In this document: positions 1 to 64,000 of the stretch, piece by piece
Layout: each line of letters begins with the position of its first letter
Position numbering within the stretch: position 1 is the first letter of the stretch
Assembly: GCA_001931875.2 (NCBI GenBank)
Contig: MSJH02000786.1
Location: forward strand, 50,652 to 114,651
Length of the DNA stretch: 64,000 nucleotides
Direction of reading: 5' to 3'
DNA from: Byssochlamys sp. IMV 00236
Taxonomy: Eukaryota; Ascomycota; Eurotiomycetes; Eurotiales; Thermoascaceae
Made by a program: the position numbers and the translations under genes
The notes under the pieces: generated by a model
The model's database searches: none
Told to the model about the DNA's origin: nothing
The model's input: only the letters and a program-made list of their open reading frames with translations

Positions 1-3000
1 TCCTTTGGAAAGCTCAGGCCAGCCGTCTCTGATATGCTCAAGGCGCTTTACTTTCAACCCAAGCAGTTTTCGATATAAAGCAATTGGAAAGTTGACAGGG
101 AGAGTCAAACCATTGTAGATAGCAAGAGACATAAGAAGACCCAATAGTTGGAATTTGTACAGAGGCTCCAGTGAGCAAGGCTGAAACCACGAGATGCGCG
201 TCCGATTATCCATGGTGAACATACCGTACGCTGGGTCGAGCGCCTGCGCCATAACAACCCTGAAGAATTCCTGTTGCACACCACCATGATCCACACCTTC
301 TTCTCCCTCGTCCATTCCCATCTGGACCTTTAGTGGTCTTAAGAGCTCGCGCTTTTCACGTCGCCACAGTTGGTTCAGGGCATCAGTGAGAACATTATCT
401 CGTCGAACCACGAGAACAAGATAAGTGGACATAGATGTTCTCAGTCTCGCCAACAGGCCCACATCATCATAGATCGGTATTTGCCCGAATGCGGTCTGGG
501 TAATATGTCGAGTTGCGGTCATTGCTGCCTCGTAAGATTTGGACATTGTGGCATAATTGAGAGCTCGGAAATAGATCACCAGCGCTTGCGGTGGGAACAG
601 GAACGAGTACGACAGAATGTGCATGGTCTTATTGTTCGCCTGAGTACCGAGCCACTCCACGGGCATCTCCATCGGGTCCAGTCGTTCAGATAGAAACGCG
701 GTGTGGAAGTCATCCGCAAGAAGGCCCAGTCGCTCACGATCTTTATACATGGATGCCAGAATCTGCACGGCGCCGCCAGCAGCACTGGACTTGGACACTT
801 CAGCCTTCCCATCCCATTCTTTGAGGAAGAGCATTCGCAGCCATTCAACGATGACGGAGGCAGCGCTGAGAGACGGGGCAGGATGCGAAATAGCATCAGA
901 CTTACCCACAGTCCTGGCTAGCGCGGTATGATGCTCTCGTAAAATCTCCAGCATGATATCGACGGCACTGTTCTTGCGTAGCTTGGGAGAATCATGGCCA
1001 TACGTCTGGCGAGCCTTCGAGATCTCGTAGAAAGCCAGCCGTGCCGTGAGGGCACGCACTAGCCGACTGAGGAGCCTGAGCGCAAGTTCATGCTCGAGTC
1101 TATCCGTAACATTTACCAACAAGGCACGACTTGCTGGAGAGAGCCTCTGAATCTCCGCATCAGGCAGAACAGTCCCAGCAGCACGCATGTGGACTATGTC
1201 CCGCCAAGTCTGCGGATCCAGTTCGGGAAGCGAGCTCACCAATGCAAAAAGCGCGACACTTACTACGTAAGCAGCTTCAGCGTCAGACATATGATCTTCA
1301 CTTGACGAGGACAGTGACCCGACTGGGATGACTGGCGGGGTGCCGTTATTTGTTGAACTGGAGCTAATTTCCGATTGTCGCCGACTCCTAGAAGGAGTCG
1401 AAAGGTCCTTCGGAGGCGCAAAGACGTTCTCCAGCGCAGTCCAGAGACTATGAAGAGCAATATCCCAGGGACAGATGCGAAATAGCTGGCGGAATGTGAG
1501 CTCAAGCTGCTCGATATCCAGGCGCGTTTTCAAAATCTCATCTTCTTTCTTCAAAGAATCCGCTTCTCTTTTCCGAAAGGATCGGAGGATTTGCTTCGGG
1601 TTACTCAAATTATAGAAGACACTTTGCGCAACAAACGAAAAAGCCTCGCGCTGGCCAGGTTTGGCGTATTTCCAATCGACTTCGTCTAAATTGCCACTTG
1701 CTTCCATTGCACTAACTTCCAGTTGCCAGCTCTCAGCGTCATCCTCGTCACTCACAACCATCTGGCTGAGGCCCTGCACGATTTCCTTAGAGAGATGATC
1801 GACCGTCTGCACCGAAAGTAAGGTATCGCGTTGCTCGGGGCTACGTCGCACCTTAGCTTGGGGATCCTCTCCTGCCCGAGAGGCCGTAGCCAGGTCATCG
1901 TCCAGGTGGAGGTCTCGCGCTCTGACCCTGCGCCTGGGGGAGTCTTTCAACAGTTTTGAACCGTCCCATGATACACGTCTGTTGGCCTTTTTCTTCCCCT
2001 CCATATTCGAATTTGCGCCATCCGGATTCGCACCCCTATGTTTCTGAGAACGATGCCGCAACGCCGGTGGAGAGGGTAGTCCAATGGTTTCCTTTGTACT
2101 GGAGGGAGTATTCACCGACAGTTTCTTTGATTGTAGATCACGACGACTCTTATCGTCTGCAGTTGACCGCGCGGTTTGACGCCAATGTTCAACATCGTTA
2201 AACGAGAGTCTCTTGACCGGTTGTCCCGGTAGTTTCACCTCGACTGCAGTTGGTTGGGCGCTCGTCGACCGCGACGATGAGCGATGTATACCATTCCTAG
2301 CCATGCCAGTTGTAGAGACACTTTTTGGCTCACCAGAAACAGAACGCTCAATCCCATGCTGTCGTGCACTCCCTCTGCCACTTGGCGTTTCCGATTTTCC
2401 TAGGTCCCTGTTGCGTGGCTGCCGCGTGGTTCTCACCGAATCAACCGGATCGACCACTTCAACGGTGCTGGGAGAGCGTCGTAGCGGAAGCCATTCGACC
2501 ATTCGCACTGAGATTGTGTCGAAGAGATTTTGTGTGAAAGACTTTGGATCCTTCAGCCTCTGCGCCCCTAAACCATCACCCTCCGACGCATATTGGTGTT
2601 GCCTCTGTTCTTCTGACGGACGAGCTGCCATCTCTCCGCCTTCTCCATCTGCCCTCTCTTTTGTCTCAACGTTGCGATTCTCTGTAGAGGTGATGTCTAT
2701 ATGCGATCGTGGCGGCTCATACCCGACATCCTTCGAATCACTGCAACTCAGATCAGGATGTCCAGTCGCGGCCTGATCGGTCGATAGTTGAGGGTTACTC
2801 CGCCTTTTTGAACGACGCGGACTCTCCGCTGGTGGGAAGTCGGATGGCAGACGCGGTGGGTTACGACAAAGGCCACTTTCTGCATTGTCCAAGCTTGCCA
2901 AGTAACAGGCCAGCGTGCGTGCGCTTAATTCGGTATACCGTCGAAAGGGGCCCTCCGTCGCTCTTTTTCTATAACTAAGACACGTAGGGGTCATGCAGTT

Positions 3001-3320
3001 TGCATCTTGACATCCGTATAGTAGCTGGTTCTTGTACCTGGTGTGTGTCCCCATGTCAGCAGCTGGGTTCATCTGCGCCGGAATGCATTCCCCTTGAATT
3101 CCACGTCTTACCTGCGGACCAACAGGTTGAATTGCCTCCGTCTCTCTTCTTTATGCCATGGCAGAACATATTCGCTGTCGGTTAAATGGATGGTGTTCTG
3201 AATAATGACTTCTGGCGCATTGGGCGGCAGCTTAGCCCGATGACCAGATGGACGGTCACCCCCGTGAGAAGATCGTGCTGTCTCTGAAGGGCTCCCTGAG
3301 CCACCGCGGATTCTCGTCAT
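1..3320 (-). CDS. hul4: HECT-type E3 ubiquitin ligase, HUL4-like (3' part missing)
   Basis: This gene runs off the window start, so the last part of the HECT domain, including the catalytic cysteine, is not visible. The ATG is at 3318-3320. Exon 1 is 3112-3320, the intron is 3038-3111 (donor GTAAGA, acceptor CAG), and exon 2 is open from 3037 to base 1, giving 1082 visible codons. Just after the intron, a Cys-rich stretch with CQDANCMTPTC resembles the N-terminal zinc-binding (AZUL-type) region of UBE3A/HUL4 ligases. A long basic, Ser-rich linker follows. The HECT N-lobe is at the end, with the diagnostic DHGGVQQEFF near 245-275, then MDNRTRISWFQP and LLGLLMSLAIYNG. HECT ligases accept ubiquitin from E2 as a thioester and pass it to substrate. 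HUL4 orthology is inferred from layout; the HECT assignment itself is firm. Confidence 0.9.
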
Positions 3321-3884
3321 GCCTATTTATGATATGACTCATATCCGGACGCTCTTGATGGCGCAAGAGAGGACGTTCGACAGTCTCTCCAGGCAGTGTT
3401 TCGTTCCTGAGATGGTATGGCTGATATCATCGGGGTTCGCTTTTAGCTTCAGCCTCCGCCACGGTAAGCCTCACCGCCTCAGGTGCCGGTTTCAGTCTAG
3501 CCGCTATGGGTTAGTGTATTGAGTGAACACGCTAAACTGCATGTGGACATCATCGCCACAACCCGAAAAGTCAAGTGACTTCACAGTTTGCTCGTTTTGC
3601 TCTTCTTTTAGTCAGACGGTCGAAAAGACGATATTTTAGTATGATTATTGTTGAATTATCAAATCTGCAGCTATCGAGCTCAATTCCATTTCCTGTTCCC
3701 TAGTCTATTCCTTCATAGTCTCTTCCCATCTCTTATTCTATCGGCCAAGTCGACGGAGGGCGCTGAAGACATCCCTCCTCAACTGCCAGTTGCACACAGC
3801 GACCGCTTGGATACTTTTGCGGTATCGATAACCGCCACCACCCCTCCATCCCGCTTCTTTCTTGAGAAGCGTTCCACGACAACC
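3321..3884. promoter_or_regulatory. Divergent intergenic region, HUL4-like / REI1-like
   Basis: This 564-base spacer lies between the start codons of two divergently transcribed genes, so it should hold both promoters and 5' UTRs. The part before the REI1-like ATG is pyrimidine-rich, as is common at fungal transcription starts. An open frame upstream of 3885 continues in frame from an ATG at 3648, but its residues look like translated leader (runs of F, L, S, P). I take the leader as non-coding. I see no clear dyad or operator. Confidence 0.5.
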
Positions 3885-5408
3885 ATGGCGACCTTGACGA
3901 CACAGGTTCTGGGCCAGGCTGATGGCGCTTATTCGAATGTGCCATATACATGCAATACATGTCTGGTAGCATTCCGCAGCAGCGATGCACAGCGGGACCA
4001 TATGCGCAGAGACTGGCAGTAAGTTCCCAACGACTCACTGTAAGGAAAGCAAGTCGCTAACAGAGCCTACTCTAGTCTCTACAACATGAAGCGCCGGGTC
4101 GCTTCACTGCCTCCTGTTCCTCAAGAAGTCTTTACGGAGAAGGTCCTAACAGCCAAAGCCACCTCCTCCGCTGCCGCTGCCAGAGCCTCTTACGAGAAAA
4201 CATGTGCTGCCTGTCAGAAAACATTCTACAGCGAGAACTCATACCAGAATCATGTGAAGAGCTCAAAACATAAGCTCCGGGAATCTCGAATGAAGAACAA
4301 GGATGCCGACGAGACGGCGTCTGTCATGAGCTCCGCCTTTTCACTAGGAGAGCCCATCAACCGAACTACTTCCGTTGAGAAGAGTTCCGATGCAGACACT
4401 GGTGTGGACAAGTTGGCTAGTGGCTTGAAGACGACGACTATCGACGAGGAGGATGAACAAGAGGACGAGCAGGACGCAGAGGCGGATAAGGGGTTCAGCG
4501 TTTCTCGCTGTCTTTTCTGTCCAATTGAATGTTCCAACCTGATGGCAAACGCAGACCACATGTTGAAGGCCCACGGCATGTTCCTCCCAGAGAAAGATTA
4601 CCTCGTTGATCCGGAAGGTCTCATGCGCTACCTGTACCGTAAGATCACTGAGGACAATGAGTGCTTATACTGCCATGCCATCCGCAGCACGGCTGCCGGT
4701 GTACGAACTCACATGCGCGACAAGGGCCACTGTATGATCGCCTTTGAGACGGAAGAGGAACAGATCGAGATCGGTCAGTTCTACGATTTTACAAGCACCT
4801 ACTCGGATGATGAGGGCGAGTCCAGTGGCACTGAAGGCCCTGCCATGGGTGGAGTGAAGTTGAATGGATCGAATGCTGCTGAGGATGGCTGGGAGACCGA
4901 AAGTTCTGCGTCGTCACTTGATGATGCCGACGGAGCGCCACAGGAAAAGAGTTCTCGAGCACAGCCTCTTGCTATATATGAATCCGACTTCGAGCTGCAC
5001 CTGCCATCGGGGCGGAGCGTTGGTCACCGTTCCTTGGCCAAGTACTACCGCCAGAACTTGCACAGCTACCCCAGCGCAGAGGAGCGCACAGCTCGCCAGC
5101 TGGCCATCGAGAATGGTAGTGCTGAAGAACCCGAGGAGACCGAGCGCGGACGGAACCGCAACCGTGCTGTTATCAGCCGCGCGAATGGCGGCATGGGAAT
5201 GATCGGTGCCACAGACACTCAGAAACGTGAAGCCCTAACTGAAGAACGCAGACAGCGTACTCGTGCGTTACGGCAAGAATTACGCTATACTGCCAAGGTC
5301 AACAAGGCCGCTAATTCCCAGAAACACTTCCGGGTAAGTCTACTCGTCATTTGATCGATGATTCCAGCAATCGCTAACGGCTTTCTACAGGATCCTCTGC
5401 TACAGTGA
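3885..5408 (+). CDS. rei1: REI1/ZNF622-type cytoplasmic pre-60S ribosome factor (C2H2 zinc finger)
   Basis: Three exons join cleanly: 3885-4018, 4076-5333 and 5391-5408, giving 469 residues. Both introns have GTAAGT donors. The N-terminal finger reads YTCNTCLVAFRSSDAQRDH and crosses into MRRDWHLYNMKRRVASLPP, the hallmark of REI1/ZNF622 proteins. A second C2H2 finger (CAACQKTFYSENSYQNHVKSS) follows around residue 85. Two further zinc-binding segments are the CLFCPIECSNLMANADHM part and the CLYCHAIRS part with H-x-H partners. An acidic Asp/Glu stretch separates them, and the protein ends in a basic region. The family works in cytosolic maturation of the large ribosomal subunit, helping release and recycle the Arx1/Alb1 export factors. 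The start was chosen at MATLTTQ because the finger begins about 20 residues later, as is usual in the family. Confidence 0.93.
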
Positions 5409-6292
5409 TTGTCTCACAATTTGAGACCCCTCCTTGGTGGTATCACTCTGTTGGTCTTGCTTTCTGAAAAGTACTTCTCGGTCGGTTTTTATAGGTTTGC
5501 GAGGTCTAGCCTAACGCAGTGGTCATTGTTCTCCTTCCATCTAGTTATATGGGACGACGTATAAGATGTAGATATTCGGCCGGGATACATGATCTGTTAT
5601 CGAACCTCAAATTCAATCAGGGGTTCCCCTCAACCAATAAGGGATCCATTAATGACAGCATGGATATATGATCATTTCTTATTTCAGAGTACTGCCTCCA
5701 TGTAATAATGGACCTTTGAGGTAAAGAAATAACCGTGAGCTCGATCAGATATATGGAGCTCTCCCATCTCATGTGCTACGCTTCATCTCTAGAGTTCCCT
5801 AGTATCCAGAGAACAAACCCGTCCAGATCAAGGGTCTCGGATCGTGTGGTTCCTAGTATCTCTGTTAAGATTGCCAGATATGTTAATACATACTATCAAT
5901 AGTAGACTTCACCAAAACTACGCTGAGGAAGTGGAAACACACTCCTTGAGTCGATCGGTTCATGAATGGTAAAAATGGTTGGACGCTGTAAGCTGTGTCT
6001 ATTCTATGCATAATTTTGCGGAATGATACAACGCCAATGGGATATCCTACATATGAAGGGAAAGATTTGAGCAGCAGGCTTGTCCCACGGCGAACCCCGC
6101 TACGGAGCGAATGTAAGAATGAAAAAGCACAATGAGGATGTCATGCTAAACAGTACATCACGGTAGAAGAAGTATACATGCCCTGTGACAGGTATATCCT
6201 TAACGTCGGGCAACAACAGATTACTTTCAAGAATCAAGGCTGAAAGAGCTTAACGTACAGTCCCCCACTCATGGAAAGCCAATATGCTCAGG
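5409..6292. other. Convergent 3' intergenic region, no gene seen
   Basis: About 0.9 kb lies between the stop codons of the plus-strand REI1-like gene and the minus-strand CNNM/Mam3 gene. It should hold both 3' UTRs. I see no recognisable coding region, repeat or RNA gene. Confidence 0.5.
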
Positions 6293-8666
6293 TTATTGGT
6301 CTAAGAGCGGCTGCCGTTCTCCATCACCAGAATGCTTGGATTGTGTGTTGCGCTTCTTTCTACGGCGACGCTTCTTCGAGACCGTTTGTCCCGACACATG
6401 GGAAGCGCCATCGGACTCGTCTGGTTCTCTATGGCTGTTCGTTCTGTTTCCGTTCGGGCCACTATGCGTTTCGTGTGGTCTTTCGGTATCAGAAAAAGCA
6501 TCGCTGTTGGTTTGAAGAATGACCTTCTTAATGCCGTTGACATCGACAACTTGTTCTGTAATGCTGCCACTCCTGGCAGGGCCATGGCACTGATAATTGG
6601 GTCGGAGTTGGTCGGAGGAAGGGCCAGATCCAGAGCTCACAGGTCTACTGTTCTGAGAACCACGTGAATCGTCTCCATCAACCTCTTCTACAACTTCGGG
6701 GATGTTGATATTTGGAGCGGATCTAACGTAACCACTCTGGGAACCGTTGGAAACCTGGCTGATTGCGCCATTGGGGCCCCGCGGAAGATCTGTCATAGTA
6801 CCATATCCGGATTTGAGCGCCCGAACACCATCTTTTGCATCCATTCCCGCTGATTGGATGATTCCAGCACTTGACCCCCCTTGATATTGAACGGACGCTG
6901 GCGCCTTCGGCTGATCGTCCGACATACGTCGGGCAGAATCTCCAGATCGCGTTGGAGACGCACCGGGCTTAATCTTCACACTCTGGTAGCGAGTCTGGCG
7001 AGGATTGCTCGCCAGATTGGAAGGCCCTAGGTGTTTGAGGTGCTGCCTGATCTCGTCTGTCGTGCCAACCTTTGCAACAGTCTCATGTGTGGCATCCCCG
7101 GTCTGTCTTCTAATAAGAAACCGCGGCTGCGGTGCCTCCACGGAACTGGAACGCCGTGGGAGGTCTGGAGTCCCGTTTTCGGTGTCTTTCGGCAAGGGTT
7201 TCCCTTGCTTGTCGCCTAAATCGATCAGGTTTTGTTCCTGCTGTGACGGGAGTTCCTCCACAATGCGACCTTTCGGCACCCGCGATTTCGGAGCTGGGTT
7301 CAAACGTCTGATCGCCTTATGTACATCTATGAAGACATCAGATTCATCGATGATCTCCCTACATACTCGTTAGCAACGAAAGGCTAGTTCCTCAGCTAGT
7401 ATCCAAACTTACTCTCCAATAAGCTCCTCGATCACGTCTTCCAAGGTAACCACCCCAAGGGCTCCATGATCCTCTCCTGGGTATTCCGACACCAAGACCA
7501 TGTGCGACTTACCCTCCTGGAAGAAGTTGACAATGTCCAGGCAACTGGTTTCGGCTCGAGTCTCGGGGAGGGTTGCCAGCGCGAAATCGCGCACCATCTT
7601 GCCATCCTCGGGATCGTAGGTGATAAGCATCTTGACCAGCAGCATACCCACAAAGTTCTGCGGATTATCCGGGGCATGTATGGGAATCCGAGAATATCCT
7701 TGTGAGAGAATCAGGTCCATCGTCGGTTCGTCCAGCACAGCATCCGCAGACATGGTAAAAACATCCTCCATAGGAGTCATGATGCTCCCGACTGACTTGT
7801 CTTTCAAATCAAGAACGGCACTAATGATGGTGACTTCGTCTGAGTTGAGCTGTTCGCCAGCCTTTCCCAAGGTCTTGTGCAAAGTCACCAGCGTCTTCAG
7901 GCCGGCCTTCTTGTAGATGGTTCCGTGGTCCTTCCCGAGCAGGTAGTCGAGCAGTTTTGCAACAGGCCATGCAACAGGCGACATTATATACATCAGAATC
8001 AGGACACATGGGGCCATCCAAGCGCCGATGGGGAGGCCGTATCGAACGCATATTGACTGAGGGACAATCTCGCCGAAGATGACTGCACGGCTATCAGCAC
8101 CACCGAAATGATCGACGAACTTTCCTTCATACCAATCAGAACCGTACTGCCCACCACAGCGGGCCATCCGCCTCCTAAGGATCGGTCGAGAATGATGGGG
8201 AGAGTTTCGTTGGTGATGACGTTGCTAAGGAGTAGCGTCACCAGCACCCAATGCTTCCCCTTCTGCAACAATCTCAGGACGCTGGCCGCATTCTTCTTTT
8301 CTGTCCCTTCTCCGGATGTCTTGATGACCTGAAGATAGATCTCATCCTATACATGATTACTCCTGTTAGCAACACTTGGCGATGTTCTCTCTGATGAGCA
8401 CCTCGTACCTGGCCCATCAACGCAATAGTCAGACCAGCAAACGCTCCGCCTGCAAGGACTAGCGCTGCTGCGACCACCAGATACAACCATAATTCTGGGT
8501 CGTCGGATGGTTTTGCGTCTTCCTCTCGCTTCGACAGGATCCCGGAGAACGGTGTCGGAGCAGCAGTGATAATCGGTAGTTGGGCAATCGCAATCAGAAG
8601 CACCTTGGCCAGGCCTAGTATGGCCGGTCTTCGGGTCACGTACGGATTTACGTGGGAAGAGTGCAT
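6293..8666 (-). CDS. mam3: CNNM/Mam3-type membrane protein with DUF21 and CBS domains
   Basis: Four exons, 8409-8666, 8133-8346, 7413-8082 and 6293-7358, give about 735 residues. All joins keep frame (introns of 62, 50 and 54 nt). The N-terminus has a hydrophobic signal-like segment and a KR site. The CNNM transmembrane (DUF21) domain follows, with [20 protein letters not shown], then [17 protein letters not shown] and [20 protein letters not shown]. The cytosolic CBS pair contains [35 protein letters not shown] and [19 protein letters not shown]. The remainder is a long, low-complexity, probably disordered tail ending near [14 protein letters not shown]. In yeast, Mam3 is a vacuolar membrane protein affecting metal and mitochondrial homeostasis, and animal CNNMs handle magnesium. 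The ion handled here cannot be read from sequence. Confidence 0.92.
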
Positions 8667-9217
8667 CCCGATGTGTGATCCTTTTCAATACTGAGCGGAC
8701 ATTGTGACGATGTAGAAACAGGCGGCCAGAGTTACTCGATGACGTGATGACGACCGGGAGACGGAAGGAAAGGAGATGTAAATCCGCCAATGCGGCTCCA
8801 GGAAGTAGTCTTGAAGTCAGAAAACAGATATGGATAGCTTTACAATCAGCAGAGAGGCGGGTTTCGGCGTGGGAAGCGCGAAAAAAAAGAGTCGGTGGAC
8901 GGGGTGAACTTGCAGCTCGCCATTATTATTGCATCCTGAGGCTGCACGCGCGGCTGAAGCGGGGTGCGCTAAGGGGGCGCTTGCAGCCTCAGGCAGTAAA
9001 GGTACCTAAGGTGTCGACATATTCTTGCCTGATCCTCAAGGCCTCACGTCCTGCTGCCCCAGGCATCAAGAAGCTCGGTTAGTCTCGGCGTTCCGCAACT
9101 GTATCGGATCCGGGGTTGATCTGGGGAAGGCATACCATAATAATAAATAATATCTATCTCCCACTTCCTCAGGGCTCTTCAGGTTCATCTACCTGTCGTC
9201 TCCCTGCCTGTTGAACT
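8667..9217. promoter_or_regulatory. Divergent promoter region with a 12-bp inverted repeat
   Basis: This 551-base spacer separates the CNNM/Mam3 gene (minus) from the E1-beta gene (plus). It holds a perfect 12-bp inverted repeat, CCTGAGGCTGCA at 8935-8946 and TGCAGCCTCAGG at 8982-8993. The arms flank a 35-nt GC-rich spacer with CGCG and GGGG runs. The remainder is AT-rich near 9130-9160 (ATAATAATAAATAATAT), close to the expected E1-beta transcription start. Confidence 0.55.
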
Positions 9218-10545
9218 ATGTCCCTTCTTCGTACAGCTTCACACCGTCTCCCACGCAGAGTATCCGTATGGCAGTGCCGTCCCTACTCCGCGGGGCCTCC
9301 CACCCCCTCCGCACGGCTCAATCTGCCTATAGACTACAAGGCGACCCCTCTCCTTCATCACACGCCTTCATCGCTGTCAATGTCCCCAGAGCTACCTCAG
9401 AATCCAACAAGTAAACGACTCAACCTATATCAGGCAATCAACTCCGCTCTTAGAACCGCCCTGTCGGCATCAGATCAGGTTATTCTGTTCGGGGAAGATG
9501 TGGCTTTCGGCGGCGTCTTTCGTTGTTCGGTAGATCTTCAAACGGAATTTGGGTCTGAGAGAGTCTTCAACACACCGTTGACTGAGCAAGGCATTGTGGG
9601 GTTTGCCATTGGAGCAGCAGCACAGGGATTGAAGCCTGTGGCGGAGATCCAGTTCGCGGATTATATCTTCCCCGCGTTCGACCAGATAGTCAACGAGGCC
9701 GCCAAGTTCAGGTATCGCGAGGGCTCGACTGGTTCCAATGCAGGAGGCCTAGTGATTAGAACACCTTGCGGTGCGGTGGGACATGGTGCTCTGTATGAAA
9801 CCCCAGATCAACCCACTCGTGGAGACAACATACATATATATATATAACTGCAGTTTTATGAATGACGTCCCTAACGTTTCGTTCTTAGGTACCACTCACA
9901 ATCTCCAGAATCCCTGTTTGCCCATGTTCCTGGCGTGCGCGTCGTCATACCGCGATCGCCCACTCAAGCAAAGGGGCTTCTACTATCGGCAATCTTTGAG
10001 TGTAATGATCCTGTAATCTTTATGGAGCCCAAGATCCTGTACCGAGCGGCCGTCGAACATGTTCCGAACGAGTCCTATACTATCCCTCTTAGCAAAGCGG
10101 AAGTGCTCAAGCCTGGGAAAGATCTAACGATCATCTCTTACGGTCAGCCCCTCTACCACTGTTCCGCGGCAATTGCAGCGGCAGAGAAGGCCATGAACGG
10201 CGTGGAAATCGAACTTATAGATCTACGAACCATCTATCCCTGGGACCGACAGACCGTTCTCAACAGTGTGAGAAAGACAGGGAGAGCGATCGTGGTCCAT
10301 GAGAGTATGGTCAATTATGGTGTCGGTTCCGAAGTTGCAGCCACCATTCAGGATGGTGCGTTTCTCCGTCTGGAGGCTCCAGTAAAGCGTGTCGCTGGGT
10401 GGAGTACTCATACGGGACTGTCTTATGAGCGGTTTATTCTACCTGATGTGGCACGTAAGTTAGCTTTTCCCTTCCGGCTCTGGTGATGGATATCTGACAT
10501 TCTCTAGGAATATACGACGCCATCAAGCAGACGCTCGAGTACTGA
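9218..10545 (+). CDS. Branched-chain 2-oxo acid dehydrogenase E1 subunit beta, mitochondrial
   Basis: Three exons, 9218-9792, 9889-10454 and 10508-10545, give 392 residues. The N-terminus is Arg/Ser-rich without acids ([20 protein letters not shown]), a good mitochondrial targeting peptide. The body has the E1-beta transketolase-like Pyr domain: [38 protein letters not shown] and [20 protein letters not shown]. The C-terminal domain follows with [37 protein letters not shown] and the usual end [15 protein letters not shown]. The [11 protein letters not shown] form separates BCKDHB from pyruvate dehydrogenase beta. With E1-alpha, E2 and E3 it oxidatively decarboxylates keto acids from Val, Leu and Ile. 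The first intron contains a short (TA) run near 9833-9846. The exon 1 end is set by continuation to HGALYHSQSPE. Confidence 0.94.
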
Positions 10546-11610
10546 AGCTGTGTGCTTGATCCAGCGGTGCCTCTGGTGTTGATTCCATAGAGGAAGGACT
10601 GAGTCGACCAAATGTTTCGATTGGGAGCCAGAGATAACGGGCGTCTTTGTGCAGGAGAAGGACTTGCTCTTTTACCTCCTTATTCCCCTGTCAGGGACGC
10701 TCGGCGAGGAAACATATGCTCTGCACTGCCTCTGCTACGAGTAACGATGTTCTCGCTGGGTCTGGTGTTCCACCCGCTGCAGAGAGAAATATTTTCTGTT
10801 TGTTCTGTTGTATTTGTGGGACTATCTCAGCTGTCCCAGCGGCATGTGCCATGTCACGTAGATACAAGAATATGGCGAGCTCTGATATCATGAATCACTT
10901 TATCCAAGCATGTTGCCCCCTTCCGACACTATAATCCGTATCCTAGTACCCCAAAACAAAGACACTGTAGGCCCTAATTATAGGGAGCTGCCGTTTTGTA
11001 ACAGCATCCAGCTAGCTTGCAGCCTTGACCAACACATTCTCCCAGAGTGCTCCCCAGGGTTGCAACAAAGCATTCTGCACTCGAGATTGAAAACAGTGAA
11101 GTGAATACGAGTCCCCTCCTGGCAACCATTCACTTTCACGTCCTGAATGGGCTGACTCTCGGATAAATTCACATCTCTCAGAGTGTTCCTCCTTATCCTC
11201 TACTCTTCTCCATTTACATGCAACTTTATCTTCTTCTTTCTCCAGCAGTTTATGCCGCTGCCGAATATCACAAACCGTTTTGTTCCAAATACTGCCACCG
11301 CACATCTTTACTCTAACGTATCGAAACCTACTCTCTTCGTATCTGACAGCTCTCCTCTACTTATTGATCTTCTCGCTCATCTTTACTCCGACATATCGAA
11401 ACCTACTCCCTTCGTTTCTGACAGCTCTCCTCTACTTCTTCTCGGTTCTTCTCTTCTCTCTACGTCCTTTTCCTCACTCCCCTCGTCATCAGGGGTTCAA
11501 GCGTGCCGTGAAGTGGCCAGGACGTGAGGAGGGCTCCTGCTCCCTTCATCGCTATTTTATCCTTTACAACCGTCCACTTCTATTGAGAGCGCGTTTATCT
11601 GAAGGTCACA
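10546..11610. other. Intergenic region with a 75-bp tandem duplication
   Basis: This stretch holds the 3' UTR of the E1-beta gene and the leader of the next gene. No convincing coding region is visible. The last 430 bases are strongly pyrimidine-rich, typical of a fungal promoter or leader, and include a 75-bp imperfect direct repeat, described separately. Confidence 0.5.
11303..11452. repeat. Two imperfect 75-bp tandem repeats
   Basis: Two consecutive copies start at 11303 and 11378. Both contain CATCTTTACT, then TATCGAAACCTACTC, CTTCGT and TCTGACAGCTCTCCTCTACTT. A handful of substitutions separate them. They lie in the pyrimidine-rich leader 160-310 bases before the next start codon. Confidence 0.75.
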
Positions 11611-13650
11611 ATGAAGTCTGGCTCAATGACCTGGGATGATGTGGGCGTGACAATCCAGGGGCTCCTCTTTCTTGGGTGCCTCTGTTGGAGGTTCTCGGAG
11701 TACATCCAAAACCTCCTGCCACTCGCCCACATCGTGGCCAAAGTGGTCAAATTCGCCTTTCTTGGGCCGACGCTGCTGTCGTTGGACTGCGTCATGATCA
11801 CGGTGTCGGAACTGGCCTCGATTCGTCGCGGCACGCAGCTTACCATCAAATTCGAAAGCCTGGTTACCAGGCTACGAATGAGACTGGAGCAGACAACATG
11901 CGTGCGGGCAATCGCCGCGATGTATAACTTTGTCCTTCCCCCGTCCCACGTGCCGCCAATCTTGCGGGTTCTTTGTGGTTGGTTCGTCTGCGTCTGCATA
12001 TATCCCCTCGCCCTGTACTTGGCGTATTACGCCTGTGGGCTGAGTGAGGGTATCTTGTCAAAGCATGCAGAACTGTCGCTACGTTGCATGGAAATTTATT
12101 CCACGTACGACAGCCTTCCATACTGGACCCGCCGACAGCGGATGGAGACTTCGTTTTGCTTCGGGGAAGAAGCTGGTCTCGAGTTGCAGGCTTGCCTGCA
12201 GGACATCGCCAATGCCGTAATCAGCTTCATGGAGAACTCCCTCATGTCGACGCCTGCTTTGGCCTTGGTCGTTTTCTGCCTCGCCTGTCTCTTCTCCCTG
12301 TTCCATTCTGTCTGGATAGCCAAGCCACACCCCTCTGCTTCAACAGCCATCGAGCCGAGTCTGTATGCGGTACGGGCCGCAGAGATTTCTGCTCTGCGGT
12401 CCGCCAAGTATAAACTCGGGGTCCAGGTGGCCCAGTTGAATCGAGAATTGAAGACGGCATATGACCGGCTGACCCATGCCAATGTCAAATACGCGGCAAT
12501 GCTCGACAAAGCCAACAAGGCAGACGCGTCCTGGATGTCTCTTGTCAAGATCAACGCAGGGCTCCGAACCAATGTAAATTGGCTCGAAGAGCGCCTGTCC
12601 AAGGCCCAAGACGACGCGGTACAGACGCTGACCGACCAAGTGGCGCGACTCACGCAGCAGCTCGCCAACAGCCAGGAGGGCGTTGACAGCGCCAACAGTG
12701 AGCTTGGCTCACTCAGGAACACTCTCCAGGCCCAGGCAGAGCAACTGGCAGCCACAGAGAAGCGTCTGCAAGAGACCCAGGACACAGCTGAGAAGGCTTC
12801 CCGGGAAGTCCAAACACTTGCCGCCGCCAAGATTACCGATCTCACCTCCCAGTACGACAACCTCAGGTTGTCATACGACAATATGGTCGAGAGACTCTCT
12901 GTCCTGGAATCAGTCAGGCAGGAGCGAGATGACGCCGCGGCACGGGTCATCGCCCTCCAGAGAGAGCTGGAGTCGACTAAGCAGATCGCGGACGAGGCGT
13001 ACAAGCAGTGGGTGCGCGCCATAGAGGCTGCACAGGAGAGGGAACGGGCTCTCAGCCAGCATTTCCAGGCGGTCCAGAGCGCCTTCGAAGAGCAATGCCG
13101 CGCTGGTCAAGAAAAGGCGGTTGCCGACGCCATGTCCCAGGCGAAGGCATCCGCCACCATGGCATTCCAGGCGGAGCGGGAGGAGCTCCGTCGGCAACTC
13201 AAGAAGGCGCTCTTGGATGCGCAGACGGGCCAGCAACAGGCCCAGAATCTGAAAGAGGAGGTCGAAAACCTCCAGCTTGATCTGGCTCGTTTCGGGGTCT
13301 CCTTCGGGAGCAGCCAATCCATCCCCGAACGCAAGGCAGCCAATCCGTCCTCGACCCTAGTCCGAGGCAGCATCAAAACTGCCCTCGAAGACCGGGACGT
13401 CAAAATCCAAGCCCTCGAGCACGAAGTCGAGGAGCTTCGGAAGAAGTCCCGCGAGGGACTGACGGATACGCGGCTGAAGGCCGTGGCCGACAAGCTGGGG
13501 AAGGACCTGAAGGAGGAGAAGGCCGCTCGAACCAACGACCAACTCCGCTGGCACAAGCAGCTCCAGGAGCTACAAGAAGAGAACCGGAAGCTCCGGATTT
13601 CTCTTTCCAATGCGGAGTCGGCTCTTGGTCGTCGACGGACCTCTAAATGA
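11611..13650 (+). CDS. Multi-span membrane protein with long C-terminal coiled coil, function unknown
   Basis: A single uninterrupted frame of 679 residues. I do not recognise the family. The first 240 residues hold about four hydrophobic segments, near residues 11-27, 36-65, 118-143 and 212-235. They are separated by short basic loops such as IRRGTQLTIKFESLVTRLRMR. From about residue 255 to the end the sequence is a nearly continuous heptad-type coiled coil rich in A, E, Q, K, L and R (for example LTDQVARLTQQLANSQE and LKEEVENLQLDLARFG). It has one Ser/Pro-containing break near 570-590. The layout, membrane anchor plus a long cytosolic coil, suggests a tether, a golgin-like or a nuclear-envelope scaffold role, but this is only inference. 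Codon use looks more GC-ending than in neighbouring genes. The start was chosen at MKSGSMTWDD; MTWDD five codons later is an alternative. Confidence 0.75.
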   Translation: MKSGSMTWDDVGVTIQGLLFLGCLCWRFSEYIQNLLPLAHIVAKVVKFAFLGPTLLSLDCVMITVSELASIRRGTQLTIKFESLVTRLRMRLEQTTCVRAIAAMYNFVLPPSHVPPILRVLCGWFVCVCIYPLALYLAYYACGLSEGILSKHAELSLRCMEIYSTYDSLPYWTRRQRMETSFCFGEEAGLELQACLQDIANAVISFMENSLMSTPALALVVFCLACLFSLFHSVWIAKPHPSASTAIEPSLYAVRAAEISALRSAKYKLGVQVAQLNRELKTAYDRLTHANVKYAAMLDKANKADASWMSLVKINAGLRTNVNWLEERLSKAQDDAVQTLTDQVARLTQQLANSQEGVDSANSELGSLRNTLQAQAEQLAATEKRLQETQDTAEKASREVQTLAAAKITDLTSQYDNLRLSYDNMVERLSVLESVRQERDDAAARVIALQRELESTKQIADEAYKQWVRAIEAAQERERALSQHFQAVQSAFEEQCRAGQEKAVADAMSQAKASATMAFQAEREELRRQLKKALLDAQTGQQQAQNLKEEVENLQLDLARFGVSFGSSQSIPERKAANPSSTLVRGSIKTALEDRDVKIQALEHEVEELRKKSREGLTDTRLKAVADKLGKDLKEEKAARTNDQLRWHKQLQELQEENRKLRISLSNAESALGRRRTSK

Positions 13651-15497
13651 GGCCGGGCAAGACGAGCTGGCTTATGATTCTCGTGGGGTCGATCCTATTC
13701 CTACGCGCAAATCTAGGTGAATTCCTAGATCGCCGTGGTCGATTCGGACAGGGCCCCGGATCATAACCTCCGGATGGAAGATCTCAGGGTGGGGAGGAAT
13801 ACTGGAATCATAACTTTGGGGGCAGGGCGTTGGGCGTTGTCGGTGTTGCTTTATTCTTGTATCGATGTGGACCAACTCGCGAGTTCAAGGGCCCATCGAT
13901 TGGCTTTCTTTGTACAGACACCGGGAGGGGGTAAAGATGCACTCGGTATCTTTTTTTCTTTCTTTTTTTTTTTTTTTTGTATTGGCGTTGGCCCGAAACT
14001 CGCTGGTAGAGCAGACGGTGCCCGTCAAATTTTCTTTTGTACAAGATCAAGTCTGATGACATGACTGACGACCGTCATGACCAATGAAAGGCACTTTCTT
14101 TTCTTTCCGCGCCATAAATTCATGCATCGTATAGGGAAATCAATCAATCCGGTCAATCTGTTTGAGAAATTGATAATAGGTAATGTGAGGAAGAGAACAT
14201 TATTTAGTTCATAAGAATAACTTCCAATTGTAACAATCAGAACAGTGGATGCGTTGGGGACGCTAGTCATTTAGCTGTACTCTAGAACACCCGTGGACTT
14301 TGTGTGCAGTATCCATTATCGGGTAATTCTTCTTGTAATTCCCTGTGGACAGTTTATCTGTGCGGGTCGGCGTTCTTCCTGGAGCAGTCGAGTCGCACGG
14401 TGAGTACTAGGACGCTGTATATCTAGGTAGTCGTTGATGAGGTTGAAAAACAGTCCATTAGAAGGAGAAGATGTGAAACGGCTTGGTCGTGCAGTGCAGT
14501 TTCAGTGACAGGTCACCCTCCCATCCTCTTCTCTTGATGGCGCGACCATCGAGCAGTGGGCGTGACTAGTCCGTGATACTACCGGTAGTATCAGATAAGC
14601 CGCCGTCGATCGAGAGCCAGTCGTGTTGTTGATCGAAGTCCAAGCTGGGACCACGCCGTTGATGGTGCTTTATCTTTCTACTCCGTAGACCGATCGCTCG
14701 CCCCTTTCAGTGACTCCAAGAGTCCAAGCAAGGGCCCTGAAGAGGAGCGTTCCTGGCTTAGCCGCTTCGGTTTGGGCTGGTTTCAGCCTCGCGGGCAACA
14801 CCATCCATTATTCCCTCTCGTCCGCGTCTCTTCTTCGTTCTTCTTCGCTCTGTATCTTCTCCTGCCCTGTTCGTCGGCATTCCTGCGTGTTTGATTGCTC
14901 TGCGGATGCTTTGCATCGTGCCACTCCCTCGAATGCTCGATTGTCGTCGTTTACCAGCATTCTTTACACGCTCTTATCCCACCCCCGCAGTTGAACCAGT
15001 TCACTGACCCATCGGACCCTCCTCCAACCCCTATTTCTTGGCATTCCCGAGCGCCAACCACTCGAGCTATAATAGCATAGCAGCAGCACGGCTCACTCAA
15101 CCCTACTCTAGAGCATTCGGGCTGGTCCGTCGAATTGTTCTTCTATATCCTCTTGTGTCCGTGTGTTCCTTTGTACAGGAGACCAGAAACAGCTCGAGGG
15201 GAGAAGAAAGAAAGGGCCTTGGGTGGGAGTGTACCGCACATCTGAGATATAACAGCTTACGGGCGACCGAGATGGGTGATTGGACCAGGATGACTGTCTG
15301 ATATTCCAACACCAAACCGAACAAAGCACGCTCTTTCAGGACTATCGTCATTGTCCGTCTCTCATTTGAAAAACCTCGACTTCTCACCGGCTGGTCCGAA
15401 GAAGTCGGATACGCTACTTTGGAGAGCCCACCGCTCTCGATTCGATCATTGAATATATTCTGGTTATCTGTTCCTGGCCGGTCCAGGCGTTTCCAAG
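13651..15497. other. 1.8-kb intergenic region, promoter and leader of KCH-like gene
   Basis: I see no supportable gene here. A pure pyrimidine tract (mostly T) lies at 13949-13978. One copy of TACTCCGTA sits at 14679-14687. From about 14790 onward the sequence is CT-rich, consistent with a long 5' leader for the gene starting at 15498. Short open frames on both strands lack any family resemblance. Confidence 0.5.
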
Positions 15498-17447
15498 ATG
15501 GGTTGTTGTGGAGATAGAGAGAAGCAGAATCAGATTCGCGCTGAGCAGAAGTGGGATTACATCGTAAGTTGACTCCCGCTGGACTTACAACGAAGCTGGA
15601 TGCACTGACGACTACCCCCAAAGACTCTGGACGACTTCAAGTCCAGTTCCTGCCTCACCCCTTTCTCGTATTTCTTCCTCTATGTATTTCTGCTGGTTTC
15701 GATTGCAGTGTACTCGGTTGATACCTTTACGGCTATCCAATTGATCGCCTTCGCTCACTGGGCCGGTCAGATCAAGCCAAGCATCCCCTTCACCGTATCG
15801 CGCTGGATCTTCGCTATCTGTATCTGCATCTCGTTTCTGTTACTCATCTATCGATGGATACGAGCAATTCGCGCGATGCGAACAGGCGGCGTCGCGGAAA
15901 GCTATCTGGATCCTCTCGCCGTCCGCATCCAAAGTATCCGAACGGGAAAGCGAGGCCGTGGCTGGAAGCGATTCTTGGTATTCGCCGAGCTGACCAAAAG
16001 TAAGAAAGGCGCCGAGTACATTGCTCTCTTCGCATACTTCTCCTTTGAATGTGAGTCCGTCATCCTCCATCTACCCCCAACTGTATCAACTGACGGTGAA
16101 CAAGCATGGCTCCGTGTGGTCTTTGCCGAAGGCCCTCGCCAGGTGGTCAATGCGATAACGCTGTACTCTGTCATGCAATTGAACTTGATTCCGGAAGGAC
16201 AACATGCGGCCCCTAAAGGTACCCCACCGATTGAGCAGTTCTTCATCAACGTCAAGGCATTGGCAGAGAAGAATGATCGGCAGGCAGTGGTGCTCTTCGG
16301 CATGCTCTTCACCTTGATCATCTGGGTCATCTCGGTTCTCAGTCTGGCCGTTTCGGTGATTCTATACCTGATTTTCCTGTGGCACCATATTCCGACCGAG
16401 GACGGCTCCCTCAGGGCCTATTGCCGTCGCAAGATCAATACCCGTCTCGAGCGCATTGTGAAGCAGAAGGTCAACAAAGCCCTGGCTAAGGGTGTTGTCC
16501 TACAGGACCGGAAGCCAACTCAGCCCAATGTTGGAGCCGGAGCCGACCTGAAACCGTCTCTTCCGACACTACCCTCCGTGGCAGGTCCGGACTACAGCAG
16601 GCTGCCACTGTCTCGGACAACCACTCAAACCACACTTCCACCGTACACGTCGCGACCTGGTACTGCCGCGCCAGACGAAAAGCCAGGTTCCCTGCGACAG
16701 CCGACGTTGCCTGATTTAGGTCTAGACAACAAGTCTCCTTTGACCAGAACCACGACGCAGGGTTCCAGTATCGATGAGAGCTCTTTTATGGAGAATTCAA
16801 GGGTTGTGGGATATAGCCCCTTGGACCGCTATCAGCCCTCTCCAGCTCCTTCTGTCCCGACACTACCAGATATTCCTCCCGTGCCTCGATCCTATACTCC
16901 AGTATCAGGACCGCCTATGGCTCAAGGCCGACCAGCACCGGGGCCCTCACACATGAATGGACCAAATCGTGGACCTGCGAACGGAGGATATCCTGGCCCT
17001 GGACAAGGCTATGGCTACCCTCCATGCGGACCTCCGCCAGCCATGGGTCGTCCTGGGTTAAATCCTCCAGACCGCGTCAACAGTCCTGCTGGCACGGCAC
17101 CTCCTCGTTCATTCACCCCTATGGGCAACCCTCCGGGTCGTCCCTTCAGTCCTGCAGTCAACGCACCCGAGCGTCCCTACAGCCCTAGCGCTAGCAGCGT
17201 TAATTCGACCCGACAATTCACTCCCGCTGATGGCAATACGACAGCTCCCCCACGAAACGATCAAAGCTATGTCCCGTTCAATCCTGGTATGGGTCCTAGG
17301 GCAGCCGAACCTCGCAATCTGACACCAGCCTCCCCTTCATATGCCAATGCCAGCTTCGCCAGACCGAGCCCCAGTCCGTCTGTTCCGAATGGCAGCCGTC
17401 CGCCGCCTCAACGGAGCTACAGCCCTGCCCGTTACAACGGCTACTAG
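15498..17447 (+). CDS. KCH1/PRM6-type low-affinity potassium-uptake membrane protein
   Basis: Three exons, 15498-15563, 15624-16050 and 16105-17447, give 611 residues. The N-terminus MGCCGDREK, followed by WDYI|TLDDFKSSSCLTPFSY, is typical of the fungal KCH family, and MGCC suggests N-myristoylation and palmitoylation. Hydrophobic spans follow (FFLYVFLLVSIAVYSVDTF; FAICICISFLLLIYRWI; LFGMLFTLIIWVISVLSLAV). Family signatures are YLDPLAVRIQSIRTGKRG, WKRFLVFAELTKSKKGAEY and FAEGPRQVVNAITLYSVM. The C-terminal ~300 residues are Pro/Ser/Gly-rich with repeated R-S/Y-F-T/S-P motifs and are probably disordered. In yeast, Kch1/Prm6 support potassium influx and calcium-channel activation during mating. 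Here a role in potassium uptake is inferred from the family. The second intron is 54 nt with no in-frame stop, so its retention would add 18 residues. Confidence 0.88.
16051..16104 (+). other. In-frame 54-nt intron of the KCH-like gene
   Basis: It starts GTGAGT and ends AAG. Its length is a multiple of three and it has no stop codon in the reading frame, so spliced and retained forms both encode full proteins. Splicing yields FSFE-S-WLRVVFAEGPRQ, which fits the family. I therefore call it an intron. Confidence 0.75.
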
Positions 17448-18778
17448 TACCATGGTCTCTGCTGCCTCCTTTTTCAGTGTCTGTCTCGCGTCACCATGCA
17501 GCGCAGGGCGCTCTAGCCTCTCGTTTTGCGATAACCGTCCAGGATCTGGTGCCTAATATCCGCTCGCTACCGCCAGCATCTATCATAATGGCGTTCGTTG
17601 CGAGATCTCGGGACATACAAGGGAAACGCTAGTAGGAACTCTTTTGGAGCGTCAAAGCCCTAATCATGTTACATGGAAGAGCTGGATCTAACTTCTGTGA
17701 TTTTTACGACCTGGACATGAGCGAGCAAGATACCTTGTCATTTCTTACCATACTTGATTCCGCAGTTAATACCCACCTTCGTTTCCGTTTCACATACCGT
17801 CGATTTGTTCTTTAGCTCCGGCTGCGTTGACACGATGTCGCGCAGGTTTTTGTTCCATGTATTTATTAGTACGGTGGGGCTGTTCTGAGAAAGAGGCCTC
17901 TTCCCTTTACTTTGGGCGTCAGGCTAGATTAACTTTTTGTCCTTGATAGGGAGAGAGAAAAAAATAATACGTGATCTTGAATTGTTTAAGTTTGGTGGTA
18001 GCCGAATTGGAAGCTCTTGCACATGTCACGGTTGATAACTTTCATCAGATTAGATCCTGGGATTCTGGTGCGCAGGCAGCCCTAGCTAAGTAGTCAGTAT
18101 CCTTGAGTGTAGCGTAGCCCCCATGTGCGTCGCTGTACTGCACATCTCTGGTTTCTTACAAATATATATATACCACGCTCTACCTTTCGACATCGATTGT
18201 ACAGGCCGGGACGCATGGTACTTCGACGTCTCCGTACTGTTTGTGTAGACATGATCGCTATTAATAATAATATTGCAAATGCCCAAGTTTAAGAGATAAG
18301 ATTATTATTACTGTATAGTAGTGTATACTATATAGAGCGATCCATAAGTTCTAGTCGTGTTTTCGTGATAGATATGCCCTCGAGGCGGTGAAGTCGCGGG
18401 CGGGGCAGCGCCAAGTACGAACTGCCGCCGATCGACGTCAAGGTCATTATTGGCAGCCAGAAGACGAGGCAGAAGCTCCATCACCACAGTTTCTACTAGA
18501 GTTCGTGGATCTATCTAGAGAGAGCCAGTGAACTCGTGAGTACTAGTATCCCAGAACCCAGCATACGTTTCTTACCCGCCTGGAACTTCATCAGGACTGA
18601 CATTCGGGTCTCTTCCCAGTACGACCTCACTACCTACTAGCTACCCTGATAGTGGTCGTTCACCCTACAGCAGCGAACGACAACCGTCCCATTTTCGCAT
18701 CCCCTGACCGGCCATTGCCACCATGTGTTATCGTATCACGAGGAGTTATACCTTGAGAACGTTTTGAGCTCTACCAAA
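17448..18778. other. Intergenic region, 3' UTR and next promoter
   Basis: About 1.3 kb between two plus-strand genes. AT-rich patches occur at 17950-17980 and 18250-18330 (for example TATTAATAATAATATT). No gene or RNA is recognised. The last 56 bases contain a short upstream open frame, listed separately. Confidence 0.5.
18723..18767 (+). promoter_or_regulatory. 14-residue uORF in strong start context
   Basis: An ATG preceded by GCCACC opens a 15-codon frame that ends in TGA at 18765-18767, 11 bases before the main ATG at 18779. The start context matches the eukaryotic optimum, whereas the main ATG has CAAAATGG. The short gap to the main start leaves little room for reinitiation, so it could repress translation if it lies in the mRNA leader. 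The transcription start is not known. Confidence 0.6.
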
Positions 18779-20795
18779 ATGGTGGACGCGAACGCGTCGA
18801 TATCATCCCCCGCCTTTCGCAACTCATCGGCGCTTCCGTTGCAGAGCCAGTTGAGTGAACAGTTATGGCAACGGAAAGAACAAGGAGATGCGGCCACCCA
18901 GCCTGGCCAGAATGAAGAAAGCAGCAGTCATCTTGAACCTGCCCTGCGTCCTTCGACTATGTCTCGTTCCTTGTCAGATGCGGCCCAGAACACTGTCTCT
19001 GCTCAATCTGGACCCGCGGAGGTCTTTCGCACGACCAAGGACGATACCGCAGTACCGTCAAGCCCAGCGACACCACAAAAAGTGCATCCTTCCCGCCATG
19101 GACTCTCCCTCAATCTGCCTCCAAGGGCCTTTGCGAGTCCCGGGTCTGGTCCTGCAGTGAATCGCGGTCCGCTGTCACCGAAGCTGGACTCATCGCAAAT
19201 ATACGGCTCTCCCGCCTCGGTCTTACCCAGGCGGTCCAGAGGTCTCGACTTCTCGCGTGCCTGTACCAATCTTCACCACTCAACCCTCGCCGAGGCTTCT
19301 CCAGATTCATCCCCGACGATTGGTGGCCGAGGGATGACGATCCCGCAACGTCGTGGGACAGCGACATCAAGCGGCATGGGTGAGTTCTCGACGTCCGGTC
19401 CTGCAGATCGGACCGCCATCTCGAGTTCGGTCTCCAGTGTGAACATGCTCGACTCAGACACCACGAGTAGTGATGACGATGATGAAGAGCTGATGAATGG
19501 AGATCGAGATGAGATGATGATCACGGCGACCCCGCAGGCCAGCAAGACCGGCGGCGGTATTAATCCATTCGCGCCGAGTGCGATCCAGAGCCCTGGAAAT
19601 GATTGGATGGGCGGTCCCCCAGCAACAGGAAGTGTCCTGAGTTTTCAGCGCGCCCGGCTGCGCAGCAGGAAGAGCAGACACAGTTCCAGTAGTGCTAGTG
19701 GAAACAGTTCCAAGCCCAGCCCTGGGCCGCTGTCGCCGCCTGTTATCAAGAGCATTGAGATGCCTAGCGGGGGATATTTCAGTCGGGATAGGTCTAAAAG
19801 TACCCTGCAGTCTAGGCGGGAGAGCCTGAGCCTTGGTACCCGCGATCTCTATCTCTCTGACCTCAGTGACGACGGGGAGGCTCGTACCACCAGGGGCAGT
19901 AGCCCAGCTGCGGCATCCAACGCCGAAGGCGGACCTCTGGGCGTCATTCGTCGAGCTGTGACTCGACGGGGAAATCTATTGGTAGGTGCTTTCCATGTGT
20001 CTAATGCCCAGTTCAAAGCGAAGGAAATCAGTCTAACAGCAGATCGTATAGCCTAAAACAAAGACTTTCGCTAGGATCCGCGCTGCCCTCATGGAAGAAG
20101 GTGCCCCTATAGATAGTGAGGCGAAACGGGAGGCAGAGGTTATCCGTCAAGTACGCGAGAGTGATCCAGCCATATCAGAGACCTCTCCGGTCTTCCCGTC
20201 ACTCGATTCTGCAGCGTTAGCCTTGGAAGCTGACGATGGACCGAATGCGTCTACGGATGGTGCTCAGCCAAGCAACAGCTTCAGCAACCACGCCCTGAAG
20301 AATTCAGGTGGTACAGAATTCTGGAATTCTTTTGACGAACGATATCGCACTCCGCCTCCACCCCTTCGCGCGCCAGGTCTCTCTGGGGAGGACATGACGA
20401 TGGAGACACCGCCGTCCACGATTTTCGGATCAGCCTCAACGGACATCCCGAGGCCTCCCGAACGGCCACAATCAGGGTCTTCCAACGCCCAAGCTTCCCA
20501 GGCCTCTTTTGCTGAGCTTCCCCGCAAACGCAGGAGGGACGATGACTTAGATCCGAACTCGTTCAAACGGAGGGCAGTTTCTCCCGGGATGAGTGTTCAG
20601 AGCAGCCCGATCCTTCCCCAGTCACCGATGATCAAGGAGACCACGTTCTGGGGTCCGCCGCCAAAGTCATTACCTGGTGCTTTGGGAAGCGAAAATGGTA
20701 GCAACAGTAGCGGCCACAGTGGCCCTGTGAAGCGTGTTGGCCTGCAGGGAATGAACGAAACCAACGACGGGCTCATGAATATGAGCATCGAATGA
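18779..20795 (+). CDS. Ser/Pro-rich conserved fungal protein, probably nuclear, function unknown
   Basis: Two exons, 18779-19981 and 20052-20795, give 648 residues. The intron has GTAGGT and TAG ends, and phase is preserved. Most of the protein is low-complexity (S, P, T, G, with a short Asp/Glu run) and contains many S/T-P dipeptides, suggesting kinase regulation. The one compact, clearly conserved-looking segment spans the splice junction: NLLPKTKTFARIRAALMEEG, then SEAKREAEVIRQVRESDP. Basic clusters ARLRSRKSRH and RKRRRDDDL...FKRRAVSP look like nuclear localisation signals. I cannot name the family with certainty. MVDANASISS is the first ATG in this frame, so I used it as the start. An upstream short frame may control its translation. 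Confidence 0.78.
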
Positions 20796-21325
20796 TGCCT
20801 GTTCTCTTCTATCAACCACTTTTTTCCACCTAATATTACCCTCGACGGTGTCCTCAATCGATGGCAACTACTAACAATACGCTTCTTGACCCAAGGTTTA
20901 CAGTACATAGACACTTATTGTTCTGTCCTTCACTCGTTTGGATATTACAGCATGGCGGGGAGTTGGAGGAGTTCACATTATTTCTAGCAATCATTAATAC
21001 TAGCGAACCTCATATCCTCATTTGCAGTCCGTATTGTTGTTAAGTCGAGTAGGCGTGCTCTTTGGACTGGCTGGCATATTAGGTAGGTATATAATAGACC
21101 CTTAAGCTTCCACGTTGCGTCGGTCGCGCTAGGTAACTTCAGTAGAGCTCCGCTTTCCGCTGTTGACACCGGCCAAGTGCTGCACCTACACCGTATCCTG
21201 AATCTCCCCGCAGCCCAAGCCTGCCGCGCTCTTTTCCCTTGGTATCTGCTGGACAGGTCTTGATATTCTGCGATTTCCCACATCATCCCTCTCATTGACG
21301 ACTATAGTGCGACTGTTGCGCCGTC
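20796..21325. other. Short intergenic region before the capping-protein gene
   Basis: 530 bases between two plus-strand genes. They should hold the 3' UTR of the Ser-rich gene and the promoter of capping protein alpha. I see no other feature. Confidence 0.45.
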
Positions 21326-22623
21326 ATGTCCTCAGCTGTCGACATCGCATCGTCGTTCATTGAGGGCGCCCCGCCGGGCGAGGTGCGTCTATATGAGCTC
21401 CCCCGCTATTCTGTTACAGAATCTATCTTTTCCCAATATACTGACGTACTCTCAAGCTCTCTGATGTTGTTGCCGGTAGGACATCCCGCCCCTCAGAGCA
21501 TTGTCCCACTCTGCGAACTCTTCCTCCGACCACATACCAGACCCATCCCCGCAGAAGAGCACTAGCTGAAGCGTCACCGTTTGAACAGATATCAGGGCCC
21601 TCACATCGGATGGACCAGACGTTATTCCCTCTCTGGCCCCAGCATTTGAGAGGTACAATGAGGCACAGCTGGCGACAGTGAAGCTGCCGGGGTCAAGCCA
21701 AGAGGTGCGTTGCGGATAGGGTGGACATATGCCGGCCAGGAATGCTGATGAATTAATTGCGAGACAGGTCATCGTCAGTGAATTTAACAAATTGGATGGA
21801 AACCGTTACTACGACGTGGAGAGCTCGACATCGTTTGAATTCGACCATGTCACACAGGTATGTCCGGGCCCGGCTGCAAGGGAGTCTGAGAGATTGCAGC
21901 GCTCGACTACGGCTAATAACCATATTTTTGAAAACAGACCGCATCCAACGCCCAATCCACGCCTTTAGAGTCGCAAAATGAGGACCTAATGTGAGAATCT
22001 TTCGGGGGCCTCGATACCACTCGGGAGGCAGGACAACCGCTGACATCGTTTGCTACAGTAAATCCCTTATCAAGTCTCTGGGTACCCATGCCCGCGAACA
22101 CTACCCTAGCTGTTCATACGGTGTATACCCGATTGAGAATGACACCGCCGTTGCCATCGTGCTGGTCGCCAACAAATACTCCCCCAACAATTTCTGGTGC
22201 GTTTTTATATCTCCCATGGGGTGCATGCAACTCGAGGTGCACAATTTGTCAATGATCCTAATCATTCTATGTAGGAACGGACGCTTCCGCGCCATCTACC
22301 AGCTTCCCGTGTCCTCATCCTCGACTGTGAGTGGAAAGATTCACGTCGATGTCCACTACTACGAGGATGGTAACGTCTCTCTGAGCACCACCAAGCCCAT
22401 TTCAATAGCTATTCCATCTGTCTCCGCGGAGGCAATCATCTCGCGCATTGCGACCGCTGAACGCGACTACCAGGAGGAATTGAACCGGGCGTTCAGCCGT
22501 ATGGCCGAGGGGGCCTTCAAGGGACTTCGGCGGCAGTTGCCCATCACCCGACAGAAGGTGGAGTGGGAGAAAGTTGGAGGATACCGATTGGGACAGGATA
22601 TCTCCGGTGGAAAGGGACGATAG
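21326..22623 (+). CDS. cap1: F-actin capping protein subunit alpha
   Basis: Seven exons, 21326-21382, 21457-21475, 21589-21704, 21768-21857, 21938-21990, 22059-22196 and 22275-22623, give 273 residues, the usual family length. The second exon is only 19 nt. The start MSSAVDIASSFIEGAPPGE|LSDVVADI is the family's N-terminus. Conserved parts include IVSEFNKLDGNRYYD, LGTHAREHYPSCSYGVYP, the WNGRFRAIYQLP core and the actin-binding C-terminal tail with GLRRQLPITRQKVEWEKV. With the beta subunit it binds barbed ends of actin filaments and blocks subunit exchange at cortical patches and hyphal tips. All six introns keep frame. The assignment is firm; the small exon is required by the frame and family sequence. 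Confidence 0.94.
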
Positions 22624-23300
22624 GCACGGCATTGTTAACACAACCTGCCATTTTAGATTCCATGGTGTTTTGCCTTTGTGTGTGTTGACCTATAAGCGAT
22701 GCCGCTGCCCGCCGTACACTGAGAGAGATGACTATTCCAGGGCAGTCATGAGCCGTTCTTTGTACTGTACATGATTCTCGCCCGGCAATAGCCCTCTCGT
22801 GGAAATAAACTAGCGAGTTTATTGACTTCTGAAAGCGAAATGCATCATCAGAGGAGACAAAATGTCCGTAAGTAGTCTAATGTGCTATTTCATGCCATTG
22901 TCTGGTAGGTGACATTATCCCTTGGCACCATCGCGATAGTAATTGAATTTCCATTGACCCTCGACCCGGTACTTGCGCAGGAGTATCTTAAGAACACAAT
23001 AATGAAATAATCATGGCGTGCAGGTCAGTCAAGTCTCGATCTGATCCCAGGCTTAGTCAGGACGGGCGGGACATTTGTTAACTACCTAACTAGTTACTGT
23101 AACTAACCAGTTAGTGAGGATCTGAGATCGCTACCTAAGGTATGTACCTGAGACTAGACACCGAGGACTTCCGTACGACCAATGTAATACTGCATATAGA
23201 TTCCCCTCGTCGCTTTCGCTTCGATACAGATCCATTCATGACCTTCCCCTAGCTATTTTTCAAGACCGTTGCTTGTATTTGAATCTCTTTTCTTGGAGTG
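22624..23300. other. Intergenic region with TAACTA-rich dyads
   Basis: 677 bases between capping protein alpha and the PEX11-like gene. At 23078-23115 there is a cluster of TAACTA/TAGTTA words forming an imperfect inverted repeat (CTAACTAGTTAC, then GTAACTAACCAGTTAG). It is followed by CTACCTAAGGTA-like words to 23150. It may be promoter architecture or a decayed inverted-repeat element. Confidence 0.45.
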
Positions 23301-24281
23301 ATGGCCGCATCTACCAATATCGTTTCCGAGAAGAATAAGCAGACTCACAGTCAGAGCCAGCATGAGAAGACAACGACCACCAATCAACCGGCGCCATCCT
23401 CTTCTCCGGGGAGGACCGTAAAACAGTTCGCCAATTTCACGAACCACGGGATTGGGTTGGAAAAGACGCTCCGACTGGTACAGGCTCTCGCGCAAGTGGG
23501 TGCGGAGGTGCTGGTTGATACAGACGAGGAGTTGGCGAAACGGTGTGCCATAGCCAAGGGGCAGCTTGCTCTGTGTGAGTAGTATATTCTGTCCTGGACT
23601 TGTTTCCTGCGTCACATACTGGGTAGTATGTCGACGATACATTATCGATCGTTTGCTGACATCTGCAGCACGACGATATTTCCGATTCTTCAAGTTTTTC
23701 GAGTGCTTCGAGCGAGTGACCGCCCTGCTTTCAACGACGGGCCAGAATGATTCGATTCACACGACGTTGGAGTTGGGCAAATGGAGCTGCTTGGGAATTT
23801 ATCTGGTGATGGAGGATTTGACCATTGTAAGATCTCTTTTTTATTGTTTTACTTTCTGCCGCATTTCCGCGCGATCTGTAGGCTGTTTGCCTGCGGGGAT
23901 GGATACGGATATGGCCCAGATGTGTAGTTATCTATGTTTGCTTACAGAATCTGTGGTCAGCTGGATGCGATGGGTGTGTATTCGACCAGCTGGAGCGACT
24001 GGGTGCTGCTGGAGGCGCACAAATTCTGGTTCTGCGCGCTGTCCCTGTCGCTATTAGGCTCGCTCTGGATGCTGCTTGTTGCAGACAAGAAGGCCTCGGC
24101 GTCCAAGTCTTCTCCCTGGTTGAAGCGGATAATTATTGATGGATGTGATCTGCTAATTCCAGGGTCAATGGTGGGCTGGATTGCGGTGAGTCCGCTGGTT
24201 GTGGCGATGAGTATGGTGGCGAGTACAGTGCTAGCGGCGCAGGATATCTGGGCGCAGGCGCAGGTTGGGGTGCGGCAGTGA
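23301..24281 (+). CDS. PEX11-family peroxisomal membrane protein
   Basis: Three exons, 23301-23574, 23669-23826 and 23961-24281, give 250 residues. After a polar, Ser/Thr/Gln-rich start, the PEX11 domain begins with GLEKTLRLVQALAQVGAEVL and SRRYFRFFKFFECFERV. LGKWSCLGIYLVMEDLTI, LDAMGVYSTSWSDWVLLEAH and KFWFCALSLSLLGSLWMLLV follow. The protein ends in a hydrophobic segment (IPGSMVGWIAVSPLVVAMSMV). PEX11 proteins elongate peroxisomal membranes before division and affect peroxisome number. The layout suggests the PEX11C-like subgroup of filamentous fungi, though this is uncertain. The acceptor of intron 2 was placed at GTCAG (23960) because an earlier CAG would break the frame. Confidence 0.88.
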
Positions 24282-25558
24282 GTGTTGTGAATCCGTTGTC
24301 CCCAACTTTTTTGTCTGCCGTATTTCATTGCGCTTTAGATCTTTAGCTGTTCCATCCGGGTTTGCCTGGATAACGATATCAGAACCAATATTCCTCGTGG
24401 TCGGCATTTCCTGCCGAAGTAGAGACAATGTCTTTCACAAAGGCCAGCATCCCATTGGGGAGAAGGCATTCTGAGTGTCCGCTAACTACCTAGGTAGTTA
24501 GTGGATTTCCTTAGTGGATGGCTTCAATCTTGTCTTTGTCTGTTGATCATCCGTCGGCCACGGTTTCCGATTCCCCCATGTTAGATACCTAGCAGGTGGA
24601 ATAATAATATACCATAAAGGCCCCCGGCGGATGCTTCGGTTCTTCAGCATTATTTATCATTACTCCATGGATAGTCAATATTTATTTCGTACAGATCTCC
24701 CCGTGAGGGTGCCGTGACCCTCAAACAGGCTATTTTTGTCATCTTCAGACCGGTCGTTTCTCGGAACTAGGCTGACAGGAGAAGATATCCGTCACGGCTA
24801 AATGCAGCCATAATGATTGCCGGAGCCAAGCGTAGAGTATGCTTTAGAGTGCAGCCTGGGCATCCGCCGTTCCTGGTATTCAAAAGAAGGGTAAATAGAA
24901 GATCCGATCGCGGAGGTTGCATATATATATGAGATATCTAGGGATCAAGGAGTTCTCTTATCCAGCTCCGAGCAACGAAAGATAGGCCATCTGGAGAGGA
25001 ATCGTGGAAAGATATGCTCTCTGTCTCTCTGCTCTTGTCTTCGTTCGTCTGTAAAACGTATATTCCTCTGCTGAGAAAAGGTCCGTCGCGATTAATTGCT
25101 TCGTAAAAACCCCGCAGTCGTGGAGGGGGAGAATCCAGACCCTCAGGTGGTTCCGAAGTCGTTTCTCACCGGCTTCAACGTCTTCGAAGCCAAGCGACTC
25201 TGCGGGCGTGTTTGGCTAACTCTAGACCCCTGATGGGCCGTACCCAGCACGTCGGTGGCGTTTGCCGACCGAATTGATGTGGGCAAAGCAGGATTTCTTA
25301 TCGAAGGAGGATAATAATAATGGAGCTCAGTGGGAAAAAAAAGTTAGACGTTTCGGGTTCGACGATGTATAGTTGGTACAGTAAGTACATAGTGACCTGG
25401 GGCAACTGGCTGGACAGCATTCTAGACCTTCCTCTCAGCCATCACAGCCATCAGTCCTCACCTCTGCCTTTTGCCATTCCTTACTGTTGCTTCTCCTCCT
25501 ATCAGACGATTATCTATCCCTCTACAAACCGTATGCTGTAGTCGGTGCCGTACGGCGG
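24282..25558. promoter_or_regulatory. Upstream region of the hybrid histidine kinase, with palindrome and uORFs
   Basis: 1.28 kb between the PEX11-like gene and the kinase. It holds a perfect 20-bp palindrome at 24482-24501. A 73-codon frame at 25320-25541 begins with ATG and ends 17 bases before the kinase ATG. A minimal ATG-CTG-TAG (25533-25541) shares that frame and stop. An (AT) run lies at 24921-24932. No other gene is visible. Confidence 0.5.
24482..24501. repeat. Perfect 20-bp palindrome
   Basis: The sequence ctaactacctaggtagttag equals its own reverse complement. Its core, ACCTAGGT, and flanks resemble the TAACTA words on the other side of the PEX11-like gene (23078-23115). Confidence 0.85.
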
Positions 25559-27718
25559 ATGGCGATGACCTCTCTACCGCTGCGATCCAAGGCGGACGAG
25601 GAGGCGCGCCTCCGCAATCAACCTAGCACGAGCAACACCGCTGCTGCTCCTCATTTGAATCTCCCTCTCGTGTTGACCCCGGAGTCAGAAGAGGGAAGAG
25701 AACTCCATAACGATGATGATGAGCAACAACAGAAATCAGAAAAAAAGGCACACGCATCCGCGAAGGCCACGGACGAGACGACATCTACAGAAGACGATGG
25801 ACCCTGGGCGCGCATCTTCGTCCGCACGCCAATCCCAACACTCGTTCTCGACGCAGACCTGGACATCATCCAGGTATCCGACAGCTTCCTGGCGCTGTCA
25901 GGACATACTCGGGAAGAATGTCGGGGACGGAGCGTATTCGAGCTGACCAGCATCGGCATCCCCGCGGTCGGTCCCGCTGCCTACCGCAACACCATCTCGA
26001 CAGCTATCGCCATCCGCGCTCCCCAGGTGATTGTGGACGTCGAATGGGCCGGTCACAGCCTCAGCAATCTACGGGTGACCCCCGTCCATGAGGGGGACAG
26101 GCTCTGCAACATCCTGATCGAGGTCCTCGACATCACAGAGATGGTGCCGCGACGGAGGCCTGGCCGGGAACAGCTCTACGTGAACGAGACCTACCGCATT
26201 CTTATCGATACCGTCAAGGACTATGCTATCTTCATGCTCGACACTGAGGGCTACGTGCTGACCTGGAACGCGGGCGCCTCCATCCTCAAGGGATACAGCG
26301 CAGAAGACATCATCGGCCAGCACTTCTCCGTCTTCTACGGCCAGGAAGACCGAATCGCCGAGAAACCCAGGAAGGAGCTGGAGATCTGCAAGCGGGATGG
26401 CAAGGTCGAGGATGAAGGCTGGCGATACCGTAAAGATGGAACCCGTTTTTGGGCCAATGTCATGATCTTCCCCGTTCACCAGTGTGGCCGCCATGTCGGT
26501 TTCGCCAAAGTCACCCGCGACTTGACCCCCCGGAAGGCAGCAGAGGCACGCCTGATCACCGCCTACGAAGAGTCGTCTAATATGAAGACAGAATTTCTAG
26601 CCAACATGAGCCATGAGATCCGGACGCCGATGCACGGCATGCTGCTCGCCCTCACCCTCCTCTCCGGCACCGAGCTCTCCGAAAATCAGAGAGAGTACGT
26701 CTCCATCATTGAAGAATCGGGCTCTATCCTGCTGCAGGTCAACGATGTGCTCGATTATTCAAAGCTGTCATCAGGCTCCTTCTCGATCAACGCAGACGTC
26801 CTCAGTGTCGAGGATGTGGTGGGATCGGTTGTGCGCAACTGCAGGTCCGCCCTGAAGCCGGGCGTTCAGCTAGAAACTGTCATTCAACCTAATCTCCCGA
26901 AACATCTCCGCGGTGATCCCCTGCGTTTCCGCCAGATCGTCCAGAACCTTGTTGCCAATGCTGTCAAGTTCACTGAGCAGGGATATGTCCGCGTTCATGT
27001 CAGTTTCACCGAGGAATCGAAGGGTGACGGCTACATCGTCCGCTGCGAGGTAGTAGACAGCGGTATCGGTGTTCCTGAAGATGCCGTGAGCACCCTATTT
27101 ACCCCCTTTATGCGCTTTGCAAATACGACCCAGCAGCGCTATCAGGGCACCGGGCTAGGCCTCTCCATCTGCAAGAGTCTGGCGGAACTCATGGATGGCT
27201 CTGTGGGCTTTGTTTCGAACCCGGGGGGTCAGGGAAGTGTCTTCTGGCTGTCACTGCGACTAGGAACGCTGGAGACCAGCCAGTCGGACAAGCCGCAGCG
27301 CATGAATACCCCATCTCCAGACCCAAGCAGTGCCATCCGGGACGTAGCCCCCCGCAAGCAGCTGCTGCTAGTGGAGGACAACACTGTCAACCAGACCATC
27401 ATGCTGAAGCTGTTGAAGACTCTAGGATTCGAGCGGGTTGATGCGGCGTGGGATGGCGCAGAGGCTGTCTCACTGGTCCGGCAGAAACCCCTGTCCTATC
27501 ACGCCATCCTTATGGACATCAATATGCCGGTCATGGATGGCATGCAAGCCACGCAGGAGATTCGAAAGATGAAGTCGGACATTCCAATAATTGCCATGAC
27601 CGGGAACGCACTCAAAGGCGACGAGGAGACATATCTGGCTAAGGGGATGAACGATTACATCGCCAAACCCGTTAATCGGCAACATTTGATCAGAATTCTT
27701 TTACGGTGGCTGGAATAA
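25559..27718 (+). CDS. Hybrid sensor histidine kinase (PAS-HisKA-HATPase-REC), TcsA/Fos-1-like
   Basis: A single exon of 719 residues from the ATG at 25559. After a polar N-terminus come two PAS-like sensor domains, about residues 80-180 and 200-315. The second reads YAIFMLDTEGYVLTWNAGA, GQHFSVFY and GWRYRKDGTRFWANV. The HisKA H-box FLANMSHEIRTPMHG places the phospho-accepting His at residue 352. The ATPase has N-box LVANAVKFTEQ, G1 VVDSGIGVP, and G2 GTGLGLSI. The receiver domain from about residue 600 (LLLVEDNTVNQTI) carries phospho-acceptor Asp653 in LMDINMPVMDG and the conserved Lys in YIAKPVN. No membrane span is visible, so it should be cytosolic. It would feed a His-Asp relay through a Ypd1-type phosphotransfer protein. 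The TcsA/Fos-1 resemblance is recalled from domain layout and is less certain than the class. Confidence 0.92.
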   Translation: MAMTSLPLRSKADEEARLRNQPSTSNTAAAPHLNLPLVLTPESEEGRELHNDDDEQQQKSEKKAHASAKATDETTSTEDDGPWARIFVRTPIPTLVLDADLDIIQVSDSFLALSGHTREECRGRSVFELTSIGIPAVGPAAYRNTISTAIAIRAPQVIVDVEWAGHSLSNLRVTPVHEGDRLCNILIEVLDITEMVPRRRPGREQLYVNETYRILIDTVKDYAIFMLDTEGYVLTWNAGASILKGYSAEDIIGQHFSVFYGQEDRIAEKPRKELEICKRDGKVEDEGWRYRKDGTRFWANVMIFPVHQCGRHVGFAKVTRDLTPRKAAEARLITAYEESSNMKTEFLANMSHEIRTPMHGMLLALTLLSGTELSENQREYVSIIEESGSILLQVNDVLDYSKLSSGSFSINADVLSVEDVVGSVVRNCRSALKPGVQLETVIQPNLPKHLRGDPLRFRQIVQNLVANAVKFTEQGYVRVHVSFTEESKGDGYIVRCEVVDSGIGVPEDAVSTLFTPFMRFANTTQQRYQGTGLGLSICKSLAELMDGSVGFVSNPGGQGSVFWLSLRLGTLETSQSDKPQRMNTPSPDPSSAIRDVAPRKQLLLVEDNTVNQTIMLKLLKTLGFERVDAAWDGAEAVSLVRQKPLSYHAILMDINMPVMDGMQATQEIRKMKSDIPIIAMTGNALKGDEETYLAKGMNDYIAKPVNRQHLIRILLRWLE

Positions 27719-28390
27719 CGGGTTGCTTTCAGGTAGCTTCAGTGTCTTCTCGACACTCTTCTTACAGCATTTCTTTTTTTCCCCCAGATTATGCAAGCGT
27801 GTCCGCGGTGGACCGCCGATTATGTTATATGCCAATTTCCCGGTCATCAGCTATTTGGCTGTTCTTTTGTCAACGCCACTGTTGACCTGATGACGGAGCG
27901 GTATGTCGCTTTGTTTCAAGCGTCATGGCGGAGGTCTCTTTTCTACCTGGCTCCCTTTTCCTTCGTCTGCTGCATTGACTCGTGGAGACACCCATACAGT
28001 GGTTTGTCGTCCCATTCTGCACGAATACAATTAGGACATAGGTTTTATTCGGAGTTTATTGGTTGCATCTGACGGGCGCTTTTTCGTAATGTCTGACGTG
28101 ACGCTCCCAGTGGTTTCATGAAGTCATGTGTTATGTACAGTACTGGTTTTCTCAAGTGTTGATATCACCTACGTTGGCCTCTTGAACTGGACCAATGCCA
28201 TATCCGGATTATTTTCATCTTTATACTTTCCATACGAGGTTTATCTCTTTCAAAACTGCTATATATTGTACATCTGGTCCTGATCAATATGGATATCTGT
28301 TCATAACGTATAAGGTATAGATTCCTTAGTATATAAAGTAACTCCTAGCTCAAGAGACACAGACGTATGACGAAGAAGAAATGAAACTTC
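27719..28390. other. Convergent 3' intergenic region
   Basis: 672 bases between the stop of the histidine kinase (plus) and the stop of the hydrolase (minus). AT-rich words suitable for polyadenylation occur on both strands. No other feature was seen. Confidence 0.45.
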
Positions 28391-29425
28391 CTACTTGCTG
28401 TACTTGGTGACAAAAGAGATCAATGCATTGTCGACTTCCTTAGGGTGGGATGCACTCAGGAAGTGAGCGCCGCCTTCGATGGTCACCAGCTGTGCGTCGG
28501 GGGAGTTCTTGAACAACTTGATCTCGTGCTGGGCGTTGGCTACGGAATACACAGCATCCTTGGTACCCTGTGGTTATCTTAGCGTCAGCACTCTTATCGC
28601 TGGACTAAGCAGGGATTGCAGCAGCAACAACCCCCAATAAGGCCAATACTCACATGCAGCCACATCACCGGGCATCGCACATCCCACACACGAGAATGCA
28701 GCCCATCGCGCTCCGAAAGGTTGATTGCAGCCATGCGGATTCTTCTGCGGCCGTCGTCGCCACGGTAGTTCTCTCTAATCCTGTTGCGCCAGTACTCGCG
28801 TGTCTCCTTGGGACAGTCCTTGTTGAAACCAATGTCGACCAGGAAGTCGCAGTATTCAAGGTGCGGCTCGAAATCCGGGGTCGACTCGTTGGTCGTCCAA
28901 CGCTCGATGTTTGGACGGAGATCACCGGGGCCGTCCCAGCACTTGAGCTGGCGGGTGCGTTCGGATTCATAATCCAGAGAGGTTCCCAGGGGTATGATAC
29001 CGGCGATCTGTACATTCGTCTCAGCAAGGGCTGTTCTAGAATAATGCGAATAAACTGTATACCTTCTCCGGCCTTAGCAGTGCCATCCGCACCGTGATCC
29101 AGCCACCCTGACTCGTGCCCAGCACGAAAGCCTTGTCGATACCAAGGGCGTCCAGCACCTGCAAGTTCATCTCGGCCGTGTCCCAATAAGTCCAGTTCTC
29201 ACGCTTGGTGCGAGTCTGGCCGTGGCCTAGCAGCTCAATGGCCAACAGGTTCATGGTGTCGGTCAATTCCTTGTTGCCATACTGTTCGCGGTAGAGCTCT
29301 GAGTCAGTCGTGAACGAATTCACCAGCACCAGAGTTGGCTTCTTTGGGTCATATGGGTAGGGCATCTGGTAGGAGGCATCGATGCCCCCAAGATGGGGGA
29401 CGTGGACGATCTTGGTGTTCGGCAT
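28391..29425 (-). CDS. Alpha/beta hydrolase-fold enzyme
   Basis: Three exons, 29063-29425, 28654-29007 and 28391-28567, give 297 residues. Phase 0 holds at both joins (introns of 55 and 86 nt). The fold's features are present: strand KPTLVLVNSF, the nucleophile elbow VLGTSQGGWI with Ser105, an acid candidate in WLHGTKDAVYS, and the catalytic His in EGGAHFLSASHP near the C-terminus. There is no signal peptide, so it is probably cytosolic. The substrate is unknown: the family covers esterases, epoxide hydrolases, dehalogenases and C-C hydrolases. The start is the ATG at 29423-29425 (MPNTKIVHVPHLGG). Long frames on the opposite strand here are shadows of this gene. Confidence 0.88.
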
Positions 29426-31657
29426 GGTCAATTACGACAACGAATTGGGGTATATAGGGTAGTCTTCGAGAGGATTAATATGTCCGGTTACTCAAGTAAG
29501 ACTGGCAAACAGGCCCGTCCGTGGTCATTATATAGCTCCCACTTGGGGGCCCTCCTGGGATCGGGTGGGAGGACCGAGGACTTCTGAACGAGTATTATTA
29601 ACTCGCATTGCTGTCCGGTGTCCGCACACCCAAGTAACGAGCTTCCATTGGGAGGATCATCTACCTACCCCGCTCGTTCTGGGTCATGCCCCTCGTGCTG
29701 TGGATATATGTACATGATGTAACTGGTTTCCGCCGGTACCGGGGATGAAGATGATAAATTCTCCAAATTCTCCAGAGAAAATCTTCAAGATTACTGACTA
29801 ATCAACCAGCAACCCCGGAGATTGTTCCCGAAAGTCTGGGGAGCGTAAGACCTATCTGGATCCATATCGAGGACGACGAGATGACGAACGGTCGGGATTC
29901 CGAGCTTTCAACAAGGGTTCTGGACGGATCCGACACCAGGGAGTGCCAGGTTCGGATCGAGATGACAGGGTGCGGGGTAGCTAGGTAGCTGGGTTGGTTA
30001 TGTTAGTTTCTTCTCCTCATTCTTGATAAGCTTAATTGTTGATGTTTGACCCTTTCATTCGCAGATGTGCCGTTTCCAGCGCAGTGGTTACCTCGGGAAA
30101 TATTATTATTGTCGGCGACTCGATCCGCCGGCCCGGATGCCGATATTGGGAGCATCTATTATTAATCCTTCTTGATCGTCCTCATTTTCGTTATTATTAT
30201 TGCTGTTGTTTTTTCAGCGGACTGCTGCTGTTTATCTCACTGAAGGTCCTCAATAACGGCGGTCCATATATTAACCCACCCTAGATAATTTTCTTCCGAC
30301 CGGTGAGACGGGCCTCTTGATCTCCAGCAGCCTGCTTCTCCTGTACGTTCTGATCCTAGTAGACAGGGGGGTAAAGGAGGGAAGTTCTTGTGGGGTCAAA
30401 GAGAGCGTATCGCAAACGGCTGAAACTTGACAACTATGCAGGATCATGCAAGGCAGACCAGACCATACATCAAGCATGTTTGAACATGACAGGGTGCAGT
30501 AATAATCAGTTGCAATTAAAGCAGGGAAATGATGGATCATGGTTTTAACATTATTACTATGGAAAAAGGATGTTACAGTGGGAGAGTCGAGCTTCACGCA
30601 CAGCTAGTGTTTACACGTCATCTAAGCCCTTCGAGCGCGATTGTTCGACTATTCTGTAGATAATAGCTCGATAGAACGCTATATGGTTTGCTGTGGCTGT
30701 CTGAGTACAGTTAGAGGTTGTGCAGAACTGTCTGCACACAGCTTATTGCTCTGCCCCGTCATCGTGGTCCCTTCCGAATAGATCTTACAGGACCATTGGG
30801 ACTGGGGAAGAATACGACTAACTACATGATAGATCCTTGACCGCATCGTATATGGCGCCGCTGTCAACCACCATCAACTATATTTACATAATGCCAAGAG
30901 CAGCACGAAGCATACTCATAGACAACAGTATTTTGTTGCCGGCTTTCCCATCTGTGATTAAAACGAGGTTAGCTGTTTCGGCTCTACTTGTGGGGCTCTG
31001 CGCTGCCCCCTTGCGTCGTCACTTTTGTTAGAATATGTACTTTCAATATGCCCTCTGTCATTTTTCGTGCCTGATGCATATGCATATATGTCTATATATA
31101 GAACGAATTTAGAGTCACGAATCAATTGTTATGCTGACAAAAACAGTCATACTTAAGTTATCAGGTTGTATCTGAAGACTGACATCGCGTCCTCTTATCG
31201 ATCGCCACTTGATCTACTGAGGAATTCATTTGTACACTCCGCCCCATATTGTGGAGTCCTGTGCTAAATGCATGACAGGAGACCTAGATAACGGGTCTAC
31301 TTATGATGATCAACATAAGTTCCACTGGTCCAGGCCAAATTGGGTCCTGTGATTTCCACTTGTCAGTGTTATCTCAGTTTATAGTACGATTACCCCCTAG
31401 TTATCAAGATGTTACATGCTAGACGATACTGAGTGACATTGAAATTTTTGAATAGACATCTTGTATTAAGACACAAAAACTATGTTTCCATTTCAGGTCC
31501 TCCGGATACAAATGTACGACATAGCTTCGAAGTTATTATATCCAGAAAATACCAAAATACAAACGGACCCGAAGTAAATATCCGCCATAGTCCCAACACT
31601 ATTTAACCCAGAATGAATATCGTTCCCACTTCCATGACGCTAAATCACGGGCATCGC
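29426..31657. other. 2.2-kb intergenic region, no gene supported
   Basis: It holds the hydrolase promoter at the left and the 3' end of the repetitive wall-protein gene at the right. Open frames are short and low in complexity. Base composition becomes AT-rich (for example 30080-30230 with TTATTATTATT, and 31060-31110). I see no RNA gene or element. Confidence 0.5.
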
Positions 31658-32957
31658 TTAGAACTGGAAGACAGCAGCCAGGAGGACACCGAAAGCCATG
31701 GTGACGGCGGGCAGCTGGAGGCTCTGGCCAGCACCAGTGAACGCGGGAGCGGCGGGAGAAGGAGAAGGAGAGGATGAAGAAGCAGGAGAAGCAAAGGGGG
31801 ATGGCTTGATGTAGCTACCAGTGGCAGCGGGAGCCTTGGGGCCACCGGGGATGATAGCACTGCCCATGGGGTAGGGGGCGGTAGCGAAGGTCGAGGGACC
31901 GGCGACAGACGAAACACCGACGGACGAAGGACCGGCAGGCGAGGCAGTGACAGACAAAGCACCGGCAGGCGAGGCAGTGACAGACGAAGCACCGGCAGGC
32001 GAAGCAGGGACAGACGGTGCAGGAGTGAACGAGGCACCGGCAGCAGTAGAAGAACCGCTCAATGGGCAGTCGTAAATGGTGTTCTTGAGAGTGTCGGTGA
32101 CAGATCCGCCAGCGACGGTCTGCGCAGGGGCAGAGGGTGCTGAAGTAGTGCTGGAGCCAGAGGACTGCTTGCACTTAGCCTCACCCAGAGCAGCAATGCA
32201 GGCATTGAGAGGGACATCGACCAGACCGCCGTTGCCGCTAGCCTTCTGCTGGCACTCGGCCTCACCCAGGACAGCAGCGCAGACGTTGACAGGAAGGCTG
32301 ATCAAGCTGCCGGAGCCAGAGCCGCCGGCGCTGGCGGTCTGCTTGCACTTGGCCTCACCCAGAGCAGCAACGCAGGCGTTCAGAGGGACATCAACCAAGC
32401 CGCCACTGGTAGTAGCCTTCTGCTTACATTCGGCCTCACCGAGGATGCCTGCGCAGGCGTTGACGGGAACGCTGACCAGGCTGCCGGAGCTTGAAGAAGT
32501 AGTCTTCTGCTGGCACTTGGCCTCTCCCAGAACGCCCAGGCAGGCGTTGAGAGGGATGTCGATCAGACCGCCGTTGTCAGTGGTCCTCTGCTTGCACTCG
32601 ACGTCACCGAGAACAGCAAGGCAGACGTTGAGGGGAACACTGATCAAGCTGCCAGAGCCTCCGGAGGTGGATGACTGCTTGCACTTGGTCTCACCCAGAG
32701 CAGCAACACAGGTGTTGAGGGGAACGGAGATGAGGCCGTTGGAAGCAGTCTTTTGCTGGCAAGCGGCGTCACCCAGGATACCGGCGCAGAGGTCGACAGG
32801 GACCGAGATCAGACTGTCGGTAGTGGGGAGCAGCTAGATTATGGATATCAGCTTCTGATCCATTACAATCGAAGTCATATGGTTCTGTTCATACCGAAGC
32901 GGTGGCAGATCCAGCAACTGCCAAGCCGGCTGCAACAATAGAAGTAGAGGTTCTCAT
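31658..32957 (-). CDS. Secreted, GPI-anchored-type protein with eight Cys-containing repeats
   Basis: Two exons, 32895-32957 (signal peptide MRTSTSIVAAGLAVAGSATA) and 31658-32833, give 412 residues. The mature part has eight repeats of about 20-22 conserved residues plus a Ser/Gly linker. They follow L-I/V-S/D-V-P-L/V-N-x-C-x-x-x-L-G-E-x-x-C-K/Q-Q, for example LISVPLNVCLAVLGDVECKQ and LVDVPLNACVAALGEAKCKQ. Each repeat has two cysteines. Repeats alternate in type and linker, as four dimers. A Ser/Pro/Thr region with repeated ASPAGASSVT-like units follows. The C-terminus, SLQLPAVTMAFGVLLAAVFQF, is a typical GPI-attachment hydrophobic tail. It is therefore expected at the plasma membrane or cell wall. 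The family has no function known to me. The opposite strand has a 253-codon shadow frame caused by the repeats. Confidence 0.85.
31700..32833 (-). repeat. Tandem coding repeats of the GPI-type protein
   Basis: Eight units of roughly 100-130 bases fill about 32110-32830. Shorter Ser/Pro-coding repeats (GGCGAGGCAGTGACAGACGA-like on the plus strand) lie at about 31920-32020. The alternation of linker types suggests growth by duplication of a two-unit block. Confidence 0.75.
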
Positions 32958-35900
32958 TGTGGAATGAAGGAGATAAGAAGGATCGGGTGAAGATCGAAGA
33001 ATAGTGGTCTGAAAGCAATATTCGACAAACGAATGGCAGCTAAGATTACTTAGCGAAAAGAGTGACTGCTGAAATCAGCGAAAGAAAGCGACCCGAAGGA
33101 AAGGCTGGAGTTTCTGGATGAGAACGAGATGGAAAAACAGACCGAAGACGGGGAGATCTCGACCAATTTGTATGAGCCGTTGGGCTATCTCAAGGATACA
33201 GGGAGATCGGATGTCCAGCCCATGGTGCCGATCCATGAAGTCCAGAACACTCTTCCCCTTCCTCCTACGGTCTGCATGGGTCCTTGGGGATATGCAGGTA
33301 CAACCGCCATCAGAACCGCCGGCGCCCGGATAAGGATGGTCTGATGCTGAGCCTCCTTTCATTATTCTTCCCCCTGCCAGGTTAGCGGTTGCACAAAGAG
33401 CAGACGGCCCCTGTCATTACGCCCTTGTACATACAGAAGTGCCGAGAACCATATGCTGGAGAGCAGCGAAGATGGCTTTTCACCACCATTACTGACCATA
33501 CATGGTTTGTAGGTGAGACGCCTCTAACAGCAAGGAGCTGAGATCGATCAATGTAATAACCAACCAGTGTCTTTCTATAAAGCCTTATCTCAGCCACCGC
33601 GCATGGCACTGATGTGTGTTTTTCTCCGTATCCGTCTTTCCACAAGGGCGATCCTGCAATTAATTACTTGCGTAGCTCTCCTTGGGCAATATTCTGGACG
33701 TGCAAGAACAGTTCAATAGCGTCCGTCGCTACGAGAAGTGCCCCGCATGGGCTGTAGTGCTAACCACTAACGGGATGATCATCGCTAGGCTGGAAGAATT
33801 AACCAGTTGTTTAAGCATATTGACGCGCGAACGCGACAAGGACTCAACTCACTAGGCGAAGTCAATTCTCCGCTTCGAAAGGGGGACGTGGAGAGGCTCT
33901 ATCAAGTTCGCCTCAAAGATGGGGCCGACTCTGTCCTGCAGTCCTGGCTTACTTTCGCACAGAGTTGGAGAGTATCACTGCGCAGGAACTATAATCTCAC
34001 ACATTATTAGCACGTATAGCCCGCAGAGTCGACATAAGATCCTTGAAGATAGCGAGCGTGAAGGGGAAATTGGAAACTAGACTGACCACCCTTGCTGGTT
34101 TACCGCATCCATTTGGCCCAGGAGAATGACCGCTGAGAAAGGCCTGGAAAAAGGCTTTATTTCGGGTTAACGGTATCTAGATACTCCGTAGGCAGAGAGC
34201 AAACAGTCAACCTGTGCCGTCTGCTGACCGCAATTGAGCGATGTTGAGATCGGCGTCTTAGGGTCTCCCAAGGCCTTGTCATATCAAGGATTGCGGTCCG
34301 TCCGTCAGCATCAACCGCTATCTAGAAGTGGATTAGACTAGTCTGGTTTGATAATGGACCTGTCTCCTGTCGAGCCCTGATCTCGGGCTGGACCATGCGC
34401 CAAAGTCGGTCGCTCCTGATGCTGTCTAAGGATGGCGCTCAAATTATCGAACTTGGCAGTTCAAGAGAATACGAAGGCGAATCCAGGTTACGGAGCGGTG
34501 CCCAGAGAAGGTGCGAGTCAGTTAGTCTAACTGATTCAAGTATAGATACCCCAGAGAAGCAAAGGGGTTGCGTACAGTACCTGACCTTCCCCACCGATCC
34601 CTTGCTCCCAATATCAGTAGATAATAATGTCTATCATTTAATTATGGTAGTCTCCCCCGGCTTGGCGTCATCGTGGCCGGATGCTTTAATTAATTTATCC
34701 TCACCGCCTGCTTGGGGAAACAGATTTCTCAACGCACTAACTAGGTAACTAGCTATTATTATTACTACTACAAAAGCATGGGATAGAATAGTTAGTAGGA
34801 GCGAGGGAGGCGCTCGAGAAATCAGGTCGCCGGAAGACTCCCTGAAGGACTATAGACTATCTATGCTGTGTTATCACTGCAGTGCCACTAGATAGATTTA
34901 ATACCTTCTCTAAGCAGTCTCAATTTCAATGTTGAGGTCCGGAAGCTATTCTACGAATATGTGTAAGTTTCACGCGCATCAGCTTTTGCTAATTAGGCCT
35001 TTTCCATAGGCTGGCCCGGTAATGTTTCACTGTCACACAGTTAGCTACTCCGTAGTCCGTAATAATACTGGGAAGTTGGAGATTTAGTTGACTCAATGCC
35101 ATAATGTAAGAATGCCTGCATCTTCACTCCAAGCGAAAACAATGAAGGTATAGTGAAGTAGCTACCTCACACTTCCTAGCGAAGTCGCGCATGTTTCTGT
35201 ATGTTCCCATGATGTCTGTACCTAGTCCTGTTCCTGATTGAACGGCGAACTACCGGAAAAACCCGGCTAAGTCTGCATGCGCCACCAAGTCTTTTGGTTC
35301 TTTGTTTATTTCCAAATGCAGCTTCGGATCGCAACCACCACTGCACCTGCATGCACAAGGCAGGGAACCATTTGGGATTTATTACTGGTCCCTTCTTCAA
35401 GTCACAGACAGGCAACTCTTTACGAGGGCCATCTTTTAAGAACATTTTCCGATATCCGGCTTACGGGGCTGCATCATGGGCAGGAAGCCCAAACTTTGTT
35501 CTCAACAACCAAGAAACTCAATGGAAGTAATAGTCCAGGTTTTGTCTCGGCTGGACTGCCCCGCAGCTGAAGTAGGTCCTAGACACTCAGCTCTTTCGGT
35601 TACAGCGTGTGCTACCAGATCCTCTAACAGTAGGATTTGGTATTTCGGAACTTCTGACATATGTTAGAGTGCAGCGAGAAAATGTTAACTCAGTAACAAT
35701 CTCAGGCCTTCTATGCACAGCGAGATGATATCTACACAAATTGGAAAATTCCTGTGAGGTGTTGACAATACAACTAACGTGCCCAATCAGAAGTTGAGCT
35801 TAGACCCAGAGAGAAGTACATCATCCTACATTCAAAGTGGCAGAACTAAAAAGCACAGTCCCCTCGTCAGATTTTGTGCTAATTTCTATATCAGTCTCTG

Positions 35901-38593
35901 GTCGTGATGCTCATCATCAACGATAGGTTCTTATAAACAATATACCTGAGACGATGAGACTGCTGAAGCCGGAACGATCTCCCTACGTTGCCCATAGAAC
36001 TCAGAAGTGATGTGCGAATCTCTCATGTGGCAGTCTTCGAAAGACATCAACAAACGGAGTCTATGCTATACTGTTCCTGTTTGCGTAGGTTCAGCGGTAT
36101 ATCCGTCTACGTTTCGCTGCGCTATTCGATTTGGAAAAGTACTACTTAGATAAACCGACTCAACCCCGCGTATTTACGCTCGCCTTATGCTCGGAGCATA
36201 CTACCTGATTCTGCAGTAAAACGTGGCACAGAGCCTTGTAGAAACAGAGCCTTGTAGCTTCCAGAAGTATCGACACGTCCCGCGACCTAGATTTTTTTTC
36301 ACACTGCAGGTATTCGCACTCAATGGCTGTGATCATCTTGGACTTCGCAACGCCTCTTAAAGGTCTTCGTCTGTGACCTAGGTTTCATCGGCTGATTGAG
36401 AGAACGGCTGGCTACGGGAAAGAGACCTAACGTCGGTTGCGAATAATATTTGGAAGCAGAGTTCACAATACTTGAACCTCTTGGGAATTGAAGATATGCT
36501 TCCCTTTATTTTCGTTCAGCCAGGAGCCAGCCAAATGGGATATATTTTCGAGGATTGGATGCAACAAGACTTAGGAATAAGCTAGATATCATGTTACAAC
36601 AGCGAATCATGGAAGCGAAAAGTCATCTCCACAGGCTGAAGCTGCCCAATGTTTGGATTTATTCACAGGATCGAGCTATTTGTCTCTGAACGCAGCTTTC
36701 GAGGCAAAGACGAGGGCGAACATCTCCTGCAGGAGCATCCTTGCTGGGTACGGAGTCTCTGGGAGACTATGTTAAACTACCCAGAAAAGGCAGTTAGTCG
36801 CTTTCTCCTATGTAGAATCCAGGGAAGACCTGACCTTATACTTCTGACTAGAAGTACTAGATCCTTATGGTGTCAGCTATAAACGTCGATTGGACTAGTC
36901 GCCTGAACAGTAATTCATAAGTGCTGATAGCCTTTCTCTCTATAGGGGTCTAACAGTAGTTCCACAATGTAGTGGGTACCACGTGGTGACAACGTGTTGT
37001 GAGATACTAAATCAGGATATTTCTAGGAACGCTTGTTCTCAATAGATACGTCCTGCTATATTGTGACTATAGAACTCATACTATCTATAATTAAAGAGGT
37101 TGTGTTTACAGTTCTTATGGAATACTCCACAGAGACTACGTAAACACTACAGCGACACAGAGGCAGTCAATATAAATGTCTCCACTTTTCAGAATCGCCG
37201 TAAATTATATATATGTACATATCTGGACTCCCAAGAATCATTGAAGTTGGACGTCAGCCCTCGGAGACAGGGTATCTATATTAGCTACCGCAATACTTGA
37301 AAGCCTTTCAGAAGAGAATTAGGGCATATACTACTTACGCTCCAGGAAAACAGACTAACTGGCTTCACTTCTGACTTTTCCAGGGATAAGGAATCTAGAA
37401 AACCAACCCCAAATAGCTCTCAAAGGTCACAGTCTGGGATTCTCCTAACCCCCAGCATAGTTACACATTGATAAATAAAATGAACTATCTCCTAGTTATT
37501 GGGTGAGGTTCGCAGCATATCAAAGTGTCCGCCGTAAACAACGATATGACAGGTCAGTTTGCGTACTGAAATTTTGCACCGACACACTCCTCAGCCATAT
37601 CACTAATACCATAGAGGTCTCTGTTATGAGATAGGTGCTATGCGAAAATTCCAGATTAGCTCAAGAGGATAAACATTTGCAAATTACTATATAGGCAAGA
37701 ACAATAATTAAACTTCATGCAGCCGCAGAGTAGATGCCAAGGTTCCCCTATAATTAAAAAAAACCCCAATGGCAAGGGAGCAATGATATATTTTGAGCTT
37801 CTAACAGATAACGATTAGTCGCTTGCTTGGTTTTATTCAGGTAGGCCTGGGGGACGTTAGTCCCTATTTACCTCGTGATTACATAGAGAGTGTAGATGCG
37901 AAGGATCTAGCAAATTATATCGAATCCTAAAGGGCAGGGAAGCAACGACCTGACTTGAGTCTCCTAGCTAGGCAGCTAGGTTGCTTGACTTGTTTCGTTT
38001 TAGATATAGGGAGGAGACTAATTCTGCATTCATCTCCTATAGCATATAAAGAATCTAGATCCTAGTTATCAAGTAGGTTCTATACCAAAGAACCTGCTGC
38101 AAATGGATGATATGACAGATTACCTGCACACTCCTGTGTGCGCCGACAAATTATAATATAGGAATCGTCAAATGCAGACGGTATAACAGGTCCCTATGCA
38201 TGCAGGCGAAGTCTGGAAAGCTCGACATCCAAGAGGTGCCAGAGGACACCGGAGGGAAAATTGAATGTCGTAATATCAGTTCGTGCCCAATAGAAACAGC
38301 AGACAGACGGTATCGCATGTATGGATCTCAGCCAGACAGATCATAGAGTACGTATAGGAAAAGAGTAGCTCTGCCGTATAGGCATATTTAGGATTTAATC
38401 TTACGACGCTTAATTCACCTCTCGTCTTTAAGACATCTTTATGATACCTATGAAATTTGGCTTCGGATCACATATTTAGAAAGCAATATTACTGGAGATT
38501 TGCGAATGTGTATTATAGTTTCATGGCGAGGGTTCTGCTACGCAAGTTGTCAGGGCCTTTGAAACAATGCATTGAATCTCCGTGCATCATCTT
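32958..38593. other. 5.6-kb gene-poor, AT-richer region
   Basis: I find no gene I can support. Open frames are short on both strands and none resembles a family. The first 400 bases are the promoter of the GPI-type gene. Two copies of TACTCCGTA lie at 34192-34200 and 35046-35054. A small tandem duplication, ACAGAGCCTTGTAG, occurs at 36228 and 36244. From about 37440 to 38220 two diverged blocks share word order (CTCCTAGTTAT, GATATGACAG, CACTCCT, GCCGAC). They look like a decayed duplicated element. The region has the look of an accessory or repeat-degraded interval. Confidence 0.5.
37440..38220. repeat. Possible decayed duplicated element (two diverged blocks)
   Basis: The block at about 37485-37600 and the block at about 38060-38155 share CTAGTTAT, GATATGACAG, a GCACAC/GACACACTCCT stretch and CGCCGAC/CACCGAC-like words in similar order. 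The parts preceding them also share GCAAATTA and GGCAAGGGAGCAA/GGCAGGGAAGCAA. Divergence is high and no terminal repeats or coding remains are clear. Confidence 0.35.
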
Positions 38594-38600
38594 GACAGGA

Positions 38601-38611
38601 TGACCGAGTGG
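38601..38611 (+). promoter_or_regulatory. Pol III A box of the tRNA
   Basis: TGACCGAGTGG matches the A-box consensus TRGYNNARNNG and lies at the usual place over the D arm. Confidence 0.8.
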
Positions 38612-38628
38612 TTAAGGTGCAGGCCTGC

Positions 38629-38683
38629 GTAAGTAGCCTTGATAACACACCATAACCCGATTTCCAACTAACAACTCCAATAG
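38629..38683 (+). other. Spliceosomal-type intron inside the tRNA-Ser anticodon
   Basis: The 55-nt insertion starts with a consensus donor GTAAGT (38629-38634). It carries AACTAAC with the branch motif CTAAC at 38668-38672, preceded by TTTCC, and ends in AATAG (38679-38683). Length, donor, branch-to-acceptor distance (about 12 nt) and acceptor all match the Pol II introns of neighbouring genes, such as the one at 52473-52527. It sits between tRNA positions 35 and 36, not at the canonical 37/38. No shift of the boundaries gives the same GCT loop, because the flanking bases differ. Confidence 0.85.
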
Positions 38684-38707
38684 TAAGCCTGTGGGTTCGC
38701 CCGCCTG

Positions 38708-38718
38708 GGTTCGAATCC
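38708..38718 (+). promoter_or_regulatory. Pol III B box of the tRNA
   Basis: GGTTCGAATCC is an exact B-box consensus over the T arm. The insertion widens the A-to-B spacing to about 96 bases between boxes, still within the range TFIIIC tolerates. Confidence 0.88.
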
Positions 38719-38734
38719 CAGTTCTGTCGACATC

Positions 38735-38750
38735 TTTTTTTTTCTTTTTT
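38735..38750 (+). terminator. Pol III terminator T-run
   Basis: Nine T residues (38735-38743), a C, then six T residues, beginning five bases after the tRNA discriminator position. This is a strong Pol III stop signal. Confidence 0.85.
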
Positions 38751-39174
38751 TGCCGGTAGTCCATACCTAGCACAGAAACTAGCCGTGATTCTGCGTCCAA
38801 ATTATTATTATTTTTATTGAGCCATGTGGCGGAGTTCACACAACTTCAGAGACCAACCAAAGCTCACAGGTTGACAGTGTATCCCGCCATGTGCTGTAAG
38901 CCAAACCGAATGACTTCGATTATTGGACCGTCTGAGTAGCCGAAGGCTATACGATATTAACCTAGAGAAAAAGGGAAAGAAAGACAATAAATAAAGAGAA
39001 ACTCGAATTCACTAAAGTCGGTTCACCCGTCGTCATCACCCTGATGTCAGGCGGCAAACTCCCAATGTCAAAGCGCTACAGCTTTCGATTAATATAACAG
39101 GACCATAACTCATCTAAGAATAATTTCGCTCACACAGCCAAAAGAAAATTCGTCTAGTCCAGCTTACAGCCAAA
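38751..39174. other. Short region between tRNA and orphan gene
   Basis: About 420 bases with AAT-rich words (38799-38818) and no recognised feature. It should contain the promoter of the gene starting at 39175. Confidence 0.4.
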
Positions 39175-40047
39175 ATGTCGTCCGATACACATCCCGAGTC
39201 TAACGTCAACCATCATAGCACTGGCTTCCTAGATCTGGAATGTGCGACCAAAATATATCCATACCAGGGAATACGACAATTCTGGAATATTTGGGAAATG
39301 GGGTGGCGCAAGCTAGAGGAGAATATACAAGATAGCGAATGGGTGTTATTTACTGATGTGGACAAGGAGACATTCACCCGTGACTTCCTTAACTCTTCCG
39401 ACAACATCATCCTCCGCAGCTGGAATTCATACGACAAAGCTAAACACTTCTTACTGATCAAGATGCCTACCCCATTGGCTCATGAAGCTGCAGCGTCCGA
39501 ATTTGCAGAAATCTTTCTCGAAGTCCTCCGGCCAATGGGCCTTTACGATAAGCTCTATAAATGGGGAAGCGCAACTCGCTACAACGACAAAGGTGGCAAA
39601 CGACCTGAGCTGCAGTTCGTACCTAAAAGACCCCCACCAGATTACCCTCGATACTGGCCCACGGTGGTGCTGGAAGTGGCATTGACTGAGCCACCATCCA
39701 AGCTCATGTCAGACATTCGATACTGGCTTGGCCAGTCCTCCCGCAGTGTTGAAGTGGTAGTAACGCTCCGAATCAATCGAAACATGCGCGAAATTATCCT
39801 ACAGAACTGGCAGTCTGCCAACAGCCGTCCACACAGAATACAACAAGTGACTGTTTACAAAGGCTCTAACGACACAATAAAAGTCGACGATGGCCCCCTT
39901 GTCATTGACTTCGAAAAGCTGTTCCTCCGTCCGCCAGGCACACCACAAGAAAAAAAAAATAACATTGAACTGGGAGATGGCGAGCTGCAATATCTTGCGA
40001 CTTCAATATGGACAGCACAGAACCTCGATCAGGAAGATGATGAATGA
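39175..40047 (+). CDS. Orphan-type fungal protein with a PD-(D/E)XK nuclease-like signature
   Basis: A single-exon frame of 290 residues. I know no characterised member. The middle of the protein reads GSATRYNDKGGKRPELQFVP, then about 20 residues, then YWPTVVLEVALTEPPSKL. The spacing P-(D/E)-x-Q/F ... P-T-V-V-L-E-V-A resembles the acidic core and ExA/ExK strand of PD-(D/E)XK nucleases, including Uma2-like ones. Then come DIRYWLGQS and a beta-rich segment VEVVVTLRINRNMREIILQNW. A lysine is not present at the usual position after the second acid (E-V-A), so activity is doubtful without a compensating residue. An A-run codes KKNN near 39951. The gene stands alone between the tRNA and a gene-poor stretch, a typical setting for mobile or lineage-specific genes. 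Confidence 0.7.
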   Translation: MSSDTHPESNVNHHSTGFLDLECATKIYPYQGIRQFWNIWEMGWRKLEENIQDSEWVLFTDVDKETFTRDFLNSSDNIILRSWNSYDKAKHFLLIKMPTPLAHEAAASEFAEIFLEVLRPMGLYDKLYKWGSATRYNDKGGKRPELQFVPKRPPPDYPRYWPTVVLEVALTEPPSKLMSDIRYWLGQSSRSVEVVVTLRINRNMREIILQNWQSANSRPHRIQQVTVYKGSNDTIKVDDGPLVIDFEKLFLRPPGTPQEKKNNIELGDGELQYLATSIWTAQNLDQEDDE

Positions 40048-41978
40048 ACAGTTACCACTATGCACCAATATCAGCTACGAAAGAGCACAATCCTTGACGG
40101 TTCAAACTATGCAGGGATACGACAGCAGCCTGAGCGCGTTTCCAGTACTAATACGAAACGGCCTAAGCATACCACACGGAGTAGAGCCCCGGGAACAACC
40201 TGAACCCCCGCAAATATGGAGTGCTCTGGTCCGTAATAATCGATGCATCTAGTGGCGATACACGGCCTATCATTCTCTGAGAATGAAAACCGACATGTGC
40301 CTGGGTTCTAAAACCGCATTCAAATGCTCGATGGCTTAAAGATTGCCTCGGTACAGCTGCGCTGTGTCAAGCCAGACATGGACGTCTGGAATACGGTTAG
40401 GCCTCATGCCTTTGCCAACTGGGAGCGTACTGCGTTAATACTTTCTTATAGGATTCGCCATGCTTTATTCGCAGAGAGGTCGACATGATAGGAGGCAATT
40501 GACGCTAGGTGATCAATTCTGACAGGTTTGCGTCAAGGAACTCAACTGTCATAACGTTAATCTTTCAAAAATAACATAATCTTTCCAAATGAATTTTAAA
40601 GGGGCCATATGTTCAAAGAAACTGATTGCGAGCAGGTAACGGGATACAAACGCGTGTCCTCTAGTCCTTCGGAAAGTACTGTACTTAGGTATAGAATGAT
40701 TGGCAGAGTCGGTTACAAAAAGTTACCATCTTACTCTGCTCCCTGAGAATTTCTGATGTCAAGGCTCTAGTCAATTTCTGCTCATGTCCGTTGGTTGCTC
40801 TCTTAAGCCTCCTATCCCACGATGCAACTCTCTGATCTGCAGGGCCCCTCAACCTTCGATTCTGTTTTCGCACTTGATTGACCAGCTCCGTAGACGCCGT
40901 TGATTTTTAGCGCCTGACCAGTTCCCATTTGAGTCCCGAGAGCTGCCGCGGGATTGGGAGTCGGCCGCAAATATTATTGCGGAGTACGGAGTATTAAGGA
41001 GTATTACTTCCTTTGAACCTTCAGAGAATATCAACTAACTACGGAGTAGTTGGCCATATAGTTATTTCGCCGGCGATAATCTGTTCGAAGTCCGTCGTGT
41101 TATGGTAAAAGCCCACGATTAAGTGCCGCGCTCATCGCTGCCTGTTTTGGAAGGCTTCACAGCCACGAGATCTTCAGCCACCGGTCCAGCACCAAGTAGT
41201 ACCTACGGACTCTGCGGACTCCGGAGTAAGTTTATCTTATCTCATAGATGGAATTGGAAGGTTCAAGGTTTGTCTTCCCGTCCTAAGATCCCGCTGTTGC
41301 TAGGAAGATCCCAATCTCTACTCCGTACCCCGGGCCTACTCTTCTGCAGGAAGTTGAACATCACTCCGTACTCGGTAGTGCTGTATCCGTGTAAGTATCG
41401 TCTCGTTGGCGGGGACACAGCTTCAATTAGTGGAGAACGTCCTCCCCTGGAGATCGATGTGGGCTTGACCGTGGTTCTGTGGGTAACGCCAAAGCGTGCA
41501 TCAAAAACTGAAAATTTGCAGAGAAGACAGTTTCCCGCCGAGTCAACTGAGGCCTGAGCTTCGTAACCGACCTGGATAGCTTACAGGAGGCGCTGGGTTG
41601 GTGGAAAGTCTGTTGAACTCGACTCGGCTGGTTTCTGTGCAAGGATGACCACGAGGAGAGCCGTCGCTTTAGATAAGCCTCACTAAGACTTGGAGCTTGG
41701 AGGATGCTTATCACCTGCCAAAAATGGAACGAGCGAACAAGTTTCAACCCCACTGCCTAGACGCTTATCGGCGTTCTGAAAGTCGGGGGAGCTTAGTTTC
41801 GGAGTCGACGATGTTGACCTAAAGATCGAGCTAAATGCCGCAAGATGGGTCGAAACCAGCGTTCCCGGTTGCTTGAAGAACGAGTGCTCCATAGATATAT
41901 GGTCCTCTGGATCCCCTCTTCTAGAGACTGGTGAGCGCTGTCTTCCTGCTCCCTGTCACCCAATCAGCCATTTACGCC
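40048..41978. other. 1.9-kb intergenic region with clustered TACTCCGTA motifs
   Basis: No gene is supported. Three exact copies of TACTCCGTA or its complement lie at 40985-40993, 41040-41048 and 41319-41327. Near matches surround them (CACTCCGTA at about 41362). This half is the promoter side of the sedolisin gene. Frames in 41123-41557 and 41427-41753 show no family resemblance. Confidence 0.5.
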
Positions 41979-44151
41979 ATGAGAGCCTCTGCCTTGCTCC
42001 TTGGAGCCCTGGCAGCAGCAGCTGTCGCAATCCCTGCTCCTCACAATTATGTCCTTCATGAAAGACGGGATGTGTTACCTACCTCATGGAGTGAAGGCGA
42101 GCGTATCTATAGGAAGACCTCGCTGCCTATGAGAATTGGCTTGACCCAGTCTAACCTGGATCGAGGTCATGACCTTCTGATGGAAGTGTATGTTTGGACC
42201 CCCATGTTCGTTCTTAGCGGTAATTGACAGTTCTAGGTCCGATCATACTTCACCAAAGTATGGTCAGCATTACACTATAGAAGAGATCCACGACTTATTT
42301 GCTCCCTCAGAAGAGAGCGTCCAGAGTGTCCGTGATTGGCTTGAATCAGCTGGAGTACACGGCGATAGGATCACCTTGTCAGCCAATAAGCAATGGCTGC
42401 AATTTGACGCTGATGCCGAGGAGGTTGAAAGACTGCTGCGTACTGAATACTACGTACACACAGATTCCGTGACTGGGAAGTCTCACGTCGCATGCCACGA
42501 GTTAGTAACCTTCCGCTATTGGCAGTGACCAGTGTTCAAGCCTTACTGATACATGTTTTCAGATATTACATTCCGGAGCACGTGCAAGAGCACGTTGACT
42601 ACGTAACCCCAGGCGTCAAGCACCTTGGTGTTAAGGGTGGAACTTCATCTTCTCTCGCTAAGCGTACCAAGAACTTGCGGAACCCCGGCCTGCCGCCTCT
42701 AACGAAACCTCTGGACATTGCTCTTGATATTCTCAAAGACGCACTTCTGGAAACATGCGACCTTGCCATCACTCCCGAATGCATTCAGGGTAAAGCTCCC
42801 GTGTATTAATTTTCAGTTGAAATGGATGCTGACAGCAAGCAGCCATGTATAACATCACAGTCGGAGACAAGGCAACCCCCGGAAACGAGCTTGGAATTTT
42901 TGAAGATTTAGGGGATGTCTACAGCCAGACAGACTTGAATCTGTTTTTCACGACTCTATACCCGTACGTTGGAAATATTCTGCTCGCTGATTATATCGCT
43001 GACAAGGCATCAGCAAAATCCCGTACGGAACGCACCCGACGTTAAATGCTATCGACGGTGCCCAAGCTCCGGAATCTGTGACGAGTGCAGGCCCTGAGTC
43101 TGATCTGGATTTCCAGATCTCTTATCCTATCATTTGGCCGCAGAATTCGATCCTTTTCCAGACGGATGATCCAGTCTACGAGAGCAATTATACGTTCACT
43201 GGCTTCCTCAATAACTTCCTCGATGCGATTGATGGCTCGTACTGTACCTACAGTGCCTATGGAGAAACCGGAAACTCGGATCTCGATCCTCCCTACCCAG
43301 ACCCCGCGCCTGGCGGATACAAGGGCCAGTTGCAGTGCGGCGTTTACAAGCCGACCAATGTCATCTCTATCTCTTACGGAGGTGCCGAAGCCGATCTACC
43401 TATTTCCTACCAGCGGCGGCAGTGCAATGAGTTCATGAAACTTGGCCTACAAGGAGTCTCGGTCGTCGTGGCTTCTGGTGATTCTGGCGTCGCTGGCCGA
43501 GGTGGAGACCCGACCCCCAGTAACTGTCTAGGTGAAGATGGAACAGTCTTTGCGCCCGACTTCCCAGCTACTTGCCCCTACGTCACTGCAGTTGGTGCGA
43601 CTTATCTTCCCTTGGGCGGTAGTGCCGAAAAGGACGAAGAAGTAGCTGTAACTCGTTTCCCCTCAGGCGGCGGTTTCAGCAACATCTACAAGGCTCCGGA
43701 CTACCAAACAAGTGCCGTTGCCGCCTACTTCAAGGAGAAGAACCCTCCTTACAAATACTACGAGAGTGTTGACAACAGCAGTTTCGCTGCAAATGGCGGC
43801 ATCTACAACCGCATCGGCCGTGCCTACCCCGATGTTGCGGCCATAGGTGACAATGTCGCCATCTATAACGCCGGAGCGCCCACCTTGATCGGTGGTACAT
43901 CGGCTGCGACACCTGTGTTTGGAGCAATTCTTACCCGTATCAATGAGGAACTTATCGCGAAGAACAAGTCAACCGTGGGTTTTGTCAACCCTATTCTCTA
44001 CGCTCATCCAGAAGTGTTCAATGACATTACGGTCGGAAACAACTCTGGCTGTGGTACTCCTGGTTTCTATGCTGCTGAGGGATGGGATCCTGTTACTGGG
44101 TTGGGAACTCCAAACTACCCAGCGCTACTTGACCTCTTCCTAAAGCAGTAA
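41979..44151 (+). CDS. sed3: Secreted sedolisin (S53) tripeptidyl-peptidase, SedC-like
   Basis: Five exons, 41979-42187, 42237-42500, 42563-42789, 42843-42963 and 43014-44151, give 652 residues. The signal peptide is MRASALLLGALAAAAVA. The S53 activation propeptide follows (SPKYGQHYTIEEIHDLFAPS). The catalytic domain shows the ExxxD pair in PESDLDFQ (Glu302, Asp306), the oxyanion Asp in VVASGDSGVAG (Asp430) and the catalytic Ser in GGTSAATPVFG (Ser570). The C-terminal calcium-site region is DITVGNNSGCG...GWDPVTGLGTPNY. Sedolisins are acid-active secreted peptidases; this subgroup removes tripeptides from protein N-termini. The sed3 symbol rests on resemblance to the Aspergillus SedC type. Intron 3 (42790-42842) has donor GTAAAG and contains another possible acceptor (TTCAG at 42812-42816) that would break the frame. 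Confidence 0.93.
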
Positions 44152-45299
44152 TTTGTTTCAATTCGAGTGTTGCGCCTGCTGAATCAGTGCTATGAGTGTC
44201 TAAAATGCACATGAGGCCGCACAATGTTTATATGTTCAGTCTGTACGGGTACATAGTTAATGACAGATCAGTCACGCTTCAAGAGACAAACTGATACGCT
44301 TGATATTCTTGGTTTAGCACACATCTCATTGCCAGTATACTCATTCAGACTATCCTCAACAGAAGGCTCGTAGATTGTTCGAGCGGCATAGCATTTGGTC
44401 GTGGACATCCTCCCAATTGAGTATGCGGGAAACCCCGCTTCGGAGTCTCTGTTTGAAGATAGCCAGAGATCGCCAAAAACAACTCGTAAATGAAGTCTGT
44501 ATAGGGCAACCTTACGTCGATGCAGTACGTTTGAAAGCCAGGAGACCCACTCGTTCATGTCAGTTCTAGCCATATTAAGATGATAGGCCGAAGGGCCTAT
44601 ATGTGCTAGCTCGTCGGCGATTATTACGGCGACACATCTGTAGTTCGTAACTGGAGCGAAAGTAGCAGAGATCTGCCGTGGCATGTCAGTACTAGATGAA
44701 TTATTAATGTCTAGCCTTTCGGGTTTCAGATAACAACCTGTGCTGAACCGTTGTAGCGCGCTCGTTCGTCATACTCCAGAATTTGAGACGGCTACACAGT
44801 GGAAAGTTGGTAGAGGTCCCGATATAAAGGAGCTTCTGTTACCTTCATTGCTAGATTATTTCGGTAGAAAGAGACCTCTCAGAGTATTTCAACTACTTTG
44901 ACTGTTGCGTTGTACTTGCAAGTGGGGAGGTTATCGTATTTGACAGGGGTCTGCGGAACGTCGCTTCAAATTTCGAGATGGAGCTGCCCGATAGCATTGA
45001 CCCTGACCAACCCTGGTAAAGAATGATGGCCTTAATGGCCACACTCGATGAGATCTAACGCATGCGCCATGGGGGCCAGGAGTAACTGACAGCGAGGTTG
45101 TACGCTTACGCACGCCTAATCGCACACCTCAGAAGAGCCATAAGCTATGTCCATACGCAAGGCTAATCGAGGAGTATAGTCACCTGTCGATATTTACAAA
45201 TAGAATTTTAACGTGGCAAATGAGAATGTTAATATTGTGACAATAGTGATTTTCTGGAGACAGATCTCCAGGAACTCCCCGCGATGTACAAGCTGGTAA
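44152..45299. other. Convergent 3' intergenic region, no gene supported
   Basis: 1.15 kb between the stop of the sedolisin gene (plus) and the stop of the D-amino-acid oxidase gene (minus). A 138-codon minus frame at 44268-44684 has no family features and is probably chance. No RNA or element was seen. Confidence 0.45.
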
Positions 45300-46470
45300 T
45301 CAACTAGAAGCCACCACATTCTCAAACTCTGCCTTTTCCACCATCTTCAGCAGAGCATCTGCGATTCCGTACGAAAAGGCATATCCGCCACCACCGAATC
45401 CGTACGCAGAAAGGAGTGTCCGCTCCCCGACACGTTCAGAATCTAGGCGAAAGCCGCCCTGGCGTGAAGGACGAATTCCCACAATATAACTCAGGTCGGA
45501 TTCCGGCGGATTGGCGGGAACAATTTCCGGTGCAAGACGATGGGCTCTTGCAATCTCATCGCGCGCGATTTCCAGGTCGACCTCTGGCGAACTGTTCCCA
45601 GTTAGTAGTGATGATTTGAAGACGGGACACTGCTAACTCACGTAACGTTGGGCTGTTTGATACCCCCCAGGACTACTCCTTCTGAAAGAGGCCGAGGAAT
45701 GACATACGTGTATTCCTTTCCGTTGCGGAAATACATCGTTCTGCAGTTGGAGGTCTTCAAAAAGACGTTCTGGCCACGATCAGGATAACATTTGTCATCT
45801 CTAACATCATTCAAAAGCTTGCTGCCCCAGCCACTGGCATTGATGAAAATCCGGGAATCTGGAAACATTGAGTACAACTCCTCGAGAGAGGAGACCTTTT
45901 GTCGGATAAATTTGCCACCAAGAGATTCAACCTGCTTCCTAAGATAGGGCATATGTTTAGTGGGATCTGTCACCAGACAGTCGTAGGACCATGCACAGTT
46001 GAAGTTGGGTGGGAATTCGCCCGGGGCGAGCTCTTGAAACTATACATGCGTTAGAACGGTCATGGCATATACACAATTAGACAACTTACGTTTGATACGA
46101 CTGTCCTTCCCCAGATAGCTGAATTCTTTGCAGGTGCCTCCTCCAGATATTCTCTAGCATTGACCATGCAGACACCGGATTCCGGTTCTTGTGCCATCTT
46201 CAATAGGTGTCGATGTGTCACCACCTGGAGGTATCGGTGTTCCTCTGACAGGCCGCCCGCGGCATGCCATGCAGCTCCTGCCCATGCTGAAGCGTAGAAG
46301 ATATTCTGATCTCCTGGAAGATATTCTCCTACAAGCACGACTTGGAATCCATTCTGAAGAAGCTGGCGTGCGGCTGCGCAGCCGATGATGCCGGCACCTA
46401 GGATGACGATCGGTCGTCTCGGGTAGGGTAGACTGTTGATGCCGTTTGGAGTAGCTGAGTTGCCCGTCAT
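45300..46470 (-). CDS. D-amino-acid oxidase family FAD enzyme
   Basis: Three exons, 46090-46470, 45642-46039 and 45300-45591, give 356 residues. Both introns are 50 nt. The FAD-binding Rossmann motif is VILGAGIIGCAAARQL. The family features NIFYASAWAGAAWHAA and LVTDPTKHMPYLRKQ follow. The second FAD contact region is IFINASGWGSKLL, then DRGQNVFLKT. The C-terminal signature YIVGIRPSRQGGFRLDSE carries the substrate-carboxylate Arg. The FAD-contact loop is YGFGGGGYAFSYGIA. The enzyme oxidises D-amino acids to keto acid, ammonia and hydrogen peroxide. Most fungal members end in a PTS1 tripeptide such as SKL. This one ends VVASS, so peroxisomal import by PTS1 is not obvious. D-amino-acid versus D-aspartate preference cannot be told. 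Confidence 0.9.
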
Positions 46471-47036
46471 GGTAGTATTTCAGGATGATATATCGAACGA
46501 GCAGAGCTGTAAAGAAGGAGAAAGAGGATATAAAAAATTTCGCTCAGAGCGCTCAAGAAGACAGACAGAACGGGTGGCGGACATTGCTGCGAAGACTCAA
46601 CTCCCAACTCCTTTATATTCATCCTCCCGTCTCCGGCTGAAGACCCATTATACCACGGAGTTGTTACTCTTTTGCTGGAAGTGTAGAGCTCCGTCGGGTC
46701 GACCCGCCCGTCAAGATGTGCAAGTCCAGAGAAATATTCCTATCGGCTTCTCGATAACGCGTAGTACCGTATCAGAAAATCCCGACAACGGAAATTCTCT
46801 GGCGGCACAGCCCGCGCACGAGGCGATGAAGTCTGGACGAATCGGCCATACCCCACGAAATCGAAGCCTTTTGACCCACTGGAAGGCCCGTGGAAGCATC
46901 AGAAACATTAGATTGGTTTCCCGTGGCCTCGAGAAACGAAGATCTGGGTCTTCCCGTCCGCCCACCCGTTCTCATTCTCCTGCCCGTCCCCTTTAAGTCC
47001 CTCTCATCCCCACTGGTATCCCCAATCGAGCACAGG
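46471..47036. promoter_or_regulatory. Divergent promoter, D-amino-acid oxidase / OPT transporter
   Basis: 566 bases shared by the 5' ends of an oxidase gene (minus) and an oligopeptide transporter gene (plus). It is GC-balanced, with no clear dyad. A 186-codon plus frame at 46436-46996 spans it but begins inside the oxidase gene and has no family features. Shared control of the pair is possible. Confidence 0.45.
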
Positions 47037-49643
47037 ATGGAGACGGAGAAGATGGCCTCGCGCCCGCCTGGCACAATCATGGCCGAGGTCGAGACCGATG
47101 GTAAAGTCGCTGAGCCCAAGATCCTTCCCAATGACAACAGGTCTGCCACCCTGAGCAGTTCAAGTGGTGAATGAGGATGCTGATAGCGCACAAGTGCCAG
47201 CAGCGAGCTTGGTTTCATCGATGATGGCGAGGCAAAAGAGATTCTCCCATTCGAGGCCGATGACTCTCCCTTTCCAGAGGTTCGCGCGGTCGTCCCCGCC
47301 GCCGACGATCCAACTCTGCCCGTCAACACGGTGCGGATGTGGTTCATCGGAATCATCTTCACGATCGTAAGTTATCGACGCATACCGAAGCAAACGTCCC
47401 GCGAGATGGCCACAATGTTGATTTTACCAAATCCCAGATCGGCAGCGGTCTGAACCAGTTTTTCAATCTTCGCCAGCCCAGTGTTACGATCAGTGCCCTG
47501 GTGGCCCAGCTGCTCGCCTACCCCGTTGGTTGTGCCTGGGCCAAGTTCATGCCACTGGGAATTTTGAACCCGAACCGAAACTTCAATATCAAGGAGCATG
47601 CCTTGGTCACAATCATGGCCAACGTCTCCTTCGGCTCTGCAGCAGCAACCCAGGTCATCGAAGCGATGGTGAAGTTCTACGGTTTGCCGTCGCAGGGTGG
47701 CTTCGAGATTCTTTTCGTCATTACCACCCAGCTATTCGGATTCGGTTTGGCTGGTGTTTCCTATCGATGGCTGGTGTTTCCCGCTACGATGGTCTGGCCG
47801 CAGGTTCTCTCCAATGCGGCCCTGTTGACTACTCTGCATTCCAGATCCAATGCTGTCGCGGACGGCTGGAAGATCTCTCGTCTGCGTTTCTTCCTCTACG
47901 TCTTCATCGGAGGTTCGATCTGGTATTTCGTCCCCGGCTTTCTCTTCAAGGGACTTAGTACCTTCAGCTTTATCTGCTGGATCGTTCCCAATAATGTTGT
48001 GGTCAATCAACTTTTTGGCCAGACGACTGGTCTGGGGATGTCGCTCCTGACATTTGACTGGGCGCAGGTCGTCTATGCCAACCAGAGTCCGCTGCTGGTT
48101 CCGTTCTGGGCGGGTATGAATGTGATGGGAGGGTTCGCGCTCTTCTTCTGGCTGATCTGTCCGATCTTATACTACACCAATACGTGGTATTCGGCGTACC
48201 TACCACTCATGAATTCCGCGACCTTTGACAACACCGGGAGTACGTACAATACGAGTCGGATAATGAACGCCGACGGCACAGTTAACCAACAAGCTTACCG
48301 GGAGTATTCGCCTATGTTCCTTCCGGCCGCGTATGCTCTGACTTATGGTCTGGCTTTTGCTAATCTTACCGGAATCTTCGTGTACATCGGTCTATATCAC
48401 GGCAAGGGCATTCTGAGCAACTGGAAAGGCACGGAAAAGAAGGATATCCACGCCCGCCTGATCGAGGCTTATAAAAAAGTTCCCTGGTGGTGGTTTGCGG
48501 CCATCACTGTTCTGATGTTCGTTTTGAGCATCGTGACCAACGAAGTGTGGCATACAGGACTACCTGTCTGGGCCGTCTTTGTGTCTTTCGTTCTTCCGGT
48601 CATCTACTTCATCCCCGTCGGGATCATCAAGGGCGTAACCAACATCAGCACCAACCAACTGAATCTTATTACCGAGTTTATCGGTGGCTACGCGTTACTC
48701 GGAAAGCCAGTGGCGAACATGGCTTTCAAGTTCTATGGCTATGTCGCAGTGTCGCAAGGACTCGAGTAAGTATTGGGAGCGTCTGAGGATAAAGCATAAG
48801 TGATTAACGTCGTCTCACAGATTCGTTGCTGACATGAAACTGGCACATTATCTCCATATCGCACCCCGGGCTGTCTTCCTCGCCCAAGGTATCGCCACCC
48901 TTGTAGGTGCGATTGTGCAGACAGGTGTGACAGTCTTTATGATCACTCGCATCAAAGGGATATGTGCCTCAAAGGACAATAACGGTTACTCGTGTCCACA
49001 TGGCGAGGTCACCTATTCGTCCTCATTGATCTGGGGTAAGCTCCAAAGGAATTCCTTTCCCTGCGTATGCTAACGTTGTCCCCAAGGTGCATTGGGCCCC
49101 GGTCGCAACTTCTCGCCAGGTCAATTGTACGGCAAACTACTCTGGTTTTTCTTGGTCGGACCACTTGCGGTTCTGGCAACGTGGCTGCTGTCGCGGAGAT
49201 GGAAGTTTTTCAACTACGTGTCTTGGCCAGTGATTTTCGGCGCCATGGGTCTGGTGCCTCCTGCTACAGGTGTGAACTTCTCGTCCTGGTGGGTGGTGAA
49301 CGTGCTCTTCAATGGTCTTCTCAAGAGGCGCAAACCGGCGTGGTGGACCAAGTACAGTAAGTTTAGTCCCGTTTACTTGGCAGCATGGGCCAAGCTTGTT
49401 TGGGCATTGTAGATTGGCTGACTCCTTTTTCCTTTTGAACCAGACTACGTGTTGTCCGCAGCCCTCGACTCGGGTGTGGCGGTCTCGACGATCATCATCT
49501 TCTTTTGTATCATCCTGCCCGGGGGTACACTCACCTGGTGGGGGAACACCGTCTACTCGCAAACGGCGGACGGTCAGGGTACACCCTGGAAGAGCCTGCC
49601 TGCGAGGGGATATTTTGGGCCCGCGAAGGGAACTTGGGAGTGA
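47037..49643 (+). CDS. Oligopeptide transporter, OPT family
   Basis: The exon chain is about 47037-47140 (N-terminal exon, donor uncertain), 47204-47366, 47438-48765, 48821-49035, 49087-49356 and 49444-49643. It gives about 760 residues. From 47438 on, all joins keep frame. The N-terminal cytosolic part is acidic (ELGFIDDGEAKE, DDSPFPEVRAVVP). Then come VNTVRMWFIGIIFTI, the OPT signature region GSGLNQFFNLRQPSVTIS, LNPNRNFNIKEHALVTIMAN and about a dozen hydrophobic spans. They end with GPGRNFSPGQLYGKLLWFF and CIILPGGTLTWWGNTVYS. OPT proteins import tetra- and pentapeptides or glutathione with protons. An in-frame TGA at 47172 and TAG at 47184 force an intron between the N-terminal exon and ELGFIDD. 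The best frame-preserving donor I find is the weak GTCTGC at 47141. Confidence 0.88.
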
Positions 49644-49957
49644 CACCGCTGAGATGCATTATTACGCAATGGTTGATGGATATCGGCGATTGAGCGAATT
49701 CTGTACGGGTGCGTTTCGGGATAGTGATTTGTTTAATACACAGAGTAATAATACAATATACCCTCTCATTTAGAGACTCGTTCTTCATTATGAACTATTT
49801 ACTGTTTCATCATTATCGTGATTATTGACTATTGATCACCACAGGCGTCTTCACCTGTCATGAAGTCTATTTAGCGTGTAAATTAGCAACAGGAACACAC
49901 GCCTTGCCGCGTAAATCAAGGATCCAGTGCTCTAGAGTACATGCTTGCATGCACTAG

Positions 49958-49958
<1 letters not shown>

Positions 49959-49990
<32 letters not shown>
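49959..49990. repeat. (TA)16 microsatellite
   Basis: Thirty-two bases of alternating T and A without interruption, downstream of the OPT gene. Confidence 0.95.
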
Positions 49991-49996
<6 letters not shown>

Positions 49997-50279
49997 ATCA
50001 CATTGATGCTGCTACGAGTTCTTTGTCTATCTAATTAGCGAAATAATATTCTTGACAGGTCATAGACATGAACCCAGCACCGGTTGCAGAAATACATTCA
50101 TTGTACGACACAAAAGAGAAATGATGAATAATATATCCCTAAGCCTTCGGGTGCATCTTTCTCGTACAGTACAAAATATACACTACAAAGTATCCTACAT
50201 GTTTAGTTATTAATTTCCTTGTTTTTAGTCTGCGAACTAACCGTAAACCTGACAAGAGATAGTTATATATAGCCCAGTT

Positions 50280-50732
50280 TCATATATTCCCGTCATGTTT
50301 CCTCCATATCTCTTGATGAGCTCTTGCGCCTGTTCTACTCTGTACACTAAGTACTAAGAAGACCTGATTGATGAACACCCTTCTCGGTGTTGCATCACTG
50401 GTGGCTTTTTTTGCCCACTCTGTATGGATGTGGCTGATTTTGGTGCGCACGAGCATTGGGGCCATTTCTGAAGCCAACCATGGTTCCACAATGAACCGAC
50501 CATCAAGAATGTTTGGGTGTTTTCTCTTCTGATACCTTGCCATTGCAGGATATTGCGCTGTAGAGACCACGATGGTTGTTCTTATGATGGATAGTCCCTG
50601 TGCAATTGACCTATCTCCGCCACCATGAGTGTTTCTGCTGTATAAGTACTGTGCAACGGCCAGCAGATGATCTGTTGCGCACAGTAACGCCAGTGGAGGC
50701 TTGCCGCATAGCCGTGATCCCCCGTCTTTCAA
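50280..50732 (-). CDS. Doubtful 150-residue open frame
   Basis: An ATG-started frame with KPPLALLCATDHLLAVAQYLY and ILDGRFIVEPWLASEMAPM near its middle. It is longer than most chance frames in this AT-balanced spacer, has no low-complexity bias, and overlaps no other gene. I recognise no family, and there is no visible intron that would extend it. It could be a small orphan gene, a fragment of a lost gene or chance. Confidence 0.25.
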   Translation of the reverse strand: MKDGGSRLCGKPPLALLCATDHLLAVAQYLYSRNTHGGGDRSIAQGLSIIRTTIVVSTAQYPAMARYQKRKHPNILDGRFIVEPWLASEMAPMLVRTKISHIHTEWAKKATSDATPRRVFINQVFLVLSVQSRTGARAHQEIWRKHDGNI

Positions 50733-51189
50733 GTTTCCCCCCTTTTCGCCCCTCTTCTAAGTTCCACAGTCGATCTATCCACCATTTTGTGTCTCATTGG
50801 TGATGGACTGTAGGATCGTCGGCGCCATAACCGCTCTAAGGTCAAGACGGTGTGCAGCCAGCGACGCCTGCTCATGGCTTCAAAGACTGATAACTGAGGC
50901 TCGGCGTTATCGGATCGTCAGACCTTCACTACTGGAGCGATGGCAACAGGGGAAATCCGTCTGCTAAGCTTCACACTCGACGGAGCGGCGCAAAAGCTTT
51001 TCTCGCGCAGTCGTTGGACGAACTGCCACCGGCGCTCGACATTTAGAGAAACTCGGTTGAACCGGGGCCCCTCTGGCTCCTCCCACGAGCGTTGGGCGGC
51101 GGATCTTGGTCAGGTTATCGTCCCATCATCTTCCCCCGATCCGGCTCGAACAAACGACACTGTCACCATCCCGTAGACTCGTGGTGATC

Positions 51190-51255
51190 ATGGTGATGGC
51201 CGTTGCGGTTCGAGCCGACATCCTCCAATATGGCCGCCAGCACGACGGGCAGTGA
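51190..51255 (+). promoter_or_regulatory. 21-residue uORF overlapping the start of the Zn2Cys6 gene
   Basis: The ATG at 51190 opens a frame (MVMAVAVRADILQYGRQHD...) that ends in TGA at 51253-51255, 23 bases past the main ATG at 51230. A ribosome translating it would miss the main start, so it should lower expression if it lies in the leader. Whether it is transcribed depends on the unknown transcription start. Confidence 0.5.
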
Positions 51256-53192
51256 TCGGGATTTCCGCGAGCAGTTGGGCAAGTTCCGTCTCGACCCAGC
51301 TGTCGCCGCCAGCGTTACGTCCGAGCACACGCGGACAGACACCCAGCAGACGCGCAGCAAGCGTGTCTCTACGGCCTGCGAGTTCTGCCGTAAGAGGAAG
51401 AAGAAATGCGACTTCAGATACCCCAATTGCAGCGCGTGCACGCGCGCTGGTGTGCGCTGTACTGTCCTCTCTCAAGGTCAGCAGATCTTCAATGCTTCTG
51501 TGCCTCGAGATCAGCTTGAGAAACTCCAGAAGCGGGTGGAATGGCTGGAACATATCATCCGCAAGAAGACCGGGGCCGATGTCTCTGATACTCCAACGGG
51601 CAGTGCCGTGGACGGCGAAGGAGAGCTGGACTGGTGGTATCATGTCCCAGACCTCATCGCTGGGAATCAAACCGCGACCAGCCCTGGAGGGGCGACGGAT
51701 TCCTCCAGCGCTGGGTCTCCTGGGATTGCTCCGGAGCTGCCTAATATAGGAGAGATCTTTCGTGATAAACTTGAGAACCGACGGCCGTCGACGGCCCGGC
51801 CAGCAGCAGCATCGCCAAAAGTCCTTCGGCTCTCTTCCTTCGAAGAGGCGCAGACAGTCGCGAGCGAGTATTTCGACAGTCTCGGATATCAGTATCCATT
51901 CCTTCACCGCGGGGAGTTCATGACCAACCTGCGGCGGATCTATAACGGGGAGACAGTCCCTGCGGACGCGCAATTCTCCTACCACATAACCATGGCTACG
52001 GCAGTACTGATCGGGTCGTCGGATGGAAGTATGTCGTCGTCGTTCTACAATGCGAGTCGGGAAACCCTACCACTGGCACTGCAGAATGAGGATCTCCCAG
52101 CGCTGAGGGCTCTCCTTAGCGTCGCCCTCTATACGATGTTCTCAACGTCCGGGCCAAGCGTCTGGCATGTACTTGGAACAGCGATGCGCCTGGCGACAAG
52201 TCTGGGCTTACACAAGGCTAAGCAACCGGGGCAGGCAGTAGATCTGGTGGAAGACCAGATGGGGAAGCGTGCCTTCTGGAGTCTCTACAACCTTGATCGT
52301 TTGACGGCTGCAACCCTGGGACGCCCAGTAAGCATTTCAGACGAAGACATTACGACGGACCTTCCGCGCGAGTACGACGACAATTGGATCGAGGCACCGG
52401 GCGCATGCGCCATGAGCATTCCTGTTCAGGTGGTCAGGCTGCGGCGCATCTTCTCCCGGGTCTATCGTGCGTGTAAGTATTTCCCTCACGATATTTCCAT
52501 TCTACATCAGTCCCTAACATCGTCTAGTCTACAGCAATCGACCGCGTCCATCTAGAGAGGTGCTTGCTCAGATGATCAATGACTTCAGGACCGAGTTGGA
52601 TGCCTGGCGTACTAACGCACCACTGCTCCTCTCCGCAATTCACTACTCGACTAGTTATTTTGATTATCTTTACTATACCACCTTATTACTTATGTACCGT
52701 CCCAGTCCTGTCAATCCCGCTCCCGATGACGCATGTATTGTGGGCTGCGGCGACTCCAGTATCCAGATCATCCGATCGTACTGGGACAGTTACTCCCTGG
52801 GGAAGATCAAATGGATCTGGTTGACCCTATGCCAGATCTATTCAGCTGGAATAACCATCCTATGGTGCATTGAACAGAATATTCGCGCCGTCAATGAGGG
52901 ACGCCCCATTCTCTGGGAACCAAAGGATGACATGGTTCGCTATGGAGTCGATGCAGTGGTCGTGCTGCTCGAGGAATTTGGAAAGAGAAGGAACGGCGTT
53001 GACAGACTCGCTACGACGTTCCAGAAACAGAGCTCTGCCGTGCTCAGCAGAATGGTGCATTCGCCTCCAGGCATTGATGACGTGCTCTTAATGAATGGAC
53101 CTGTCCCAGAGATCGATCCTAGCGTCGTTGAGCAATTGTTCTACGCTTATGATTGGTTTCAGGACGAAGTCGCAACATTCTATACCCTATAG
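51230..53192 (+). CDS. Zn2Cys6 transcription factor with fungal-specific regulatory domain
   Basis: Two exons, 51230-52472 and 52528-53192, give 635 residues. The intron has GTAAGT, CTAAC and TAG. The binuclear cluster begins near residue 50: CEFCRKRKKKCDFRYPNCSAC, with the sixth Cys in GVRC. A short linker and a dimerising coil follow (RDQLEKLQKRVEWLEHII). The middle homology region (fungal_trans type) contains YQYPFLHRGEF, WHVLGTAMRLATSLGLHK, KRAFWSLYNLDRLTAATLGRP and SISDEDITTDLPREYDDNW. The C-terminal half is alpha-helical in character with no known enzymatic motif. It is a DNA-binding regulator of CGG-type sites. The target pathway cannot be read from sequence. The nearest neighbours, an OPT transporter upstream and a kinase-like gene downstream, do not settle it. 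MAASTTGSD is the first ATG in frame. Confidence 0.92.
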
Positions 53193-55400
53193 GCTTGTCA
53201 CGATGCCTGAGTGTTTTCACATCGCATACGTCAAAAATGGGGTTCTATGGCCTCTTGTCCTGTAGGTTATCGCTGGTTCTCGGTCTGGGCAACCCTTGCC
53301 TACACGGCAATCCCCAGCACTATTTGACTCGGCCATTACCTTTCCTTCTGATGATGTCCTAAACGACCGGGAGAGACGCGCATGTGCTAGCCACAGTGTG
53401 CCCGCAGAGCACTTGCTGTCCCGTGCTTTTGAGACTAATCTTGTCGTCTTGGACAGTCAAACAACGGTTATCCACGTTTACTGCGAAGATGTCAGAGTAG
53501 CAACTTGTGAAGGAGTCACTTGTTGCTGCTACCGCAGTTCACAAAATCGGCCCAATTCATGTAGTTCAGAGGGTTAACTTTGAGATTTAACCATGTCCAA
53601 GCGACTGTTGGACGCGTCTGATGGTGCCGCGAAATCGCATCAGGGCACTGCCGAGCACCCACGCTCTATGGGCTCAGTATCCTTGAATACCTCACGGTTA
53701 TCACAGCTCAATGATGACTCAAACGTACCATGCCTGTGTATCGGACACCGCAGCCTTCACATGATGAGTCGGGCCGGTGATATACTATACAGATTCATGC
53801 TACGCTTTTCGATAGCCCTTCAAAGGGCGGTTCGACCAGGGAGTCGTTAGCTTGGGTTTGATGCCCACTAAGCCGGTTAATCCACCACTGGGCTCCAGAG
53901 AAATTGCCGCGACATATTCCACGGTCAAAGATCTATTCGCGGTGTCGAACTTGCCGCAGACATAGCTGACACATCTGCACCTGAGTGGAGGTGACACTTG
54001 CAGTAAAGAAAAGCGCAAGAATTGATGAGAATTGTTCAGATGAATTTATGATGTTTCCCTTGACGGCTGTTTCGGATTGCCTGTCTGTCTATACCCAAAT
54101 ATAAAGATTTCCGCCGACATTCCGTCCTTTCCAAGTCATTCTAGATATCTAAAATGTCATTGCGGGAAGCTTGCGTTGATATCACTATTCCTTTCATCCT
54201 GTACACTTTTTTAGATTCTGTATCCATCAATACAGGCTGAATACAACTCCAACTAGGGTGCCTCTGGAATAAAGAGTTAGATGCACTCGATGTCGCATTC
54301 TCCACGAGTCACTGTTTGTTAGTTCGTATGTTACACATTGGATATTGTAAGAAACATAACACAGCAGGATCAGTGGCTGTTTGGCGCATGCCAAGGCATA
54401 TTACGTTAATGTCAACAATATGGTGTGTTACTGTATTGGCGGTCCGTTGAGGTCCATGGAGTACTACTCTACAGCTTACGCCAGAGATAATTAGTCTGTG
54501 GAACAAAAAGTATGTGTGGCTGAAACTTCTCTATCGGAATAGTTCGAGACCCGGGAACGTCAACCATTCGTGGCAGGGTCTATATGGCAGCTGTCGTACT
54601 TGTAAGGTCTTCCGGTATTCTAATATTTGGTCGCGAAGAAATTGTCCAGGTTGGATTGAAACGAGGCAACCTGGTCAGATAAATCTCATGGAAGTAGTTT
54701 TGTGGCGCATCCTTGGAATAGAAGCATTCCTATATCTCTCACGGTTGATGCAGAGGATTCTAACTGATGTTCATCAACCATGTCCATTTCTGAAATGGAT
54801 CTGTTACCTGTACAGTGTTGGCTTCCTTTTATGGTTAGTGGTACTCCGATAGGCCGTATCGCAATTCAATCACCGCCTCGATTCCCCGTGTATAAACTCT
54901 CCTCACTTCTTCATTATGCTGATCGTTCCCTTCTACACTTACCTCGGCGCACCATCGAGTAATTTTCCATCTCTCGTGCCTTTCAGTCAGCTTTGGGGGA
55001 TGCTGAACAGATTCCGTCTGCCTGTTCTTCTATTTTGATATTCTATGAGATCGTTGGGTCATCTACCTCTCCTACACTGATAGTGAAGCGTGTCTCGCTT
55101 TCGCAGACCTTTTATTTTCGCGCTGGATTCTTCGCAGCTTTCCTGGTCCAATCTAAGAAGCAAGATACTGATGTCCCAACGGTCGATGGGCACCAACTAC
55201 AATCCAAAAACAAACCAACCACAAACAGGCTGCAAGGCTGAGACAACGACGCGAATCTCGCACTGCGCCTCCATCTACTGTTGTTACCTGTCCTTCGTCA
55301 CGTGAGATATCTACCGCTCTTAACGTCCGCAATAACTTAGATCATCTATGTGACAATAATCATATCCGAGTTTTCATCCTGGCTACTTTTCCCGGCAAGA
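53193..55400. other. 2.2-kb intergenic region, no gene supported
   Basis: Between the Zn2Cys6 gene and the kinase-like gene, both on the plus strand. Short frames on both strands (for example 53296-53577 and 54514-54852) have no family features. Just before the next gene there is an ATG-TGA start-stop pair at 55348-55353. Confidence 0.45.
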
Positions 55401-56922
55401 ATGAATAGCGAAGATTGGACCAAACTGTTCTTTTCCGGGAACCCTCCCGATTGGATTAGTGTTTCTCCTGAAGATCAGAAAAGCTTCAGGACTTTTCACC
55501 ATAAGAGAAAGTGGGTGCTGTGGAAATCAGTTGATAAGGGTCGATACCCTGCACCAGATCGAATTCAAGTTTTATGGCTCCTCGTGAAATACCACCAGGG
55601 CTATCGACGCATGTATGTTGCGAAAGTGGTCAGTCACTCTGCCGAGGCCAGTTTTCAATGTTTCCGATTGAAAGCTAATATCCAGTTCAGTTCCCGGAAT
55701 ATACTGAAGCACAAGCTCGAGCTCAGCTCCGTCGAATTCCTTTCTCACGTGATCCAAAGCAGGTCCGGGATGAACTCGATCCCTTTCTCAACGAAGCTCG
55801 AGTATTCCGTCGCATTGAAGAGCGTTGTGATAGCTCACGAAAAATCTATTTTCCCCAGTTTCATGGTGTAGTCACTGATATTGACCCTTCGACATTTAAG
55901 TCTGGGTATTCCAACCGGCGTGCCATTATTCTCGAGGCCATCAAGCCAGATCTTTCGTCTCGGCGGATCCTGGCTGCACATAATCGCGATTCCGACGAGC
56001 GTGTTGCACGATTCCATCAGCGGGTCCGAGATATCAAACCAAGCCTCAGTGCTTTTGAATCTGATTACTACAGTTCTCTCTTCACGGACCGGGTTCATCG
56101 GCTAGATGCACTACACGATCTTGCGATCACCCATGGCGATATACGAGATGATCATTTCAGGCTCCCCGGGGACTTCTACGATACGGTCCTTTATGACTTC
56201 TCTATCTCGTACACGTTCTCTCCTATACCACCTTATTTGGTGAACTTGCGGCGACCTCGATCACTGAAAGATATATCAGAGATAGAACAACTGTTCCTTG
56301 CGGAACAAGTATATGAACGGTATGCCCAGTATTCCAGCTGCTTAGTGCACAACTAACCTGAATTTAGAGCTCAAAAGCGGGATTTGCGTGATCATCTGAT
56401 TCAGTCAACCAGGGTCGCCGCAGAAGTCATCGAAGATGCACTCTTTCAGCCCCTCCAGGATGAAGAGCTGGAGTTGGTCATTTTCAAAGTTATGACACGA
56501 CCGGATGGTAGGTTTCTTCTCTTCCCCCTTCCCACTGACTCATCATTTATAATCCCATAGCTTTCTCTATGCCCTCTCTCAGTTCGGTCTTTCCCTTTCT
56601 CGCAACCATTTGCCCACAGAATGATCCTACTTGGCATATCCGTAAGGGCCGGCAGCTGGACCACTATGCTCCGGCTTGGGTCTTTCTGGGAAGGTCGGGA
56701 AACTTATCAAATTCGGTTACGTTGATGACCATTGGCCACCATCAGGCCCCCAATGTTGGACTCTTGGAAAACGAAAGCGGGTACTATCTGCTTTGCCTGA
56801 TTCCGAAGGAGTGGGAGATAGATGGAATACATAATAAACTGCGGCAAGTCGGCTCGTCCCTGGAATTCTCCAAGGTCTGGGGTTATATTATCAGACGGAT
56901 AGAGTTCGATGATCATACTTGA
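55401..56922 (+). CDS. Degenerate protein-kinase-like (PKL fold) protein
   Basis: Four exons, 55401-55628, 55691-56319, 56368-56507 and 56561-56922, give 452 residues. All joins keep frame. Exon 1 ends MYVAKV, continuing FPEYTEAQARAQLRRIPFS, which resembles the kinase VAIK-type strand. An acidic helix follows: DPFLNEARVFRRIEER (the likely salt-bridge Glu). The catalytic loop is LAITHGDIRDDHFRLPGD. It keeps H-G-D but has His where kinases and phosphotransferases usually have Asn. The metal-binding strand is VLYDFSISYTF (DFS instead of DFG). Such proteins are numerous and variable in Aspergillus genomes and resemble aminoglycoside-phosphotransferase-like kinases. Catalysis is doubtful. The C-terminal 120 residues (from FSMPSLSSVFP) match nothing I know. 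Start: the first ATG in the reading frame. Confidence 0.75.
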
Positions 56923-58085
56923 CACATCAGGTATGGGATGCACCAAGGAATAGAGTAACTTGTGTTAGTTCACATGGGACAGATCTCACCAGGTATGCTT
57001 ATGGAGACTTTCAATACTTTTGGTATTGAAAACAGACCATTCCTTCGACGGGATCGACGGTCTGGTGGAGGTCCGACGGGGTTAGGTGAGAAGAAAGTCA
57101 TAAAAAGAACTCTGTGTACTTATTGCGTCACAAGTACTCAGCGAGCCATCTGTATCTGCATCACGCGCAGGCGATCGTTTATATCACGTATCACAGCATA
57201 CAGAGTTTTCAACACTGCGAGATATCTGATTCGCTCTTCCAAATTGATATTGAACTGCTGGCCTAGACAACGCGATAATGCGATCAATGTGCATCATTCC
57301 TCGTCTCGCAATGCACGATCAGCGCCTACTGGATCGAGCATCGTTGGCACCTAGGGATCCACGAACTTGTCAGACAAATCGGCAACCGGAATCGCTACAT
57401 CTGGCCGTGGGGCTGCTATTATCAACCAATAATTGCCTACAAATAACAACTTATGTGAGGTCGGCGCTACATACCCACAAATTATATAGAGAACGGCTCT
57501 TCCAATGATCGTCCGTGCTTGGATATAGACTGATTGAGAAAGTAGTCTAAGAGTTTCGGGAAGTGAACTGGTTTAGTACGGGCGGCTCTTTTTGAACGGA
57601 GTATTGTGTCTTAAAAAGAGCAAAGCTATGACTCGGCCTTCGTTGGCAAAAAAAGGAAAAGAGAAAGCGACGTTGATAGGCTAGACGTATATTTACATAT
57701 TGATTCTGATCTCATCTTCTGTAGTTATACAATATACCGCATCTGTGAAAAACAAATTCAATGCTTATCACGGGTATAATACGCAGCAAAGTGCGTAACC
57801 TGACCGGATATATTGATGGATAGGTATATCCAACCTGAATTTTCTTTTGAAAAAAGTGCTGACCGATGCGGTTAAAATATCGGGTACGAGACGTGCCTAT
57901 CGCAAACAAGCTCTTTCTATGACCCATGTCCCCTGCCATATAATGCTATTTCTTTCTTTTTTTTTTTCTTCTGGAGTATAGTGACCAGCACCTCTAAATC
58001 TCCGAACCATTTCCTTCGTACCCAACAGTAAACCACCTTTTGCTCGTGTTCGACCGTATCCAAGCCCCGGAATTCCAAGGCCAGC
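56923..58085. other. Convergent 3' intergenic region
   Basis: 1.16 kb between the stop of the kinase-like gene (plus) and the stop of the SET-domain gene (minus). A pyrimidine (T-rich) run lies at about 57951-57972. No gene or RNA was recognised. Confidence 0.45.
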
Positions 58086-58601
58086 TCAACCGTCTCGCTT
58101 CTTGAGCAACTCGACAATGTGGTCGTTTAACCAGTATCCACTCAATTCTTCCTTGGACATTGTCTTTGCCCCCGAAATCCAGCCGCGACAGATGCCTTCC
58201 CCTGCGCCGCAGTTGCAGTTGAACGGTTGATCCATATCCCACTCGGTGCTCGGATAGAAAAAGGTCAAGGCATCACCGGTCTTGAGCGGCTTGTTGTCAA
58301 CCACCCTAACCTCCATCTTTCCCATATCGAAATTGAGGGACGGCGCACAGGAGTGGTTACAGAAAACCAGGTCGGAGTTCAATTCGATATGGGTATCCGG
58401 ACCGGTCTGGACGGATGTATAGGCCTTGGTTCCCGGTGTTGCTTCGGTGATCTTGGCGAAGAGTGCGCCAGCGGGAAGGTCGACGAGAGATACGGCGCCG
58501 GAACCGAACGGCTTGTTACTTCTGATGACCTTTATCAGAGTGGGATGCGTCGGAGGTGGTGGCTGCACCTGGACAGGCTGGGGGTCTGCCATTGGAGCCA
58601 T
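58086..58601 (-). CDS. Small SET-domain protein with post-SET-like zinc motif
   Basis: A single-exon frame of 171 residues. It lacks a recognisable pre-SET region. SNKPFGSGAVSLVDLPAGALFAKI is the N-terminal SET beta part. SDLVFCNHSCAPSLNFD holds the NHSC motif of the AdoMet/lysine pocket. ALTFFYPSTEWDMDQPFNCNC gives the F-x-Y strand, with Tyr replaced or shifted (FFYPSTEW), leading into the C-x-C-G...C cluster (CNCGAGEGICRGWI). Such short SET proteins are widespread in filamentous fungi and their targets are unknown. The compact size, about half that of histone methyltransferases, argues against a Set1- or Set2-type role. Start at MAPMADPQ; MADPQ is three codons further in. Confidence 0.83.
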   Translation of the reverse strand: MAPMADPQPVQVQPPPPTHPTLIKVIRSNKPFGSGAVSLVDLPAGALFAKITEATPGTKAYTSVQTGPDTHIELNSDLVFCNHSCAPSLNFDMGKMEVRVVDNKPLKTGDALTFFYPSTEWDMDQPFNCNCGAGEGICRGWISGAKTMSKEELSGYWLNDHIVELLKKRDG

Positions 58602-60159
58602 TATGCCCTTGGTAGGATAGAGATAGGTGGTTCGAACCGCGGAATAGAAAGACGGACGGGAATTGAGGGCTGAAAGGTAGATTCTGGATGAGCGCCAGTT
58701 TGAAATGATGTACCTGTCAAAGCGAGGGATGTGGGCGGACCAGATCTATTTATTGTTATTTTATGCTTCCCTTCAGATAGCCCAATGGTGACTCCGACCC
58801 GAGGTCATTGGTCCCGGTGTATACTGCGGACAAGCGCAGCCATGGCATTGTCTCGCAAACGGTCCGATATGCGGCGGGGGTCAAATGGGACAGAAAGATT
58901 GACTTCGAAACGCTTCCATCAGTAGTGCGCGGGTTGGGCATCCTTTTTGTTCTTTCCCTTCTACCGAGGACGGTTGCGGAAAGATGGAAAACTGCGGCGC
59001 TTGAGCCCCACGACGCCGGTGGATCGTGATTTTATCTCTGTATCGGACGGACATGGTCATTATTATCATCATGAGACGCTGAAGGAACTTGCAATGCGCG
59101 GGGTCAGTAACGCCGAGGAGTAGCCCGACAGGAACAGGGTGGAAAAGAATCCACGTAGTACTTGGAGACACTTGCTTTAGCACTCGGACGGTGCATCTTC
59201 CAAGCCTATAATTGCATATATTATGAGTGTCGTGAAGATGTCAGATCTCTCTTCTCCTATGGTTCAACGGTCTCTCCCCCACATGCACGTAATAATTCAT
59301 TTAGATCCCGGTATCGCTTGCTCTCGTTTGGAATAGTTAAACTATCTAACTAAACTAGCGAATCATACATGATGTCACGGTCACAGCTTTTGCGACGTCT
59401 CGGATAACTAGAAACGCAGAATCTATCATACCATACATATTTTGTGGGATACCAAGTGCTTAGGTACCATAGGCAAATAATAATGTAGTTCTTCTTGATA
59501 ATAGGTTCTCGTCCACTCGTCCGTTAAGTACACGCCGTTCCGGAAGCGGGCTGAAGATGTGCTGCAGCAAGCATGTGGCCTCAGCTCCTCGCAGGATTCT
59601 CCACGCGGCTTGACTACTTAAAAAGTTAACGCGGTAGACTGGGTCGCTTGAGTTGGCTCTCCTCTGCTAGCAACTAGAGGTACTAAAGAGACGGAGAAGT
59701 AGGTAAAAGCTCTTGTATGGTCGGGTTCTCTTTCTGTCGATAGGAAGCGTTGCATAACTGCCAGGGATTAAAAACTATGCCATTTCGCGAATGAAGGTCG
59801 TTTGAACAGAAAAATAAATGTCGGTAGCTTTTATCGTCCTGTACAGTACATGAGCTCAATCGTAACGTAAATGAATAATCACTTCGATGTACATACAATT
59901 AGGCAGGCTTCAACGTACTGGTCGAAGAAGCCCAGTAAAATCTTCCGGTTTCCGATCTCTCTGGATGCTGGTAATATTGCTATGCTCAGGAGTATCTTCT
60001 AGATCATATGTGGAGACTAGGATAGCTTGGAAATTGAGATACAGTACTATCCCGATCAAAGAAAAGACGTTGCTAAGGTTGCAATTGCAGACTTTGGAAA
60101 TTTCTAAACAGCTAGCCCATGTTCGCTTCGATGACAGAGCATCGCTCAGCACATGCTAG
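58602..60159. other. 1.6-kb intergenic region, no gene supported
   Basis: It holds the promoter of the SET-domain gene and the 3' UTR of guanine deaminase. Open frames are short and unconvincing. No RNA gene, repeat or element was seen. Confidence 0.45.
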
Positions 60160-61554
60160 TTATACCTTGACAGATTTACCTCTGACGTAGACCTTTGCGA
60201 TGTTCCGATCATCGCCTGACATCAAAAACTTCTCCCAGATAATCTCATTAGAATCCTCATCCTCTATTGGCGTTATGATGCTTGGGTGTTCTGTGTCCTC
60301 GGTATGGATCTCCAGAGCATCAAATTCTTTACCGACTTTGAAATTTCCAATCTTATCATCCAAGCAGCAAACCTGCGCACCCCCCAGCGTCGCGAGGAAA
60401 AAACATTCCTTCAGCGATAGCGATGGATCTTTGCCCTTCGTGAGGACCTGTCGGGCGTTGGATACGATAAATGCCTGTCGCATAGCATCGATAATCGACG
60501 CCGAATAACCCCCGCCACTGTCGGTTCCGAGTCCGACTTTGATGCCTCGTCGCAAGTACTCGCGGATGGGAGCGACCATATACACGCCAGCAGTGGTGTT
60601 GGAGATGGGACAGTGAGACACGCCACAATTCAGTGCTTTCAGACGTCCCATCTCGTACTCATCGACGTAGATGCAATGAGCCAGTATAGAGCGTTCGTTT
60701 AGCAGATTAAAATGCTCGTACAAATCTGCCTCGTTCTTGAACTCGGGAAATAACTCTCTGGTGATCTCCATCTCCTGCTCTGCCTCGTTGAAGTGGGTTT
60801 GAATAGGTAGATCTGGGTTCTCTTTGGCTATCTCGCCAAGGCCAGCCAGGACATCATGCGTGCAGGAAATAGCGAAGCGGGGCGTCAAGATTGGAGTGAC
60901 GAGGCTTTTCTCTGGATCGATTGCCCGTACATGAGCGATGAAGTCGCGCGTCTCTTGTATAGACTCCTCGGCCGTGAGATCGCGGTACCAGTCTGGAGCG
61001 TTGCGGTTCATATTGCACTTTCCGACGTAAGCTCGCTGGCCCTTTTCCAGACAAATCTCCGCGAGGATTTTGGTTGCCTCACAATGCTTCGATCCATAAT
61101 ATGAGGCTGTCGTGATTCCCTGTTTCAGAAATCCCGATACACAAGAGGCATAGGTGCGCTTCGCATATTCCGGGTCTTCGAATTTGGCTTCATGAGGAAA
61201 GGTTACCTTATTCAACCAGTCCATAATGACAAGGCCTCTGCCAACTCCACGTTGGGCCCATTGTGGTGCATGGTTATGGGTATCTATGAAGCCCGGACAA
61301 AGAAACTCTCCTCTTTTCAAGTACTTCACTGGGAATACGTCGGGTGTGTATCCGACCTCGGAGACGATGCTGTTTACCTGATCCTTGCTGACGTTTTTCC
61401 GGAGTGCTTCGATCTTCCCGTCTCCTCCGACGACTAGCAGTCCATCTTCGATGATCTCAAGTTCATCTACGTCGAGTGAATGGATAATCGTGCCGTGAAA
61501 TGCCAAGGGTAGCCCACTGCCCTTGGGTGTCGCCTCTGCGGCGCTAGAATCCAT
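60160..61554 (-). CDS. Guanine deaminase
   Basis: A single exon of 464 residues. The amidohydrolase metal motif is CPGFIDTHNHAPQW (His93 and His95). The family-specific helix MDWLNKVTFPHEAKF follows, then NMNRNAPDWY and TPRFAISCTHDVL. The metal/substrate His is in IQTHFNEAEQE, a further His in SILAHCIYVDE, and the catalytic Asp in VGLGTDSGGGYSAS. The enzyme turns guanine into xanthine plus ammonia with one zinc ion, feeding purine catabolism through xanthine and uric acid. No targeting signal is visible, so it should be cytosolic. Length and motif order match eukaryotic guanine deaminases throughout, and no intron is needed. Nitrogen-source control is usual for purine catabolism in Aspergillus. 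I did not find a decisive site, so that is inference. Confidence 0.95.
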   Translation of the reverse strand: MDSSAAEATPKGSGLPLAFHGTIIHSLDVDELEIIEDGLLVVGGDGKIEALRKNVSKDQVNSIVSEVGYTPDVFPVKYLKRGEFLCPGFIDTHNHAPQWAQRGVGRGLVIMDWLNKVTFPHEAKFEDPEYAKRTYASCVSGFLKQGITTASYYGSKHCEATKILAEICLEKGQRAYVGKCNMNRNAPDWYRDLTAEESIQETRDFIAHVRAIDPEKSLVTPILTPRFAISCTHDVLAGLGEIAKENPDLPIQTHFNEAEQEMEITRELFPEFKNEADLYEHFNLLNERSILAHCIYVDEYEMGRLKALNCGVSHCPISNTTAGVYMVAPIREYLRRGIKVGLGTDSGGGYSASIIDAMRQAFIVSNARQVLTKGKDPSLSLKECFFLATLGGAQVCCLDDKIGNFKVGKEFDALEIHTEDTEHPSIITPIEDEDSNEIIWEKFLMSGDDRNIAKVYVRGKSVKV

Positions 61555-62777
61555 CTGTCTCAGATGGTGGATAACGGTGCAACACTGTCAGTGGAGAATA
61601 CTGGACACAATTGAGAATGTGATGGATAAATGTGTTCGAGTGCGCAAGGCGAAGGATTCAAAGTATTCGAAGTGGTTTTGAAGGAAAGATCCCCCTTGCT
61701 GGTCTGACGTAGGATGTCCTGGCAACCGCAGGCTACCTATCTAATAGACTGGCGTAAAGAACTTCTGACGAGATGCCGAATAATCCGATATCAATTTTGT
61801 CGACTGTAAATATTATCGAGACAGGGCGCGTGGTCTGTACCAGACTACCAGTACATGTTCACACCTGTCAGGCTGATGCGGGGTGTTGGCGGTCTCTGGG
61901 CGCTTTGCGGGGGCGATGATTCAACAACGCGTTTCCGTCAAAGATAAGTAGCAGACGCGCCCTCTCTTCCTCTCCAACTTCTCTGCTAACCCGAGATTTC
62001 GCTCATGCATGACCTGGTTTCTGTCTCCCTGGGTCTCTAGTATTTCGTGATGGTATTATGATAAAGCAGCTCCCCATGGCCCAGAGATCGATCTAATAAC
62101 GCGCTCGAGAGCCTTATCATGAGCCTGATTCGTGCCTCTGATCGCCTGCATATCCCCTGCGGAGATGCAACAAGAGTATGTATGACACGACGCAGAGGCA
62201 TACCAAGAATACATATTCCTAAAAAGGCCCAGCTAGACCTACTATGAGCTGTTGATGCTTCCTATTTCCACTTGCTCCAGATAAGAGCTTGGTTATGACA
62301 GCCATACCCAGGGATGTTATCGTTCTTTATCATCGACCAACTGTATGGACGGCTCATAGTGCACTACCACAAGCGTGCGATTACGTGGGACATAGCCTAA
62401 GGTTGTCATACACGACGGTACCTGCCCTGTTGGTAGTGAATTATTACATCGTTAATAAGATGGCACAGACAAGAGAGCCGGGGAGGCGAATTAATGACGC
62501 TAGGGAGATAGCAGACGGTGAAAAGGATGCCGCTCAGATGAGGACAGCCCATGTTTCCTTAAGCATGGTCCAGACACGGACGTCGTTTCCTCCCAAGGCT
62601 GGTTTGGAAACTGGCCCAAGACCATTGAAGAGATCAACGTCGAGTCTCGAGGTATTGACGGATGCACCCCGAGAAGCCGCAAAAAAAGATATGTAAAAAC
62701 AGATGGGCAATATTTAGATCCGAATGAGCGCCGGTTAAAGACTGTCTTGAAAAAAAAAAAAAACTTCATCTGAATTC
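61555..62777. other. 1.2-kb intergenic region
   Basis: It holds the guanine deaminase promoter at the left and the 3' UTR of the beta-lactamase-like gene at the right. A 135-codon plus frame at 62289-62696 is not supported by any feature. An A-run lies at 62751-62762. Confidence 0.45.
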
Positions 62778-63960
62778 TTAGCCGATTTGACCCTCATTTC
62801 CTGACTGCTTCCCAGTCTGGTCATCAATCACCCTATTAAACCAAATCAGCTCCTGAAAACCTTCCTCTTCCTCCAGCTGCAGACCCATCTTGACCGTCCG
62901 ATCGTTGTCAAACCTAAACTCTGCCATAAGAGGGACATCGCCGCCTTCCCAGAAATCACTAAAATGGGCAATATACTTCGTCTGCTCACCGATATGGTCG
63001 AGCGTAAGCGTGAATCCCATCGATCGATCCGTAGCGTCAATGAAGAGCTTATCATTTTTGGTCTGGACCGTTATACCGCGGTAGCCCGGGTTCCAGTACC
63101 TGCCCGTGTACGCGCTGAGCGGCATCTTCTGCGGCTGGGTCTCCTTGATTCCCGGACAGAGCTGTTGCCGAAGGTCTTCTTCGGAAGGGTCATTCACATT
63201 GTCTCCGGATTCGAGTTTGTTCCAATCCGGTCGTTCAGCTTCCGGCACTCGGAGCAACTCGTCGATCAATTCGTGTCCCAAGATAGAGGCGACCGGCTCC
63301 CCGTCGCCTGAATTCCCGAAGATGACCCCGCCGAACTTCACATCAGGCAGGAAGAAGTGCCAGCTGCCAAAGCCAGCTACTAAGCCAGAGTGACTGACAA
63401 TCTTATGACCCCTGTAGAAGAATGTCCCCAAACCAGCACCATACGCTCTTGGCGAGGTGAATGGGGGTAGGTGTTTCTCATCAGGGTTCTCGAATGATCG
63501 CGACCTAATAATACCCTTGTAGACTTCTTCTGTGATGGGGTCCTCGTGGTTCATTAGAGCCTTGATCCATCTGATATAGTCGTTGACACTGGTAATAATA
63601 GATCCTGCACCTTGGGCCTCGGGGCAGTCTGGAGTTTGGAATCCTTGGTATTTTTGGTCGTTTTTGTCCCATACATATCCGGTAGCGATGCGGTCACCAA
63701 GACCCTTAGCTCGAGCACGTTCGGGCTGGAGGTTAGTCGAGTGCATACCCAGCGGACTGAAGAAACGTTCGTGGAGGAAGTCAGCAAATGAGATCCCCGT
63801 CTTTTTTTCCACAAGGTGCGTCGCCACTGTAAACATCATGTTATTATACATGTATTTGGACCGGATCGGGGTGGCCACCGGTAAGTTTCGCAAGTTTCTT
63901 GTGATGGATCGCGGATTGTCTGGTTGTGCCGCTCGTTGACTGAGATAGGAGAAGTCATGG
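62778..63960 (-). CDS. Beta-lactamase-like serine hydrolase (5' part beyond the window)
   Basis: The visible exon starts at 63960, after an acceptor AAACAG with a CTGAC branch-like word upstream on the minus strand, and ends at the stop at 62778-62780. About 393 residues are visible. SHDFSYLSQR resembles the sequence after the TLLSHRTGLP region of class C-like serine hydrolases. The nucleophile S-x-x-K lies upstream, outside the window. The Tyr-x-Asn motif is KYMYNNMMF. The third motif is HSG in KIVSHSGLVAGFGS. A C-terminal lipocalin-like domain (YTGRYWNPGYRGITV...) follows. Fungal proteins of this type are esterases or peptidases, sometimes in secondary-metabolite clusters, rather than antibiotic-resistance enzymes. 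Because the catalytic Ser is out of sight, activity cannot be judged. Confidence 0.85.
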
Positions 63961-64000
63961 CTGTTTGTAATTTGTCAGTTAAGGACAAACCGCAAAAAAA

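Follow-up and report, generated by a model that had tools for sequence, protein, structure and literature searches.

How does a serine tRNA gene whose anticodon is split by 55 nt give rise to a tRNA that reads serine codons? The question is raised by a locus in the window analysed here, a stretch of 64,000 nt from contig MSJH02000786.1 of an assembly of 47.4 Mb in 840 contigs. Introns of eukaryotic nuclear tRNAs are regarded as the task of the tRNA endonuclease and ligase. The features described below lead us to a different reading, to which we give a probability of about 85 %: that the insert is a spliceosomal (U2-type GT-AG) intron in a Pol III tRNA gene, and that decoding of AGC and AGU would depend on its splicing.

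Anatomy of the interrupted tRNA-Ser(GCT) gene

The gene occupies window positions 38594-38729 and has a type II tRNA-Ser body in which a 55 nt insert separates tRNA positions 35 and 36, following an exon of 35 nt and preceding one of 46 nt. This layout was described in an earlier note made from the letters of the window, and its coordinates prove exact: Rfam RF00005 covers the full interval at 43.1 bits, and is the sole match in the window above the gathering score. The features, all on the forward strand, are these.

38594-38628, + strand: tRNA-Ser exon 1 (positions 1-35), with the acceptor 5' strand, D-arm, 5' anticodon stem and C32 T33 G34 C35 (from the sequence and Rfam)
38601-38617, + strand: stretch TGACCGAGTGGTTAAGG containing the Pol III A box (from the sequence, with the A box at positions 8-19 as given in a passage of PMC3978253)
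38629-38683, + strand: putative spliceosomal-type intron of 55 nt between tRNA positions 35 and 36, GTAAGT...CCAACTAACAACTCCAATAG (from the sequence, and from two homologous introns elsewhere in the genome)
38629-38634, + strand: predicted 5' splice site GTAAGT, identical in all three Ser(GCT) copies
38668-38672, + strand: branch-point motif CTAAC, identical in all three copies, its second A followed by 12 nt to the insert end
38681-38683, + strand: predicted 3' splice site TAG, identical in all three copies
38684-38729, + strand: tRNA-Ser exon 2, with T36 A37 A38, 3' anticodon stem, variable arm, T-arm, acceptor 3' strand and G73 (from the sequence and Rfam)
38708-38718, + strand: Pol III B box GGTTCGAATCC, uninterrupted (from the sequence)
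38735-38743, + strand: T9 run, a likely Pol III terminator (from the sequence)

The insert thus starts with GTAAGT, carries CTAAC 12 nt from its end and finishes in TAG, just as the note had read it, and its exact removal has the effect claimed there: excision in silico yields an 81 nt tRNA with the loop CTGCTAA and the anticodon GCT, which ARAGORN calls as Ser(gct). With the insert retained, a comparison of the kind that the note had proposed, the call becomes Thr(agt); in bacterial mode the same program found no tRNA over the whole window. The 35/36 junction is unique, because the bases following the donor exon and the acceptor differ and any shift alters the product.

The grammar GTRNGT...CTAAC-6..14-AG fits 2 of the 127,890 55-mers of the window (both strands), the insert itself fitting, which amounts to 1.6e-5 per fixed place; with lengths of 45-65 nt allowed, it fits 11 stretches. 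We regard the retention of the signals across three copies of the gene, in which the remainder of the insert varies, as a stronger argument than this chance count.

Copies of the gene and the organisms in the assembly

Judged by proteins encoded in the window, the host is Paecilomyces (Thermoascaceae, Eurotiales): an OPT transporter has 100 % identity over 88 % of the query to a P. variotii protein, a sedolisin peptidase 100 % identity over 99 % of the query to another entry from P. variotii, and a Zn2Cys6 factor 99 % identity to a metagenome protein and 95 % to a P. lecythidis protein. The window also holds, at 31658-32833 on the - strand, an open frame of 391 aa with cysteine-containing repeats (LISVPVNVC...EAECKQK), an Ala/Ser/Pro-rich end and a DNA period of about 170 bp, for which there is no Pfam match.

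The assembly seems to include a second organism as well. Small, mostly low-GC contigs (among them C25, C111, C172, C203, C218, C219, C276, C383, C389 and C596) carry a differing tRNA set, with for example other Asn, Lys(CTT) and Ser(GCT) genes, and near-duplicate pairs occur among the small contigs, such as C276 and C383, both of 38,045 bp. For loci of at least 1,700 bp GC content is no clean separator: a Ser(AGA) locus of the second type, on C121, has a GC of 0.478, and two loci with a host-type tRNA-Leu (L024 and L042) have 0.30-0.31. The Ser(AGA) genes read, on C121, C238, C429 and C466 (loci GC 0.34-0.48), are all of a single type, with two further matches on C197 and C584; if this type is not the host's, then the host gene would be interrupted, divergent or unassembled.

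A 301 bp query from the window, used in a BLAST-type DNA search that skips common words, matched itself and two Ser(GCT) paralogues only, both on contig C812. The note had taken the gene singly, but the genome holds three Ser(GCT) copies, and there are similar inserts in further tRNA species. When the three copies are aligned, none of the 81 exon columns is variable, 14 of the 58 intron columns are (gaps counted), and the 14 signal columns show no variation at all. The introns measure 55, 58 and 55 nt; the flanks diverge past about 10 nt, and a T-run follows each copy. At the sequence level A box, B box and T-run are present in the window gene and in both others. Fisher tests give 1.7e-6 for exon against intron and 0.014 for signal against the rest, values that serve as a guide only, as the copies are related and the events not independent. 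A block AGCCTT after the donor, outside the splice signals, is likewise kept in all three introns. The pattern of variation is what selection on the splice signals would leave.

The census was taken with pattern searches, which overlook genes whose D-loop or B box is off-pattern. One Ser(GCT) pattern gave five matches, namely the three interrupted genes, an intact gene on C111 and a place on C676 that by eye is no tRNA; a second gave one match, the intact gene on C111. The surroundings of that gene (1,819 bp) have a GC of 0.345 and group by composition with the low-GC loci. The low GC, the trinucleotide composition and the diverged tRNA sequence point, though not firmly, to C111 coming from the second organism. 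Neither pattern search found an uninterrupted Ser(GCT) gene on host-like contigs, and because the three host genes are all interrupted, decoding of AGC and AGU would need splicing; in two host genes, 14 of 44 and 15 of 46 serine codons are AGY. Many intact Ser(GCT) copies, named in the earlier note as evidence that would tell against its reading, are not what the two pattern searches turned up, there being one intact match and that on a contig foreign-looking by composition.

Inserts in other serine and histidine tRNA genes

Three further genes, two for Ser(CGA) on C806 and one for Ser(TGA) on C478, have a 37/38 intron (25, 23 and 15 nt) together with a second insert of 55-60 nt. The second insert lies in the T-stem, where it separates positions 51 and 52 next to the B box but not within it, with the signals GTAAGT or GTATGT, CTAAC, and CAG or AAG; when both inserts are taken out, 81 nt Ser tRNAs result. 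A pattern combining donor and B box matched these three genes and nothing else (3/3), with 0 matches in the reversed control. Because they keep the 37/38 intron beside the T-stem insert, both splicing systems would be required for these genes. On C577 lies a decayed Ser(CGA)-like copy (L013, L135), which has T-arm substitutions and small deletions but no T-stem insert, and judging by this copy an insert-free Ser(CGA) form may once have existed.

On C613, three His(GTG) genes (L117, L118 and L119) carry an insert of 53-54 nt in the D-loop, of the form GTGAGT...CTAAC...ATTG, whose removal leaves a 71 nt His tRNA. It lies inside the A box (positions 8-19, according to the same passage of PMC3978253), and its first bases partly imitate the 3' part of that box. 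In the Ser genes, neither the A box nor the B box is interrupted by an insert. The acceptor is the non-AG TTG in all three copies, a genuine anomaly that calls for caution on the His family. This insert is probably a spliceosomal-type intron too, and since the His genes were found through CTAAC, that motif lends it no independent support.

Taken together, the nine inserts all begin with a donor that fits GTRWGT or comes close to it (GTAAGT in five, GTATGT in one and GTGAGT in three), and all contain RCTAAC, the branch A being followed by 11-14 nt. CTAAC was not a requirement in the searches that found the Ser inserts. An AG acceptor ends all six Ser inserts (TAG three times, CAG twice and AAG once) and none of the three His inserts, which all end in ATTG, so that six of nine end in AG overall. 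The fungal intron consensus is given as GTRWGT, RCTRAY and 6-36 nt from branch to acceptor in section 3.2 of PMC5832005, in connection with U3 introns, and the tRNA inserts fit it as quoted there, His acceptors excepted. Nine introns in two protein genes of the window, located with the help of the matching proteins of P. variotii, measure 49-87 nt, and six of them have CTRAY; the tRNA inserts (53-60 nt) fall within their size range. For an introner- or transposon-like origin, related copies at unrelated sites and target-site duplications would be expected; the 301 bp query matched only itself and its two paralogues, and the short repeats at the insert ends (GTAAG, CAG and GTG) are in part the splice signals.

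Once spliced in silico, all nine genes are called by ARAGORN with the expected anticodon. Left unspliced, the three Ser(GCT) genes are called as Thr(agt) and the three His genes as Asn or Lys, and the two Ser(CGA) genes receive no call. A serine model (R1) spans all six unspliced Ser genes, having been built from five Ser tRNAs that include the spliced exons of three of them. The anatomy of these genes, their number within the reach of the patterns, the conservation of the signals and the correct tRNAs obtained on removal can be regarded as established.

A search requiring CTAAC gave 19 matches against 20 in the reversed control; as there is no enrichment, the argument rests on the genes and not on the match count. 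The 19 consist of the nine interrupted genes, seven Glu(CTC) genes with CTAAC in the D-loop and no insert, and three others. A further pattern search gave 17 matches against 10 in the reversed control, made up of the three His genes, ordinary tRNAs and others; its matches on C475 and C807 were inspected and neither is an interrupted tRNA. A B-box census counted 371 matches including overlapping ones, with content known among the first 100 listed and hence for part of the assembly, and a tRNA family search scored 63 of 1741 candidates. Two B-box matches (L034 and L051) have tRNA-like surroundings, no ARAGORN call and serine-model scores of 10.3 and 11.9 bits, and are possible tRNA relics. Viral contigs scanned for relatives of the interrupted tRNA gave 0 matches. 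A single match on a genome contig of a Paludibacteraceae MAG (L142) was taken as chance, the 180 nt read there showing no tRNA.

Removal of the inserts: alternatives and precedents

The reading put forward in the earlier note, a spliceosomal-type intron in a nuclear tRNA gene, is supported by these observations and withstood those attempts to refute it that the sequences allowed. Under it, Pol III would transcribe Ser(GCT) from the intact A and B boxes and the T9 run would end the transcript; GUAAGU would be bound by U1, and CUAAC, as branch point, by U2; and the spliceosome would ligate C35 to U36, giving the loop CUGCUAA with the anticodon GCU. That Pol III transcribes the gene, that U1 and U2 recognise the signals, that the spliceosome excises the insert and the tRNA folds afterwards, and that this is essential, is what we infer from the sequences. 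Pol III transcripts are an unusual substrate for the spliceosome, which counts against this reading.

Three alternatives have to be weighed. In Cyanidioschyzon merolae and the Guillardia nucleomorph, tRNA introns occur outside 37/38, sometimes several per gene, and many of the Guillardia introns have no defined bulge-helix-bulge (PMC3978253, in the portion consulted). Ectopic introns cut by a relaxed tRNA endonuclease, as has been proposed for these tRNAs, could therefore be imagined here too, and the His insert, which has no AG, is a point in favour of this view. In that portion of PMC3978253 such introns are discussed as bulge-helix-bulge or undefined and spliceosomal signals are not mentioned. 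A relaxed endonuclease would leave unexplained why a spliceosomal donor and RCTAAC stand at near-constant spacing in all nine inserts. A strict bulge-helix-bulge forms only 0-2 of 4 central pairs in the five sequences (three junction kinds) compared; the test is weak and does not discriminate, for the two Ser(CGA) genes and Ser(TGA) score 2, 0 and 3 at their own 37/38 introns. On balance we think a relaxed endonuclease improbable.

Improbable too is a normal 37/38 intron, removed by the tRNA splicing endonuclease, with ends that resemble spliceosomal ones fortuitously. The 37/38 register of Ser(GCT) does place a G at intron position -3 opposite C32, an endonuclease hallmark that Ser(CGA) and Ser(TGA) show at their 37/38 introns as well. 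The excerpted Table 1 of PMC6108506 also includes an Aspergillus niger Ser(GCT) gene with a predicted intron of 23 nt. Cutting in the 37/38 register would, however, give the loop CUGCGUA with the anticodon GCG on a serine body, and would leave the host without Ser(GCT) among the genes found. GTAAGT, CTAAC and TAG are moreover among the blocks preserved in the three Ser(GCT) copies, and for the inserts in T-stem and D-loop a 37/38 intron is out of the question. The Ser(GCT) insert differs from such introns in its position at 35/36, its greater length and its GT-CTAAC-AG signals, as well as in the wrong anticodon that 37/38 removal would produce.

A third possibility, that the introns sit in pseudogenes derived from redundant tRNA genes, is likewise improbable. 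The decayed copy on C577 demonstrates that tRNA genes do decay in this genome, and C111 has an intact Ser(GCT) gene, but the C111 locus sorts by composition with the low-GC loci, and the three interrupted copies have identical exons despite their diverged introns and flanks, with T-runs after all three. Of the two fates that the earlier note had allowed, removal by the spliceosome or a dead copy, the latter is very unlikely in view of exons identical at 81 of 81 positions in three loci, and the former is the one we favour. None of the three alternatives accounts for all of the cases; a self-splicing intron is ruled out, 55 nt being too short on general knowledge.

Spliceosomal removal of the Ser(GCT) insert can be set in an evolutionary context by comparison with A. 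niger. The entries reproduced from Table 1 of PMC6108506 comprise a Ser(GCT) gene, 105 bp long with a 23 bp intron, an intronless Ser(AGA) gene, 81 bp long, and two for His, one intronless at 71 bp and the other 84 bp long with a 12 bp intron. These are predictions for few genes, most amino acids being represented by two chosen at random, and models with introns of more than 100 nt had been removed; among them the tabulated Ser(GCT) and His genes have no comparable long insert, which would suggest that the long inserts are not common to the whole order Eurotiales. The same entries suggest that in Ser(GCT) a spliceosomal intron took over from a short one. An acceptor G at the position of the anticodon-intron pair would permit a gradual hand-over from 37/38 to spliceosomal removal. 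The fuller account, to which we would give somewhat better than even odds, is that in this Paecilomyces lineage spliceosomal introns entered Pol III tRNA genes repeatedly, at 35/36, at 51/52 and in the D-loop at 14/15, and that the Ser(GCT) insert replaced an ancestral endonuclease intron whose G, once pairing with C32, is now the G of the acceptor AG. The spliceosome would then be needed to read AGY codons, and probably also UCA/UCG and His codons, with Ser(CGA) and Ser(TGA) using two unrelated splicing systems and His a UUG acceptor.

That the earlier note knew of no described tRNA with such an arrangement agrees with our search for reports of spliceosomal introns in nuclear tRNA genes, which located no precedent in a partial coverage of the literature, judged mostly by titles and abstract openings. 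Tani and Ohshima in 1989 and Canzler et al. in 2016 are said to have described spliceosomal introns in fungal U6 snRNA genes, which likewise are short Pol III-transcribed non-coding RNA genes; U6 is itself a spliceosome component, whereas the genes considered here encode several kinds of tRNA, with internal promoters and three insert positions. The U3 snoRNA genes of most Pezizomycotina analysed have spliceosomal introns with the same donor, branch-point and acceptor grammar and the same short branch distance, but belong to another gene class, and their introns average 92 nt (against 53-60 nt) and lie nearly all in one 5' stem-loop (PMC5832005, in the sections consulted). Spliceosomal introns in ascomycete 18S rDNA (Cubero 2000; Bhattacharya 2000; both as mentioned in an extract of PMC11889510) offer a further case of a non-Pol II RNA gene, differing in that the transcript is made by Pol I and is far longer.

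If the inserts are spliced as they look, the spliceosome would handle tRNA precursors made by Pol III, and in this fungus a pair of serine codons could not be read without it. Such genes would then offer a natural system for studying the route of Pol III transcripts to the spliceosome and structured tRNA precursors as its substrate, and also the order of two splicing machines on one RNA and the origin of spliceosomal introns. As the Thr, Asn or Lys and absent calls of ARAGORN illustrate, tRNA annotation misnames or overlooks genes interrupted in this way. Part of the genetic code is probably read, in this Paecilomyces mould, by way of the mRNA-splicing machinery.
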